Positions 1-57,080 of a stretch of DNA of 57,080 nucleotides are shown piece after piece (the stretch's first letter is position 1; each line of letters starts with the position of its first letter). The stretch covers positions 1 through 57,080 of the forward strand of contig NZ_JAFKIC010000124.1 of NCBI RefSeq assembly GCF_017306585.1, given 5' to 3'. Source of the DNA: Mesorhizobium sp. (GTDB lineage Bacteria > Pseudomonadota > Alphaproteobacteria > Rhizobiales > Rhizobiaceae). A program made the position numbers and the translations under genes. The notes under the pieces are model-generated. The model saw only the letters and a program-made list of their open reading frames with translations. It searched no databases and had not been told where the DNA came from.

Positions 1-1
1 C

Positions 2-451
2 CTGGCTTCCGACCAGCGCATCGTGCGCAATCCGCAGAAGATCAGGTCGGTGCGCGAGAACGCCGCCTTCGTCGAGCGTGTCTCGAAGGAGCATCGCGGG
101 TTTGGCCAGTTCCTTGCCGATTGGCCCGCCGACGACCAGGTCGGGCTGATGGCCTATCTCGGCAAGCACGGCAGCCGGCTTGGCGGCAACACCGGTCAGT
201 ATTTTCTGCGCTGGCTTGGCTGGGATGCCTTCGTGATTTCATCTGACATGGCGGCGGCACTGCGCGATTCCGGTCTCGACATCGCCGAAAGCCCGACCTC
301 GAAGAAGGATCTCGACAAGATCCAGGCGCAAATCAACCGATGGGCAGGCGATACCGGCCTGCCGCGCCGGCACATTTCGCGCATCCTGGCGATGTCGATC
401 GGCGAGAACCATTCTCCGCAATCGCTGCGCGAATATATGGGCGACGACTGA
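2..451 (+). CDS. DNA-3-methyladenine glycosylase I family protein (5' end outside window)
   Basis: C-terminal part of a base-excision repair glycosylase that removes 3-methyladenine from DNA. The reading frame is open from base 2, so the start lies upstream of the window. A GTG at 23 is in frame but falls inside the conserved part of the family. About 149 residues are visible, against roughly 210-220 for full-length alphaproteobacterial members. The stretches 'RGSRLGGNTGQYFLR' and 'PTSKKDLDKIQ' followed by 'ISRILAMSIGEN' match what I recall of this alphaproteobacterial branch of HhH-GPD-like 3-methyladenine glycosylases. The active-site residues cannot be judged because the N-terminal half is missing. 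nadE follows after 94 bases on the same strand. The family call is from memory of the sequence pattern. Confidence 0.75.
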   Translation: MASDQRIVRNPQKIRSVRENAAFVERVSKEHRGFGQFLADWPADDQVGLMAYLGKHGSRLGGNTGQYFLRWLGWDAFVISSDMAAALRDSGLDIAESPTSKKDLDKIQAQINRWAGDTGLPRRHISRILAMSIGENHSPQSLREYMGDD

Positions 452-545
452 GCGCAGCCTCTGCACGATCGCGGATGCCGGTGGCTTTGGATTGGTCCAA
501 GCAAACGCCATTGCGGGGCGGATTTCGCCGCGCTAAACCGCAGGC

Positions 546-2222
546 ATGACCAAGAAGCTCGACATACTGCGCATCGCCATCGCCCAGTTGAACCCGACTG
601 TCGGCGACATATCGGGCAACCTCGCCAAGGCGCGCGAGGCGAGGGCGGACGCGGCGCGCCAAGGCGCCGATCTCGTGCTCTACACCGAGCTTTTTCTCGC
701 CGGTTATCCGCCGGAGGATCTGGTGCTGAAGCCGGCCTTCCTGAAGGCCTGCGAAAAGGCGGCGCAGGATTTTGCCGCCGACACGGCTGACGGCGGCCCG
801 GGCGTCATTATCGGCACGCCGCTGAAGCGCAAGAGCGGCACGCACAATTCGATCGTCTTCGCCGACGGCGGCAAGATCATCGCCGAGCGCTACAAGCTCG
901 ACTTGCCGAACTATGGTGAGTTCGACGAGAAGCGAGTCTTCCAGCCCGGGCCGGAACTCCAGGGCCCGGTCAATTTCCGGGGCGTGCGCATCGGCGTTCC
1001 GATCTGCGAGGACATCTGGGGCGATGTCGATATCTGCGAATCGCTGGCCGAGAGCGGGGCGGAAATCCTGCTGGTGCCGAACGGCTCGCCTTACTACCGC
1101 GCCAAGATCGACGTCCGCCACCAGGTCGTCATCAGGCAGGTCATCGAAACCGGACTGCCGATGATCTACGCCAACCAGCTCGGCGGCCAGGACGAGCTGA
1201 TCTTCGACGGCGCATCCTTCGCCATCGGCGCCGACAAGGCGCTGGCCTTCCAGATGAGCCAGTTCGAGGAGGCGGTCGACGTCACCACCTGGAAGCGTAC
1301 GGATGCCGGATGGGCCTGCTCGGAAGGGCCGATGTCGAAAATCCCGGAGCGGGAGGAGGCTGACTACCGCGCCTGCATGCTCGGCCTGCGCGACTACGTC
1401 AACAAAAACGGCTTCAAGAACGTGGTGCTCGGCCTGTCGGGCGGCATCGATTCAGCGATCTGCGCGGCGCTCGCGGTCGACGCGCTGGGCGAGGAACGGC
1501 TGCGCGCGGTGATGATGCCTTACCGCTACACGTCGAAGGATTCGCTCAAGGATGCCGAGGATTGCGCCCGCGCGCTCGGCTGCCGCTACGACATCGTGCC
1601 GATCTTCGAGCCGGTCGAAGGTTTTCTGCATGCGCTGACGCAGCTGTTCGAGGGCACCAAGGAAGGCATCACTGAGGAGAACCTGCAGAGCCGCGCGCGC
1701 GGCACCATCCTGATGGCGATCTCCAACAAGTTCGGTTCGATGGTGGTCACCACCGGCAACAAGAGCGAGATGTCGGTCGGCTACGCCACACTCTATGGCG
1801 ACATGAACGGCGGCTTCAATCCGATAAAAGACCTCTACAAGATGCAGGTCTACGCCCTGTCGCGCTGGCGCAACAGCCATGTGCCGCCGGGCGCGCTCGG
1901 GCCGTCGGGCGAAGTCATCCCGAAGAACATCATCGACAAGGCGCCGTCCGCGGAGCTGCGCGAAAACCAGACGGACCAGGATTCGCTGCCGCCCTATCCG
2001 GTGCTTGACGACATCCTGGAATGCCTGGTCGAGAACGAGATGGGCGTCGACGACATTGTCGCGCGCGGCCATGACCGGGCGACGGTGACGCGTATCGAAC
2101 ATCTCCTCTACATCGCCGAATACAAGCGCCGGCAGGCGGCGCCCGGCGTGAAGATCACCAAGAAGAATTTCGGCCGCGACCGCCGCTATCCCATCACCAA
2201 CCGTTTCAGGGATCGTGGGTAG
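546..2222 (+). CDS. nadE: Glutamine-dependent NAD(+) synthetase
   Basis: Catalyses the last step of NAD biosynthesis: deamido-NAD + ATP + glutamine to NAD. The protein has 558 residues and two domains. The N-terminal carbon-nitrogen hydrolase (glutaminase) domain shows the expected Glu-Lys-Cys triad: E48 in 'LYTELFLAGYP', K117 in 'YKLDLPNYGEFDEKR', and C154 in 'VPICEDIWGD'. The C-terminal ATP pyrophosphatase domain carries the P-loop 'LGLSGGIDSAI' near residue 298 and 'TTGNKSEMSVGYATLYGDM' further on. Length and architecture are normal for the glutamine-dependent NadE family. The next genes are an SPFH protein (35 bases downstream) and an NAD-kinase-like protein, so the locus has an NAD theme. 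The ATG at 546 directly precedes the conserved beta-strand 'LRIAIAQLNPTVGD', which supports the start. Confidence 0.96.
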   Translation: MTKKLDILRIAIAQLNPTVGDISGNLAKAREARADAARQGADLVLYTELFLAGYPPEDLVLKPAFLKACEKAAQDFAADTADGGPGVIIGTPLKRKSGTHNSIVFADGGKIIAERYKLDLPNYGEFDEKRVFQPGPELQGPVNFRGVRIGVPICEDIWGDVDICESLAESGAEILLVPNGSPYYRAKIDVRHQVVIRQVIETGLPMIYANQLGGQDELIFDGASFAIGADKALAFQMSQFEEAVDVTTWKRTDAGWACSEGPMSKIPEREEADYRACMLGLRDYVNKNGFKNVVLGLSGGIDSAICAALAVDALGEERLRAVMMPYRYTSKDSLKDAEDCARALGCRYDIVPIFEPVEGFLHALTQLFEGTKEGITEENLQSRARGTILMAISNKFGSMVVTTGNKSEMSVGYATLYGDMNGGFNPIKDLYKMQVYALSRWRNSHVPPGALGPSGEVIPKNIIDKAPSAELRENQTDQDSLPPYPVLDDILECLVENEMGVDDIVARGHDRATVTRIEHLLYIAEYKRRQAAPGVKITKKNFGRDRRYPITNRFRDRG

Positions 2223-2257
2223 CGGGCTCTTCGCTTTGAGCAACCTTGGGGGCGTGC

Positions 2258-3145
2258 ATGTTCATCAGCTATTTCAAGGGAACGCCTGAATACCACGTCG
2301 TCCGGTTCCGGAACGGCAAGATCAGGGGGCAGGGGCGCGGCATAAGCTTCTGGTACGGCACATTGGGCACGACCATCGCCATGGTGCCGGTGACGTCGCT
2401 CGACAATCCGTTCATTTTCACGGAGACGACGGCGAATTTCCAGGATCTCGCCATCCAGGGTTCTGTCAGCTACCGCATCGTCGATCCGGTGAAGGCGGCG
2501 GAAGGCTTCGATTTCAGGGCAAAACTCAGCAAATCCGATGTCGCCGGCGACGGCCGCGAGAAGATCGCCGAGCGCCTGGTGCTGGCCATTCAGAGCCGTG
2601 CCCGGGCGGTCGTATCAAGCATGACGCTCGAACAGGCCCTTGCCGAGGTGACCAAGCTCGGCGGCAATCTTGCCGAGTTGCTGCGCGGCGATCCGATCGC
2701 CACCACGGCTGGCCTGTCGATCGAGGAGGTTCACATTACCTCGGTCCAGCCGACACCGGAAATCCGCAAGGCGCTGCAGACCGAGTATCGCGAGGCGCTG
2801 CAGCGCCAGGCCGATGAGGCGATCTATGCCCGCCGGGCCTACGGCGTCGAGAAGGAGCGCGAGATCAAGCAGAGCGAACTGGCGACAGAGATCGAGCTTG
2901 CCGAGCGCAACAAGCTGCTGGTCGACACGGAAGCGCGCAACAAGCTGACGCTGGCCGAGGCGGAAGCCAAGGCGCAGCAACTGGAACTCACCGTCTATTC
3001 GTCGGCTCCCGCCAACGTGCTGACGGCGATGGCTTTCAAGGCCTGGGCTGAAAAGGGCGGTTCGGTCGGCAATCTGTCGATAACGCCCGACATGCTGACC
3101 AGTGCGCTGAGCCAGCTTGCGGCACCGGCCAAGACCGAGAAGTGA
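2258..3145 (+). CDS. SPFH/Band 7 domain protein
   Basis: A 295-residue stomatin/prohibitin-type (SPFH) protein. These proteins generally oligomerise at membranes and organise membrane microdomains or regulate proteases. The N-terminal part ('YHVVRFRNGKIRGQGRG', 'YRIVDPVKAAEGFDF') is the Band 7 fold. The last ~120 residues form a charged helical region from 'RKALQTEYREALQRQADEA' to 'LAEAEAKAQQLELTVYSS', as expected of the SPFH coiled coil. No clear N-terminal transmembrane segment is visible, so membrane attachment may be peripheral. The ATG at 2258 is preferred over an in-frame TTG at 2246 because a purine-rich TTGGGGG lies just upstream of it. Its stop overlaps the start of the NAD-kinase-like gene, which implies translational coupling. 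The exact role is unknown. Confidence 0.85.
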   Translation: MFISYFKGTPEYHVVRFRNGKIRGQGRGISFWYGTLGTTIAMVPVTSLDNPFIFTETTANFQDLAIQGSVSYRIVDPVKAAEGFDFRAKLSKSDVAGDGREKIAERLVLAIQSRARAVVSSMTLEQALAEVTKLGGNLAELLRGDPIATTAGLSIEEVHITSVQPTPEIRKALQTEYREALQRQADEAIYARRAYGVEKEREIKQSELATEIELAERNKLLVDTEARNKLTLAEAEAKAQQLELTVYSSAPANVLTAMAFKAWAEKGGSVGNLSITPDMLTSALSQLAAPAKTEK

Positions 3146-4104
3146 TCCAGCCGGTGGCCGGCGACCAGGGCGACAGGCCGATCGACCGGGTGGTTGTCGT
3201 CACCCGCAAGACCGAACTCGAGGAACTGACCGCGCGCTTCAACACGCAAGGGCAGGCCCGCTTCTATCTCAGGCAGGCCGGCATGGATTTCGACCCGGTC
3301 AGGGCCGCGCACGATACCTATCATGCCGCGCTCGACCGGGTGATGGGCTCGCTGCCTCAGGGGCTGAAGCAGTTGCGGCTCGACCGCGAACTGGTGCCGC
3401 AATTCGAATTCGGTTCCGACGTCGTGATCGCGCTCGGCCAGGATGGCCTGGTCTCCAACACCGCGAAATACCTGCCACGCCAGCCGCTGATCGGTATCAA
3501 TCCGAACCCGGCGCTGTTTGACGGCGTGCTGTTGCCCTGGCGCGCCGACGACACCGAAAAAGTGCTCGATCTGACGATCTCGGGCAAGGAGCGGCGCCAG
3601 GCAGTGGTGATGGCCGAGGCGCGCTCCAATGACGGCAGGCGGCTGATCGCCTTCAACGATCTGTTCGTCGGCGCCTCCACGCATGTCTCGGCCCGCTATG
3701 AATTGACCTATGCGGGCAGGACCGAGCGCCAATCATCGAGCGGCATCATCGTTTCGACCGGCGCCGGCTCCACCGGATGGTTGCGCTCCGTGATGGCCGG
3801 GGCCGCCGGACTGGCCGCGGCCTATGGCGACACGGGCGTGCCGACAGTGCCGCCGCAGGGCTACGACCGCGAAGGCGAGCAGCTTTTCTTCTCCGTGCGC
3901 GAACCGTTTCCGAGCAACACGACCGGCGTCTCGCTGGTCCATGGCGTCATCACCCGCGACCGGCCGCTTGTCGTTTCCTCACGGCAGAGCCGGGGTGGCG
4001 TCATCTTCAGCGATGGCATGGAGGTCGACTTCATCGAGTTCAATTCCGGTACCGACGTGACCATCGCGATCGCCGATCAGAAGGCCTGGCTCGTAGTGCC
4101 GTGA
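3142..4104 (+). CDS. NAD kinase-like (NADK/diacylglycerol-kinase fold) protein
   Basis: A 320-residue protein resembling the ATP-NAD kinase superfamily. Three signature elements are recognisable but altered: 'GQDGLVSN' at 99-106 in place of the GGDGT loop, 'NDLFVG' at 172-177 in place of the NE motif, and 'STGAGSTGW' at 205-213 in place of the TPTGSTAY loop. The Asp of the GGDG-type loop is kept. The GTG start at 3142 overlaps the TGA of the SPFH gene (GTGA), so the two are very probably co-translated. Together with nadE upstream this suggests a role in NAD(P) metabolism or sensing. Activity is uncertain given the altered motifs. It could be a divergent NAD kinase, a related nucleotide or lipid kinase, or a non-catalytic binder. 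Confidence 0.7.
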   Translation: MIQPVAGDQGDRPIDRVVVVTRKTELEELTARFNTQGQARFYLRQAGMDFDPVRAAHDTYHAALDRVMGSLPQGLKQLRLDRELVPQFEFGSDVVIALGQDGLVSNTAKYLPRQPLIGINPNPALFDGVLLPWRADDTEKVLDLTISGKERRQAVVMAEARSNDGRRLIAFNDLFVGASTHVSARYELTYAGRTERQSSSGIIVSTGAGSTGWLRSVMAGAAGLAAAYGDTGVPTVPPQGYDREGEQLFFSVREPFPSNTTGVSLVHGVITRDRPLVVSSRQSRGGVIFSDGMEVDFIEFNSGTDVTIAIADQKAWLVVP

Positions 4105-4476
4105 GCGGCGGCCATTGTTGCAAAATCGTCTCACCGGCTGGGCCAGACGCGCTTTTGGTGCCTGCCTGCCTTGGCGAGGCCTCGCTGACCCTCTATACCG
4201 GCCCTTCCGCGATTCCCAATCGGGAGGAACGAATGGCAGGAATCTCTACCATCATGCGAGGCCGCGAAGCTTAGGTCTCGACCAGCGCGCCGCAAGGCTT
4301 ATGCCTTCGCCGCCAAGCCGGATCGAGAACAGGCTTTTGCCGATGCCGGTCGCCGCCCGACATACGGGTGAGCAACCAATTCCGCCGAACCTCCGCATTT
4401 CCCGGGCGAATTGCCCGACGCGGTTTCTTCATTTTCATATTACCGGGATCGGGCTCGTTTGCGCCCGAATGACATC
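4105..4476. other. Gene-free stretch upstream of the ABC exporter
   Basis: A 372-base gap between the NAD-kinase-like gene and the ABC exporter. It holds a perfect 12-base palindrome GCGAGGCCTCGC (4174-4185), a 13-codon reading frame behind a strong ribosome binding site (4233-4274, listed separately), and a small hairpin AAGGC-TTAT-GCCTT (4294-4307) without a T-run. I see no convincing longer gene. The region probably contains the exporter's promoter and leader. Confidence 0.5.
4233..4274 (+). other. Candidate 13-codon leader peptide ORF (MAGISTIMRGREA)
   Basis: An ATG preceded by GGGAGG (4222-4227) with 5-base spacing, a near-ideal Shine-Dalgarno arrangement. It opens a frame that ends at TAG after 13 codons and lies 202 bases upstream of the exporter start. 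Short ORFs with strong initiation signals ahead of transporter genes can act as regulatory leader peptides. No terminator hairpin with a T-run follows, so attenuation is not demonstrated. Function is unknown and the ORF may be coincidental. Confidence 0.35.
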
Positions 4477-6282
4477 ATGGCTCGTTTCAAGATCGATTTG
4501 CGCGCGAGCGCCTTTCGCAGCGTTCTTGGTTTCACGCTCATCCATTGGCGGCGCCAGCCCTGGCGGCTGTCGTTGATCATGGGTGGTTTCCTGCTGTCGA
4601 CGCTGGCCGACGTGCTGACACCGCTCTATTCCGGCCGGCTGGTCGATGCGGTCGCCAGCAGTGCCGGCGCGGACGCCATTGCCTGGAATGCCGCGATGAC
4701 GGCATTTTTCATGCTGATGGCGTTGGCGCTGACCGGCGTCGTACTGCGCAACCTGGCGTTCATGGCCATCGTGGAGTTGACGCTCAAGATGATGGCCGAC
4801 ATCGCGGCGGACGCCTTCCATCGCGTCCAGCGCTTTTCCACCGACTGGCATGCCAATTCGTTTGCCGGCTCGACCGTGCGCAAGATAACGCGCGGCATGT
4901 GGGCGCTCGACCTGCTCAACGACACCATATTGATCGCATTGCTGCCGTCGGTCGTCATGCTGGTCGGTTCGACGCTGCTGCTGGGCTGGTTCTGGCCGCT
5001 GATGGGCGCAGTCGTTGCCGCTGGTTCGGTGCTGTTCATCATGGTGACGGCGATGCTGTCGCTCGGCTATGTCGCGCCGGCGGCAAGGCTCGCCAACACC
5101 TGGGACACGCGCCTGGGCGGTTCGCTGGCCGACGCGGTGAGCTGCAATGCGGTGGTCAAGGGCTTTGGCGCCGAGGAGCGTGAAGAGCGGCGGCTTGCCA
5201 AGGTCGTCACCAAATGGCGGGAACGCACGCGGCGCACCTGGGTGCGTGGCACCATCAACGGCACCACGCAAGGGGTGCTGCTGCTGGTAATGCGGGCCGC
5301 GGTGATCGGTCTCTCATTGATGCTGTGGTCGTGGGGGCAGGCGAGCGCCGGCGATGTCGCGTTCGTCTTGACCTCGTTCTTCGTGCTGCAGGGTTATCTC
5401 CGGGATATCGGCACCCATATCCGCAATCTGCAGCGCTCGATCAACGACATGGAGGAGCTGGTCGATTTCCAGTCCGAACCGCTCGGCATCGAGGATCGGC
5501 CCGGCGCGAAGCCGATCCGGATCACGCAAGGGGCCATCGGCTTCGACAAGGTGACCTTCCACTATGGCAATCACCGGTCGCCGCTCTACCGCGACTTCTC
5601 GGTTGATATAGCGCCGGGCGAACGGGTCGGGCTGGTCGGTCACTCGGGCTCGGGCAAGACCACCTTCGTCAAGCTCATCCAGCGGCTCTATGATGTGAAT
5701 GCGGGCAGGATCCTGATCGACGGCCAGGATATCTCGCAGGTCGCACAGGCGTCGCTGCGCGGGCAGATCGCTATCGTCCAGCAGGAGCCGATCCTGTTCC
5801 ACCGATCGCTGGCCGAAAACATCGCCTATAGCAGGCCGGGCGCGACCCAGGAGGAGATCGAGCATGCCGCCAGGCTGGCGAGCGCGCATGATTTCATCAC
5901 CAGCCTGCCGAAGGGTTATGGCACGCTGGTCGGCGAGCGCGGCGTGAAACTGTCGGGCGGCGAGCGGCAGCGCGTGGCGATCGCACGCGCCTTCCTGGCC
6001 GATGCACGCATCCTGATCCTGGACGAGGCGACATCGAGCCTTGATTCCGAGTCGGAGGTGCTGATCCAGCAGGCGATGGAGCGGCTGATGGTCGGGCGCA
6101 CCACGCTGGTCATCGCGCACCGGCTTTCGACGGTGCGCGCGCTCGACAGACTGCTGGTCTTCGACCGCGGCGAGATCGTCGAGGAAGGCTCGCATGACGA
6201 GTTGATCCGGCTGACGGGCGGCATCTACCGCCGCCTGTTCGAGCGCCAGGCGCTGGAACTGACCAAGGGCCTTGTGATCTGA
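4477..6282 (+). CDS. ABC exporter, fused permease/ATPase (MsbA/multidrug type)
   Basis: A 601-residue half-transporter with a six-helix exporter domain followed by an ATPase. Such proteins work as homodimers or heterodimers in the inner membrane and export lipids or drugs. The ATPase shows Walker A 'GHSGSGKTT' near residue 388, signature 'LSGGERQR' near 492, Walker B 'ILILDEATSSLD' near 511, and the H-loop 'VIAHRLSTV' near 546. Membrane segments such as 'AFFMLMALALTGVVL' and 'LIALLPSVVMLVGSTLLLG' occupy the first half. The ATG at 4477 ('MARFKID') is preferred over an in-frame ATG at 4411. The substrate cannot be predicted. A strong hairpin follows the stop. Confidence 0.88.
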   Translation: MARFKIDLRASAFRSVLGFTLIHWRRQPWRLSLIMGGFLLSTLADVLTPLYSGRLVDAVASSAGADAIAWNAAMTAFFMLMALALTGVVLRNLAFMAIVELTLKMMADIAADAFHRVQRFSTDWHANSFAGSTVRKITRGMWALDLLNDTILIALLPSVVMLVGSTLLLGWFWPLMGAVVAAGSVLFIMVTAMLSLGYVAPAARLANTWDTRLGGSLADAVSCNAVVKGFGAEEREERRLAKVVTKWRERTRRTWVRGTINGTTQGVLLLVMRAAVIGLSLMLWSWGQASAGDVAFVLTSFFVLQGYLRDIGTHIRNLQRSINDMEELVDFQSEPLGIEDRPGAKPIRITQGAIGFDKVTFHYGNHRSPLYRDFSVDIAPGERVGLVGHSGSGKTTFVKLIQRLYDVNAGRILIDGQDISQVAQASLRGQIAIVQQEPILFHRSLAENIAYSRPGATQEEIEHAARLASAHDFITSLPKGYGTLVGERGVKLSGGERQRVAIARAFLADARILILDEATSSLDSESEVLIQQAMERLMVGRTTLVIAHRLSTVRALDRLLVFDRGEIVEEGSHDELIRLTGGIYRRLFERQALELTKGLVI

Positions 6283-6286
6283 ACCA

Positions 6287-6320
6287 GGGAGGTCTCCGGC
6301 TTCGGCCGGAGGCCTCTCCC
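6287..6320 (+). terminator. Strong hairpin after the ABC exporter, possible terminator
   Basis: Starts 5 bases after the stop codon. GGTCTCCGGC pairs with GCCGGAGGCC around a TTCG tetraloop (one G-T pair), and the stem extends by several further pairs with a bulge. No T-run follows, so it may be a Rho-assisted terminator or an mRNA 3'-end stabiliser rather than a classical intrinsic terminator. Confidence 0.55.
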
Positions 6321-6568
6321 GTCGGATGCGATCAAGCCGACGGGCGGTTGCAGGCGGCAATGGCAGGGCCCAGCCGAACCTGCCGCGAGCGCATCGACGA
6401 GCGTAGGATATGCGAACGCCCTGCCGCCCGGCCGGTACCGGGCGAGCAAATCCGCCTGCGAATTTTGCGGCGGAAACACGTTGGGCGACGCGAGGCGGCA
6501 TTCAAGTCCTTTTCGGATCCCGAGCTCGGAGACGTTTTGTTTATGATGCTGACCGAGATACGTTGTTT

Positions 6569-6581
6569 CAACCATTGGTTG
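6569..6581. promoter_or_regulatory. Inverted repeat CAACCA-T-TGGTTG in an AT-rich promoter-like region
   Basis: A perfect 6+1+6 inverted repeat in the most AT-rich part (about 6530-6600) of the gap before the acetyltransferase-like gene, immediately followed by TATATT (6584-6589), a possible -10 element. The layout fits a repressor or activator site overlapping a promoter. No -35 element with normal spacing was found. The rest of the 6321-6675 gap shows nothing else except the mini-ORF at 6616. Confidence 0.35.
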
Positions 6582-6615
6582 GTATATTCCTTTTGTAGCA
6601 ACCCAAGGGAGGCTG

Positions 6616-6639
6616 ATGCCGATCCCGTGGGCCGATTGA
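6616..6639 (+). other. Seven-codon mini-ORF (MPIPWAD), in frame with the downstream gene
   Basis: An ATG lies 3 bases after GGGAGG (6607-6612) and opens a frame closed by TGA at 6637. This frame is the same as that of the acetyltransferase-like gene starting at 6676, with no other stop between. The strong ribosome binding site belongs to this ATG, while the annotated start has none. It could be a leader peptide, or the true start of the downstream gene interrupted by a nonsense codon. Confidence 0.35.
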
Positions 6640-6675
6640 TCAGCGCAGGAATTCGTCGTCAGGCCGACGATCCCC

Positions 6676-7869
6676 ATGGGTTTCATCATGGATCTTGTTT
6701 TCGAAAAGACCGCCACGGAGCAGTTGGCTGCGCCGGCGGTGCTGGAATCCCAGCATGGTTCGGTTCGACCGCTTGCCGTCGAAGACCTCGAGGCCGTCGC
6801 CGCACTCTTCCTGACCAGGTTTCGCCGGCGGCGGCGACACCTTCTCGACCGCGCGGTTGCGGAGACTGCCGAGTATATGAGAAGGATTTATCTTGACCCT
6901 GCCGGCCAATCCGGCGCGAGCAACGCTCTTGTCCAGATCAACCCGCAGGGACAACTGGGTGGCTTCCTCGGCGTCCTGAAAGCCCGTTACGAGCTCAATG
7001 GAGCGGTGTTGAACGCGGCCATCATCGGTCCGTTCATGGCAGATTCCGGTACCGATCACGGCTCGGCTGGGCCGCAATTGCTGCGTGCCCTGCATCAGGG
7101 CGAATTCGATCTGTATCTGACCGATTCGGCCAACCGGGTTTCCCTGGCCTTCGCACGTCCGATGAAATACCAGCTCCTGCCGGCGCATTGTCTGGGATGG
7201 ACCCGCATTTTCCGGCCGGCCGCGGTGGCTTCCATGATGGTGCGCGGCAGATGGCCAGGCCTGCCCCGCTTCGCGCTCGATCCTTGCGCCAGGGCATTCG
7301 ACGCTTTTGCGAGAAAGAGGTTCGAGCCACCCGTCCAGCATTCCCCGTCACATCGGGTTCATCGCGAGCCGATGAATGCCGGGCAATTTGCGGAGCGCAT
7401 GCCGACGCTGGCGTCAGATTACGTGCTTCGACCGCTTTGGCAGGATGGCGAGTTGCCAAGGCTGCTCGCACTGGCAGCCGAGAAGCGGGCCGACGGCCCC
7501 CTTCATTTCGGCGGGACTTACGACGAAGCCGGCAGGATGCTCGGTTGCTACGCTTTTTATGGTCAAGCCGGCGGCATGGCGAACCTTCTGCAGATCCAGT
7601 CCTCCGGATCTCACTGGGGCGCGACGCTGGATGCCTTGATCGCTGACGCGTGGGCTATGGGCTGCGCGGGTATCATTGGGCAGACGCAGGGCAGATTCAT
7701 GCCGCATCTCTTCAGCTACAAGAATGTCTTCTTCCGCTATGCCGGGGGGACGATGGTGCGTTCGCGCATCCCCGAGGTCGCGCAAGCGGTCCGCGCCGGC
7801 GATATCTTCATCGGTGGATTGATGGGCGACCGCTGGACCCGCCTCAGCTCCGACGACTTCGGCCGGTGA
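6676..7869 (+). CDS. GNAT-like acyltransferase family protein (hypothetical)
   Basis: A protein of 397 residues (393 if it starts at the ATG at 6688) with features of the GNAT acyltransferase fold. The N-terminal 'VRPLAVEDLEAVAALFLTRF' resembles the opening of a GNAT domain. Internal segments such as 'LGGFLGVLKARYELNGAVL' and 'AAIIGPFMADSGTDHGSAG' resemble the central strands and the acetyl-CoA loop. The C-terminal half ('GGTYDEAGRMLGCYAFYGQ', 'IADAWAMGCAGIIGQTQG') may be a second GNAT-like lobe. There is no signal peptide and no membrane segment. Neither candidate ATG has a good ribosome binding site. The substrate is unknown. The gene seems to be a single transcription unit with a possible promoter around 6530-6600. 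Confidence 0.6.
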   Translation: MGFIMDLVFEKTATEQLAAPAVLESQHGSVRPLAVEDLEAVAALFLTRFRRRRRHLLDRAVAETAEYMRRIYLDPAGQSGASNALVQINPQGQLGGFLGVLKARYELNGAVLNAAIIGPFMADSGTDHGSAGPQLLRALHQGEFDLYLTDSANRVSLAFARPMKYQLLPAHCLGWTRIFRPAAVASMMVRGRWPGLPRFALDPCARAFDAFARKRFEPPVQHSPSHRVHREPMNAGQFAERMPTLASDYVLRPLWQDGELPRLLALAAEKRADGPLHFGGTYDEAGRMLGCYAFYGQAGGMANLLQIQSSGSHWGATLDALIADAWAMGCAGIIGQTQGRFMPHLFSYKNVFFRYAGGTMVRSRIPEVAQAVRAGDIFIGGLMGDRWTRLSSDDFGR

Positions 7870-7995
7870 TCGCCTTCAACGGTCCGAGCTCATCTGACAA
7901 GGGCCGCTTTTCATCGCGCGCGTCATGTTCTATGTCTGCGGCGCAGCGCGGGGGCGCATCTTGTCAATCGCAAAGGCATCCGGTACGCCCCGCTC

Positions 7996-9369
7996 ATGAC
8001 AGTTACCGTTCGTTTCGCCCCGTCGCCGACCGGCCGCATCCATATCGGCAATGCGCGTACCGCTCTGTTCAATTGGTTGTTCGCCCTGAACAACAAGGGC
8101 CGTTTCATCCAGCGCTTCGACGACACCGACGTCGCCCGCTCGAAGCAGGAGTTCGCCGACTCCATCCTCTACGACCTGCATTGGCTGGGGATTTTCCCCG
8201 ATGCCACGGAGTACCAGTCGCGGCGCTTCGAGATTTATGATGCGGCGGTTGAGCGGCTGAAGGCGGCGGGCGTTCTCTACGCCTGTTACGAAACGCCGGA
8301 GGAACTCGATCTCCGGCGCAAGGTGCGCCGCACGCGCGGGCTGCCGCCGGTCTATGGCCGCGAGGCGTTGACACTGACGCGGGAACAGATCGCCGAGTAC
8401 CAGTCCGATGGTCGGCGGCCGCACTGGCGATTCCTGCTGCCCAATTTCACCGGCGATCCGCAGCAGCCGGAGCGCACCGAGGTCCATTGGACCGATCTGG
8501 TGCGCGGCGAGGAAACGGTCGATCTTGCCTCGCTCTCCGACCCTGTCCTGGTGCGCGAGGACGGCACCTATCTCTACACGCTGCCCTCCGTGGTCGACGA
8601 CATCGAAATGGGCGTCTCCCATGTCATCCGGGGCGATGATCACGTCACCAACACCGGCGTGCAGATCGCCTTGTTCAAGGCGCTGGGCGTCGAGCCGCCT
8701 GTCTTTGGCCACCATAATCTCCTGACCACCGTCTCGGGCGAGGGGCTGTCCAAGCGCACCGGCGCGCTCTCCATCGAAAGCCTGCGCGAGGATGGCATCG
8801 AGCCGATGGCCGTTGCTTCGCTGGCCGTGCTGGTCGGAACTTCGGAGAACGTTGCCGCCGCGCACGATCTGACCGAACTCGCGGGTCATTTCGACCCGGC
8901 CGCCACTTCGAAATCATCGGCCAAGTTCGATCCGGACGAGTTGTTCGTGCTCAACCGTGCGCTATTGCACCACATGCCGTTCCACGAGGCACGCGACAGG
9001 CTGATGGTGCTCGGCATCTCGGGTGACCAGGCAGAGCCCTTCTGGCTCGCGGTGCGCGGCAATCTCGACAGGCTGGCCGATGCCGTCGGCTGGTGGCGCA
9101 TCCTGCGCGAAGGCCCGCAGGAGAGGTCGGAGTTTTCCGCCGATGATCGCGACTTTCTTCATCAGGCCTTCGATGTCCTGCCCGAAGAACCTTGGAACGG
9201 CACGGTCTGGAAAGACTGGACCGGCAAGATAAGGGAAGCGACCGGGCGCAAGGGCAAGGGCCTGTTCATGCCGCTGAGGCTTGCCCTTACTGGACTGTCT
9301 TCGGGGCCGGAGCTTGCAGATTTATTGCCGCTGATGGGTCGGGAAGGAACGTTGGCCCGACGACCCTGA
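7996..9369 (+). CDS. gltX: Glutamate-tRNA ligase (GluRS)
   Basis: Class I aminoacyl-tRNA synthetase that charges tRNA(Glu), or tRNA(Gln) as well in organisms using the GatCAB route. The 457-residue length is normal. The N-terminal catalytic domain begins '[19 protein letters not shown]', where HIGN occupies the HIGH position. The KMSKS-equivalent is 'GEGLSKRTG' near residue 250. The C-terminal helical anticodon-binding region ends in '[15 protein letters not shown]', typical of this family. Alphaproteobacteria often carry two GluRS paralogues, and the GLSKR variant fits the second type, from memory. The ATG at 7996 sits right before the first catalytic strand. Its last 83 bases overlap the 3' end of the convergent DUF2865 gene. 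Confidence 0.94.
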
Positions 9370-10483
9370 CCTTGCGCTGTTCCGGCGGTATCGCCGAAAC
9401 AGGCGACGTCACCGGCTTGGCGGACAGACGCTTGATGGCCTCGCGGTCGAGCCCGCCTTCCATATTGGCCAGGGTCTCCGGGTCGGCGCCCGGATCCGGT
9501 TTCGAGGCCGGTACGGGGACAAACGGCGCCGCATCCGGTTGGGGCTGCGATTCCTGCGGGGTCGGCGAATTGCCGCCGATGATCTGGAAGTTCTGCGCGG
9601 CGTTGCAGCCGCATGCCGGCGGTCGCGGTATGTTGGACTGCTTGTAGAGATAGGCGGTCGGCAGTTCGCTGTAGGGTTTCCCGGTGACCGACGATGTCAT
9701 CGATGCCGAATCGTCGTCCATGCCGCGCGAATAGAAGACCTGCATCTCGGTGCCGGGGCAGCTCGATTCGCAGTTCTTCTGGTCGCGCTCGAAATCGCCG
9801 GCCGAGGCGGCATTCGACATCGGGAAGAAATAGCCGTCGCATGTGCGCACGCAGGTGGTGTGGAATTCGCCGCCGCTGTTCGGGAAATCGGGTTGGTTAA
9901 GCACCCGGCGGACATTGCGTTCCTCGCCGGGGTCATCAGGCTGATCCAGCGTGTCGGCCTGACGGCTGTCATTGCCGAAAAGCTGGTCGAACAGGTTCGC
10001 GTTGCCGTCGTCCCCACGGTCTGCTTCTTCCAACGGGGCACGGCGCTGGGGAGACGCGTCATCGCGGCAGCCATTGGCGTCGAGCGCGGCCAGGATGCGG
10101 CCACGGTCGCGGCGCGACCCGCCGCCACCGGCGAGCTGGGCGCGCTTGACCTGCAGACTGTCGAGATTGGCGTTCATGCGATCGATCGTGGCGTTGAGGC
10201 CGGCGCATTGATTGATGTTGCGGGAAAACAGCGAAAACCCGCAACCGGCGGCGTTCGCCTGGCTGCGGGCCTTGGATATCTGTTCGCGCTGCCGCTCGAT
10301 CGCGGAGTCGTACTTCCGGACCATTGCAGGACCGCCACCGCCGCCGCGCGAAGCAGAGGCGAGATCGGCCTCCAACTGGCGGCAAACGCGCGAGGCGGCT
10401 TGGGGCTCGGTGACGGTGGCGCCGGACAGCAGCAAGCCAAGCAGCATGGCGGCATGCCAATGCTTCCACCTTGCGCCTCTCAT
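9287..10483 (-). CDS. Secreted DUF2865 domain protein
   Basis: A 398-residue exported protein. The N-terminus '[21 protein letters not shown]' is a signal peptide. It is followed by a helical region ('[19 protein letters not shown]'), then a cysteine-rich part with '[17 protein letters not shown]' and '[18 protein letters not shown]', and a proline-rich C-terminus. The [11 protein letters not shown] core and the CPG motif are characteristic of DUF2865, known from rhizobial and related genomes. Function is unknown and the protein is presumably periplasmic or envelope-associated. The conserved cysteines could form disulfides. The gene converges on gltX and overlaps it by 83 bases. The overlap covers the variable tail after '[16 protein letters not shown]'. 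Confidence 0.8.
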
Positions 10484-10652
10484 CCGCCCAAACTCCGCCT
10501 GTTCGCCAGAAGGCTATCGTGCTTGCGGTTAATCATCTATTTCGGGTGCGGTCCAATGACTAGCCGAAGGCGGCGACCATCCGGTTCGCGCTCTCAACTC
10601 GCTGCCCGCTCAGCCGGCACCGAGGGGCAAGGCAGCCCGACTCGACCGGCCG

Positions 10653-11327
10653 TTAGAACTTGTAGTTCATACCGATCTTGACCGTGCTGAGCTTGTTGTC
10701 GAACTCGGTATTGCTGCCGCCGTAGTCGATGGTCTGGTCGCGCAGATCGACGTAAAGATATTCGACCTTAGCGGACCAGTGATCGGTGAATGCCTGTTCC
10801 AGCCCTGCGCCAAGAGTCCAGCCGGCCTTGGTGCTCTTCTCTGAAAAGCTGTTGAAGGGGCCGTCAAGATACCGGTTTTCGACGCTTCCGTAAGCCAGGC
10901 CGCCGGTCCCGTAGAGCAGGGTACTGTCGAACGCATAGCCCGCTCGGGCTCGAAGCGTTCCAAACCAGTCCACTTTGGTGTCGTAGAAATCGCCTCGGGG
11001 ATTGATCCCGCCCGACTGCCCCTTGATGTCGGAACCCGCGATATCAGCCTCGACACCGAGGACCACCGAATTGATCTGGTAGTTGTATCCGATCTGGACT
11101 CCGCCCAGAAAACCATCGATGTCGTAATCCTGGCTAGCATGAAACACAGGTGTGTTGGGCGAACTGAAAACCGCGTCGCTCTTCCCGAAAGCATAGCCGA
11201 TTTGCCCGCCGACATAGACACCTGACCAGTCGTGGACGGCCGCGGGCTCGGCGCTGATGGCATCGGCGGCGAGAGCTTGTCCGCCAATCAGCGACAGCAA
11301 TGCGGATGCAAGAAGCAGGCCCCTCAT
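10653..11327 (-). CDS. Outer-membrane beta-barrel protein, Omp25/31 porin type
   Basis: A 224-residue outer-membrane protein. It opens with the signal peptide 'MRGLLLASALLSLIGGQALA' followed by 'WSGVYVGGQIGYAFGKS', the typical first barrel strand of rhizobial/Brucella Omp25/Omp31 proteins. Alternating strands ('GVQIGYNYQINSVVLGVEAD', 'TLRARAGYAFDSTLLYGTGG', 'WSAKVEYLYVDLRD') continue to the terminal 'VKIGMNYKF', ending in Phe as expected for BAM-dependent insertion. An eight-stranded barrel is likely. It is probably a structural or minor porin. It is monocistronic, between DUF2865 and maeB on the same strand, with gaps of 169 and 185 bases. Confidence 0.88.
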   Translation of the reverse strand: MRGLLLASALLSLIGGQALAADAISAEPAAVHDWSGVYVGGQIGYAFGKSDAVFSSPNTPVFHASQDYDIDGFLGGVQIGYNYQINSVVLGVEADIAGSDIKGQSGGINPRGDFYDTKVDWFGTLRARAGYAFDSTLLYGTGGLAYGSVENRYLDGPFNSFSEKSTKAGWTLGAGLEQAFTDHWSAKVEYLYVDLRDQTIDYGGSNTEFDNKLSTVKIGMNYKF

Positions 11328-11512
11328 GACGTCCTCGCCGCCAAATCAGATGGTCGACTTTACCACCTCTGCTTTTCCTGTGAAATCCGCGTCCGGCCAG
11401 CCGCTGTTTTCCGCAATCGCAAGTTGCCGGTCCGCAACACCCGGTTTGGACCAGATGGCGTGCCACGGGGTGAGATCGTCCGGCCTGCCGAGCCGGACTT
11501 GCGGCGTCCGGT

Positions 11513-13837
11513 TCAGTCCAGATTGACGGTCGCCTGCGCCTTGTGGGCGGCCTCGACCACGGCAAGCGCGGTCATGTTGACGACACCGCGCGAGGTCACC
11601 GAAGGCGTCAATATATGCGCCGGCTTGTCAGTGCCGAGCAGGATCGGCCCGACATGCAGCGCATCCATCATCGCGCGCAGCGCCGTCAGCGTGATGTTGG
11701 CCGAATCGAGGTTCGGGAACACCAGCAGATTGGCCTCGCCCTTCAGGCGCGAATGCGGATAGACGCGCTGGCGCAGATGCTCCGACAGAGCGGTGTCGGC
11801 ATGCATCTCGCCATCGCATTGCAGTTCCGGCGCGATGCGGGCGAGGATCTGCGCCGCGTGCCGCATCTTCAGCGCGCTTGGCGAATCGCGTGAGCCGAAA
11901 TCGGAATGCGACAGCAGTGCGGCCTTCGGCTCGATGCCGAAGCGCTGGATTTCCTCCGCCGCCAGCACGGTCATCTCGGCGATTTCCTCGGCCGTCGGGT
12001 CGACCGAGACATGGGTGTCGGTGAGGAAGATGATGCCGCGCTGCGAGATCAGCATGGACAGCGTCGAGAGGTCATGGTCGCGGATGCCGGCGCGCGGCCC
12101 GATGATCAGCGTGACATTGCGCAAATGCCGCTCGAAGCGGCCTTCGAGGCCGCAGACCATGGCGTCGGCGTCACCGCGTTTGAGCGCGAGCGCCGCGATA
12201 ACCGTATTGTCGGTGCGCACCATCGTCCGCGCGGCCTCCGTCGTCACGCCGCGCCGGCCGGCGAGTTCGATCAGAAGATCGACATAGTGGCGGTAACGCG
12301 GATCGTCCTCGGGGTTGATCAGTCCGAAGTCGACGCCCGGCTTGATGCGCAGCCCGTAGCGCTTCAGCCTGACCTCGATGACATGCGGACGACCGATCAG
12401 GATCGGCTCGGCTATCCCTTCCTCGAGCACCACCTGGGCGGCGCGCAGCACGCGTTCGTCCTCGCCATCGGCGTAGATGACGCGCTTGGCGCTCGATGCC
12501 TTGGCCGACGAAAACACCGGCTTCATCACCAGGCCGGAGCGGAAGACGAAGCGGTTGAGCTTGTCGATATAGGCGGCGAAATCGGTGATCGGCCTTGTCG
12601 CCACGCCGGTGTCGCAGGCCGCCTTGGCGACGGCCGGCGCGATGCGCAGGATGAGGCGCGGATCGAAGGGCGAGGGGATCAGGAATTCAGGGCCGAAAAC
12701 CGGCGTCTCCCCCGAATAGGCGCGTGCGGCGACATCGGAAGGTTCTTCCCGGGCAAGCGCCGCGATCGCGCGCACCGCCGCCATCTTCATCTCCTCGTTG
12801 ATGGCGCTCGCGCCGCAGTCTAGCGCGCCACGGAAGATGTAGGGAAAACACAGGACGTTGTTGACCTGGTTCGGGAAATCCGAGCGGCCGGTGCAGATCA
12901 TGGCATCGGGGCGGGCCGCGCGCGCCACTTCAGGCATGATCTCCGGATTGGGATTGGCCAGAGCCAGAACCAATGGCTTCGGCGCCATGTGCTGGAGCAG
13001 CTCCGGCTTCAGCACGCCGGCGGCCGACAGGCCGAGGAAGACGTCGGCGCCGGGGATGACATCGGCCAGCGTGCGCGCTTCGGTGTCCTTCACATAAGGA
13101 TCCTTCCAGCGGTCCATCTCCTCGAGACGGCCCTTGTAGGCGACGCCGAAACGGTCGGTGACCCAGATGTTCTCGACGCGCGCGCCGAGTGAAACAAGCA
13201 GATTGAGGCATGCCAGCGCCGCCGCGCCAGCGCCCGATGTGACGATCTTGATGTCGGCTATGGTCTTGCCGGCGAATTCCAGCCCGTTGAGGACGGCGGC
13301 GGCGACGATGATGGCCGTGCCGTGCTGGTCGTCATGGAACACCGGTATGCCCATGCGGGCCTTGAGCCGTTCCTCGACCTCGAAGCACTCCGGAGCCTTG
13401 ATGTCCTCCAGATTGATGCCGCCGAAGGTCGGCTCCAGCGCCGCAACGGTCTCCACCATCCGCTCGATCTCGGGCGCGTCGATCTCGATATCGAAGACGT
13501 CGATGCCGGCGAATTTCTTGAACAGGACGGCCTTGCCTTCCATGACCGGCTTGGAGGCCAGCGGTCCGATATTGCCAAGGCCCAGCACCGCCGAGCCGTT
13601 GGAGACGACACCGACCAGATTGGCGCGCGCCGTGTAGTCGGCGGCGGTCGCCGGATCGTCGCGGATTTCGAGGCATGGGGCGGCAACACCCGGCGAATAT
13701 GCCAGCGCCAGGTCGCGCTGGTTGCCGAGGGGCTTGGTCGCCTGGATCTCGAGCTTCCCCGGGGTCGGATGCTTGTGGAAGAAGAGGGCGGCCTCATCGA
13801 GGTCCGAACGGGCCGTTTTCTTGTTCTCGCCTTCCAT
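11513..13837 (-). CDS. maeB: NADP-dependent malic enzyme with phosphotransacetylase-like domain
   Basis: Converts malate to pyruvate and CO2 with reduction of NADP, linking the TCA cycle to gluconeogenesis and NADPH supply. The 774-residue length is that of the large two-part malic enzymes. The malic domain shows '[14 protein letters not shown]', '[18 protein letters not shown]' and the metal/substrate region '[12 protein letters not shown]'. A Rossmann NAD(P) domain follows with '[19 protein letters not shown]'. The C-terminal ~330 residues ('[19 protein letters not shown]' onward) are phosphate acetyl/butyryltransferase-like and in this family are considered regulatory or oligomerising rather than catalytic. 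TME versus DME type cannot be proven from sequence alone here, so the NADP preference is an inference. Confidence 0.92.
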
Positions 13838-14012
13838 GCGGCCGCTCCTTCGAAACTTGCTTGGAGGGACCTTTTAGCATGGGGTCAGGCTTTTTCGCGA
13901 CGCTAAATGACGCGCCGGCAGCTTTCGCGGCCGGAACGCCGAAAGACATTACATGTCAGGTGGTTACGGACGTTTCATGCCGAGGCGCTCGATTGTTCCG
14001 TCCGCGACCGGA

Positions 14013-14792
14013 TCAGAACGCACTGACATAGAGCCCGCCGTCCACCGGTATGTTCTGGCCGGTGAGATAGCCGGCATGGACCGAGCACAGGAAGGCGCAG
14101 ATCTGGCCGAATTCCTCAGGCGTGCCCAGCCGCTTGGCTGGCACGTCGGCGCTGATGCGGGTCTTGCGCTCGGCTGCGGCGGCAGGGTCCTCGACCGTGC
14201 CGGCCTCGTGCGGACCGCGCAGCCGGTCGGTGTCGAGCTTGCCCGGCAGAAGGCTGTTGATGGTGACGTTACGGTCGATCACCGTTCGCGCCACGCCGGC
14301 GAGGAACGAAGTCAGGCCGGCACGCGCCCCCGACGACAGATCGAGGCCGGGAATGGGAACATAGACCGACAGCGAGGTGATGTTGACGATGCGGCCGAAG
14401 CCGCGCTTTGCCATGCCGTCGAGAACCGCCTGCACCAGTTCGATCGGCGTCACCATGTTCTGGGTGACGCCTTCGAGGATCTTGGCGCGATCAAGCTCGC
14501 GGAAATCGCGCAAGGGCGGACCGCCATTGTTGTTGACCAGGATGTCGGGTTCCGGACAGGCGGAGAGCAAGGCCTTCTGCACCTCGGGTTTCGAGACGTC
14601 GCCGACCACTTCCGTCACCGTCACGCCATAACGCTGGCGCAGTTCCGCGGCGGTCTTGGCGACCAGCTCGGCATTGCGCCCATTGACGACGATGTCGCAG
14701 CCGGCTTCGGCAAGCGCCATGGCGCAGCCTTTCCCCAGTCCCTTGCTCGACGCGCAGACGATGGCTTTCTTCCCGCGGATACCGAGATCCAT
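14013..14792 (-). CDS. SDR-family oxidoreductase-like protein lacking the YxxxK catalytic pair
   Basis: A 259-residue Rossmann-fold protein of the short-chain dehydrogenase/reductase superfamily, similar to 3-oxoacyl-ACP reductases. The cofactor loop 'ASSKGLGKG' (residues 14-22) replaces TGxxxGIG, and 'ILVNNNGGPP' (84-93) replaces NNAG. The region that normally holds Tyr-x-x-x-Lys reads 'DLSSGARAGL' (151-160), so Tyr becomes Ser153 and Lys becomes Arg157. The C-terminus 'YLTGQNIPVDGGLYVSAF' is canonical. A recognised BKR-like subgroup of SDRs shows this loss of catalytic residues. It is transcribed divergently from the LpxH-like gene with a 119-base gap. Either the chemistry differs or the protein is a binding or regulatory relative. 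Confidence 0.82.
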   Translation of the reverse strand: MDLGIRGKKAIVCASSKGLGKGCAMALAEAGCDIVVNGRNAELVAKTAAELRQRYGVTVTEVVGDVSKPEVQKALLSACPEPDILVNNNGGPPLRDFRELDRAKILEGVTQNMVTPIELVQAVLDGMAKRGFGRIVNITSLSVYVPIPGLDLSSGARAGLTSFLAGVARTVIDRNVTINSLLPGKLDTDRLRGPHEAGTVEDPAAAAERKTRISADVPAKRLGTPEEFGQICAFLCSVHAGYLTGQNIPVDGGLYVSAF

Positions 14793-14911
14793 AACGATTT
14801 CTCCTGTGATTTGCCCGGCAGGCTAGCGCCAGCGCTGGACCAATCGCAACCGTCATACGGTTGTTGCATGAATCGGGGCATAGGCTGCTCGAAAGCAAGG
14901 GTGAAAACGCG

Positions 14912-15727
14912 ATGTCAGGCCAAGAGCCCCGCACTTTCCGCAGCATGTTCATTTCCGACGTTCATCTCGGCTCGAAGGCGGCTAAGGCCGATTTCCTGAT
15001 CGATTTCCTGCGCTATCATGACGCCGATATCATCTATCTGGTCGGCGATATCGTCGACGGCTGGCGGCTGCGGCGCAGCTGGCACTGGCCGCAAAGCCAC
15101 AATGACGTCGTGCAGAAACTGCTGCGCAAGGCGCGCAAGGGTGCCAGCATCACCTATATCGCCGGCAATCACGATGAATTCGCCCGCCAGTTCCAGGGCG
15201 TGCATTTCGGCGGTATCGTCGTCGCCGACCGGGCCATCCATGAAACGGCCGATGGCAAGCGCATGCTCGTTATCCATGGCGACCAGTTCGACACCGTCGT
15301 GCACAATCAGCGCTGGCTCGCCTATCTCGGCGACCACGCCTACGACGCGGCCATGATCGTCAACCGCGTGGTGACGCGGTTGCGCCAATGGCTTGGCCTG
15401 CCTTACTGGTCGTTCTCGTCCTGGGCCAAGGTCAAGGTCAAGAAGGCCGTCAACTTCATCGGCTCGTTCCAGACCGTGCTGACCGAAGAAGCCCGCCGCT
15501 CGCATGTCGACGGCGTCATCTGCGGCCATATCCACCATGCCGCGATCGAGAATTTCGAGGATGTGCGCTACATCAACACCGGCGACTGGGTGGAAAGCTG
15601 CACGGCGGTGGTCGAACATTTCGACGGCCGGATGGAAATCCTGACCTGGGCGCATGTATTGCCCGAGTCCCTGGATGAGCCATTCATCCCCATGCTGATC
15701 GAAGATCGGGTGGGGCAGGCGGCCTGA
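14912..15727 (+). CDS. UDP-2,3-diacylglucosamine diphosphatase-like metallophosphoesterase
   Basis: A 271-residue calcineurin-like phosphoesterase of the LpxH/COG2908 type, which hydrolyses UDP-2,3-diacylglucosamine to lipid X in lipid A synthesis. All metal-ligand motifs are visible: 'FISDVHLGSKAAK', 'LVGDIVDGW', 'YIAGNHDEFA', 'VIHGDQFDTV' and 'ICGHIHHAA'. The ATG at 14912 is preferred over an upstream in-frame start at 14861 because AAGGG lies 10 bases upstream and the conserved domain follows closely ('SMFISDVHLG'). Many alphaproteobacteria use the unrelated LpxI for lipid A, so this enzyme may act on another substrate or be a paralogue. The assignment to lipid A is therefore tentative. 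Confidence 0.8.
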   Translation: MSGQEPRTFRSMFISDVHLGSKAAKADFLIDFLRYHDADIIYLVGDIVDGWRLRRSWHWPQSHNDVVQKLLRKARKGASITYIAGNHDEFARQFQGVHFGGIVVADRAIHETADGKRMLVIHGDQFDTVVHNQRWLAYLGDHAYDAAMIVNRVVTRLRQWLGLPYWSFSSWAKVKVKKAVNFIGSFQTVLTEEARRSHVDGVICGHIHHAAIENFEDVRYINTGDWVESCTAVVEHFDGRMEILTWAHVLPESLDEPFIPMLIEDRVGQAA

Positions 15728-15855
15728 CCCGAACATCGCCGCGTTTTTTAGCGTTAATCGATTAGTCCAGCCGGTTTCGTCCGGTTTTCCGCCATGTTAA
15801 GGATCGATCCACGTTGCTCGCCTGCCGGTCGAATGCGGCGTAATTGGATCGATTC

Positions 15856-17070
15856 ATGTCCCTGCCGCCGCTTTCGCCCGAACAACTCGTCAAGCCACGC
15901 CATTTCGAACTGCGCATGAGCCTGATCTTCGGCACCTTGTTCATTTCGCTCGGCACGCATCTTCCCTATTTCCCGCTTTGGCTGCAGGCCAAGGGCTTTC
16001 ACGCCGAACAGATCGCCGTCATCCTGGCCGCCCCCATGTTCCTGCGCGTGGTAACGACGCCGCTTCTGACGACGCTTGCCGATCGGGCAAGGGACCGCGC
16101 CGACGTCTATGTGGCGCTGGTGGCGGCTTCGCTGCTTTTGTCGACGGGTTATTTTCTCACGCCGACCTATGCCATGGTGCTGGCGGTGTCGCTGGTGCTG
16201 ACAATCGTCTGGACGCCGCATTCGCCGATCGCCGATTCGCTGGCGCTTTCGGGCGTGCGCCGGTTCGGCTCCAACTATGCAAGCATGCGCAAATGGGGCT
16301 CGATCTGCTATCTCTGCGCCAATGTCGCGGGCGGCTTCATCCTCGCGGCGACAGGTCCCCAAGCGGTGCCGGTGATCATATTCCTTGCCCTTGGCGCGGC
16401 GCTGGTCGCGGGTCTGCTGGCACCACGCATGGGGCGTCCGCGCAAGGCTTCGCCGCTGTCCGCGACGGAAATCCAGCACGCGGCGCCGCGCCTCTTCAAT
16501 GCGTATTTCCTCTACTTCACCCTCGGCGTCGGCATCATCACCGCGAGCCACGCTTTCCTGTATGGTTTCGTGTCGATCTACTGGAAGTCGATCGGCATAA
16601 GCGATTCCGTGGTTGGCCTGCTTTGGGCTTGGGGCGTGGTGTCCGAAGTCTGCATGTTCTTGTTTTTCAACCGCATCTTTGCATCCGTTTCGGTGGTGCG
16701 GGTGATGGTCATAGCCGGCATCGGCGCTGTCATACGCTGGATCGTCTTTCCGCTGGTGTGGCCGCTGGGCCTTGGCACCGCGGGCTTCTTTGCCGTCCAG
16801 TCGCTGCACTCCGTGTCCACCGCAATGGTGCTGATCGGCCTGCAGAAGATGATCGGTGAAACCGTTCCGGAAGAACGTATCGGCGCGGCGCAGGGCATCG
16901 CCTATTTCTTCAACGGCTTCTTCATGGCCGCGGTTACACTGGCTTCCGGTCCGCTCTATGACCGCCTTGGGGTCGACGGTTTCCTGGCGATGATTCCGAT
17001 CGCGATCGTCGGCCTCGTGCTGATCGGGCTTGCCGCGCGCTCAGCCCCACAGCACCCGGTCCGGGGGTGA
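15856..17070 (+). CDS. MFS transporter (MFS_1-like / HcaT-type)
   Basis: A 404-residue, 12-helix major facilitator protein of the inner membrane. The early segments 'MSLIFGTLFISLGTHLPYFP' and 'WLQAKGFHAEQIAVILAAP' resemble the 3-phenylpropionate/PTR-like MFS_1 branch. Further helices such as 'VYVALVAASLLLSTGYFLT' and 'FFNGFFMAAVTLASGPLYD' run to the C-terminus. The substrate is unknown. The ATG at 15856 is preferred over the in-frame TTG at 15844. The last 30 bases overlap the convergent epimerase gene, so both genes share their 3' ends. Confidence 0.82.
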   Translation: MSLPPLSPEQLVKPRHFELRMSLIFGTLFISLGTHLPYFPLWLQAKGFHAEQIAVILAAPMFLRVVTTPLLTTLADRARDRADVYVALVAASLLLSTGYFLTPTYAMVLAVSLVLTIVWTPHSPIADSLALSGVRRFGSNYASMRKWGSICYLCANVAGGFILAATGPQAVPVIIFLALGAALVAGLLAPRMGRPRKASPLSATEIQHAAPRLFNAYFLYFTLGVGIITASHAFLYGFVSIYWKSIGISDSVVGLLWAWGVVSEVCMFLFFNRIFASVSVVRVMVIAGIGAVIRWIVFPLVWPLGLGTAGFFAVQSLHSVSTAMVLIGLQKMIGETVPEERIGAAQGIAYFFNGFFMAAVTLASGPLYDRLGVDGFLAMIPIAIVGLVLIGLAARSAPQHPVRG

Positions 17071-18024
17071 GACGAGCGAACCCTGGTAGACCAGACCCGG
17101 TTCGCGGTCGCGTGCAAGCAGCAGCGGGCCGTCGAGGTCGACGAAATCGGCTCCTTGCGCAAGCAGCACCGCCGGCGCCATCGCCAGCGATGTGCCGACC
17201 ATGCAACCCACCATTATGTCGAACCCCAGATCCCGAGCCCGATCGCGAAGCACAAGCGCCTCGGTCAGACCGCCCGTCTTGTCGAGCTTGATGTTGACCG
17301 CGTCATAGAGGCCGACCAGCGAATCGAGGTCCTTCGCCTCGTGCACGCTTTCATCGGCACAGATCGGCACGGGGTGCGCAATCCGGCGCAGTATTTCGTC
17401 GTGGCCGGCGGGCAGGGGCTGCTCGACCAGCGCAATGCCGCGCTCGGCGGCAAAAGCCAGATTGGCCTCGATGTTCTCGTCGGTCCATCCCTCGTTGGCA
17501 TCAAGGATGATGCGGCTTTGCGGCGCGGCTTCAGTCACGGCGCGTATCCTGGCCATGTCGTTGTCGCCACCGATCTTGACCTTCAGCAACGGCCGGCTGG
17601 CGTTGGCGCGGGCCTGTGCCGCCATCGCCTCCGGTTCGGCGAGCGACAGGGTATAAGCTGTTTCGAGCCCCCTAAGCGGCACGGCCAGGATGGCGTCGGC
17701 CACCGGTATTCCACTAAGCTTTGCCTCGAGGTCCCAAAGTGCGCAGTCCACCGCGTTGCGCGCCGCGCCGGCCGGCATGACGGTAAGCAGGGCGGCCCGG
17801 TCAATGCCGCCGGCGATCCGTTCGCGCATCGCCTCTATGGCCTCGCGCACGCCGTCCATTGTCTCGCCATAGCGTTTGTAGGGAACGCATTCGCCGCGAC
17901 CGATATGCCCGTTTTCACGGATCGTGCAGGTGATGACCTCGGCCTCGGTCTTGGAGCCGCGCGAGATGGTGAAGGTGCCGGCGATGGGAAAGCGCTCCGC
18001 CTCGACCGAAATGACACGCGCCAT
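17041..18024 (-). CDS. dgcA: Enolase-superfamily dipeptide epimerase / N-acyl-Glu racemase
   Basis: A 327-residue member of the muconate-cycloisomerase branch related to L-Ala-D/L-Glu epimerases, which act in murein peptide recycling or D-glutamate catabolism. The catalytic layout is intact: K148-x-K150 in 'LLKVKIGG', metal ligands D175 ('ILDANEGW'), E201 ('VEQPLP') and D224 ('CADESVHEA'), and K246/K249 in 'NIKLDKTGG'. Length is normal. The choice between L-Ala-D/L-Glu epimerase and the N-acetyl-D-Glu racemase DgcA needs substrate tests. No DgcN-like partner is visible next to it, so the symbol is provisional. It converges on the MFS gene, and its 5' end faces the mla operon 78 bases away. 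Confidence 0.78.
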   Translation of the reverse strand: MARVISVEAERFPIAGTFTISRGSKTEAEVITCTIRENGHIGRGECVPYKRYGETMDGVREAIEAMRERIAGGIDRAALLTVMPAGAARNAVDCALWDLEAKLSGIPVADAILAVPLRGLETAYTLSLAEPEAMAAQARANASRPLLKVKIGGDNDMARIRAVTEAAPQSRIILDANEGWTDENIEANLAFAAERGIALVEQPLPAGHDEILRRIAHPVPICADESVHEAKDLDSLVGLYDAVNIKLDKTGGLTEALVLRDRARDLGFDIMVGCMVGTSLAMAPAVLLAQGADFVDLDGPLLLARDREPGLVYQGSLVSPPDRVLWG

Positions 18025-18102
18025 ATTTTTCTGCTCCGGCTATGCGATGAAGGGTTGTCGGCAAATCGACAAGGTCGGACCCATCGGGCTAAACAGGACG
18101 CC

Positions 18103-19290
18103 ATGTTGACCATCGGCAAGCGCGACGCAAGCGGCACGACCGCCTCGGAGGCTGACCACGACCCGCGTGTGGCCGTCGGCGAGGAGGATGGCGTCCTGGC
18201 CTGCGCTTTCTCCGGAATCTGGACGACCCGCACCGTGGCGCAGATCGACGCTGAGATGCGCAAGATCGAGAAACGCAGCGGCTTCAAGATCTTGGCGCTG
18301 GATCTTTCAGGGATCGAGAAGATCGACACCGCCGGCGCCTGGCTGATCGACCGGCTGGTAAGCGTGTTCGAGAAGAAGAATGTCGAGGTCCGGCTGCAAG
18401 GCCAGAGCGAGATCGCGTCCATCCTGCTCGACGCGGTCGGCGAGGCTGTGCGCCGCGAGCCCGAGTCCGGACCGGCGCAGCCACCCAACATCGTCATTCG
18501 CGCCCTGGAGGCTGTCGGGCGGCGTGTTTACGAGATGAGGGACGATTTCCTGGCCTCCATGAACATATTGGGCGCCACCATCCGCGGCGCGCAGATGAAA
18601 CTCGGCCGTGGCCATGCCGTGAACCCGGCGGCGATCTTCAACCAGATCGATCGCATGGGCGTCGGCGCCATTCCGGTGGTGGTGCTGATGTCGGCGATCG
18701 TCGGCGCCATCGTCGCCCAGCAGGGCGCCTATCAGCTCAGCTATTTCGGCGCCGACATCTTCGTCGTGGACCTCGTCGGCGTGCTGATCCTGCGCGAGCT
18801 CGGCGTGCTGATGACGGCCATCATGATCGCCGGCCGCTCCGGCAGCGCCATCACCGCCGAGATCGGTTCGATGAAGATGCGCGAGGAGGTCGACGCGCTG
18901 AAGGTCATCGGCCTCAACCCGATCGGCGTGCTGGTCTTTCCGCGTCTCGTCGCGCTGGTCATCGCCTTGCCGTGCCTCACCATCATCGCCAATTTCGCCG
19001 CGCTCGGCGGCGGCATCGTCGCGGCCTGGCTCTATTCCGATATCCCGCCGGCAGCCTTCATCGACCGGTTGCGCGTCGCCATCGACCTCAGCACGATTTT
19101 CGCGGGTCTCATCAAGGCGCCGTTCATGGCCATGATCATCGGCACGATCGCCTCCGTAGAAGGAATGAAAGTCGGCGGCAGCGCCGAATCGCTGGGTACG
19201 CACGTCACCGCCTCGGTGGTGAAATCGATCTTCGTGGTCATCATCCTCGATGGGCTTTTTGCGATGTTCTATGCAGCGATCGCGTTCTGA
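18103..19290 (+). CDS. mlaE: Mla-type ABC lipid transporter permease with N-terminal STAS domain
   Basis: A 395-residue inner-membrane permease (MlaE/YrbE family) of an MCE lipid transport system that moves phospholipids between the membranes. Residues ~15-115 form a STAS domain ('ILALDLSGIEKIDTAGAWLI'), fused here instead of being a separate MlaB. The permease domain follows with the signature 'GAIVAQQGAYQLSYFGAD', 'LRELGVLMTAIMIAGRSGSA' and 'EIGSMKMREEVDALKVIGL'. The ATG at 18103 is the first start placing the STAS domain in frame. The open frame upstream (17155-18102) runs antisense to the epimerase gene and is not credible. It is the first gene of a four-gene operon with mlaF, mlaD and an auxiliary lipoprotein. 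Confidence 0.92.
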   Translation: MLTIGKRDASGTTASEADHDPRVAVGEEDGVLACAFSGIWTTRTVAQIDAEMRKIEKRSGFKILALDLSGIEKIDTAGAWLIDRLVSVFEKKNVEVRLQGQSEIASILLDAVGEAVRREPESGPAQPPNIVIRALEAVGRRVYEMRDDFLASMNILGATIRGAQMKLGRGHAVNPAAIFNQIDRMGVGAIPVVVLMSAIVGAIVAQQGAYQLSYFGADIFVVDLVGVLILRELGVLMTAIMIAGRSGSAITAEIGSMKMREEVDALKVIGLNPIGVLVFPRLVALVIALPCLTIIANFAALGGGIVAAWLYSDIPPAAFIDRLRVAIDLSTIFAGLIKAPFMAMIIGTIASVEGMKVGGSAESLGTHVTASVVKSIFVVIILDGLFAMFYAAIAF

Positions 19291-19291
19291 G

Positions 19292-20101
19292 ATGGCACAG
19301 GGCAACGGAGTGACCACTGAAGCGCAGAACGAAAGCGAGTTCGTGCTGTCGGTGACCGACGTTACCGTCGCCATCGAGGACAAGCTGATCCTCGACAAGC
19401 TTTCGCTCGACATAAAGCGCGGCGAAATCCTGGGTTTCGTCGGAGCCTCGGGCGCCGGCAAGTCCGTCCTGTTGCGAACCATTCTCGGGCTGATGCCCAA
19501 GCAGTCAGGAACGATCAAGCTGTTCGGCGTCGATGTCGACAAGGCGAGCGATATCGAGAGGCTGCGCATCGACATGCGGCTTGGCGTGCTGTTTCAGCAT
19601 GGCGCGTTGTTTTCGGCGCTGACCGTGCTGGAAAACGTGCAGGTGCCGATGCGCGAGTATCTCGACCTGCCGAGAAAGCTGATGGACGAGCTCGCGCTGC
19701 TGAAGATCGAGCTCGTCGGGCTGCCGCCGGACGCGGCGCAGAAATTTCCCTCCGAACTCTCCGGCGGCATGATCAAGCGCGCGGCACTTGCGCGCGCCCT
19801 GGCGCTCGATCCGGACATCGTCTTCCTCGACGAGCCGACCTCGGGCCTCGATCCGATCAGCGCGGCCGAGTTCGACGAACTCGTCGTCAAGCTGCGCGAC
19901 ACCATGGATCTGACCGTTTACATGGTCACGCACGATCTCGACACGCTGTTCACCGCCTGCGACCACGTCGCGGTGCTGGGCAAGAAAAAGGTGTTGGTCG
20001 AAGGCACCATAGACGACATGCTGAAGAGCGAAGAACCGTGGGTAAAATCCTATTTCCGCGGAAAACGCGCCCGACAACTTGATCTTGCCGCACGTGCATA
20101 G
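19292..20101 (+). CDS. mlaF: Mla-type ABC transporter ATP-binding protein
   Basis: A 269-residue ATPase that powers the MlaE permease. Walker A is 'GASGAGKSV' near residue 50, the signature 'LSGGMIKRAALARAL' near 156 has the Met-Ile-Lys variant usual in MlaF, and Walker B is 'IVFLDEPTSGLD'. The H-loop is 'YMVTHDLDTLFTACDHVAV'. The ATG at 19292 begins one base after the mlaE stop. An alternative ATG at 19271 would overlap mlaE. Strict gene packing indicates co-transcription. Confidence 0.92.
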   Translation: MAQGNGVTTEAQNESEFVLSVTDVTVAIEDKLILDKLSLDIKRGEILGFVGASGAGKSVLLRTILGLMPKQSGTIKLFGVDVDKASDIERLRIDMRLGVLFQHGALFSALTVLENVQVPMREYLDLPRKLMDELALLKIELVGLPPDAAQKFPSELSGGMIKRAALARALALDPDIVFLDEPTSGLDPISAAEFDELVVKLRDTMDLTVYMVTHDLDTLFTACDHVAVLGKKKVLVEGTIDDMLKSEEPWVKSYFRGKRARQLDLAARA

Positions 20102-20115
20102 CCATAAGTGAAGCA

Positions 20116-21489
20116 ATGGAAACCAGAGCCAACTACGTCATTGTCGGCATTTTTACGCTGGTTGCGATCCTGGCGGCCTTCGCCTTCGTCTACTGGACGG
20201 CGGCGATCGGCGACAAGGGCGAGACCACGCTGCTGCGCGTGCGCATTCCTGGCTCTGCCTCCGGTCTTGGCCGCGGCAGCTTCGTGCTGTTCAACGGCGT
20301 GAAGGTCGGCGACGTCAAGCGCGTCTATATCGACGTCGACAATCCAACCGTCGCCATCGCCGATACCGAAATCGACCGCATGACGCCGATCACCAAGTCG
20401 ACGCAGGCCGATATCGGCCTTGCCGGCCTCACCGGACAGGCCAATATCGAACTCAAGGGGGCTGACCCCAAGGAAGTGAAGCTGCTCGACCAGGCGGAAA
20501 AGGAAGGCAAGGTTGCCGAAATCATCGCCAACCCTTCCGCCGTGACCAACCTTTTGCAGACGGCGCAGACCATTTTTACCCGCGCCGACAAGGTGCTCTC
20601 GGACCTTGAAGGGTTCACCAAGGATGTGCGCGGACCGCTGACGCAGACCGTGCAGAACGTTCAGACCTTCTCGGATGCACTGGCCAAGAATTCGGACGGG
20701 ATCGACAAGTTCCTGTCCAGCGTCAGCGCGCTGTCCGACGAGCTGAAGGGCGTTTCCGGCAAGCTCGACGGCACGCTGAAGGCTGCGGAAGGCCTGCTCA
20801 ACGCGGTCGACAGGGACAAGATCAAGAGCATCGTCGCCAACGTCGATACTGTGACCGCGAACCTCAAGGAAACGTCGCAGCAGCTGGACGGCGTCATCAA
20901 GAACGTCGACACGGCGGTCGGATCCGTCAACGACTTCGCCAAGCAGACGCAGGGCACGCTGGCCAAGGTCGACGGCGTGCTCGACGGCATCGATCCGGCG
21001 CAGGTGCGCACGGCGCTCGCCAACATCCAGAAGGCCAGCGAAAGCGCCGACAAGGCCGCGGCCGACATTGCCGTTGTAACCGACAAGTTCGCCAGCCGCG
21101 CCGATGACATCGACCAGACGATCAAGGACGCCAGGCAGCTTGCACAACGCCTCAACGACGCTTCCGTGCGTGTCGATGGCATTCTGGCCAAGGTCGATAC
21201 GCTGCTTGGTTCGGGGCAGGCGGACGGTGTGATGGCCGACGCCCGGGATACGTTGAAATCGTTCAAGCAGGTCGCCGATACGCTGAATGCGCGGCTCGGC
21301 GTCATCACCGACAATCTGGCCCGTTTCTCCGGCCAGGGGCTGTCGAATGTCGAGGCGCTGGTGCAGGACAGCCGTCGCTCGATCGGGCGCATCGAGGAGG
21401 CGGTGACCGATCTCAGCCGCAATCCGCAGCGCATTCTTTCGGGTGGTGACGGCGAGGTTCGCCAGTTTGATGGCAGGGCGCGACGTTGA
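20116..21489 (+). CDS. mlaD: MCE (MlaD) family lipid-transport substrate-binding protein
   Basis: A 457-residue membrane-anchored MCE protein, the periplasmic part of the Mla-type transporter. The N-terminus 'ANYVIVGIFTLVAILAAFAF' is a signal anchor. The MCE domain follows (~39-115: 'SGLGRGSFVLFNGVKVGDVK', 'ITKSTQADIGLAGLTGQANI'). Residues ~140-440 are a long helical, coiled-coil-like tail with repeated 'VDTVTANLKETSQQLDGV' type segments, as in the single-gene MCE operons of alphaproteobacteria, and much longer than E. coli MlaD (about 180 residues). Such tails can form a tunnel or needle across the periplasm. It starts 14 bases after mlaF. Confidence 0.9.
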   Translation: METRANYVIVGIFTLVAILAAFAFVYWTAAIGDKGETTLLRVRIPGSASGLGRGSFVLFNGVKVGDVKRVYIDVDNPTVAIADTEIDRMTPITKSTQADIGLAGLTGQANIELKGADPKEVKLLDQAEKEGKVAEIIANPSAVTNLLQTAQTIFTRADKVLSDLEGFTKDVRGPLTQTVQNVQTFSDALAKNSDGIDKFLSSVSALSDELKGVSGKLDGTLKAAEGLLNAVDRDKIKSIVANVDTVTANLKETSQQLDGVIKNVDTAVGSVNDFAKQTQGTLAKVDGVLDGIDPAQVRTALANIQKASESADKAAADIAVVTDKFASRADDIDQTIKDARQLAQRLNDASVRVDGILAKVDTLLGSGQADGVMADARDTLKSFKQVADTLNARLGVITDNLARFSGQGLSNVEALVQDSRRSIGRIEEAVTDLSRNPQRILSGGDGEVRQFDGRARR

Positions 21490-21577
21490 CTTCAGTCTCG
21501 GCCAGCCTCAGAAACGTTCATTGCGGATGTGAGCTAATTTCGAGATCGATAGATAACGGGGACAGCAGGGGTCGCGC

Positions 21578-22174
21578 GTGAAGTCTATTGTGTCCAGATC
21601 GGGCCTGGCATTGCTTGCCCTGGCCCTTGCCAGCTGCGCGGCGCTGCCGGGTGGCGGACCCGCACCGCTCGATACGTTCGAACTGTCGGCGCCTTCAGTC
21701 GGTGCGCATGGCCATAGCCGCCGCCAGATTCTGATCGCCCAGCCCTCGGCGCTCAAGGCGCTGGACAGCCAGAACATCGTCATCAAGCCTTCCGCGCGCT
21801 CGATCCAGTATCTGAAGGGCGCCCAATGGGCCGACCGCTTGCCGCTGATCGTGCAGGCGCGGCTGGCCGAGACGTTCCAGCGCTCGGGCAGCTTTGCCGG
21901 CGTCGGCAAGCCGGGCGAGGGCCTGGCGATCGATTATCAGGTGATCGTCGAGATCCGCTCCTTCGAGGTGCGCGTCGACGGCGGCGAGCATGCCGAGGTC
22001 GATCTGTTCGTACGGCTGCTGAACGACCGCAATGGCGAGGTGAAGGCTTCCAAGAGCTTCACGGCGTCCGCGCCAGTTTCGGGCAGCGGCAACGCGGCCT
22101 ATGTCGGCGCGCTGGACAATGCGTTCGGCGATGCCGCGAAACAGATCGTTCGCTGGACCGATTCAGTTATCTGA
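21578..22174 (+). CDS. ABC-type transport auxiliary lipoprotein (PqiC/LptE-like DUF330 family)
   Basis: A 198-residue lipoprotein. The N-terminus 'LALLALALASCAALPGG' holds a lipobox (LASC), so Cys becomes lipidated. The body ('VIKPSARSIQYLKGAQWADR', 'RLAETFQRSG', 'VDYQVIVEIRSFEVRVDGGE' in outline) matches the auxiliary lipoproteins that accompany MCE operons and probably dock the complex to the outer membrane. The GTG at 21578 is preceded by CAGGGG. It lies 88 bases after mlaD on the same strand, as the last gene of the mla-type operon. A palindromic repeat element follows. Confidence 0.88.
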   Translation: MKSIVSRSGLALLALALASCAALPGGGPAPLDTFELSAPSVGAHGHSRRQILIAQPSALKALDSQNIVIKPSARSIQYLKGAQWADRLPLIVQARLAETFQRSGSFAGVGKPGEGLAIDYQVIVEIRSFEVRVDGGEHAEVDLFVRLLNDRNGEVKASKSFTASAPVSGSGNAAYVGALDNAFGDAAKQIVRWTDSVI

Positions 22175-22200
22175 GCCGAAACCAAGAGAGTTGCTGAAAC

Positions 22201-22378
22201 GTCGGCGCTGCCCCTCATTGCCCTGCCGGGCATTTCTCCCCGTATAGTGATGCCGTTATTGACGGTTTCGCCAATCTCCGACGTTGCGGAATAGGGCGTC
22301 AGCGATGCAGCCATCTCCCTTCTCCCCGTCACTATACGGGGAGAAGGTGTCGGCAGGCGGATGAGGGGCGGCGCCGAC
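22201..22378. repeat. Dispersed palindromic intergenic element (Mesorhizobium type)
   Basis: Two imperfect inverted arms of 50 bases (22201-22250 and 22329-22378) enclose a 78-base centre. Both arms share the block with CCCCTCAT, CTGCCG and TTCTCCCCGTATAGTGA. The right arm also forms its own hairpin with the bases to its left: CCTTCTCCCCGT / ACGGGGAGAAGG at 22318-22347. The design is that of the mosaic palindromic elements scattered between genes of rhizobia, and I recall close variants in Mesorhizobium genomes. It occupies most of the 22175-22478 gap. In RNA the whole element could fold into a long stem. Confidence 0.8.
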
Positions 22379-22431
22379 CGACGGGTATCTGATGCGTCTT
22401 ACATCAACAGCTCACCGTCGGGCATAAAACG

Positions 22432-22464
22432 AAAAAGGCGGGAGACTTGTCTCCCGCCTTTTTT
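22432..22464. terminator. Bidirectional intrinsic terminator
   Basis: AAAAAGGCGGGAGAC and GTCTCCCGCCTTTTTT form an almost perfect stem with a tiny loop, an A-run on the left and a T-run on the right. It can end transcription from the mla operon side and, on the minus strand, from rgsE, whose stop lies 15 bases away. Confidence 0.9.
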
Positions 22465-22478
22465 GATTCGGCCAAGCC

Positions 22479-25400
22479 TCAGTGCAGGCGGCCGCTGGCA
22501 TGAGCCAGCATGGTGTAGACCTTGCCGGTGTCCGACGTGAGATAGGTCTGCGCCATGATGTTGTCGCGATCGTTGCGCGAGACATCCTTGAGCAGCTTCT
22601 CGAAATCGTCGCAATAACGGTCGACGGCGGCGCGGAATTCGGCCTCGGCCTGATACTTGCGGCGGATCTCGTCGAACGTCTGCTGGCCCTTCAGCGTGTA
22701 AAGCCGGCGCGTGAACACGTCGCGCTCGCCGCGCCGATAGCGGTTCCACAGTTCGATCGACGCATCGTGGTCGATGGCCCGCGCGATGTCGACCGACAGC
22801 GAGTTCAACGATTCCACGACATGCAGCGGCGAACGCTGGGCAGGGGCGGCGCGCGGTGTTTCCGCGGGCGCCTGGGGCGCTGCCGGCCGGAGGTCGGCTT
22901 CGTTCGACGCCGCGCTCAGGAGGTCACGCACCCAGCCGCCCTGCGGCGCACGGGTGTTGGCGTCGGCACGCGGGCGTGATGCCGTTTCGGCCGGACGCTC
23001 GAGGTCGAGCGTGCCGCGCAGCCCGGCGCCGCCCAACGGCGCTTGAGGCGTACGCAGTTCGGGCTGCGGCGCCGGAGCGCGGCGCGGCGGCTCGGCGGGG
23101 CGTGCCGCCGGTGCCTGGGGCGCCGGACGCAGCGGGCGCGGCTCCGAGCCGTCGCCGCCGCCACGGCCTGACTTGGCGACGATGTCCGAGAGCTCCTTCA
23201 GGGCGTTGATCTGCTCGGAGACGGCGCGGCGGATGGCGGATGTCGATTCCTTCGCCTCTTCCGGCATCTCGATGACGCCCTTCTTGAGCTCGGCGCGGGT
23301 GAGGTCGAGCTCGCTCTTGATCGAACCGGCGGTGCGCCGCATCTCCTCGGTCGCGTCGGCGAAGCGCTTGGTTGCCGAATCGACGACATCGGTGATCGCG
23401 TTGCGGATCTTGTCGGCCGATTCCATCGTCTTGCCTTCGGCGTTCTGCAGCGTCTGGCCGACCAGGTTCTCGAACGAGCGCATGACGCGTTCGAGATCTT
23501 CCGACTTCTTGACGAGGCCGACGGCGAGATCCTCGAGCGACGACTGCCTTTCCAGCGTGTGCTCGAGGTTGCTCTGGGCCGAGCTCAAGAGATCCGAAGC
23601 GCTCGCCAGCAGACGGCTGTGCTCGTCGAACTTGGTGGCGATCGAAGCCACTTCGCGCAAGGTCGACGACGACAGTTCCGTCAGCCTCGTGGTGTTCGAA
23701 TCGACCAGACGCGCCGAGCTGGCGAAAGTCTGCGCCGCCTTTTCCGTGGTGGCGGCGAAGCTTTGCGTGCTGCCGGTCAGGCGTTCGTCGACCTGGCCGA
23801 GGTTGACGGCGGCCTGTTCGATCAGCTGACCGAGCTGCGAACTGGACTTGGTCATGCGGCCGATGAGGTCGGCGACGCTGTCGGACAGCGAGGAGCGGGC
23901 GCCTTCGACCGCCGACAAGGTCTCGGCGGTGCGGCTGGCGAGCGCATTGACCAGCGCGGCATTTTCGCTGCGCAGCTTTTCGGTGGCGCGTTCGGTGACC
24001 TCTTCCATGCTCTTTTGCAGTTCCGAGCCGCCCTGGGCAAAACGCTCGACCAGCGGACGGGCGGTTTCGTCGAGGATCTTCGACATCTCGGCCGACCGCG
24101 CCGCGAGCATCGTGTTGAGCTCGCGGGTGTTGGCGCCGATCGTCTTGGCGGCATCGTTGGTGCTCTGGCCGATATGCTGGCCGACCGCGGTGAAGGTCTC
24201 GGCGATCACATTGGCGCGCGAAACCAGTTGCGCCTCGGCGGTCGAAACCTGCTCGTTGAGCCTCTGGCCCATCGTCTCGGTCGTATAGGCGAGGCGGTTC
24301 TCGACGCTGGCGATCTGCTCTTCGACACGGGCGGCCGCGGCCGCCGCGCTCGACGCAAGACGCTCGTCGGCGCCGGCAAGCGCCTGCTCGATTTCGCGGG
24401 CGTGCACGGCCATCTCCTGGCCGGTCTGGCGCGCACGGTCCGCGACCCTCTGCTCGGTGCTGGCAAAGGCTCCGACAATGGTTTCCGCGTGCTCGCCGAT
24501 GGTCGAGGTGCTGTTGGCGATGCGCGAGACGAGGCGCTGATCGGCATCATCAAAGATACGGCCGATTTCGGACGCACGGCTGGACAGTGCGTCGGAACCT
24601 TCGGCGATGCGAGCGACCAGCTGCTGGTCGGCGGCATCGAAGATGCGGCCGAGGTCGGAAGCGCGCGCCGCAAGCGCCTCGGCCGATTCGCCGATGCGCA
24701 TGCCGAGCCGTTGATCAGCACTTTCGAAGTTGCGCAGGATGTCGCCGGCGCGGGCCGCCAGAGACTGCGCCGTCTCGACGGCGCGGGCAACCAGCTTCTG
24801 GTCGGCGGCGTCGAAGGCCCCGGCGATTTCGCTCGCACGGGCGGCAAGCTGATCGGCAGTGTCCTGGGCCCGGGCGGCCAACTGGTCCGTGGTTGCCTGC
24901 GCGCGGGCGGCAAGCTTCTGATCCGCGACATCGAACGTGCCGGCGATCTCGCCGGCGCGGGCAGCCAACTGGTCGGCGGCTTCCTGGGCGCGCGCCATCA
25001 GCGAGCTGGACGTATCGTCGGCGCGAGCGAGAAGCGCGTTCGACGTATCCTCGGCCCGGGCGTGCAGGCGACGATCGGCTTCCTCGAAGGTGCGGGCGAT
25101 GTCCTCGGCGCGCGCCAGAAGCGCGGCGGAGGTCTGTTCGGCGCGCTCGGCGATCTTGCGATCGGCGTCGCTGAACGCCGCGCCAGCCTGCTCATGCAGC
25201 GTGCTGGTGACCTCCAGGACCTTTTCACGCAGGGCGCCGGCAACGAAGACCGCGCTCTTTTCCAGTACGCTGCGGACATTGTCGACGCCGGTGGAGAGCG
25301 CGCGTTCCATCGTCCCCGCGCGTTCCTCGATGATGCCGGTCTGCCGGCTGAAGGCCTGCTCGATCTTCTCGACATCGGCCGCGATGACGGCCGAAATATC

Positions 25401-28400
25401 GGTGCTCCTGGCAGCGATCTGGTCGATATGGCCTGACAGCGAACGGTCGACATCCTTGCGGGCGTCGGCGAGCTTGGCGAGGTCGTCTTCCAGCGCGCGG
25501 CTCAGCATGTTGCGGCCGTCGGCTAGCTTGCCGACATGGCCGGCGATGATGTCGTCCATCTCGCCGCGGCTTTCGGTCAGCCTCTGCAGATCGGCTTCCA
25601 GCGCGCGTTTGAGAATGTCGCGGCCTTCGGACAGCTTCTCGACCTGGCCGGCAACGAGCCCGTCGATGCTGGAGCGGCTTTCGGCGAGCTTGGCCAGGTC
25701 GGCCTCCAGCGCGCGCTTCAGCACATCGCGGCCTTCGGCCAGTTTCTCCACCTGGCCGGCGACGAGCCCGTCGATGCTGGAGCGGCTTTCGGCCAGCTTG
25801 GCAAGATCGGCTTCCAGCGCGCGCTTCAAGACATCGCGGCCCTCGGCAAGTTTCTCGACCTGGCCTGCGACGAGCCCGTCGATGCTGGAGCGGCTCTCGG
25901 CCAGCTTGGCGAGATCGTCCTCCAGCGCCCTGGAGAGGTTCGAACGCTCCTGGACAAGCCGTTCGGCGTGGTTGTTGGCATGACCACTTACAGTCAGCAG
26001 GTCAGCCTCCAGGGCCCTCGACAGAGTCGAACGATCCTGGGCAAGCCGATCCGTGTGGCTGTTGACGTGGGTGGCGACAGCCTCAAGATCGGTATCGAGC
26101 GCTTTCGACAGTGCGGTGCGCTCCTGGACCAGGCGGTCGGAGTGGTCGTTGACGTGCTTAGCGACCGTCTCCAGGTCGGTTTCAAGCGCCTTCGACAGCG
26201 CGGAGCGCTCCAGGGCGAGTCGGTCGGAATGGCTGTTGACGAGACCGTTGACGCTTTCGAGATCGGCTTCGAGGGCTCGGGTGAACTGGGCGCGGTCATC
26301 GACCAGTTTCTGCGACTGGTCGGCTACGGTGTTCCGGACCGCATTGAGGTCGGCTTCCAATGCACGCCGCAGGATGTCGCGGCCTTCCGCCAGCTTTTCG
26401 ACCTGGCCCGTCACCAGACCATCGATGCTGGAGCGGCTTTCGGCGAGCTTGGCGAGGTCGTCCTCAAGCGCCTTGGACAGGGTGGAGCGATCCTGGACGA
26501 GCTTGTTCATGTGATCGGCGATGACGCTGTTCACATTCTGCAGGTCGGCTTCCAGAACACGCGAAAGCTGCCCGCGGTCCTCCGCCAGCTTTTCCGACTG
26601 GCTCGATATGACACCCTTGATGGTGTTGAGGTCCGATTCCAGCGCGCGCTTGAGAATATCGCGGCCCTCGGCCAGCTTCTCGACCTGGCCGGCGACCAGC
26701 CCGTCGATGCTCGACCGGCTTTCCGCCAGCTTGGCAAGGTCGGCTTCGAGCATCTGCGACAACAGGCTGCGGTCGTTGGCGAGCCGCCCGGAATGGTCGT
26801 CGAGCAGGCCCCTTATGCCCGAAAGGTCGCTCTCAAGCGAACGGCCAAGCTGGCTGCGGTCCTCGGCTATTTTCGCCGAATGCGCCTCGATCAGGCTCTT
26901 GATGCCGGCGATGTCGTTCTCCAGGGCCTTGGCGAGCACCGCGCGGCCCTCGGCGATCTTTTCGACCTGACCCGCGACAAGTCCGTCGATGCCGGCGCGG
27001 CTGTCGGACAGTTTGCCGAGATCGGCCTCCAGGGCACGCGACAGGATGTTGCGGCCTTCGGCGAGCTTTCCGACATGTCCGGCGACCATTTCATCAATGA
27101 TCGTACGGGCTTGGACGAGCTTTCCGGAGTCTTCGTTGAGAGCCAGGGAGAGCCGGTTGCGGCCTTCTTCCAGCCTTTCGAGGTGGCTGCCGAGCGAAGC
27201 ATCGATGGCAGCGCGCGATTCGTTGACCTTGCGCAAATCCTCTTCGAGCGCGCGCGCGATCAGATTGCGGCCCTCGGCCAGCTTCTGCACCTGATTGGTC
27301 ACTGCGGCATCGATGCCGGCGCGGCCTTCGGCGAATTTCGCCAGATCCGCCTGCATGGCCGCTGCCATGCGCTCGCGGCTCTCGGACAGTTTGCGGCTGT
27401 GGTTCTCGACGGCTTCCTCTATGCCCACGCGTGCGTCGGCCAGGCGCTGTATGTCGCTGTCGAAGGAACGCGAGACGACATGACGCGCCGCCTCCATGCG
27501 CCCGGCGAAGTCGCTGGCGCGAGCCTCCAGCATGGAGGAGGTGGAGGTGACGATGTCGGCCATGTCGGCGCCGATCTGGGTCTTGCCCTGATCGATCATC
27601 GCAGCCAGCGTATCCTTGCTCTCGGCGAAGGTGTGGGCGATTTCACGGGCGCGTTCGACCAGCGTCTCGTTGATCTGGCGGGCGCGCGCCTCTAGCGCTG
27701 CGTTGAGCTTCTGCGTGCCGGTGTCCAGCGCTTCTGCGCGGGTCTGGAACTCGCTGATCAGCGCCTGGCCGCGTTCGGCCAGAGTGCGCTCGATGCCGTT
27801 GAGGCTGGCCTCGAATTCCGAGCTCAGCGTACGCGCGGCGCCGCCAAGCAGCGACACCATGCCGGTGGTGCGGTCGTCGAGCAGGTCGGTCAGCGACCGG
27901 GTCAGGCCGTCTGTCGTGTCCGTCAGCTTGGCGATGCGCGTATCGAGCAGGCTGGCGAAGGCCTCGCCCGAGGTCGACAGGCGGTCGGTGATGTTGTCGA
28001 GCCGGCCTTCCACCGAATCGAAGATCGACATTGAGCTTTCGTTGATGCGGTCGATCAGCGTGTCGCCGGAATTGGTGATCGTCATCGACAGCTTGGTCGA
28101 GGCGTTGAGGATCGAGTCGCGGATGATGTCGCTGGCGGCGCCGATCTCGTCCCTGAGCGTCTCATGCGCGCCGGCGATCGAGGCGCGGACGCGTTCGGCA
28201 TGGGTGACGACCGCCTCGCGCTCGCTGCCGAGGCCATCGACGAGCGAACGGATGCGGTTCTCGTTTTCAGAATAGGAGCGCTCGATCTGGTTGACTTCGC
28301 TGTGCACCAGCGTTTCCAGTTCCACGGCGCGGGCGAGCGTGCGCTCGATGCCTTCGCCCATCGCCGCCACCTCGCGGCGAACGGCCTGGCCGATCATCAT

Positions 28401-29060
28401 GACGCGATCCTGCGCCATGTTTTCCGGCTCGGTCAGGCGGAAGGCCACTTCCGTCATCGATTGCGCGGCGATGCGCATGTCCTGGGCGCGGCGAATCATT
28501 GCCGCGAAGGCCCAGAACAGGATCACCGGCACGATTGCCGCGACCGCCAGGCCGATCAGCTCGGGGCGGGCAAAGAACTGGTCGAGCGTGCGGATCTGCC
28601 AGATGCTCGGTCCGAAAAGCAGGTTCGCCAGGCCGCCCGCACCCGCGATCCAGGCGAGCGAGACGAAGGCGATGACCCAGTAGATGGTGTTGGAGGCGCG
28701 CCGGTTGAGGCTGTGAAGAAGCGTCTTGTAATCCTTCTGGCGGTCGTCGTTGGCTGGCGCGAAACCGGCTGGCTGGGCGCTGGCGCGCGTCTCGACCGGG
28801 CGCAGTTCTGCCGGTTTGGCTTTGGGCGCGGGCTTTGCCGGTTGGGCCTGGCTGACGACGGGTGCGGGCTGCTGGTTGCGTCCCTCGCGGGCCAGTTCGT
28901 CGGCCGCCTGGGATATCTGCGCTTCCAGATCTTCCATCGAAGCGGCGATGTCGAGGTCGCCGCTGCCGGCGTCGCTGCCGAGGTCTATGTCGAGCGCTTT
29001 TTCCAGTTCCCTGGCCACGTCGCTGTCGAGATTTCTTGTCGTCGTTGGTTTCTTCGCCAT
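22479..29060 (-). CDS. rgsE: Giant polar-growth coiled-coil protein, GPR/RgsE family
   Basis: A 2193-residue protein resembling the Growth Pole Ring protein of Agrobacterium and RgsE of Sinorhizobium, which organise unipolar growth in Hyphomicrobiales. Order: a cytoplasmic acidic N-terminus; a Pro/Ala linker (~64-105); two transmembrane helices (~126-149 'YWVIAFVSLAWIAGAGGLAN', ~167-189 'ELIGLAVAAIVPVILFWAFA'); a rod of some 1600 residues; a Pro/Arg-rich linker; and a conserved C-terminal ~115-residue domain ('LSVDIARAIDHDASIELWNR'). The rod contains two repeat zones, listed separately. The ATG at 29060 ('MAKKPTTTRN') is preferred over the longer frame to 29252, since the extra residues look untranslated and GAAGG lies just upstream. 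It is divergent from the Hpt gene. The family assignment rests on size, topology and apolipoprotein-like repeats. Confidence 0.82.
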   Translation of the reverse strand: MAKKPTTTRNLDSDVARELEKALDIDLGSDAGSGDLDIAASMEDLEAQISQAADELAREGRNQQPAPVVSQAQPAKPAPKAKPAELRPVETRASAQPAGFAPANDDRQKDYKTLLHSLNRRASNTIYWVIAFVSLAWIAGAGGLANLLFGPSIWQIRTLDQFFARPELIGLAVAAIVPVILFWAFAAMIRRAQDMRIAAQSMTEVAFRLTEPENMAQDRVMMIGQAVRREVAAMGEGIERTLARAVELETLVHSEVNQIERSYSENENRIRSLVDGLGSEREAVVTHAERVRASIAGAHETLRDEIGAASDIIRDSILNASTKLSMTITNSGDTLIDRINESSMSIFDSVEGRLDNITDRLSTSGEAFASLLDTRIAKLTDTTDGLTRSLTDLLDDRTTGMVSLLGGAARTLSSEFEASLNGIERTLAERGQALISEFQTRAEALDTGTQKLNAALEARARQINETLVERAREIAHTFAESKDTLAAMIDQGKTQIGADMADIVTSTSSMLEARASDFAGRMEAARHVVSRSFDSDIQRLADARVGIEEAVENHSRKLSESRERMAAAMQADLAKFAEGRAGIDAAVTNQVQKLAEGRNLIARALEEDLRKVNESRAAIDASLGSHLERLEEGRNRLSLALNEDSGKLVQARTIIDEMVAGHVGKLAEGRNILSRALEADLGKLSDSRAGIDGLVAGQVEKIAEGRAVLAKALENDIAGIKSLIEAHSAKIAEDRSQLGRSLESDLSGIRGLLDDHSGRLANDRSLLSQMLEADLAKLAESRSSIDGLVAGQVEKLAEGRDILKRALESDLNTIKGVISSQSEKLAEDRGQLSRVLEADLQNVNSVIADHMNKLVQDRSTLSKALEDDLAKLAESRSSIDGLVTGQVEKLAEGRDILRRALEADLNAVRNTVADQSQKLVDDRAQFTRALEADLESVNGLVNSHSDRLALERSALSKALETDLETVAKHVNDHSDRLVQERTALSKALDTDLEAVATHVNSHTDRLAQDRSTLSRALEADLLTVSGHANNHAERLVQERSNLSRALEDDLAKLAESRSSIDGLVAGQVEKLAEGRDVLKRALEADLAKLAESRSSIDGLVAGQVEKLAEGRDVLKRALEADLAKLAESRSSIDGLVAGQVEKLSEGRDILKRALEADLQRLTESRGEMDDIIAGHVGKLADGRNMLSRALEDDLAKLADARKDVDRSLSGHIDQIAARSTDISAVIAADVEKIEQAFSRQTGIIEERAGTMERALSTGVDNVRSVLEKSAVFVAGALREKVLEVTSTLHEQAGAAFSDADRKIAERAEQTSAALLARAEDIARTFEEADRRLHARAEDTSNALLARADDTSSSLMARAQEAADQLAARAGEIAGTFDVADQKLAARAQATTDQLAARAQDTADQLAARASEIAGAFDAADQKLVARAVETAQSLAARAGDILRNFESADQRLGMRIGESAEALAARASDLGRIFDAADQQLVARIAEGSDALSSRASEIGRIFDDADQRLVSRIANSTSTIGEHAETIVGAFASTEQRVADRARQTGQEMAVHAREIEQALAGADERLASSAAAAAARVEEQIASVENRLAYTTETMGQRLNEQVSTAEAQLVSRANVIAETFTAVGQHIGQSTNDAAKTIGANTRELNTMLAARSAEMSKILDETARPLVERFAQGGSELQKSMEEVTERATEKLRSENAALVNALASRTAETLSAVEGARSSLSDSVADLIGRMTKSSSQLGQLIEQAAVNLGQVDERLTGSTQSFAATTEKAAQTFASSARLVDSNTTRLTELSSSTLREVASIATKFDEHSRLLASASDLLSSAQSNLEHTLERQSSLEDLAVGLVKKSEDLERVMRSFENLVGQTLQNAEGKTMESADKIRNAITDVVDSATKRFADATEEMRRTAGSIKSELDLTRAELKKGVIEMPEEAKESTSAIRRAVSEQINALKELSDIVAKSGRGGGDGSEPRPLRPAPQAPAARPAEPPRRAPAPQPELRTPQAPLGGAGLRGTLDLERPAETASRPRADANTRAPQGGWVRDLLSAASNEADLRPAAPQAPAETPRAAPAQRSPLHVVESLNSLSVDIARAIDHDASIELWNRYRRGERDVFTRRLYTLKGQQTFDEIRRKYQAEAEFRAAVDRYCDDFEKLLKDVSRNDRDNIMAQTYLTSDTGKVYTMLAHASGRLH
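24372..25166 (-). repeat. rgsE repeat zone B: eight modules on a 29-residue base
   Basis: Second in-frame repeat zone, separated from zone A by 70 residues. Modules usually start 'ADQ(K/R)L' and contain 'LAARA'. Their lengths in order are 29, 51, 40, 29, 29, 29, 29 and 29 residues, which exactly fill 795 bases. The longer ones equal 29 plus one or two 11-residue hendecads. Beyond 24372 the pattern decays. Confidence 0.85.
25377..27455 (-). repeat. rgsE repeat zone A: 21 modules of 36 or 29 residues
   Basis: In-frame protein repeats. Counting every module from 'DIQRLADARVGI' to 'DISAVIAA' gives twelve modules of 36 residues and nine of 29 (total 693 residues), which exactly fills 25377-27455. 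Most modules begin with Asp-Leu and end with a segment like 'RALEA'. The 36-mers differ from the 29-mers by one extra heptad. Three consecutive 36-mers (25593-25916) are nearly identical at protein level ('LAESRSSIDGLVAGQVEKL'), and isolated copies recur at 26352-26459 and 26634-26741. Confidence 0.9.
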
Positions 29061-29202
29061 GCCTTCGCTACCCTGTACTAGCTGCCGCGGGCTTATAATT
29101 CTGGTTGTCGTACCCCCGCACAGGAGGCTGAAAAATGGACCTTCGTATCGTAATGACACAGGGGGGTAAAGAAAACATGCATTCCGCGGGATACGTAAAA
29201 CT

Positions 29203-29219
29203 TTAAATATAAGGTTAAC
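29203..29219. promoter_or_regulatory. CtrA-like half-site pair TTAA-N8-TTAAC in the rgsE/Hpt divergent region
   Basis: The AT-rich centre of the 29061-29332 gap has TTAA at 29203-29206 and TTAAC at 29215-29219. The Caulobacter CtrA consensus is TTAA-N7-TTAAC, so the spacing is one base too long. Read with N7, the left half is TAAA. A GANTC (CcrM) site is at 29287-29291. It is plausible for a cell-cycle-timed polar-growth gene but weak on its own. Confidence 0.3.
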
Positions 29220-29332
29220 GGAAGCGTGATTTGGGCGCCGCTTTCGCAACATTTTTCCGCGCCATTCATTAACCCGTTGTCCACTGGATTCGCCTAATTT
29301 TCCGGGCGGCCAAAGTAACGGAGTTCGAGTTC

Positions 29333-29701
29333 ATGCGTGGCGAAAGCGGCATTGCCTTCTCAATGCCCGGGGGCGACGTATCGGGAACCAGGCAGTCCCG
29401 GCCGGTCGATTTGGCACACCTTTCCCGGCAGACGATGGGTGACCGCGCCCTGGAGCAGGAAGTGCTGGCGCTGTTTGTACAGCAGGCGCTGTCGGTGCGC
29501 GACAAAATAGTCGATGCTGATCTCAAGGATCGGCTCTTGCTCGCCCATGGGCTGAAAGGGTCGGCACGCGGCGTCGGCGCCTTTGCTATCGCCGATTGCG
29601 CCGCCGAGATCGAACAACGGCCGCAAGACAGCCAGACGCTCAAGCGCCTTGGCAAGCTGATCGACGAAGTGCGCGATTTCATCGCCGCCATCAGCCGCTG
29701 A
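29333..29701 (+). CDS. Hpt (histidine phosphotransfer) domain protein
   Basis: A 122-residue single-domain phosphotransfer protein. The phosphorylatable histidine is H72 in 'LLLAHGLKGSARGVGA', matching the HxLKGS signature of Hpt domains. The rest is a four-helix bundle ('LEQEVLALFVQQALSVRDKI', 'TLKRLGKLIDEVRDFIAAI'). The N-terminal ~25 residues are variable. It would relay phosphate between a hybrid kinase and a response regulator, but no kinase or receiver gene is adjacent. The ATG at 29333 has GGAG 8 bases upstream. It is divergent from rgsE, so the two may share control signals. Confidence 0.85.
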   Translation: MRGESGIAFSMPGGDVSGTRQSRPVDLAHLSRQTMGDRALEQEVLALFVQQALSVRDKIVDADLKDRLLLAHGLKGSARGVGAFAIADCAAEIEQRPQDSQTLKRLGKLIDEVRDFIAAISR

Positions 29702-29802
29702 TTTCAGTTTGCGACAAAAACGTCACCGGGCGGCGCTTTCGCGCGGCAGTTGACTTGTTCGCCGGAGTGATTATCTCGGCGGAAACTCGCTTCAGGTGAC
29801 AA

Positions 29803-31243
<1,441 letters not shown>

Positions 31244-31247
31244 GGCT

Positions 31248-32729
31248 TTACTCCGACAGGATCGGCGCGGGATCGTCGATATGGCCGCGAAGCTCTTTCT
31301 CCGGCATCAGCGTCAGCGTGACGAGCCCCAGCAATAGGGTGACGGCGGCGACGAGAAAGATCATCACGAAGGGTTGGACCGACGCGATATGTCCGGTCAC
31401 CTGCACGCCTTCGCCGGCCAGCGGCAGGCCAAAGCCCAGGGCGACGGCGCCGAGCATCGCCACACCCAGGGCACTGCCCAGCGAGCGCAGGAAGGTCAGC
31501 ACACCCGTCGCGACGCCGAGATGGATGCGGTCGACGGCATTCTGCACCGAGACGGTGGTGACCGGAAATGTCGTCCCGGTTCCCAGCCCGATACAGACGG
31601 TCAGCACCTCGACGACCAGCAGCGATGCATGGCCGGCTACAAAGGCGAGCAGGCCCAGGCACAATATCGAGAAGATGACGCCGAACATCGCAATTCGCTT
31701 GTAGTGGGTGAAGCGCGGTATCAGGCGGCCGCTGGAGGCGGCGCCGGCCACGGTTCCAAGCAGAAGGCCGAGCATTGCAATGCCGGACTCGCTTGCCGTC
31801 AGGCCGATGATCGATTGCAGATAGACGGGCAGATACACGGCAAGGCCGACGCTGGAGGCCTGCAGCAGGAACATCGACAGCGTGCCGGCCAGGACGATCG
31901 GGTTGCCCAGCACTTCGAGCGAGATGAGCGGTTCGGCCGCCCGCATCAGCCTCAGGGCAAAGGCGCCCCAGAAAACCGCGGAGCAGGCCAGCACGCCGAT
32001 GACTTCCGGCGATATCCAGGGATAGGCGCTGCCGCCCCAGTTCAGCGCCAGCAGCAGCAGGGCGGTGGCCACGATGAGCAGCAATGCGCCGAGGCCGTCG
32101 ATGCTGTGGTTCTTGGCGGCGATCGGCAGCTTCTTGAGCGGCCTGTTGATGATGGCCATGGCAAGGAAGCCGAGCGGGATGTTGATCCAGAAGATCAGCG
32201 ACCAGTGCAGATGTTCGGCGAAGGTGCCGCCCAGCAGCGGCCCGGCGACGCTGGCGACGGCCCAAGTGCCGGAAAACCACGCGGCATAGCGCGCCCGTTC
32301 GCGTGGCGGGACGAGGTCGCCGACCACGGTCTGCGTCAGCGCGAACAGGCCACCGCCGCCGGCACCCTGGATCGCGCGCCCCAGCACAAGGACGAACATG
32401 TTGGGCGCCAGCGCGCTGACCAGTGATCCGGCCAGAAAGATCAGGATCGCGGCATAGACGGTCGGCCGGCGCCCATAGACGTCGGAAATCTTGCCGTAGA
32501 GCGGCGCCACGGCGGTCGCCGTCAGCAGATAGCCGGTGACGATCCATGGCAGGTAATCGGCATGGCCAAGCGCGCGCCCGATGGTCGGCATGGCCGGCGC
32601 GACGATGGTCTGGTCGAGCGCCGCCAGCAGCATCGACAGCAGAACGCCGCCGATGATGGCATTCTTTTCGCTTTCGCTCAGCGGCGCGGCTGTAGCCGCC
32701 ATTGCCTGCTTGTCGACAGCCTGATCCAT
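31248..32729 (-). CDS. MFS drug exporter, DHA2 (14-TM, EmrB/QacA) type
   Basis: A 493-residue multidrug efflux protein driven by the proton gradient. DHA2 features: 'LLAALDQTIVAPAMPTIG' in helix 1, 'GKISDVYGRRPTVYAA' (motif A), 'LGRAIQGAGGGGLFALTQTV' (motif B) and 'SVAGPLLGGTFAEH' (motif C), with about 14 membrane segments. The N-terminus is a short hydrophilic stretch and the C-terminus is cytoplasmic. The substrate is unknown. No regulator or membrane-fusion partner is adjacent, so it probably exports across the inner membrane only. The 32730-32960 gap on its 5' side shows no further gene. Confidence 0.88.
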   Translation of the reverse strand: MDQAVDKQAMAATAAPLSESEKNAIIGGVLLSMLLAALDQTIVAPAMPTIGRALGHADYLPWIVTGYLLTATAVAPLYGKISDVYGRRPTVYAAILIFLAGSLVSALAPNMFVLVLGRAIQGAGGGGLFALTQTVVGDLVPPRERARYAAWFSGTWAVASVAGPLLGGTFAEHLHWSLIFWINIPLGFLAMAIINRPLKKLPIAAKNHSIDGLGALLLIVATALLLLALNWGGSAYPWISPEVIGVLACSAVFWGAFALRLMRAAEPLISLEVLGNPIVLAGTLSMFLLQASSVGLAVYLPVYLQSIIGLTASESGIAMLGLLLGTVAGAASSGRLIPRFTHYKRIAMFGVIFSILCLGLLAFVAGHASLLVVEVLTVCIGLGTGTTFPVTTVSVQNAVDRIHLGVATGVLTFLRSLGSALGVAMLGAVALGFGLPLAGEGVQVTGHIASVQPFVMIFLVAAVTLLLGLVTLTLMPEKELRGHIDDPAPILSE

Positions 32730-32960
32730 AAGAGTTCGTCCGTATGCTTGCGCGCTTTGCCGCTCACCGATTGGGCTTCATGACTGGTCTGCCGGCCGCG
32801 CTATCGGTCGTGGTGTTCGTTCTTGCCGGGGTGACCTGCCAACCCATGATATGTCGCCCGATATAGGCCGATTTCGACCGGCGCTCGAAAAAAATCCAAA
32901 GCTGGCATCATGCTTCGGTTCGATTGGCTTGCCGGCAGGGGTTTGACGCAGCAACCAGAG

Positions 32961-33581
32961 TTACGCCGGCGGCAGCTGGCCATTTTCGATGCGCTCCATA
33001 CGGTAGCGCAGGAGCCGCAGGATGCGGCTCTCGAAATTGACGCCTTCGACGCGATCGAACTGCACCTGGGCGCGGTCATGCTTGGCGAGGATGTCGGCTG
33101 TGATCTCGGCGGCCTTGACCTTTGCCGCGTCGCAATCCTTTTGCGGATAGCTCGCCTTCAGCGCGTCTTCCAGTTCGCGGGCGTGATTCTTGGCGATTTC
33201 GACGTGGCGCTCCTCGTGGCGCTTGATGTCGGCCGACAGCGTGTCCCAGAACAGCCGCACATCGGCGTCCGCCTTTCGCGGCCGGCGCCATTCCGGGAGG
33301 ATCACCTTGACCTTGACGGTCACGACGGCGTCGGCGATCCGGCAGGAGCCTCGTTGCGCCGCATAGCTGATACGGGTTGTGAAGGCCATCTGCGTGGCCC
33401 CGGGGTGGCGCGAGCCGGTGCTTTTGACTTGCGGCCCGTGTTTGGAAAGCTGCTTCTCGATATCGTCGAGCGTGCTGCCGCCGATGGAAAAATAGCTGTA
33501 TGTCTTGACCAGATTGGCCGCGCCCGCCGGCAGGGCGGTTACAGCAAGCAGCAATGCGCAGAGCAGGGGTCGTTTCATCAT
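32961..33581 (-). CDS. Secreted DUF922 putative Zn-dependent protease
   Basis: A 206-residue exported protein with signal peptide 'RPLLCALLLAVTALPAGAA'. The HEXXH zinc motif is 'HEERH' at residues 122-126, within 'SADIKRHEERHVEIAKNHA', as in DUF922, a family annotated as predicted secreted Zn-dependent proteases. Activity is not demonstrated for this family as far as I know. The ATG at 33581 has GAGAGG about 5 bases upstream, so a longer frame starting at 33680 is rejected. It is divergent from folP, ~98 bases apart. Confidence 0.8.
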   Translation of the reverse strand: MMKRPLLCALLLAVTALPAGAANLVKTYSYFSIGGSTLDDIEKQLSKHGPQVKSTGSRHPGATQMAFTTRISYAAQRGSCRIADAVVTVKVKVILPEWRRPRKADADVRLFWDTLSADIKRHEERHVEIAKNHARELEDALKASYPQKDCDAAKVKAAEITADILAKHDRAQVQFDRVEGVNFESRILRLLRYRMERIENGQLPPA

Positions 33582-33679
33582 GTTGCCTCTCGATCCACCT
33601 TGCTTTACGGCCATTGCCGGCGCAACGGAATTGATCCTTTGCGGATCACGCATCCTTGATGAACCATGGTTGGTATCCA

Positions 33680-34543
33680 ATGACGGCGAGGCAATGGCAA
33701 CTGGCCCATGGACGCCATATCGACCTCGGCGGCAAGGCCGTGGTCGTCGGGATCCTAAACGTCACCCCCGACAGCTTCTCCGATGGCGGCCTTTTTCATG
33801 ACCCAGAAACGGCGCTGATTCAGGCCCGGCGCTTGATGGCGGAAGGGGCGGGGATCATCGACGTCGGCGGGGAATCGACCCGCCCCGGCTCCGCCGCTAT
33901 ATCGGCCGGCGAGGAGCAGGCGCGCATCCTGCCCGTGATCGAGGCTTTGTCGAAATCCGGCGATGTGCTGATTTCCGTCGACACCTATCGTGCCGACACC
34001 GCGCGGCTCGCGGTGGCCGCGGGCGCGCATATCGTCAACGATGTCTGGGGCCTGCAGCGCGAACCCGAGATCGCGAGGGTCGCGGCGCAAACCGGCGCGG
34101 GGCTGATCATCATGCACACCGGACGGGATCGCGAAAAGCTGCCCGATGTGATCGCCGATCAGTTCATGTTCCTCGAAAAATCACTGGAGATCGCGCGCCG
34201 GTACGGCATCGCGGACGATCACATCGTGCTCGATCCCGGTTTCGGTTTCGCCAAGGAGACGGCGGAGGAAAACCTCGACCTGATGGCGCGTTTTTCGGAA
34301 CTGCACGCACTCGGCTTCCCGCTGATGGCCGGTACCTCGCGAAAACGTTTCATTGGCACCGTCACCGGCCGCGATGCGGCCGACCGCGCCGCCGGAACGG
34401 CGGCGACGAGCGCCATTCTCAGGCTCAAGGGCGCGCATCTGTTTCGCGTCCATGATGTCGCAATCAACGTGGACGCGCTGGCCATGGCGGATGCTATGCT
34501 GGCGCGACAAACCGCCAAGCCGGACCACAGATCGGAACGCTGA
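33680..34543 (+). CDS. folP: Dihydropteroate synthase
   Basis: Condenses p-aminobenzoate with dihydropterin pyrophosphate in folate synthesis, and is the sulfonamide target. It has 287 residues from the ATG at 33680, and an in-frame ATG at 33659 is the alternative start. Signatures: 'VVGILNVTPDSFSDGG', 'IIDVGGESTRPGS', 'HIVNDVWG', 'DDHIVLDPGFGFAKE' and 'MAGTSRKRFIG'. First gene of a compact folP-folB-folK cluster (4-base gap to folB), a typical alphaproteobacterial arrangement. Confidence 0.95.
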   Translation: MTARQWQLAHGRHIDLGGKAVVVGILNVTPDSFSDGGLFHDPETALIQARRLMAEGAGIIDVGGESTRPGSAAISAGEEQARILPVIEALSKSGDVLISVDTYRADTARLAVAAGAHIVNDVWGLQREPEIARVAAQTGAGLIIMHTGRDREKLPDVIADQFMFLEKSLEIARRYGIADDHIVLDPGFGFAKETAEENLDLMARFSELHALGFPLMAGTSRKRFIGTVTGRDAADRAAGTAATSAILRLKGAHLFRVHDVAINVDALAMADAMLARQTAKPDHRSER

Positions 34544-34547
34544 CCCC

Positions 34548-34907
34548 ATGTATGTCATCCGCATGAAGAACTGCGCCTTCTTTGCCCGGCACGGCGTGCT
34601 GGACGAGGAGGAGAGGCTTGGCCAGCGCTTCTATGTCGACGCGTCTCTGACTGTCGAACCGGGACGTGCGCTGGTCGACGACGCCATCGGGGAAACCGTG
34701 AATTACGGTGTCGCTTTCACGGTGATCGAGGAGATCATCACCGGACACAGGCGCTTCCTGATCGAGGCGCTGGCACTCGAGGTGGCGAAGGCGCTGACGT
34801 CGCGCTTTCCGCAGATCCGTAAGGCCGAGATCACGGTGCGCAAGCCGAACGCTCCGGTACCCGGCGTGCTCGATTATGTCGAGGTGACCGTTGTCTGGCC
34901 AGAGTAA
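34548..34907 (+). CDS. folB: Dihydroneopterin aldolase
   Basis: Converts dihydroneopterin to hydroxymethyl-dihydropterin plus glycolaldehyde. The 119-residue length is typical. Motifs: 'NCAFFARHGVLDEEERLGQR' with the substrate-side residues, 'ETVNYGVAFTVI', 'LIEALALEVAKAL' and 'VRKPNAPVPG' with the catalytic lysine. The ATG at 34548 comes four bases after the folP stop, and folK overlaps its 3' end by 17 bases. Confidence 0.95.
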   Translation: MYVIRMKNCAFFARHGVLDEEERLGQRFYVDASLTVEPGRALVDDAIGETVNYGVAFTVIEEIITGHRRFLIEALALEVAKALTSRFPQIRKAEITVRKPNAPVPGVLDYVEVTVVWPE

Positions 34908-35409
34908 CACCGTTTATATCAGCCTCGGCGGCAATCTCGGCGACCCGGCCGCCTCGATGGCCGCGGCGCTTCGCCTGCTCGACGCCGACGCGGAGACAAA
35001 TGTCACCGCCGTCTCCTCGCTCTACCGCACGCCCCCCTGGGGAAAGCTCGACCAGCCGGATTTCCTCAACGCCGCCGCCGGCCTGTCGACCCGGCTTTCA
35101 CCTCGGGAACTGCTCGACCTCTGCCTCGAAGCGGAACGCAAGCTGAAGCGTGTTCGGGAAGAGCGGTGGGGGCCGCGTCTGATCGATATCGACATCCTGG
35201 TGTTCGGCGAACGCGTCATCCACGAGACGGGGCTCGAAGTTCCGCATCCGCGCATGCTGGAGCGGGCTTTCGTGCTGGCGCCGCTGGCCGAGATCGCGCC
35301 CGATCTGGCGGTTGGCGGAAAAACTGTGGCCGAGCGCCTCGGCGGGGTCGATGCGGCCGGCATCGAGCGGTTGCCATCCGGCCGTGACTGGTGGCTGGGG
35401 CGGAGCTGA
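34891..35409 (+). CDS. folK: 2-amino-4-hydroxy-6-hydroxymethyldihydropteridine pyrophosphokinase
   Basis: Transfers pyrophosphate from ATP to hydroxymethyl-dihydropterin, the step between FolB and FolP. The protein has 172 residues. Motifs: 'VYISLGGNLGDPAASM', 'SSLYRTPPWGKLDQPDFLNA' and 'RWGPRLIDIDILVFGERV' with the Asp pair that binds Mg-ATP, then 'EVPHPRMLERAFVLAPLAEI'. Translation seems to start at TTG 34891 inside the folB 3' end (17-base overlap), which implies coupling. No ATG in frame precedes the conserved first strand. Confidence 0.93.
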   Translation: MSGQSNTVYISLGGNLGDPAASMAAALRLLDADAETNVTAVSSLYRTPPWGKLDQPDFLNAAAGLSTRLSPRELLDLCLEAERKLKRVREERWGPRLIDIDILVFGERVIHETGLEVPHPRMLERAFVLAPLAEIAPDLAVGGKTVAERLGGVDAAGIERLPSGRDWWLGRS

Positions 35410-35432
35410 GCGTTGTAAGGGGCAGTTCCCGA

Positions 35433-35990
35433 CTACAGCATCCTCGCCAGTACGCCATCCCTGCGGAAAAAATGATGCCAAAGCGCTGCCAGCACATGCA
35501 GGCTGAGGATCGCGTAAAGGCAATAGGCGCCATATTCGTGGATCCGGGCGGCGACTTTCTCCAGAGGCTTGTCGAGCGGCAGGAGGTCGGGCCACTGGAA
35601 CAGCCCGAACCATGGCAGGTCATGGCCACCGGCCGCAGAGGTCACATATCCAGCGAGCGGCATGAGGATCATCAGCACGTAGAGCAGCATGTGCGTGCAA
35701 CGGGCGGCATAGTGAACCAAGGCGCCAAACGGCTGGCGATTGGCCGGTTCGCCTAGGGAAAGCCTGAGCGGCAGGCGGATCGCTATCAAGACCAGCGCCG
35801 TCATGCCGAGCGACTTGTGCACGTCGAGCAGGGCGCGGCGCAGCGGCGTTCCCGGCTCGAGATACGAGCAGTAGAGGCCGATCGCGAGCGCCGAGATGAT
35901 GACAATGGCCATCAGCCAGTGCAGAACGCGCTGGGATGGCCGGTACCGCGACGACGGCATATCCGAGGCGGCCTCGGTGACAGTGGACAT
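35433..35990 (-). CDS. Cytochrome b561-family protein
   Basis: A 185-residue inner-membrane di-haem b protein with about four helices. Likely haem-ligand histidines sit in 'RVLHWLMAIVIISALAIGL', 'LLDVHKSLGMTALVLIAIRL', 'TRCTHML' (written loosely; the residues are ARCTHMLLYVLM) and 'YAILSLHVLAALWHHFF'. The family transfers electrons, for example from the quinone pool to superoxide or periplasmic acceptors. The ATG at 35990 is preceded by GGAGAG. The longer open frame to 36167 overlaps the DUF924 gene and is rejected. It is convergent with folK, 23 bases apart. Confidence 0.85.
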   Translation of the reverse strand: MSTVTEAASDMPSSRYRPSQRVLHWLMAIVIISALAIGLYCSYLEPGTPLRRALLDVHKSLGMTALVLIAIRLPLRLSLGEPANRQPFGALVHYAARCTHMLLYVLMILMPLAGYVTSAAGGHDLPWFGLFQWPDLLPLDKPLEKVAARIHEYGAYCLYAILSLHVLAALWHHFFRRDGVLARML

Positions 35991-36105
35991 GGGCTCTCCG
36001 GCGGTCTCGAAAACGATGAGACCCAGGCGATCGGCCGGAATGTGGTTGATTTGACGGCTGGCGCGTTCACCTCTTCGCGAGCGGGACGTGCTGGACCGGA
36101 AGGTA

Positions 36106-36651
36106 TCAGCCGGAGAAGCCACCTTCGTCGAGAAACGCCTTTTCCTGCGCCGTGGTTTCCCGGCCAAGCATCCTGTTGCGATGCGGAAAGCGGCCGAAGC
36201 GCTGGATGATGTCGCGATGTTCCAGCGCGTATTTCAGATTGAACTCGGCCCTGGCGGTATGCAGTTCGACCGATATGTCCTGGTCGGCAAGATCTTCCGA
36301 ATGTTCGAACGGCAGGTAGAGAAACACCCGCACCTGCGGTTCCAGCGCCAGGTCATGCCCGGCCGCGACCGCCCTTTGCGCGAAATGCTTCGCCAGCGGG
36401 TCGGTGGCGTACATGTGGCCGGTGCCGCGAAAGCAGTTTCGCGGAAACTGATCGAGCAGGATCATCAGCGCCAGCGATCCCTCGGCATGATCTGACCATC
36501 GGTCATGTTCACGCCGCGCGGCCGCATAGTGCAGATCGAGAAAGCGGTTGCGGAAATCGGTATCGAAAGCGTCGTTCTTCTCGAACCAGGCGTCCTCGCC
36601 GGCGTCGCGCCAGAATTTGGTGACGGACAGGGCTATTCTATCCAATTCCAT
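36106..36651 (-). CDS. DUF924 family protein
   Basis: A 181-residue soluble helical protein of the DUF924 family (tetratricopeptide-like fold). Characteristic stretches are 'VTKFWRDAGEDAWFEKNDAF', 'LALMILLDQFPRNCFRGTG', 'FLYLPFEHSEDLADQDISV' and 'RFGRFPHRNRMLGRETTAQE'. Function unknown. It lies 13 bases downstream of the Kef-type antiporter on the same strand, so the two are probably co-transcribed. Confidence 0.88.
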   Translation of the reverse strand: MELDRIALSVTKFWRDAGEDAWFEKNDAFDTDFRNRFLDLHYAAARREHDRWSDHAEGSLALMILLDQFPRNCFRGTGHMYATDPLAKHFAQRAVAAGHDLALEPQVRVFLYLPFEHSEDLADQDISVELHTARAEFNLKYALEHRDIIQRFGRFPHRNRMLGRETTAQEKAFLDEGGFSG

Positions 36652-36664
36652 GCTGTTCCCTTAT

Positions 36665-38500
36665 TCAGTCCGCCTGTTCGGATTTGTGCAGGACGCCCGC
36701 CGTTTCCTCGTTGAGCGCCTGGCCGGGGCGGCGCGGCGTGGAGAGCGGGGTCGGGATCGGCGTGCCGATATTGCCCTTCAGGAAACGCTGTCCGGAACGG
36801 ATGCCTTCGGCCAACTGGGTCTCGAAACGGGCCGTGTCACGGCGCCGGACGTCCTCGATCGTTTCAGCCACCTCTTCAGGATCCACACCCAGTGCTTCCA
36901 GGGTCGAGCCGCCGAAGACGAGGGCCGATTCGAAGGTTTCGCGCAGTTGGTAGTCGACACCCACCCGGATAAGCTGCAGCGCGGTGCCCCGGTCGAAGGC
37001 GCGGGCCAGAACCGTCAGCAATGGAAACTCCGCCTTGACGAGCTCCGCTATGCGAACGGCGGCATCGGGCTTGTCGACGCAGATCAGCACGGCGCGCGCC
37101 CGACCGGCGCCGGCTGCATGCAGGATATCGAGTCGCGTGCCGTCGCCGTAATAGACCTTGAAGCCGAAATCGGCGGCCGCCTGGATCATCTCGACGTCGT
37201 TGTCGATGATCGACACGTCGATGCCGCGCAACAGCAGCGGCTGGCTGGCGATCTGGCCGAAGCGGCCGAAGCCGATGATCAGCACACTGCCGGTCAGTCC
37301 GTCGGCGACATCGACCCCGTCGAGCGATTGTTCGTCGCGCGGCGTCACGTACTTCAGGGCGATGATCGCCAGGGGCGTCAGCACCATGGAAATGATGACG
37401 ATCGCGGTCAGCGTCGCATTGGCCTGGCCGTCGATGATGCCGACGGCGGCGGCCGCGGAATAGAGAACGAAGGCGAACTCGCCGCCTTGCGCCATGACGA
37501 CCGCGCGTTCCAGCGCTTCGCGGTGGCCGGTCTTGAGGATACGGGCGACGATGTAGATGCCGAGGGCCTTCATCACCATGTAGGCGACGACATAGACGGC
37601 GATCAGCTTCCAGTTCGCCGCCACCACATGCAGGTCAAGGGACATGCCGACGGCGAGGAAGAACAGGCCGAGCAGAATGCCGCGGAACGGCTCGATATCG
37701 GCCTCGAGCTGGTGACGGAAGGTCGATTCCGACAGGAGCACGCCGGCCAGGAACGCGCCCATCGCCATCGACAGGCCACTGAGCTGCATGGCGAGCGCCG
37801 ATCCCAGCACGACCAGCAATGCGGCGGCCGTCATGACCTCGCGGGCACGGGCATCCGCCAGGATGCGGAAGAAGGGGTTGAGGAGAAAACGTCCGGCCAG
37901 CACGAGCCCGACGATGGCGGCGAGGCCAATGCCGACCTCGGTCAGTCTCTCCGAAAGGCTGGTGTCGGCGCCGCCGGGCGCCAGGAAGGCGATGAGCGCC
38001 AGCAGCGGCACGATGGCCAGGTCTTCCAAGAGCAGGATGGAGACGATGCGCTGGCCTTTGGGAGATGAGATTTCGCCGCGCTCCTCCAGAAGCTGCATGA
38101 CGATCGCTGTCGAGGTCAGCACGAAGCCGGCGCCGGCGACGAAGGATTGCGCGACCGAAAAACCTCCGGCCATGCCGACGCCGGTCAAAAGGACGGCGCA
38201 GACGCCCACCTGAAGCGCGCCCAGTCCGAAGATTTCACGGCGCAGGCCCCAAAGCCGCGACGGCTGCATCTCCAACCCGATGATGAACAGGAACATGACG
38301 ACGCCGAGCTCGGCGACATGCAGGATAGCGCCGGATTCGGAAAACACACCGAGACCGAACGGGCCGATCACCACGCCGGCCGCGAGATAGCCCAGAATCG
38401 AGCCGAGACCCATGCGCTTGAAGATGGGGACGGCGACGACGCCCGCGGCAAGCAGCGCCACCACCTGTATGAGATCGCTGCCCGCTGCTTCCGCTGCCAT
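36665..38500 (-). CDS. Kef-type monovalent cation:proton antiporter (CPA2) with RCK domain
   Basis: A 611-residue K+ or Na+/H+ antiporter. Residues ~1-390 are the membrane domain with some 12-13 helices ('VFSESGAILHVAELGVVMFL', 'LIIGLEMQP'-like segment, 'VLLLSESTFRHQLEADIEPF' region). The TrkA-N/RCK nucleotide-binding domain follows ('SVLIIGFGRFGQIASQPLLL', 'DNDVEMIQAAADFGFKVYYG'). The GxGxxG motif implies NAD(H) gating as in KefB/KefC. The ATG at 38500 has AAGAGG upstream. A longer frame to 38536 adds 12 unsupported residues. Divergent from the AraC gene. Confidence 0.9.
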   Translation of the reverse strand: MAAEAAGSDLIQVVALLAAGVVAVPIFKRMGLGSILGYLAAGVVIGPFGLGVFSESGAILHVAELGVVMFLFIIGLEMQPSRLWGLRREIFGLGALQVGVCAVLLTGVGMAGGFSVAQSFVAGAGFVLTSTAIVMQLLEERGEISSPKGQRIVSILLLEDLAIVPLLALIAFLAPGGADTSLSERLTEVGIGLAAIVGLVLAGRFLLNPFFRILADARAREVMTAAALLVVLGSALAMQLSGLSMAMGAFLAGVLLSESTFRHQLEADIEPFRGILLGLFFLAVGMSLDLHVVAANWKLIAVYVVAYMVMKALGIYIVARILKTGHREALERAVVMAQGGEFAFVLYSAAAAVGIIDGQANATLTAIVIISMVLTPLAIIALKYVTPRDEQSLDGVDVADGLTGSVLIIGFGRFGQIASQPLLLRGIDVSIIDNDVEMIQAAADFGFKVYYGDGTRLDILHAAGAGRARAVLICVDKPDAAVRIAELVKAEFPLLTVLARAFDRGTALQLIRVGVDYQLRETFESALVFGGSTLEALGVDPEEVAETIEDVRRRDTARFETQLAEGIRSGQRFLKGNIGTPIPTPLSTPRRPGQALNEETAGVLHKSEQAD

Positions 38501-38661
38501 GCCTCTTGTCCCTTTGTCGTCAAGCACTCCTTGCATGCAGTTGGAGCGCGAGGCAAGGGCGGGAAGCCTGGCACGACGGGTAGGGCACCGCCGCTACGGT
38601 CGCCCCGGTGGAACAGAGGTCTCCGCTTGCCCGCCGGACGTTCGGTATCTATACTAGGAAA

Positions 38662-39651
38662 ATGTCTGACCATTCGTCCCGATCGTCTTCCCCGCCGCAC
38701 ATCCCGATGGATGCTCTGAGCGAGGTTCTGCAGGACTTTCGCATGAGCGGCGTCAACTATGGCCGTTGCGAGTTGCGGCACCCATGGAGCATAGACTTTC
38801 CGCAACAGCCGCAGCTTCGTTTTCACTTTGTCGGTCAGGGTCCATGCTGGATTCATACCGAGGCGCAGGGCTGGCAGGAGCTGCGCGACGGCGATCTGGT
38901 GCTGCTGCCGCAAGGCATCGCGCATCGTCTGGCGAGTGCGCCGGACGTCGCGGGCGATTCGCTCGAGGGTTGCCGGGTGACCAGGCTCGGCGGCAATGTC
39001 TGCGAGGTCGTGCGGGAAGGGACAGGCGCGACAAGCACCCTTTTCTGCGGCTCCATGGCCTTGGGCGCCTGTGCGCTGAACCCATTGATCACGTTGATGC
39101 CGCCTATCATCAAGGGTTGCGACGTGGCCGGCAATGATCCGGTCGTTGGTCCTTTGTTAGCGGCTATGACCGCGGAGGCAGCGCAGCCGCAGATGGGCAG
39201 CGCCACCATCCTGTCGCGCATGGCTGACTTGCTGACAGCCCGGCTCATCCGCTGCTGGGTCAATTGCAATGGGGCCTCGACCACAGGTTGGCTTGCGGCC
39301 ATCCGCGATCCTCATATCGGTCGCGCCTTGGCGGCCATGCATCGGGACCCTGGCGGTAACTGGACACTGGAAAGCCTCGCCGGTGTGGCAGGCCAGTCGC
39401 GCTCGATTTTCGCCGAGCGTTTCAGCGCCGTCCTGGGAGAGGGCGCCGCACGCTACCTCGCCCGCCTGCGCATGCAGCTTGCCCGCGAGTTGCTCGGGCA
39501 AAACGGCATGTCGGTTGCCGAGGTCGCCACCCGTTTGGGCTACGATTCGGAGGCATCCTTCGCCCGTGCCTTCAAGCGCATCACCAGCGTATCTCCAGGT
39601 ATTGTGCGCCGCACAATTTCCGGACGAACGGACATGAATTTCGGATTTTAA
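38662..39651 (+). CDS. AraC-family transcriptional regulator with cupin domain
   Basis: A 329-residue regulator. An N-terminal cupin_6-type ligand domain ('LRFHFVGQGPCWIHTEAQGW', 'DGDLVLLPQGIAHRLASAPD') is joined to a C-terminal double helix-turn-helix ('WTLESLAGVAGQSRSIFAER', 'MSVAEVATRLGYDSEASFAR'). The cupin loop 'LLPQGIAHRL' is of the kind that binds small molecules. The start at 38662 follows TAGGAAA. It probably controls the MFS gene 59 bases downstream, and possibly itself. The ligand is unknown. Confidence 0.9.
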   Translation: MSDHSSRSSSPPHIPMDALSEVLQDFRMSGVNYGRCELRHPWSIDFPQQPQLRFHFVGQGPCWIHTEAQGWQELRDGDLVLLPQGIAHRLASAPDVAGDSLEGCRVTRLGGNVCEVVREGTGATSTLFCGSMALGACALNPLITLMPPIIKGCDVAGNDPVVGPLLAAMTAEAAQPQMGSATILSRMADLLTARLIRCWVNCNGASTTGWLAAIRDPHIGRALAAMHRDPGGNWTLESLAGVAGQSRSIFAERFSAVLGEGAARYLARLRMQLARELLGQNGMSVAEVATRLGYDSEASFARAFKRITSVSPGIVRRTISGRTDMNFGF

Positions 39652-39710
39652 GATACATATCATCCGAAGAAACTCATTTATGAAGAGCTCCAAACTTTGG
39701 AGATCTTCCC

Positions 39711-40919
39711 GTGACTGACACGACACTAAAGCTTGAAGACACCGCGATCGGCCTTGATGCCGATGCTCCAGCCGCGTGGAGCGCGACAACATGGTTCGCG
39801 GTAATTTCGTTGGCGGCCACCAGCTTTGCCCTGGTGTCGGCCGAATTCCTGCCGGCAGGCCTGCTGACGCCGATGGCGCGCGATCTCGGGATCAGCGAGG
39901 GGACGGCCGGACAGGTCGTGACCGCCACTGCTTCGGTCGGCGCGGTGACGGCCATGCTGAGTAATGTTCTCATCGGCCGATTGAACCGCAAGACGGTTCT
40001 GGTCGGTCTCATGGTCCTGGCGGTCGCTTCCAATATTCTTGCGGCACTGGCGCCCAATTTCTGGTTGTTGTTGCTGGGCAGGGCAGGGCTCGGAATCGCG
40101 CTCAGTGCATTCTGGGCGCTGTCGGTCGCCGTGGTCGCCAGGCTGGTTGGCGCCAATGCGACAGGTCGAGGCATGGCTATCGTCACCCTGGGCGTCTCGC
40201 TCGCCACCATTGCGGCGCCGTCGATGGGTGCGTTGATCAGCGATTGGCTGGGTTGGCGCGTCGCCATGGCCATGACAGCGGGCTTGGCCGTGTTGGCCAT
40301 GCTGCTGCAACTGCTTAGCCTGCCGAGCCTGCCTGCGTCAGCCAGCAACAGTCTTGCCGACGTGTTCCGGCTGACGCGGCGTCGCGGCATTCAGCTCGGC
40401 ATGCTGGCCATCGTCTTGCTGATGACCGGGCATTTTGCCGGTTCCGTCTATGTGCGTCCCTTCCTCGAACAGGTGGCGATGCTTGCAACCGGGCCGATTG
40501 CCCTGGCGCTTCTTGGCTTTGGCATTGCCGCCGTGATCGGCAACATTGTCGGCGGCCGCATGGCCGATGCCAATATCCGCCTGGCTTTGGTGGTCACGGC
40601 CGTCCTGATGGCGTTTGCGGCGCTGGCGCTGGTGCTTTGGGGCGTGCACATGGGGGTGGCCTTCGGCTTCGTCACGGTCTGGGGCCTGGCCTTCGGCATG
40701 GGGCCGGTCGTGCTGCCGACCAATCTCTCCCGTGCCGCGCCCGATGCGCTGGAAGCGGCGGGCAGCCTGATGGTGGTCTCCTTCCAGGTTGCCATCACCA
40801 TCGGCGCGGTCGTCGGAGGCTATGTCGTGGACAATTATGGCGCCACGGCGCCCCTGACCCTTACCGCCGTCCTTGCGGCTTTGACGGCCATCCTGGCGCT
40901 TTTGCAGCCACGCGGCTGA
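39711..40919 (+). CDS. MFS transporter (DHA1/sugar-efflux-like)
   Basis: A 402-residue, 12-helix exporter resembling the AraJ/NepI/YdeA branch. Helix 1 is 'ISLAATSFALVSAEFLPAGL', followed by 'LLTPMARDLGISEGTAGQVV' and the motif A loop 'LIGRLNRKTVLVGLMVL'. The GTG at 39711 has GGAG 9 bases upstream. It is placed directly downstream of the AraC regulator on the same strand, a typical regulator-efflux pair, so its substrate may be the inducer of the AraC protein. Confidence 0.87.
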   Translation: MTDTTLKLEDTAIGLDADAPAAWSATTWFAVISLAATSFALVSAEFLPAGLLTPMARDLGISEGTAGQVVTATASVGAVTAMLSNVLIGRLNRKTVLVGLMVLAVASNILAALAPNFWLLLLGRAGLGIALSAFWALSVAVVARLVGANATGRGMAIVTLGVSLATIAAPSMGALISDWLGWRVAMAMTAGLAVLAMLLQLLSLPSLPASASNSLADVFRLTRRRGIQLGMLAIVLLMTGHFAGSVYVRPFLEQVAMLATGPIALALLGFGIAAVIGNIVGGRMADANIRLALVVTAVLMAFAALALVLWGVHMGVAFGFVTVWGLAFGMGPVVLPTNLSRAAPDALEAAGSLMVVSFQVAITIGAVVGGYVVDNYGATAPLTLTAVLAALTAILALLQPRG

Positions 40920-40993
40920 ACCAACCGCCACTGACACGGAGCCTCGGTCCGGCCGCCGGTGATGTTGCAGTGGCGTTACACAAGTTGACGTAG

Positions 40994-41005
40994 GCAACGC
41001 GTTGC
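40994..41005. promoter_or_regulatory. 12-base palindrome GCAACGCGTTGC upstream of small secreted protein
   Basis: A perfect palindrome 93 bases before the start of the 88-residue exported protein, just after a TTGACG that could be a -35 element (40985-40990), although no good -10 follows. A possible operator, on palindromy alone. Confidence 0.25.
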
Positions 41006-41098
41006 ATCTTGCCACAATCGAGCGTTAGAGCACGCTCGGCTTCGGCCATTGGAGGGTGAGCGACGATCAAGTCGCGCCCTTTTGAGGAGATGACTGAC

Positions 41099-41365
41099 AT
41101 GAAGAAGTTTTTGCTCGTTGCCGTCGGTTTGGCGGTGCTTGCGGGTTCGGCCTGTTCGAAGGCGCCGGAATGCACCACCGAGATCGCGACCAAGAAGGCG
41201 CAGGATATGGCTGCCGCGCTGCAGGAAGCGATCACCAAGGACCCGTCCAAGGCGGCCGACCTGACCGCCAAGGTCCAGGCGGTGACGACCAAGTACCAGG
41301 GCAGCACCAACCCGGCGGACGCCTGCAAGGCGTATGACGAGGTGACGGCGGCGATCAAGGGCTGA
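41099..41365 (+). CDS. Small exported protein (possible lipoprotein), hypothetical
   Basis: An 88-residue protein with N-terminus 'KKFLLVAVGLAVLAGSACSK', a signal peptide ending at or near a cysteine. The context GSAC is not a perfect lipobox, so lipidation is uncertain. The mature part is helical and alanine/lysine-rich ('KKAQDMAAALQEAITKDPSK'), with cysteines in 'PECTTE' and 'DACKAYDE' that could pair. The ATG at 41099 has GAGGAG at suitable distance, and an ATG at 41090 overlaps that site and is rejected. It ends before a strong terminator. I do not recognise a family. Confidence 0.7.
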   Translation: MKKFLLVAVGLAVLAGSACSKAPECTTEIATKKAQDMAAALQEAITKDPSKAADLTAKVQAVTTKYQGSTNPADACKAYDEVTAAIKG

Positions 41366-41388
41366 CGCCCGGATCCACCGGTTCAGGG

Positions 41389-41424
41389 GAGGCGGTAGCG
41401 ATGGGCTGCCGCCTCTTTTGTTTT
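41389..41424 (+). terminator. Intrinsic terminator of the small exported protein gene
   Basis: GAGGCGGTAGC pairs with GCTGCCGCCTC (one G-T pair) around a 5-base loop, followed by TTTTGTTTT. It lies 24 bases after the stop codon. Confidence 0.88.
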
Positions 41425-41457
41425 AACGGGGTATCGGGGGTCGGGCGCGATGGACGC

Positions 41458-42009
41458 TCAGTTCGGCGCGATGGAGCCGACTTCAACGGCATCGACACGC
41501 TTCAGGCTCATGCCGATGACCGGCACCAGCTGATCCTGGACGCGTACCGCGACTGTCACTGTCATCGAATTGTCGTCGGGTATGCGGGCCTGCATGACGC
41601 CGTGCAACTGATTGCGGTTGATGGTGAAGACCACCTTGCGGGCATCGACGACATTGCCGCCGACGATGTCGAGGCCCGAGCCGGCGGAGCCGCCCATGAA
41701 GGAACCTTTATAGTCGCGGCCCTTGCGCTCGATCTTGGCCGACATCGGCTGGGTGAACACACCCACCCGGCAGCCGCCATCCAGCGTCATGCCCATCTTG
41801 CCGTCCGGCGTCGAGCCGGTGAAGCTGCAGTTGAATTTCGTGCCCTTGTACTTGCCAGCGATGATCTCACCCGGGCCAACCCATTTGCCCTCGGCCGACT
41901 GGAAGAACTGCTTGTCTGGCTCCGTCGCGGATGCCTTGCCGGCGATGCCCACGGTTACCGCGATCGCAACCGCCAGAGGCAGCACGCTGGACAGATTTAC
42001 GCTTTTCAT
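41458..42009 (-). CDS. Secreted hypothetical protein
   Basis: A 183-residue protein with signal peptide 'VLPLAVAIAVTVGIAGKASA'. The mature part begins 'EPDKQFFQSAEGKWVGPGEI' and contains two cysteines ('FNCSF', 'GGCRVGVF'), likely a disulfide. The strand-rich composition ('MTVTVAVRVQDQLVPVIG', 'KVVFTINRNQLHGV') suggests a beta-barrel or lipocalin-like fold. I recognise no family beyond an alphaproteobacterial-looking periplasmic protein. The ATG at 42009 is chosen over a GTG at 42018. Same strand as the YcjF-like gene, 90 bases downstream of it. Confidence 0.7.
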   Translation of the reverse strand: MKSVNLSSVLPLAVAIAVTVGIAGKASATEPDKQFFQSAEGKWVGPGEIIAGKYKGTKFNCSFTGSTPDGKMGMTLDGGCRVGVFTQPMSAKIERKGRDYKGSFMGGSAGSGLDIVGGNVVDARKVVFTINRNQLHGVMQARIPDDNSMTVTVAVRVQDQLVPVIGMSLKRVDAVEVGSIAPN

Positions 42010-42099
42010 CGAACACACCCGGCAACAACAGAGGCTGTTTTGAAACCAGTGTGACCATGAAGAAGATTGGTTAACGCTTCGTCACTGGGAAGGGCTTGT

Positions 42100-43185
42100 T
42101 CACCGTTCGGCGGGTGTGCTCTCGCCTTCCTTTTTGCTGGCGAACGACGTCAATGCCGAGAGAAAATCACCCAATCCCGGACGCCTCGCGGCGCTGAAGG
42201 GCAGGGGTCGCGCCGTTTCCATCGCGGCGATACCGATCCGCGCCGTCATCATGCCGTTGACGACGCCCTCGCCAAGCTTGGCCGAAAGACGTGCCGCCAG
42301 GCCATGGCCGACGATCTGCTGGACGAAACTGTCGCCGCCGGCGATCGAGCCGGTCACCGCCAGATGCGCCAGGACGCTGCGGGCCAGGCGGAAGAACCCC
42401 AGCGTGCCGGGGCGGCCGCCATAGAGTTCCGACAGGCGGCGAATGAGGCGCCCGGCCTCGAACACGACATAGGCAACATCGACGAGCGCGCGCGGGCTGA
42501 CCGCGGTCACCAGCGAAACGCGTTTGGCGGCCTCGAGAATCATCACTTTCGCCCGGGCATCGAGCGGTCCGAGAATTTCGGCTTCGGCCAGGCGCACCAG
42601 GTTGCCGCCGTCGATGATCTCGCCGCGCAGGTCGGCCAGCGCGCGCCTGCCAGCCGCGGTCTCGGGCTTCGCCGCCACGAATGCCGACAGTTCGTCCACC
42701 ACCGATCGCGCCGCCGTTGGATCGTCGCGGGCGATGGCATCGAGCGCCCGCTTCTGCAGTTTTTCGACTTCGGCGAGGCGCGCGATCGCCAGGAACTCGC
42801 GGATAAGGATCACCAGAAGCGCCAGCACGGCGATGGCTGCCATGCCGGCGGCCAGCCAGCCCAGCCATTCGGCGCGCGCGAAGAGGTCGCGTATGAGTTG
42901 GTCGGCCCACAGGCCTACAGCCAGCGAAACCAGCGTGCCGACGGCGCCGAAGAATATGCTGCCGAGCAGCGACCGCTTCCTCGGAGCGATTGCCGGCGGC
43001 GGTTCGGCGGCAATGATGTCGGGTTCGTCGAAGACGTCGACTTCCGCGGGGATAACCATCGCCACGTCCACCTTCGTCGCGCGAGGTTTGCGTGGAGCCT
43101 CGGTCTGGCGTGCCTGCGGCGCCTCTTGTCTTGGCGCGGCCTCCGGTTCGATGCGGAATGCCGCCGGCTTGCGGGGGGAGGTCAT
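42100..43185 (-). CDS. YcjF/TIGR01620 family membrane protein (DUF697-like)
   Basis: A 361-residue inner-membrane protein. A Pro/Arg-rich cytoplasmic N-terminus leads to two transmembrane helices (~73-95 and ~107-128, 'WLAAGMAAIAVLALLVILIR') and a helical C-terminal domain ('ARVGAVNGMMTA' region with 'LAHLAVTGSIAGGDSFVQQI'). The family is the regular partner of YcjX GTPases. Its start codon overlaps the ycjX stop (ATGA, 43182-43185), so the two are translationally coupled. In E. coli the homologous pair belongs to stress regulons. Molecular function is unknown. Confidence 0.88.
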   Translation of the reverse strand: MTSPRKPAAFRIEPEAAPRQEAPQARQTEAPRKPRATKVDVAMVIPAEVDVFDEPDIIAAEPPPAIAPRKRSLLGSIFFGAVGTLVSLAVGLWADQLIRDLFARAEWLGWLAAGMAAIAVLALLVILIREFLAIARLAEVEKLQKRALDAIARDDPTAARSVVDELSAFVAAKPETAAGRRALADLRGEIIDGGNLVRLAEAEILGPLDARAKVMILEAAKRVSLVTAVSPRALVDVAYVVFEAGRLIRRLSELYGGRPGTLGFFRLARSVLAHLAVTGSIAGGDSFVQQIVGHGLAARLSAKLGEGVVNGMMTARIGIAAMETARPLPFSAARRPGLGDFLSALTSFASKKEGESTPAER

Positions 43186-44687
43186 GCGAGATGGTCTCCG
43201 ATCAGGAACTGCAAGGCGCGGTCCAGCCTGATATGCGGCAAGGACAGGGTGACGCCCTCGGCGGTGCGTTCCAGTTTTGGTGGGCGGAACCGGATGAAAC
43301 GGATCGCCGGATCCGAGGAATCCTGCCTGTGTTCGGGTCCGGAGGCATCGAATACCGCATCAATTTTCTCCGGCAAGTCACCGGGAAAAATAGCGGTTTC
43401 CGTCTTTCCGTCGAATATTTCGCCATTGATCTTCTCGCCCGCTATGGGCGTTCCGATGATGACAGGCAATGTCTCGCGGCCTTGCTTGACCGTGCCTTCG
43501 CGGGTCGCGCGCACCGCCGCCATCGCAACCACGTCGACATCGGCGCCGGTGAAATTCGCTCGTGCGACGGCACGGTCGGCCAGCCGCCGCACGATCGCCT
43601 GCAGACGATCGTGGCTTTCGTGGTGCAGGTGGTCGGCCTGGGTCGCAGCGACCAGGATGCGGTCGATGCGGCGCGAGAACAGGTCGGTGATGAAACTGCC
43701 CCGGCCGGGGCGGAAACAGGCCAGGATTTCCGTTACCGCCCGTTCGAGATCGGCCATCGCGCCCGGACCGGCGTTCAGCGCCTGCATGGCGTCGATCAGC
43801 ACGATCTGGCGGTCCAGACGCGTAATGTGTTCGCGGAAGAAGGGTTTGACGACATGCGTCTTGTAGGCCTCGTAGCGCCTTTCCATCATGGCGTGCAGCG
43901 AGCCGCAGCGCGGGCGCCTGTCGCCGATATTGGCCAGCGGCGCGAAGGTCAGCGCGGGCGAGCCGTCGAGGTCGCCGGGCATCAGGAAACGCCCGGGCGG
44001 CAAGGTCGACAGCGCCCGTTCGTCGAGCTTGCAGGCCTTGAGATAGGCAGCGAAGCTTTCGGCCAGGCGCCGGGCCGTCATCTCGTCGGCGTCGGCATTC
44101 GGGTCGATATCGGCGGAGATGGCCCGCCAGGCTCGCGATAGGTCCTCGCGCACCGGCAGAACAGCCATCTCATGGGCTTCTCGTGAAAAATCGGCGAAGG
44201 ATTTGCCAAGCAGCGGCAGGTCGAGCAGCCATTCCCCGGGATAGTCGACGATGTCGACCGAAAGCTTGCCGGAAGAGAACATGCGGCTCCAGCCGGAAGC
44301 CGATTCATACTCTATGGTCAGCCGCAACTCCGAGATGGCGCGCGTCGAATCGGGCCAGACGCGGTCATTGACCAATGCCGCGATATGATCCTCGTACTGA
44401 AAGCGCGGTACCGCGTCGTCAGGCTGCTCCTCGAGGAAGGCTCGGGCGATGCGCCCGGATTTCTGCGCTTCGAACAGCGGCAGGCGGCCTCCGTGGATCA
44501 GATTGTGGACGAGCGCCGAGATGAACACCGTCTTGCCCGCGCGGGAAAGACCGGTTACGCCCAGGCGCAGCGATGGTGAAAAAAGCCCGGTGGCGCGGCC
44601 CGACAGCGTATCGAGGGCAATTCTAGCCTCGTCGGTGAAAGTGGTCAGCGATGATGCCAAAATGCGGTCTCTCGGGCTTCGGTCCAT
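43182..44687 (-). CDS. ycjX: YcjX-family (DUF463) GTPase-like stress protein
   Basis: A 501-residue P-loop NTPase. Walker A 'GLSRAGKT' occupies residues 46-53 and is followed by 'VFISALVHNLIHGGRLPLF'. 'SVDIVDYPGEWLLDLPL' is the switch/Walker B region (DxPG) and 'RILVAATQADHLHHESHD' carries a TxAD-type guanine-specificity motif. The length is normal. It is co-translated with the YcjF-like gene. It probably works at the membrane through that partner under envelope or heat stress, by analogy with E. coli. The SixA gene lies 48 bases upstream on the same strand. Confidence 0.9.
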   Translation of the reverse strand: MDRSPRDRILASSLTTFTDEARIALDTLSGRATGLFSPSLRLGVTGLSRAGKTVFISALVHNLIHGGRLPLFEAQKSGRIARAFLEEQPDDAVPRFQYEDHIAALVNDRVWPDSTRAISELRLTIEYESASGWSRMFSSGKLSVDIVDYPGEWLLDLPLLGKSFADFSREAHEMAVLPVREDLSRAWRAISADIDPNADADEMTARRLAESFAAYLKACKLDERALSTLPPGRFLMPGDLDGSPALTFAPLANIGDRRPRCGSLHAMMERRYEAYKTHVVKPFFREHITRLDRQIVLIDAMQALNAGPGAMADLERAVTEILACFRPGRGSFITDLFSRRIDRILVAATQADHLHHESHDRLQAIVRRLADRAVARANFTGADVDVVAMAAVRATREGTVKQGRETLPVIIGTPIAGEKINGEIFDGKTETAIFPGDLPEKIDAVFDASGPEHRQDSSDPAIRFIRFRPPKLERTAEGVTLSLPHIRLDRALQFLIGDHLA

Positions 44688-44735
44688 CCGATATAGGGGC
44701 TGGAACCCGGCTTTGAAATGGCGCCCGAGCCGAGG

Positions 44736-45239
44736 TCAGCATTCGGCCGGCGTCAGGAAAGCTTCGAGATATCCCAGGCCCTGGGCCGCCTTTGCCAGAT
44801 CGTCGAGGAAGCGCACCACCGCCAGGCCCGCGGTCGGGAAGCCATGATTGAGCGTCGTGCGCGCAGTCCCGTCGCCATCGCCGGAAACGGCCATGGCAAG
44901 GTCCTCCATCATCGGGTTGTGGCCAATGACGAGCAGGGAGCCCGCCCCGCCATGGTCGCGGATGAGACGGAGGTAGCCGGCCGCATCTTCGCTGTAGAGC
45001 GTATCGAAAAACAGGACCTTGCCGGTGTCGGTCTGGCCGGCAAGGCCTTCCAGCGTTTCCCTGGCGCGCGCGGCGTTGGAGCAGAGCGTCCGGTCCGGGA
45101 TATAGCCGCGTGAGCGCATGGCGGCCCCGATGATCTCGGCGTCGGCACGCCCGGATGCGTCGAGAGGGCGGTCGAAATCGCGCATGCCGGGCAGCGCCCA
45201 GCCGGCTTTGGCGTGTCGCAACAGAAAGAGCCTGCTCAC
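44736..45239 (-). CDS. sixA: SixA-type phosphohistidine phosphatase
   Basis: A 167-residue histidine-phosphatase superfamily protein. The catalytic RHG-type motif is 'LFLLRHAKAGWALP' (R8, H9), with 'RTLCSNAARARETLEGL' and 'LLVIGHNPMMEDLAM' (second His) as in SixA. SixA dephosphorylates phosphohistidine in Hpt domains or PTS-like proteins, which is of interest given the orphan Hpt and CckA in the window, but no direct link is shown. The GTG at 45239 is chosen because GGAGG lies 5 bases upstream. A TTG at 45260 would be less likely. Confidence 0.85.
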   Translation of the reverse strand: MSRLFLLRHAKAGWALPGMRDFDRPLDASGRADAEIIGAAMRSRGYIPDRTLCSNAARARETLEGLAGQTDTGKVLFFDTLYSEDAAGYLRLIRDHGGAGSLLVIGHNPMMEDLAMAVSGDGDGTARTTLNHGFPTAGLAVVRFLDDLAKAAQGLGYLEAFLTPAEC

Positions 45240-45473
45240 CCAACCTCCAATGATGCCCAAGCAACGCCGCGATTAGCCACGAGAACGGCGCCGCGCACAA
45301 TGGCCATCTGTTTCAGGCCATATGTTTCGCATCCTGAATTGCTCATGAGATGACGTGGCCAAGAATGACGTGGCCCGAGTTCAAGTACTTCCGAATTCAA
45401 TACAGCCGCGTCTCGCCCCAACGAGGACGTCGGGAGCGCTTTAACAATTGCGTGACTCGGTGGCCGATTGCGC

Positions 45474-45502
45474 TTGTGCAGGCGTCTGGTGGCGAATATA
45501 TA
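45474..45502 (+). promoter_or_regulatory. Candidate sigma-70 promoter of dksA
   Basis: TTGTGC (45474-45479) and TATATA (45497-45502) are separated by 17 bases, ending 33 bases before the dksA start. Each box matches 4 of 6 consensus positions. Confidence 0.4.
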
Positions 45503-45535
45503 GGCGCCAAATTTGGGGCAGTTTGGGTGAGTCGA

Positions 45536-45952
45536 ATGAACGACATCGTTACCGCCGATTACGTACCCTCCGAAGACGAGCCGTTCATGAACGAGCGGCA
45601 GAAATCCTACTTCCGCCTGAAGCTCGTCACCTGGAAAAATGACATATTGCGCGAAGCGCGCGAAACCCTCGAAATCCTGCAGCAGGAAAACGCCAACCAC
45701 CCAGACCTCGCCGACCGCGCCTCTTCTGAAACCGACCGCGCCATCGAACTCAGGGCCCGCGACCGTCAGCGGAAGCTTATCTCCAAGATCGATTCGGCGC
45801 TGCAGCGCATCGACGAGGGTACATATGGCTATTGCGAGGAAACCGGCGAGCCGATCGCTCTGAAGCGGCTCGACGCCCGCCCGATCGCAACCTTGTCGAT
45901 CGAGGCTCAGGAGCGCCACGAGCGTCGCGAGAAAGTTTATCGCGACGACTGA
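45536..45952 (+). CDS. dksA: RNA polymerase-binding transcription factor DksA (one-cysteine type)
   Basis: A 138-residue secondary-channel factor that acts with ppGpp on rRNA and amino-acid promoters. The coiled-coil tip has the DxxDxA signature (D57, D60, A62 in 'HPDLADRASSE'). The zinc-finger region 'YGYCEETGEPIALKRLDARP' keeps C100, but the positions of the other three cysteines are T103, S121 and A124, so no normal Zn site can form. Such cysteine-poor DksA proteins are known in alphaproteobacteria and are functional. The ATG at 45536 is used because the longer frame to 45350 covers an untranslated-looking leader. A strong terminator follows. Confidence 0.93.
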   Translation: MNDIVTADYVPSEDEPFMNERQKSYFRLKLVTWKNDILREARETLEILQQENANHPDLADRASSETDRAIELRARDRQRKLISKIDSALQRIDEGTYGYCEETGEPIALKRLDARPIATLSIEAQERHERREKVYRDD

Positions 45953-45977
45953 GTGCCTTGCACGGAACTAATTTCGA

Positions 45978-46006
45978 AATGGCCGGGTTTGCCCGGCCAT
46001 TTTTTA
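45978..46006 (+). terminator. Intrinsic terminator of dksA
   Basis: AATGGCCGGG and CCCGGCCATT form a perfect 10-base stem with a TTTG loop, then a T-run, 25 bases after the stop codon. Confidence 0.92.
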
Positions 46007-46065
46007 TTCGTGCGCCGTGATGGAAGTTGCCTGACCGCAGCCGATACGAGCGGCTCAGGCACCAA

Positions 46066-46821
46066 TCATCGCTTCTGGCTGGAAAGTTCACCAAGCAGCC
46101 TGGTCATCTCATCGTCGAGCGACTGTGGCGCCTTGGCCGCCGGTTTGCCCACCGGACCTCCGGAGCGCGGCTGGTCGAGCGAAACCTCGAGCTCCTTCAT
46201 CAGCGTGTCGTCGATGCTGTCCTGCCTTGGTGGTGGCGGCGCGTGTTTGACCACGTTGGCATTGGCGGAGCCATAGGCGGGCAGCGGTGTGACATTGGTC
46301 GGTGCATAGGTCTGCGCCGCCGGCTTTGGGGCGGGCGCCGGCGCGGGCGGCGGCGTTGGACGCTGGCGGGCAGGGGCCGCGGCGGCCACGGGCTGCGGAG
46401 CGGGCGCCTGTCTTGCGGGGGCGGGAGGGGCGGGCTGCGGCGGACGCGGTTTCGCCGCCGGAGCCGGGGCAGCGGCCGGCACGGGCTGCAAGCCGCCATC
46501 TCCGGTCAGTGCCGGACGGCGAGGCGCGGCCAGACGTATGTCCCGCTCCACGACGACATCGGTCGGGCCGCCGATCAGAAGCAGGTGTTCGATGTCGTCC
46601 CGGCGCACCAGCACCAGCCGGCGATGGCTGTCGACGGCGGTGGCATCCATGACCGCGAGCCGCGTCTTGCGGTTCCGGCCGCCTGCCACAAACGTGCCGA
46701 AGGTCAGGTTTCGGATAAGCCTGACGATGATGAGGACGATGACCAGCAGGATCAGCGCCGCGAAGGTCCACAGCAGCGCTGCGGCATAACCGGGACCCGC
46801 CACGCTATCCAGCCACTGCAT
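46066..46821 (-). CDS. FliO-domain membrane protein
   Basis: A 251-residue protein. One N-terminal transmembrane helix ('AAALLWTFAALILLVIVLII') is followed by a small beta domain 'RLAVMDATAVDSHRRLVLVR' and 'IEHLLLIGGPTDVVVERDI', the FliO pattern (FliO assists the FliP core of the flagellar export apparatus). The rest is a Pro/Ala-rich tail (~110-215) ending in a conserved acidic C-terminus ('SLDDEMTRLLGELSS'). No other flagellar gene lies in the window, so this may be a FliO-like protein with another function. Convergent with dksA. Confidence 0.72.
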   Translation of the reverse strand: MQWLDSVAGPGYAAALLWTFAALILLVIVLIIVRLIRNLTFGTFVAGGRNRKTRLAVMDATAVDSHRRLVLVRRDDIEHLLLIGGPTDVVVERDIRLAAPRRPALTGDGGLQPVPAAAPAPAAKPRPPQPAPPAPARQAPAPQPVAAAAPARQRPTPPPAPAPAPKPAAQTYAPTNVTPLPAYGSANANVVKHAPPPPRQDSIDDTLMKELEVSLDQPRSGGPVGKPAAKAPQSLDDEMTRLLGELSSQKR

Positions 46822-47142
46822 TGGTTTCCCCTGATCGGTTTTGGAAAGTGACGCGACACTAGACTGTTGCGGCTGGCCACCGCAAGTTGCCTTTCACGCA
46901 TCGTGAACAGGTTGAAACACTCCTGGCCCGAGCCGGCATCATTTTTATCTGACATTTGCCGCCCGGGCCTTTTCCAGACTGGGAGAATATGATTCAACCG
47001 GCTAAGGCACGTCGCGGTGAAACGGATTCATCCGGCGCGCCTCAGGTCCTTGTTTTCATGCATCTCGTCTTCCCGAAGCCGAAGTCACTTTTGGGCGAAA
47101 TGCATTAGGGGCGGAACGTCGGACTTCACGAGCAGGGGACAT
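46822..47142. other. Gene-free stretch upstream of cckA
   Basis: A 321-base region between the divergent FliO-like gene and cckA, which must hold both promoters. Two GANTC (CcrM methylation) sites lie at 46991-46995 and 47025-47029. No TTAA-N7-TTAA CtrA box, terminator or credible small gene was seen. Confidence 0.5.
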
Positions 47143-49719
47143 ATGGCCAAGGAAGCGCGCGGCGATTTCTATCCGGTACCGATCGTCGACCAGAACACGC
47201 GACCGGGCGCGGTCACCCGGCTCATCATCTTCATCGTCGTTCTGACGGGCGCCGCGATCGTCTTCGGTCTTTTCCGCGAACGCCTCGGCGATCCCTTCCT
47301 GCTAGGCATGCTCGGCGTGCTGGCGATGATCGGCGTCGGCTTCCTCTTCGCGACGGCGATCGGCTTCGTGCAGATCACGCCGCGCTCGACCGGCGATGAA
47401 CTCTCCAAGGCTTTCGTCGATTCGATGTCGCAGGGTCTCCTGGTCACGGACACCAAGGGCCGCGTCGTCTACGCCAACCGGGCCTATGCCGACATGACCG
47501 GCGCCTCGTCGGCCGCCGATCTCAAAACTGTCGAAGGGCTGCTTTCCGACGTTCCCGAAGCCTCGGTGACCATTTACCGGCTGGCATCGGGTCTGCGCGA
47601 TGGTCAGCCCGGCGATGGCGAGTTCCGGCTGGCGCAATCGATCCGCCCGGGCGCCGAACCGGGCGCCCGCTGGTACAGGGCGCGCGCCCGCACCTTCAGC
47701 GTCCCGGGCCAGCGTCTGCCGATGCTGGCATGGCAGCTCGCTGACATTTCGCAGGAGCGCGCCGAGCAGGAACGCTTCTTCCTCGACCTGCAGAAAGCCA
47801 TCGACCATCTCGATCATGCTCCGGCCGGGTTCTTTTCCGCCGACCAGGATGGCCGCGTCACCTATATCAATGCCACGCTCGCGGAATGGCTGGGCATCGA
47901 CCTCGCCAGTTTCACGCCCGGTGCCGTGGCCTTGCCCGACATCGTTGCCGGGGACGGCATGGCGCTGGTGCGTTCGGTCAAGGCCGATCCCGGTACGACG
48001 CGCAACGCCGTCATCGATCTAGACCTGACGACGATGACCGGCGAGGCGCTGCCGGTGCGCTTCATGCATCGCGTTTCGGCCAGCCGCGAAGGCGTCGGCG
48101 GTCCGACGCGCACGATCGTGCTCAACCGAACGCAGGGCGAGGATGCTTCCGCCGACCTGCGTGCCTCGGAAGTGCGCTTCACCCGCTTTTTCAATTCGAC
48201 GCCGATGGCCATCGCGGGCGTCGATGCCAGCGGGCGCATCCTGCGCACCAACGCGCCTTTCCTGTCGCTGTTTTCCTCGGTCGTCGACCGCGATGCCGTC
48301 GACCGCCGTGTGCGGCTCGATACGGTGATCCACGAGCGCGACCGGCCGGCCTTTGCCGCCGCGTTCGAGAAGGCCCGGCAGCGGCAGGCGGACATCGAGC
48401 CGATCGACACCGTCCTGCCCGGCAATGAAGAGCGGCATATCCGTTTCTACGTCAACGCCGTGGCCGATGGCACCGGCGGCGAGGGCGCCGAGGAATCGGC
48501 CATCGTCTATGCCGTCGAGACGACCGAGCAGAAGGCGCTCGAGGGGCAGATGGCGCAGAGCCAGAAAATGCAGGCGGTCGGCCAGCTCGCCGGCGGCATC
48601 GCGCACGACTTCAACAACGTGCTGACCGCCATCAACATGCCCTCGGACCTGCTCTTGACCAACCACCGGCCGTCGTACCCGTCCTTCCCCGACATCATGA
48701 ACATCAAGCAGAACGCCAACCGGGCCGCCTCGCTGGTCAGGCAGTTGCTGGCCTTCTCGCGCAAGCAGACGCTGCGGCCGGAGGTGCTGAACCTCACCGA
48801 CGTTCTGGCCGATCTGCGCATGCTGCTTGCCCGCCTCGTCGGCAACGACATCAAGCTCAAGATCGACCATGGCCGCGACCTGTGGCCGGTCAAGGTCGAT
48901 ATCGGCCAGTTCGAGCAGGTGGTGGTCAACCTTGCCGTCAATGCACGGGACGCGATGCCCGCCGGCGGCGATCTCACCGTGCGCACCCGCAATGTGACCG
49001 CCGAGGAATGCAAGACCTTCCCCTACCGCGAGCTAGCAGCGGCCGACTACGTCGTGGTCGAGGTCGAGGACACCGGCAGCGGCATCGCGCCCGATGTGCT
49101 GAAGAAGATTTTCGAACCCTTCTTCACCACCAAGGAAGTCGGCAAGGGCACCGGCCTTGGCCTGTCCATGGTCTATGGCATCATCAAGCAGACGGGCGGC
49201 TTCATTTTCTGCGATTCCGAGGTCGGCAAGGGATCGACCTTCCGCATCTTCCTGCCGCGTCACATCGCCGAAGCGAAAAAGGCGGCCGAACCCGGCGAAA
49301 CACCGGCCACCGCGCCGGTCAAGGCCGCCGACACCGCCAAGGACCTGTCCGGATCGGCCACGGTGCTGCTGGTCGAGGACGAGGATGCCGTGCGCATGGG
49401 CGGTGTGCGGGCGCTGACCTCGCGCGGCTACACCGTTCACGAGGCGTCTTCGGGCGTCGAGGCGCTGGAAGTGTTCGAAGCGCTCGGCGGCAAGGTCGAC
49501 ATCGTCGTGTCCGACGTGGTGATGCCGGAGATGGATGGGCCGACCCTGCTCGGCGAATTGCGCAAGCGCCAGCCGGACATCAAGTTCGTCTTCGTCTCCG
49601 GCTATGCCGAGGACGCTTTCGCCAGGAACCTGCCGGCGGAAGCGCATTTCGGTTTTCTGCCCAAGCCGTTCTCGCTCAAGCAACTGGCGACGGTCGTCAA
49701 GGACATGCTTGAATCGTAG
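47143..49719 (+). CDS. cckA: Cell-cycle hybrid histidine kinase CckA
   Basis: An 858-residue master kinase/phosphatase at the top of the CckA-ChpT-CtrA phosphorelay. Two transmembrane helices lie near the N-terminus ('[18 protein letters not shown]', '[20 protein letters not shown]'). PAS domains follow ('[20 protein letters not shown]', '[19 protein letters not shown]', '[18 protein letters not shown]'). The HisKA domain has H488 in '[15 protein letters not shown]', the ATPase has '[19 protein letters not shown]' and '[12 protein letters not shown]', and the receiver has D791 in '[13 protein letters not shown]'. The ATG at 47143 follows CAGGGGA, and the longer upstream frame is rejected. The '[17 protein letters not shown]' tail is standard for CckA. 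Confidence 0.95.
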
Positions 49720-49725
49720 AAGCGG

Positions 49726-50031
49726 TCAGGCCGCTTCCCGCTTCAGCGCCATCTGCTCGTCCATGCCCGGCCGGTGGCCGCGCAGATAGAGCGCGCAGGT
49801 CGTGCGCAACATCGATGCGAAGTTGGGAATGGCGCCGTTGATCTCGATGGCTTCGTCATACAGCTTCGAGATGAATTTGGGCGTCGTCAGGCCCTGGCTG
49901 TCGGCGATTTCGTCAAGCAAGGCCCAGAATGTCGCCTCGAGCTGGATGCTTGTCGAATGGCCGTCGATACGGATCGACCGGTTGATCTGGCGATAGCCTT
50001 CCGGATCCTGTGCGGCAAAGACTCTGCACAT
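49726..50031 (-). CDS. Ribbon-helix-helix domain protein
   Basis: A 101-residue small DNA-binding-like protein. The segment 'RSIRIDGHSTSIQLEATFW' is the ribbon strand and 'ALLDEIADSQGLTTPKFISK' the two helices (RHH_4 family). The opening 'MCRVFAAQDPEGY' is typical of alphaproteobacterial members. It is likely a transcriptional regulator, target unknown. The ATG at 50031 has GGGAGAA upstream. It converges on cckA with a 6-base gap. Its leader contains a strong hairpin (50059-50082). Confidence 0.82.
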   Translation of the reverse strand: MCRVFAAQDPEGYRQINRSIRIDGHSTSIQLEATFWALLDEIADSQGLTTPKFISKLYDEAIEINGAIPNFASMLRTTCALYLRGHRPGMDEQMALKREAA

Positions 50032-50058
50032 TGTTTTCTCCCGTTTTTGTTGGTCTTG

Positions 50059-50086
50059 GGCGCCGACGGGGCGGTCGGCGCCTTTT
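50059..50086. promoter_or_regulatory. Strong hairpin in the RHH-gene leader
   Basis: GGCGCCGAC and GTCGGCGCC form a perfect 9-base stem with a 6-base loop, followed on the plus strand by TTTT (50083-50086). Read on the minus strand it lies in the 5' leader of the RHH gene, 28 bases before its start. It may be a plus-strand terminator or a regulatory hairpin. Confidence 0.55.
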
Positions 50087-50259
50087 GAGCACTGCCTGCG
50101 ATTTCATCTTCGACCGGACGACCGGCAACGGCAATCAGACTTTCGTCCTTAGGCAGGGACATATCCTTTTTCCCGATCCCATGCGTGGTAATCGGCTGCC
50201 ACCACCTTTCTTCGCAGGCGCTCATAATCATCTCCGAAGCACGAACCGCGGAGTCTGAT

Positions 50260-50655
50260 TTGGCAAAGGCGATCCACACCATGATCCGGGTTCTGGACGA
50301 GGCCCGGTCCATCGATTTCTATACCAGGGCGTTCGGCCTGGAGGTTGCCCAGCGGCTGGATTTCGAGACCTTCACGCTGGTCTATCTCAGCAATGCCGAC
50401 ACGCCGTTCGAGGTCGAGTTGACTGTCAACAAGGGCAGGCAGGAACCTTATGCGCTCGGCGACGGCTACGGACATCTCGCGGTGTCGGTCGCCGATCTCG
50501 ACAGCGAGCACGACAGGCTCGGCGCCCTCGGCCTCAACCCGAAAAAGATCGTCGAGTTCAACCGCGATGGTTCCCTCATCGCCCGCTTCTTCTTCATCGA
50601 GGACCCCGACGGCTACAAGATCGAGGTCCTGCAGCGGGGAGGGCGCTTCCTTTAG
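50260..50655 (+). CDS. gloA: Glyoxalase I (lactoylglutathione lyase), VOC family
   Basis: A 131-residue metalloenzyme isomerising the methylglyoxal-glutathione adduct to S-lactoylglutathione. The four metal ligands are visible: His in 'KAIHTMIRVLD', Glu in 'FEVELTVN', His in 'GYGHLAVSV' and Glu in 'YKIEVLQR'. The VOC pattern 'SIDFYTRAFGLEVAQRLDF' is present. A TTG start at 50260 is chosen, with GGAG 7 bases upstream. The longer frame beginning at 50185 has no support. It precedes the Tat-exported dehydrogenase pair on the same strand, 79 bases upstream. Confidence 0.9.
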   Translation: MAKAIHTMIRVLDEARSIDFYTRAFGLEVAQRLDFETFTLVYLSNADTPFEVELTVNKGRQEPYALGDGYGHLAVSVADLDSEHDRLGALGLNPKKIVEFNRDGSLIARFFFIEDPDGYKIEVLQRGGRFL

Positions 50656-50734
50656 GAAATCACCAGCTGCGCGGGCCGGCGCGGCGCCAGCAACGGCACT
50701 CTTTGGAGTGCGAACAGCAAGCAGGGAGGAAAAC

Positions 50735-51280
50735 ATGGTCACGATCTACGAGCGGAAGCCCCAGGAGAGAAAGGACGGGCTTTCGCGTCGCGAACTTCTA
50801 AAACGCGGCGGCGTCGGCGCGCTGCTGGTCATTTCCGGCAGCGCCATCATCAGTCCCGAACATGCCTGGGGACTGGAGATGGCGGCGCTGAAGCCTGAAA
50901 CAATGGCGACGCTGATCCAGGTGGCCCGCGACATCTATCCGCACGACCAGGTGCCGGACAAATACTACGCAGTCGCCGTCAAGGGGCATGACGAGACCGC
51001 TGCCAAGGATCCTGCCCACAAGGATCTCATCGAGAAGGGCATTGCCGAACTCGACAGCAGGGCCGGGCCCGGAGGCTATCGCGGACTTGGCTGGGAAGAG
51101 CAGCGCGTCGCACTGCTCAAGGAGGTCGAGAATTCGCCCTTCTTCCAGGCGGTTCGCGGCGGGCTCGTCGTCAGCCTCTACAACCAGAAGGAGCTCTGGC
51201 CGATCTTTGGCTATGAGGGCGAGTCCTACTCCAAGGGCGGCTACATCGCGCGCGGCTTCAACGACATCGAGTGGCTCTGA
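50735..51280 (+). CDS. Gluconate 2-dehydrogenase subunit 3 family protein (Tat substrate)
   Basis: A 181-residue small subunit of a periplasmic flavin dehydrogenase. A twin-arginine signal 'LSRRELLKRGGVGALLVISG' opens the protein. The mature domain ('TLIQVARDIYPHDQVPDKYY', 'FFQAVRGGLVVSLYNQKELW') matches the gluconate 2-dehydrogenase subunit 3 family, which carries its GMC partner through the Tat pathway. The ATG at 50735 has GGAGGA. It lies 47 bases upstream of the GMC gene, its obvious partner. Confidence 0.9.
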   Translation: MVTIYERKPQERKDGLSRRELLKRGGVGALLVISGSAIISPEHAWGLEMAALKPETMATLIQVARDIYPHDQVPDKYYAVAVKGHDETAAKDPAHKDLIEKGIAELDSRAGPGGYRGLGWEEQRVALLKEVENSPFFQAVRGGLVVSLYNQKELWPIFGYEGESYSKGGYIARGFNDIEWL

Positions 51281-51327
51281 GCCGCTCTGTCCTATCAGCT
51301 ATTTGACCGATTTCATGGGAGGAAACC

Positions 51328-52899
51328 ATGGCAGCACAATTTGATCTGAAAAACGACGGCGTGGTCGTCATCATCGGCTCGGGCGCCGGCGGCGGTACGC
51401 TCGGCAACGAACTGGCGCAGAAGGGCATCGACGTCGTCATCCTCGAGGCCGGCGCACGTCACGAATATGAGGATTTCATCAACGACGAGTGGGATTCCTT
51501 TGCCCAGCTCGCCTGGAAGGATAAGCGCACCACTTCAGGCGATTGGCGCGTGGCCAAGGATTTCCCGAATCTGCCGGCCTGGATTGTCAAATCGGTCGGC
51601 GGCTCGACCACGCACTGGGCCGGCGCGTCGCTGCGCTTCCAGGAGCATGAGTTCAAGACGCTATCCACCTACGGCAAGTTGGAAGGCGCCAATCTCCTGG
51701 ACTGGCCGGTCACGCTGGCCGAGATGGAGCCATATTACGCCAAGGCGGAAGCCAAGATGGGCGTGACCGGCACCAACAATTGGCCGCGCCTGCCTGGCAA
51801 CAACAATTTCAAGGTGCTGAAGGCCGGCGCCGACAAGCTTGGCTATAAGGAATGCCATACCGGCAACATGGCCATCAATTCGGTCGAGCGCGATGACCGC
51901 AATTCCTGCCAGCAGACCGGCTTCTGCTTCCAGGGCTGCAAATGGGGAGCCAAATGGTCGACCCTCTACACGGAAATCCCCAAGGGCGAGGCGACGGGCC
52001 ATCTCGAAGTCCGGCCTGACGCCATGGTGATCAAGATCAACCATGATGCCTCGGGCAAGGTCACCGGCGTGGTCTACGCCGACAAGGACGGCAAGCTGCA
52101 GGAGCAGAAGGCCCGCATCGTCGCCGTTGCCGGTAACTCCATCGAGAGCCCCCGCCTGCTGCTCAATTCCGAATCGAGCAAATTCCCGCATGGCCTCGCC
52201 AATTCGTCCGGGCAGGTCGGCAAGAACTACATGCGACACACCACGGGCTCGGTCTACGCCATCTTCGACAAGCCGGTGCACATGTATCGCGGCACCACCA
52301 TGGCCGGCATTATCCGTGACGAGGCGAGACACGACCCGTCTCGCGGTTTCGTCGGCGGCTATGAATTCGAAACGCTGTCGTTAGGTCTGCCCTTCATGGC
52401 TGCCTTCCTGAACCCTGGCGGCTGGGGCCGCTCCTTCACCACCGCGCTCGACCATTACGACCACATGGCCGGGCTATGGATCGTCGGCGAGGACATGCCG
52501 CGCGAGGAGAACCGCATCACGCTGCACAAGGACGAGAAGGATGAGCACGGCATGCCGATCGCCGACGTGCATTTCGACGACCACCCCAACGACACCGCAA
52601 TGCGCAACCATGCCTACAAGCAGGCGACGGCACTCTACGATGCTGTCGGCGCCACGCGCAGCTTCCCAACGCCGCCCTATCCCTCGACCCACAATCTCGG
52701 CACCAACCGGATGAGCGAGAAGGCACAGGATGGCGTTGTGAACAAACATGGCCAGGCGCACGACATCAAGAACCTGTTCGTGTCGGACGGCAGCCAGTTC
52801 ACCACGGGCGCGGCTGAAAATCCGACGCTCACCATCGTATCGCTGGCGATCCGCCAGGCCGACTATATCGCCGCGCAAATGTCGGCGAAGACGATCTAG
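51328..52899 (+). CDS. GMC-family FAD oxidoreductase (gluconate/sugar dehydrogenase-like large subunit)
   Basis: A 523-residue flavoprotein. The FAD motif 'VVIIGSGAGGGTLGNELAQK' lies at residues ~12-32, 'KSVGGSTTHWAGASLRF' follows, and the C-terminal substrate-side motif is 'PSTHNLGTNRMSE' with the conserved His, then 'SDGSQFTTGAAENPTLTIV'. It lacks its own signal peptide, so export probably depends on the Tat signal of the subunit upstream. The cytochrome c subunit common in this enzyme group is absent here. The substrate is a polyol or sugar acid by family analogy only. An intrinsic terminator follows. Confidence 0.9.
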   Translation: MAAQFDLKNDGVVVIIGSGAGGGTLGNELAQKGIDVVILEAGARHEYEDFINDEWDSFAQLAWKDKRTTSGDWRVAKDFPNLPAWIVKSVGGSTTHWAGASLRFQEHEFKTLSTYGKLEGANLLDWPVTLAEMEPYYAKAEAKMGVTGTNNWPRLPGNNNFKVLKAGADKLGYKECHTGNMAINSVERDDRNSCQQTGFCFQGCKWGAKWSTLYTEIPKGEATGHLEVRPDAMVIKINHDASGKVTGVVYADKDGKLQEQKARIVAVAGNSIESPRLLLNSESSKFPHGLANSSGQVGKNYMRHTTGSVYAIFDKPVHMYRGTTMAGIIRDEARHDPSRGFVGGYEFETLSLGLPFMAAFLNPGGWGRSFTTALDHYDHMAGLWIVGEDMPREENRITLHKDEKDEHGMPIADVHFDDHPNDTAMRNHAYKQATALYDAVGATRSFPTPPYPSTHNLGTNRMSEKAQDGVVNKHGQAHDIKNLFVSDGSQFTTGAAENPTLTIVSLAIRQADYIAAQMSAKTI

Positions 52900-52916
52900 C
52901 CTCCCGACTGCCTGCT

Positions 52917-52950
52917 GGCGCGGGGCCCGACCGGGTTCCGCGCCCTTTTT
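52917..52950 (+). terminator. Intrinsic terminator of the dehydrogenase operon
   Basis: GGCGCGG and CCGCGCC pair around a 14-base loop, followed by TTTTT. It starts 18 bases after the GMC stop codon. Confidence 0.8.
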
Positions 52951-52963
52951 ATTCGCCCGATAT

Positions 52964-54877
52964 TCAGGCTCCGACCGGCTGTCCGTCCTTGCGGCGGATC
53001 GCGACGACCGAAGGCCGGGGCGGCTGGCCATCCCTGAAGTCGGGCCACAGCGATTGCGCCTTGTCGAGCGTCTCGGCATCCTCGGAGGGATGCTGCACGG
53101 ACAGGAACAAGGTCGTGCCATCCGGCGTGAAGCAAGGGCCGGTCGCCTCCGCGCCATGCGGGCAGGTGAACAGCAGCTTCGGCAGGCCGCGCGCCGGGCC
53201 TTCCGTGTCGACGCCATAGACGCCGTCCGGCAGGTCGAAGTCGTTGGCGCCATCGGTCGCCACCCAGAGGCGTCCGGCCGGGTCGAAGGTGATGTTGTCG
53301 GGGCAGACGAACCAGCCATTGTCCGATGTGTCGGGATGGAAGGTGGCGCCGATCTTGACGTCCCTGGGATTGCCGCAGAGCACGAACAGATCCCAGGCGT
53401 ATTTGTCCGCCGTGTGGTCGGCGTCCGCGCCGCGGCCGCCGGGCGGGATCAGTTCGACGATGTGGCCCCAGAGATTCTCGGGGCGCGTGTTGGCCGGATT
53501 GATCTTGGATTCGTCGCGCTTCTTGTTCTTGGTCATGACGGCGTAGATCCGCCCGGTCACCGGATTGGTCTCGATGTCCTCCGGTCGGTCCATCGGCGTC
53601 GCTCCAAGCGCGTCGGCGGCGAGCCGTGTTTTCAAAAGCACCTCGGCCTGGTCGGCAAAGCCGTTCTCGGGAGTGAGCTTGCCCTGGCCGTGCACCAGCG
53701 GCAGCCAGCTCATCGAGCCATCGGCGTCGTAGCGGGCGACCGAGAGCACGCCATCGTCCAGCAGGCCGTTGCTGGAGGCCGGGTTTGCCTTGTCGTAGGC
53801 CTTGTTCGAGACGTAGCGGTACATGTACTCGAAATAATCGTCGTCGCCCATGTAGACGACGATGCGGCCGTCCTTGTTGAGCACCACTGTCGAGGCTTCA
53901 TGCGACATGCGGCCGAGCGCGGTGCGCTTCACCGGCTTCGACTTGGGGTCATAGGGATCGATCTCCACAACCCAGTCGAAGCGGTTCGGCTCGTTCGGTT
54001 CCTTGTCGATGTTGAAGCGGTCATGGAAGCGGCCACGGCCGTAGATATCGGATCCGTCGAAGCCGTAGCGGTCGAGAATGTCGGATGTCGGCGCCTTCTT
54101 CGGGTCGCCGCCGAACAGGTCGGAAACGCCTTCCTCGCAGGTCAGCACGGTGCCCCATGGCGTAAACCCGCCGCTGCAATTGTAGCTCGTGCCGAGCACT
54201 TTTGTGCCGGTCGCATCGGCCGAGGTTTTCATCAGCGCATGGCCGGCTACCGGTCCGGAAACCGTCATTGCCGTGCTGGCGGTGATGCGGCGGTTGAGCG
54301 GGCTGTCCTCGATGACAGCCCATTTGCCGTCCTTGAGCATCACCTCGACGATCGAATGCCCCATCGCAGCCAGACCGAGGTCGACCTGTTCCTTGGTCAT
54401 GGCCTTGCCGGCGCCGTCCTCGGCCATGCCCGGGAACATCACATTCGGCGAGATATATTCATTGTTGACGCAAAGCAGGCCGTGGTCGGAGTTCACCGAA
54501 CCTTTGGGCAGCGGCATGAACGCGATGTAGTCGCAATTGTAACCGAAACGCTTTTCCTGCTCGTCGGCCGCTATCGCGTTGCCGTCGAACTCCGGCAGGC
54601 CGGCCACCAGCGGATCGCCCCAGCGCGCGACGACCGTGGTTTCATAGCCTTCGGCCGCCGCGTGTGTCTTGTCGTAGACGCGCTTCAGTTCGGGAAAGCC
54701 GAGCGTGGAAAGCGCCGCCGAGGCATGTGTTTCGCCGGCAAACAAAGAGCCGACAAAGCCGCCGCCGGCGACCAGCGCTCCGGTGGCCAGGCCACCCCTG
54801 AGGATGTCGCGGCGCGAAGCGCGCGCGGCGATGACATCGCGGATGACGGGGGAGGATGAAGACGGGGAACTGGCCAT
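52964..54877 (-). CDS. phoX: PhoX-family alkaline phosphatase (DUF839, Tat substrate)
   Basis: A 637-residue periplasmic phosphatase that releases phosphate from organic esters. The N-terminus carries a twin-arginine signal, 'ASRRDILRGGLATGALVAGG'. Family segments include 'GYNCDYIAFMPLP', 'LLCVNNEYISPNVMFPGM', 'NCSGGFTPWGTVLTCEE', 'DYFEYMYRYVSNKAYD' and 'DRPEDIETNPVTGRIYAVMT'. PhoX uses Ca and Fe cofactors and, in other bacteria, is induced by phosphate starvation through PhoB. I did not find a clear Pho box here. The ATG at 54877 has GAGAGG upstream. The longer frame beyond it is rejected. Confidence 0.92.
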   Translation of the reverse strand: MASSPSSSSPVIRDVIAARASRRDILRGGLATGALVAGGGFVGSLFAGETHASAALSTLGFPELKRVYDKTHAAAEGYETTVVARWGDPLVAGLPEFDGNAIAADEQEKRFGYNCDYIAFMPLPKGSVNSDHGLLCVNNEYISPNVMFPGMAEDGAGKAMTKEQVDLGLAAMGHSIVEVMLKDGKWAVIEDSPLNRRITASTAMTVSGPVAGHALMKTSADATGTKVLGTSYNCSGGFTPWGTVLTCEEGVSDLFGGDPKKAPTSDILDRYGFDGSDIYGRGRFHDRFNIDKEPNEPNRFDWVVEIDPYDPKSKPVKRTALGRMSHEASTVVLNKDGRIVVYMGDDDYFEYMYRYVSNKAYDKANPASSNGLLDDGVLSVARYDADGSMSWLPLVHGQGKLTPENGFADQAEVLLKTRLAADALGATPMDRPEDIETNPVTGRIYAVMTKNKKRDESKINPANTRPENLWGHIVELIPPGGRGADADHTADKYAWDLFVLCGNPRDVKIGATFHPDTSDNGWFVCPDNITFDPAGRLWVATDGANDFDLPDGVYGVDTEGPARGLPKLLFTCPHGAEATGPCFTPDGTTLFLSVQHPSEDAETLDKAQSLWPDFRDGQPPRPSVVAIRRKDGQPVGA

Positions 54878-55008
54878 GATGTCTGCCTCTCGGGTGGATG
54901 TTGACGGCGCACCGCTGCCTAATCCGCTTCGGCAACATGCAAATGACAGACGCGTTTCCACGCCAGCCGCCGTGGCGGTCCGCAATCTCCCGGTGACTGG
55001 AAAGGCCT

Positions 55009-55407
55009 TCAGTTCTTCGTACAGGTCGAAGCGGTGAAGGCGCCGTCCGGCTGCTTCATGATGATGTCGAAGGAAGGCTGGGTCTGGCCGTCCAGCGTCG
55101 CCTGAGTCAGCGAGATCGTATTGCCGCCTGTCGTGTAACCACCGACCGGCCCGAGCCACGAGATCACGCCGTTCGCGTCCATCTGGTAGTTGTAGGCTTG
55201 TTGCGAGGTCCCGAAAGTGGCCGGCCCGCTATAGACGTTGCCCTTGATGGTGATCTCGCCGAGGTCGAGGAACATGCCCAGCAGATAGACTTCGCAGTGA
55301 TAGGCGCCGTCCGGCATCTTGCCGTCGCTGAAATCAGCCCGCGCGCCACCGGTTGATGTCGCCAGAAGCAGGAGGCCGATGGAAATGCGGGAAATCAGGG
55401 ATGCCAT
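55009..55407 (-). CDS. Small secreted hypothetical protein
   Basis: A 132-residue exported protein with signal peptide 'ISRISIGLLLLATSTGGARA'. The mature part ('MPDGAYHCEVYLLGMFLDLG', 'GPATFGTSQQAYNYQMDAN') is strand-rich, with cysteines in 'YHCEV' and 'ASTCTKN' that may form a disulfide. I recognise no family. It is placed 131 bases upstream of phoX on the same strand and may share its transcript, but no shared regulation is visible. Confidence 0.7.
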   Translation of the reverse strand: MASLISRISIGLLLLATSTGGARADFSDGKMPDGAYHCEVYLLGMFLDLGEITIKGNVYSGPATFGTSQQAYNYQMDANGVISWLGPVGGYTTGGNTISLTQATLDGQTQPSFDIIMKQPDGAFTASTCTKN

Positions 55408-55537
55408 TGCGTCGCTCGGTTTAAGCGCCAGCTTGCCCTATTTCCGTTCCGCGCCGCAATATCCGGTATCCGCATGCGAGGGCGGAGGGCAAATTATAGG
55501 CACTTCATAGATTTGGGCAGAAATTAGGCATAAGCCC

Positions 55538-55552
55538 TTGTGCATTGCGCAA
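55538..55552. promoter_or_regulatory. Candidate enhancer-type dyad TTGTGC-ATT-GCGCAA upstream of urtA
   Basis: An imperfect dyad (one mismatch) about 110-125 bases upstream of the sigma-54 promoter, at a distance where NtrC enhancers usually sit. The spacing between half-sites is shorter than in the NtrC consensus, so the assignment is weak. The remainder of the 55408-55720 gap is AT-rich leader without other genes. Confidence 0.3.
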
Positions 55553-55660
55553 ATTTCTCTCAACCAAATTTTTACCAGCCCTATTGGTCTTGCCTCGTAT
55601 GACAGGATAACAGACTGATAATATTAGATTATTGACGTCTCTTTGACACCTCCATGACGG

Positions 55661-55677
55661 TTGGCACGCGGGTTGCA
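55661..55677 (+). promoter_or_regulatory. Sigma-54 (RpoN) promoter of urtA
   Basis: TTGGCACG-CGGG-TTGCA matches the -24/-12 consensus YTGGCACG-N4-TTGCW at all fixed positions, with GG and GC at the correct spacing. It lies 43 bases upstream of the urtA start codon and implies control by NtrC-type activators under nitrogen limitation. Confidence 0.88.
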
Positions 55678-55720
55678 TCGCATTGTTGCGGTGCAATCAA
55701 CCAGCTTGGGAGTCTTTCGT

Positions 55721-57031
55721 ATGAGGGGTCATTTCTCGACAATAACAAAAATGGTTTCGGCGGGCGTGATTGCCGCCGGCATGATGCTATCGGCGCCCGC
55801 CAGGGCGGCCGACGATACGATCAAGGTCGGCATTCTCCATTCGCTGTCGGGGACCATGGCGATTTCGGAGACGACGCTGAAGGACGCCATGCTGATGCTC
55901 ATCGACGAGCAGAATGCCAAGGGCGGCCTGCTCGGCAAGAAGCTCGAGGCCGTCGTCGTCGATCCGGCTTCGAACTGGCCGCTGTTCGCCGAGAAGGCGC
56001 GCGAGCTGATCTCGAAGGACAAGGTGGCGGCGGTGTTCGGCTGCTGGACCTCGGTCTCGCGCAAGTCGGTGCTGCCGGTGTTCTCCGAACTCGACAACAT
56101 TCTTTTCTATCCCGTCCAGTATGAGGGCGAGGAGAGCGAGCGCAACGTGTTCTACACCGGCGCCGCGCCAAATCAGCAGGCAATACCCGCCGTCGATTAC
56201 CTCATGAGCGAGGATGGCGGTTCGGTGAAGCGCTGGGTGCTTGAAGGCACCGACTACGTCTACCCCCGCACCACCAACAAGATCCTCGAGGCGTATCTGA
56301 AGGCCAAGGGCGTTCCCGCCGAGGATATCATGGTCAACTACACGCCGTTCGGTTTCTCCGACTGGCAGACCGAGGTCTCGGCGATCAAGAAGTTTGGCTC
56401 TGCCGGCAAGAAGACCGCTGTCGTGTCGACCGTAAACGGCGACGCCAACGTGCCGTTCTACAAGGAACTCGGCAATCAGGGCATCAAGGCCGAAGACATC
56501 CCGGTCATGGCCTTTTCGGTCGGCGAGGAAGAACTGGCTGGTCTCGACACTGCCCCGCTGGTCGGCCATCTCGCCGCCTGGAACTATTTCGAGAGCATCG
56601 ATACGCCCGAGAACAAGAAGTTCATCGAGAACTGGCACAAGTTCATCAAGAACGACAAGCGCACCACCAACGACCCGATGGAAGCCCATTACATCGGCTT
56701 CAACATGTGGGTGAAGGCGGTCGAGAAGGCCGGCACCACCGATCCCGACAAGGTCATCGACGCCATGGTCGGTGTATCCGTGCCGAACCTTACCGGCGGC
56801 TACGCAACCATGATGCCGAACCATCACATCACCAAGCCGGTTTTTATCGGTGAGATCCAGGCTGACGGCCAGTTCCAGACCGTGTGGCAGACGCCTGGTC
56901 TGCTGGTCGGCAAGGAATGGTCGGATTACCTGCCTGATTCCAAGGACCTGATCTCGGATTGGCGCGCGCCGCTCAGCTGCGGCAACTTCAACGTCAAAAC
57001 CGGCAAATGCGGCGGCAAGGGCACGAACTGA
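55721..57031 (+). CDS. urtA: Urea ABC transporter substrate-binding protein
   Basis: A 436-residue periplasmic receptor of the high-affinity urea transporter UrtABCDE. Signal peptide 'VSAGVIAAGMMLSAPARAAD' is followed by the branched-chain-amino-acid-receptor-like fold: 'IKVGILHSLSGTMAISETTL', 'ELISKDKVAAVFGCWTSVSR', 'LFYPVQYEGEESERNVFYTG' and 'LEGTDYVYPRTTNKILEAYL'. The CWTS and YEG-E-S motifs are typical of UrtA rather than generic LivJ. The ATG at 55721 has GGGAG about 8 bases upstream. The sigma-54 promoter gives nitrogen control. urtB would be expected after the window edge. Confidence 0.95.
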   Translation: MRGHFSTITKMVSAGVIAAGMMLSAPARAADDTIKVGILHSLSGTMAISETTLKDAMLMLIDEQNAKGGLLGKKLEAVVVDPASNWPLFAEKARELISKDKVAAVFGCWTSVSRKSVLPVFSELDNILFYPVQYEGEESERNVFYTGAAPNQQAIPAVDYLMSEDGGSVKRWVLEGTDYVYPRTTNKILEAYLKAKGVPAEDIMVNYTPFGFSDWQTEVSAIKKFGSAGKKTAVVSTVNGDANVPFYKELGNQGIKAEDIPVMAFSVGEEELAGLDTAPLVGHLAAWNYFESIDTPENKKFIENWHKFIKNDKRTTNDPMEAHYIGFNMWVKAVEKAGTTDPDKVIDAMVGVSVPNLTGGYATMMPNHHITKPVFIGEIQADGQFQTVWQTPGLLVGKEWSDYLPDSKDLISDWRAPLSCGNFNVKTGKCGGKGTN

Positions 57032-57032
57032 T

Positions 57033-57079
57033 CCCGGTCTGAACCTCTTGGGGTTCATGACCCGGTCTGAACCCCTTGG
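57033..57079 (+). repeat. Tandem imperfect direct repeat after urtA, cut by window edge
   Basis: Two copies of CCCGGTCTGAACC(T/C)CTTGG at 57033-57051 and 57061-57079 with a 28-base period. Between them GAACC and GGGTTC can form a small hairpin. They lie in the urtA 3' region, possibly setting mRNA processing between urtA and the next gene. The right end is not visible. Confidence 0.7.
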
Positions 57080-57080
57080 T

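Follow-up and report, generated by a model that had tools for sequence, protein, structure and literature searches.

The rod of the polar-growth protein GPR/RgsE: 11- and 18-residue units that probably keep helical phase and leave length free

The gpr/rgsE locus and its product

The window, i.e., the whole stretch of DNA that was analysed, comprised 57,080 nucleotides of a Mesorhizobium sp. contig (NZ_JAFKIC010000124.1). The gene under study occupies a long open reading frame on its minus strand (Table 1; residues are numbered along this frame). Judging from the N termini of relatives, translation likely starts at residue 65 (MAKKPTTT), which would give a product of 2,193 amino acids.

Table 1. 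Features of the gpr/rgsE reading frame in the window
Feature	Position	Strand	Residues	Remarks
Open reading frame	22479-29252	-		2,257 codons
GPR/RgsE gene	22479..29060	-		upstream end of the frame at 29252; translation probably begins with the ATG at 29060
Two hydrophobic N-terminal segments	28494..28685	-	190-214 and 231-253	read by eye from the sequence
N-rod	27468..28391	-	288-595	amphipathic; period about 3.645 (from segment 290-600)
Zone A	25389..27467	-	596-1288	twelve 36- and nine 29-residue modules
Stretch between zones A and B	25176..25388	-		71 residues, undivided
Zone B	24381..25175	-	1360-1624	modules of 29, 51, 40 and five of 29; units of 11 plus one 18
C-rod	23208..24380	-	1625-2015	contains the best PF01442 stretch (1643-1835)
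Linker and C-terminal domain	22482..23207	-		rich in indels; served as control

By homology, the product is identified as the Mesorhizobium GPR/RgsE. Its orthologue in Sinorhizobium meliloti matched it by 57% over 180 N-terminal residues and by 82% identity over 115 C-terminal residues, and is encoded by a CDS of 2,089 amino acids; the assignment follows from the agreement of this length with that published for RgsE (PMC7327166). On the basis of length and homology the CDS would correspond to SMc00190; in its record it is annotated as 'kinesin' on pSymB. Besides both terminal domains, the proteins share the N-terminal hydrophobic pair, the long helical rod and a nearby folP, the comparison having been made with the S. 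meliloti protein rather than with GPR of Agrobacterium tumefaciens. The hydrophobic segments are likely transmembrane, in line with the two N-terminal transmembrane domains reported for GPR (PMC8262873), and are followed by a rod of which two fragments were modelled as helix by AlphaFold2. Localisation at the growth pole and a role in polar growth have been reported in A. tumefaciens and S. meliloti (PMC8262873, PMC7327166). Loss of rgsE is tolerated in S. meliloti (PMC7327166), and how GPR works is unknown according to the conclusions of PMC8262873.

Repeat units of the window rod

Module heads were located by a pattern and an iterated scoring matrix. In zone A they fell at residues 596, 632, 668, 704, 740, 776, 805, 834, 870, 899, 928, 964, 993, 1022, 1051, 1080, 1109, 1145, 1181, 1217, 1253 and 1289, i.e., at twelve spacings of 36 and nine of 29 residues (693 residues in total). 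The zone B anchors were residues 1360, 1389, 1440, 1480, 1509, 1538, 1567 and 1596, spaced by 29, 51, 40, 29, 29, 29 and 29 residues; a last joint at 1625, missed by the matrix scan and set by eye, added a fifth terminal 29 and brought the zone to 265 residues. The module composition given for both zones in the preliminary description was thereby confirmed, with outer limits shifted by 3 to 4 residues.

These modules can be read more simply as sums of 11 and 18 residues (36=18+18, 29=11+18, 40=11+11+18, 51=11+11+11+18). The matrix scan split ten of the twelve 36s of zone A as 18+18 and six of its nine 29s as 11+18; in zone B, the 51 and the 40 were split as above, as were two of the six 29s. 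The strongest self-identity lags were 36, 94 and 29 in zone A and 29, 40, 58 and 11 in zone B. The modules of zone A correspond to a mean of 3.609 residues per turn; the hydrophobic period of the zone is 3.615.

A lag rule across the rods of the order

Rods from the order were searched for self-similar windows (at least 10 of 18 identical residues), with rod ends set by proline density or, where that failed, by trimming 150 residues. Of the 38,562 self-similar windows found at lags of 66 or less in 173 of the 175 distinct rods, 38,554 lay at 11n+7m with m≤n, on 16 of the 66 lags. Linkers of the same proteins, serving as control, had 149 of 892 such windows on these lags. Two rods had been set aside. 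L176 reflects a gap in its scaffold; L169 is a genuine exception, in which a tandem of 4 residues (AAxx) gives 110 windows at lag 4. When both rods are included, the lattice holds 39,310 windows and 1,174 fall outside it, the latter confined to 6 of the 175 rods. One shuffle per rod yielded 4 qualifying windows against 40,484 in the real rods, so the self-similarity is not due to chance. Since the m≤n form was fitted after the lags had been seen, the rods are related and the windows overlap, these counts are not independent. Two rods examined once the rule was fixed had no lags other than those it allows, namely S. meliloti RgsE (lags 22, 29, 58 and 62, compared with mostly 29 and 36 in the window) and a Shinella protein (lags 11, 22, 36, 44, 62 and 66). 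Of the 175 rods, 28 had no lattice window at 10/18 and thus did not test the rule. At a looser threshold of 9/18, the 55,891 windows included 61 off the rule, spread over 18 of the 173 rods, and exceptions beyond lag 66 were found in L179 (22 windows at 81), L149 (5 at 115) and L173 (1 at 103).

The dominant lag of the 138 rods placed on a tree was a multiple of 11 in 65, mixed (29, 36, 40 and so on) in 53, mainly on the Mesorhizobium side, and neither in 20. Multiples of 11 are so common as repeat lengths that 29 residues had to be abandoned as the base module. The related proposal that the rod is extended in steps of 7 or 11 describes length changes that keep register, but does not constrain module lengths tightly enough: up to 66 there are 20 lags that can be written as 7a+11b yet violate m≤n, and 19 of them were without any window; moreover, the 36- and 40-residue modules of the window rod differ by 4. 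A literature search found no published statement of an 11/18 whole-turn rule; the GPR/RgsE papers, in the portions covered here, describe coiled coils and apolipoprotein-like domains rather than modules.

Hydrophobic period and phase

The hydrophobic period rounded to 3.60-3.66 in 164 of the 175 rods (median 3.635) and peaked at 3.57-3.59 in the remaining 11. Each part of the window rod peaked at 3.615-3.65 with a power of 20-91. Power at 3.5 was only 0.1-0.6 in zones A and B (peaks 27-91) and 1.1-4.7 elsewhere in the rod, and two other rods gave 0.7 and 0.5 against peaks of 73 and 91; a heptad coiled coil was therefore rejected. Hendecad coiled coils combine helix-helix packing with an 11-residue period of 3.667 residues per turn. 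Many GPR rods show the 11-residue period and might pack in this way, but their mean hydrophobic period usually lies below 3.667, through the 18s.

Phase was mostly continuous along the sequence. The median phase step per 44 residues in 159 rods was 22 degrees, compared with 59 degrees when a script trimmed 0-3 residues at each 44-residue joint and 75 degrees after shuffling; steps above 90 degrees made up 7, 32 and 42%, respectively. In the window rod, phase shifted fast near residues 380-404, 1340-1364 (within the stretch between the zones) and 1880-1916. AlphaFold2, run without alignment, predicted each of the two fragments as helix with one low-confidence break, at about 1092-1098 (within a module) and at 1440-1445 (coinciding with a module head of zone B), with pTM values of 0.24 and 0.29.

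Length changes between close relatives

Close relatives (pairs at ≥80% identity) were compared using 51 of 82 distinct sequences; the 82 comprised frames with an intact C terminus and six with variant ends. All 68 rod indels were at least 11 residues long (range 11-180), whereas the C-terminal parts of the same relatives, aligned with the same gap penalties, had 111 indels of 1-12 residues in a low-complexity, slippage-prone sequence. The 56 rod indels of 11-65 residues all lay on the 7/11 lattice, the other 12 being too long for this test. The expectation that insertions keep a coiled-coil register thus held for helical register, but not for a heptad coiled coil. Wider comparisons over the initial 320 residues of the rod gave 30 flanked gaps, of which 27 were 7, 11 or their sums, including three single 7s and one 14 that also fall outside m≤n; the exceptions (4, 4 and 10) came from pairs at 46-55% identity.

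Copying of an 11-mer array by recombination, with lattice lengths as copies of copies and no selection on phase, could yield such a pattern. Most indels between close relatives were indeed 29, 36 or sums of these, and of five inserted copies checked in the DNA, two (108 and 282 nt) were 94% identical to a neighbouring copy; the other three were just 68-85% alike. However, mixed lengths arose in separate parts of a quick tree (17 changes, of which starred branches force at least 13), offsets other than the lattice were almost absent, and the 45 close comparisons that were scored, out of 46, had no rod indel under 11 residues (the remaining one, L042-L043, lacks the end motif). Duplication mechanics alone appear an unlikely explanation. 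Repeat copying nevertheless yields whole-module indels unaided, and what speaks for selection are lengths that were not copied from a local unit and the absence of small indels, the latter judged against a C-terminal control that is itself prone to slippage.

Rod length varied from 369 to 2,474 residues among the 138 rods, and from 1,551 to 2,014 among 41 on the Mesorhizobium side. Short-read assemblies may collapse repeats, but lengths still differed among three rods taken from complete records or a one-contig genome (L034, 1,751; L058, 1,657; L070, 1,588 residues, anchor to end motif). This wide variation leaves the previously suggested length ruler at the growth pole unsupported. An alpha-helix rises by 0.15 nm per residue, and the differences of up to 463 residues on the Mesorhizobium side correspond to about 70 nm. 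A role of rod length in setting distances at the growing pole, for instance ring size or how far apart the GPR foci lie, seems very improbable to us, although six GPR foci make up a ring of 200 nm (PMC8262873) and rod length correlated with genome size (Spearman 0.60, 77 rods; 0.58, 71 rods), a link that was weak in phylogenetic contrasts (r 0.23, p 0.06, 40/68 signs). Drawn out as a straight alpha-helix, 1,700 residues would measure about 255 nm, not the 600 nm given for the extended GPR domain (PMC8262873).

Proposed explanation and the role of the stripe

We think it likely that the GPR/RgsE rod is a single very long amphipathic helix in units of 11 and 18 (18 = 11+7), with lengths filtered by helical phase and overall length free. 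At about 3.60-3.67 residues per turn, a narrow hydrophobic stripe would run near straight along some 1,600 residues. Tandem copies would be gained and lost through unequal recombination between similar DNA repeats, and selection on the stripe would retain changes near a whole number of turns, constraining azimuth but not length. In related bacteria the rod grows and shrinks almost only by whole turns, so that the stripe stays aligned while length varies. The rule separates a conserved property of the rod (continuous phase, with a period of about 3.63) from a variable one (length), and predicts that the rod tolerates insertions of 11 or 18 residues, but not of 2 or 5.

The stripe would be a packing seam, along which GPR helices associate with themselves or a partner in the polar ring scaffold, although it may instead be a lipid-facing surface. 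More tentatively, the polar-growth scaffold might be length-free and phase-locked, lineages retuning the twist between 3.60 and 3.67 by mixing 11s and 18s and so keeping one straight seam for rods of any length to zip together or onto a surface at the growing pole. It is also possible, though less likely than the proposed explanation, that whole-turn spacing aligns a lipid face with which GPR binds membrane or lipid surfaces like apolipoproteins and perilipin 4. Such a role has already been proposed for GPR (PMC8262873), and gpr is convergent to an Mla/Pqi-like operon at 102 of 155 loci. The apolipoprotein A1/A4/E family (PF01442) resembles the rod in its amphipathic helical repeats, and its profile matched all three relatives scanned far above the cut-off (268, 287 and 232 bits vs. 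90). However, the window protein scored 83.3 bits, below that curated cut-off, and differs from the family in membrane anchor and size; weak matches also occurred in 7 of 14 control genomes, and the best PF01442 stretch had apolipoprotein A-IV as its sole PDB match (E 0.054). The stripe itself is narrow (60-90 degrees at half hydrophobic), which is closer to a packing seam.

Perilipin 4 likewise has a very long helix of 11-mers, a unit shared among perilipins, with 29 tandem 33-mers that are indel-free between copies and lysines on one flank (PMC5889406). The likeness drawn here concerns repeat architecture. Plin4 has only weak hydrophobicity and its place is on the surface of lipid droplets (PMC5889406), and GPR units include +7 steps. 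Lysine and arginine lay on one flank in four of the six GPR segments plotted, zone A and the C-rod not being among the four.

Identity and surroundings of the gene

The protein encoded by gpr in the window was identified from its sequence as the polar-growth protein GPR/RgsE, because it matched a Sinorhizobium meliloti CDS of 2,089 aa, the length that PMC7327166 gives for RgsE, with 57% identity across 180 residues at the N terminus and 82% across 115 at the C terminus. The S. meliloti Ak57 RgsE orthologue (L214, 3462-9731) is annotated as "kinesin" in a record titled pSymB. Translation of the window protein likely starts at ORF residue 65. The window belongs to Mesorhizobium; the N-terminal query had its best named relative, at 96%, in Mesorhizobium sp. 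M8A.F.Ca.ET.218. The N-terminal query had matches in 296 of 297 genomes sampled from the order, and the N-terminal profile in 26 of 289 sampled from the class, 22 of these 26 lying outside the order. The convergent arrangement with an Mla/Pqi-like operon recurred in 102 of the 155 loci having at least 900 nt past the gpr stop, a count in which some loci are one genome fetched twice; outside the order but within the class, it was found in 9 of the 13 loci with the same minimum.

Coordinates of gpr and the neighbouring operon in the window
Feature	Position	Strand or orientation	Remarks
gpr/RgsE ORF	22479-29252	minus	2,257 codons
Mla/Pqi-like operon	19250-22174	convergent with gpr, facing its 3' end	ABC ATPase, MlaD, auxiliary lipoprotein

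Module lengths follow an 11/18-residue rule

The module lengths that the preliminary description had read in the window rod (36 and 29 residues in zone A; 29, 51 and 40 in zone B) were borne out, with the final zone B joint placed by eye. Rods were obtained from 179 of 180 fetched loci (none from L205) and the window, giving 175 distinct rods, and 18-residue windows with at least 10 identities to their own rod were counted at each lag (self-comparison offset) from 1 to 66. With L169 and L176 (a scaffold gap) set aside, 38,554 of 38,562 self-similar windows in 173 mutually related rods lay at lags of 11n+7m with m<=n (16 of the 66 lags), a rule fitted post hoc. On-rule windows occurred in 145 of these rods and any off-rule window in four; in the linkers of the same proteins, used as a control, 149 of 892 windows were on rule. 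Nineteen of the 20 lags permitted by 7a+11b yet barred by m<=n were empty, and the S. meliloti and Shinella rods, examined after the rule was fixed, both fitted. In L169, a 4-residue AAxx tandem near the rod end (rod residues about 806-940) was the one clear exception.

The dominant lag over the 138 rows of a quick tree was a multiple of 11 in 65, mixed in 53 and neither in 20, and the proposed 29-residue base unit was therefore replaced by units of 11 and 18 residues. A mixed dominant lag required 17 changes on this tree, at least 13 of them forced by starred branches. The 11-residue unit is likely ancestral.

Hydrophobic phase along the rod

Put differently, the 11/18-residue rule makes each module span nearly an integral number of helical turns, taking 3.60-3.67 residues per turn. 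In the window rod, zone A had a hydrophobic period of 3.615 and zone B one of 3.630; the value was about 3.645 at both ends and 3.625 overall, with a power at 3.5 of 0.1-4.7 units against peaks of 20-91. Of 175 rods, 164 had a peak period that rounded to 3.60-3.66; the peak of the other 11 fell at 3.57-3.59 after rounding. Local phase in the window rod drifted smoothly across most module joints, with fast shifts near residues 380-404, 1340-1364 and 1880-1916. It drifted along runs of 36s and was nearly flat along runs of 29s, the behaviour predicted by the pitches of these modules. The hydrophobic stripe was 60-90 degrees wide in the six segments plotted, and K/R lay chiefly on one of its flanks in four of them, excluding zone A and the C-rod (residues 1625-2015). 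Zone A was leucine-rich (14%) and zone B alanine-rich (25%). AlphaFold2 runs on single sequences predicted helical fragments except for one weak break each, one within a module and the other at a module head.

The regularity is clean and order-wide, in an already known protein, and the whole-turn 11/18-residue rule concerns phase. The length ruler suggested earlier gave way to this phase rule, rods spanning 369-2,474 residues across the order (n=138, only rods with more than 150 residues after them). A chosen set of 41 Mesorhizobium-side rods, subject to the same condition, measured 1,551-2,014 residues (mean 1,670). Rod length correlated with genome size in 77 genomes of the order (Spearman 0.60), but the correlation was weak when phylogenetic contrasts were used (r 0.23, p 0.06).

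Indels and copying of repeats

Relatives of at least 80% identity were compared along a minimum spanning tree (51 sequences, 46 comparisons, 45 scored). The 68 rod indels measured 11 (five), 18, 22, 29 (24), 36 (13), 40, 58 (three) and 65 residues (eight), with 12 longer, and none was a single 7; the C-terminal part carried 111 indels of 1-12 residues in the same 45 comparisons. Wider comparisons over the first 320 rod residues gave 30 flanked gaps, comprising three 7s, one 14, two 4s, one 10 and 23 that fitted m<=n. Five inserted copies were 94, 94, 85, 80 and 68% identical at the DNA level to the better neighbouring copy, and unequal recombination is therefore their likely, though not proven, source. 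The rods of two M. ciceri genomes differed by one 29-residue module.

Relation to published descriptions

Among the matches listed, no title or abstract stated for GPR/RgsE a rule based on modules, hendecads or phase; words starting with repeat, heptad or hendecad were absent from the main text of PMC8262873. The Conclusions in that text give the extended 1,700-residue helical domain as 600 nm, a value that suits an unfolded chain; as a straight alpha-helix, 1,700 residues would measure about 255 nm.
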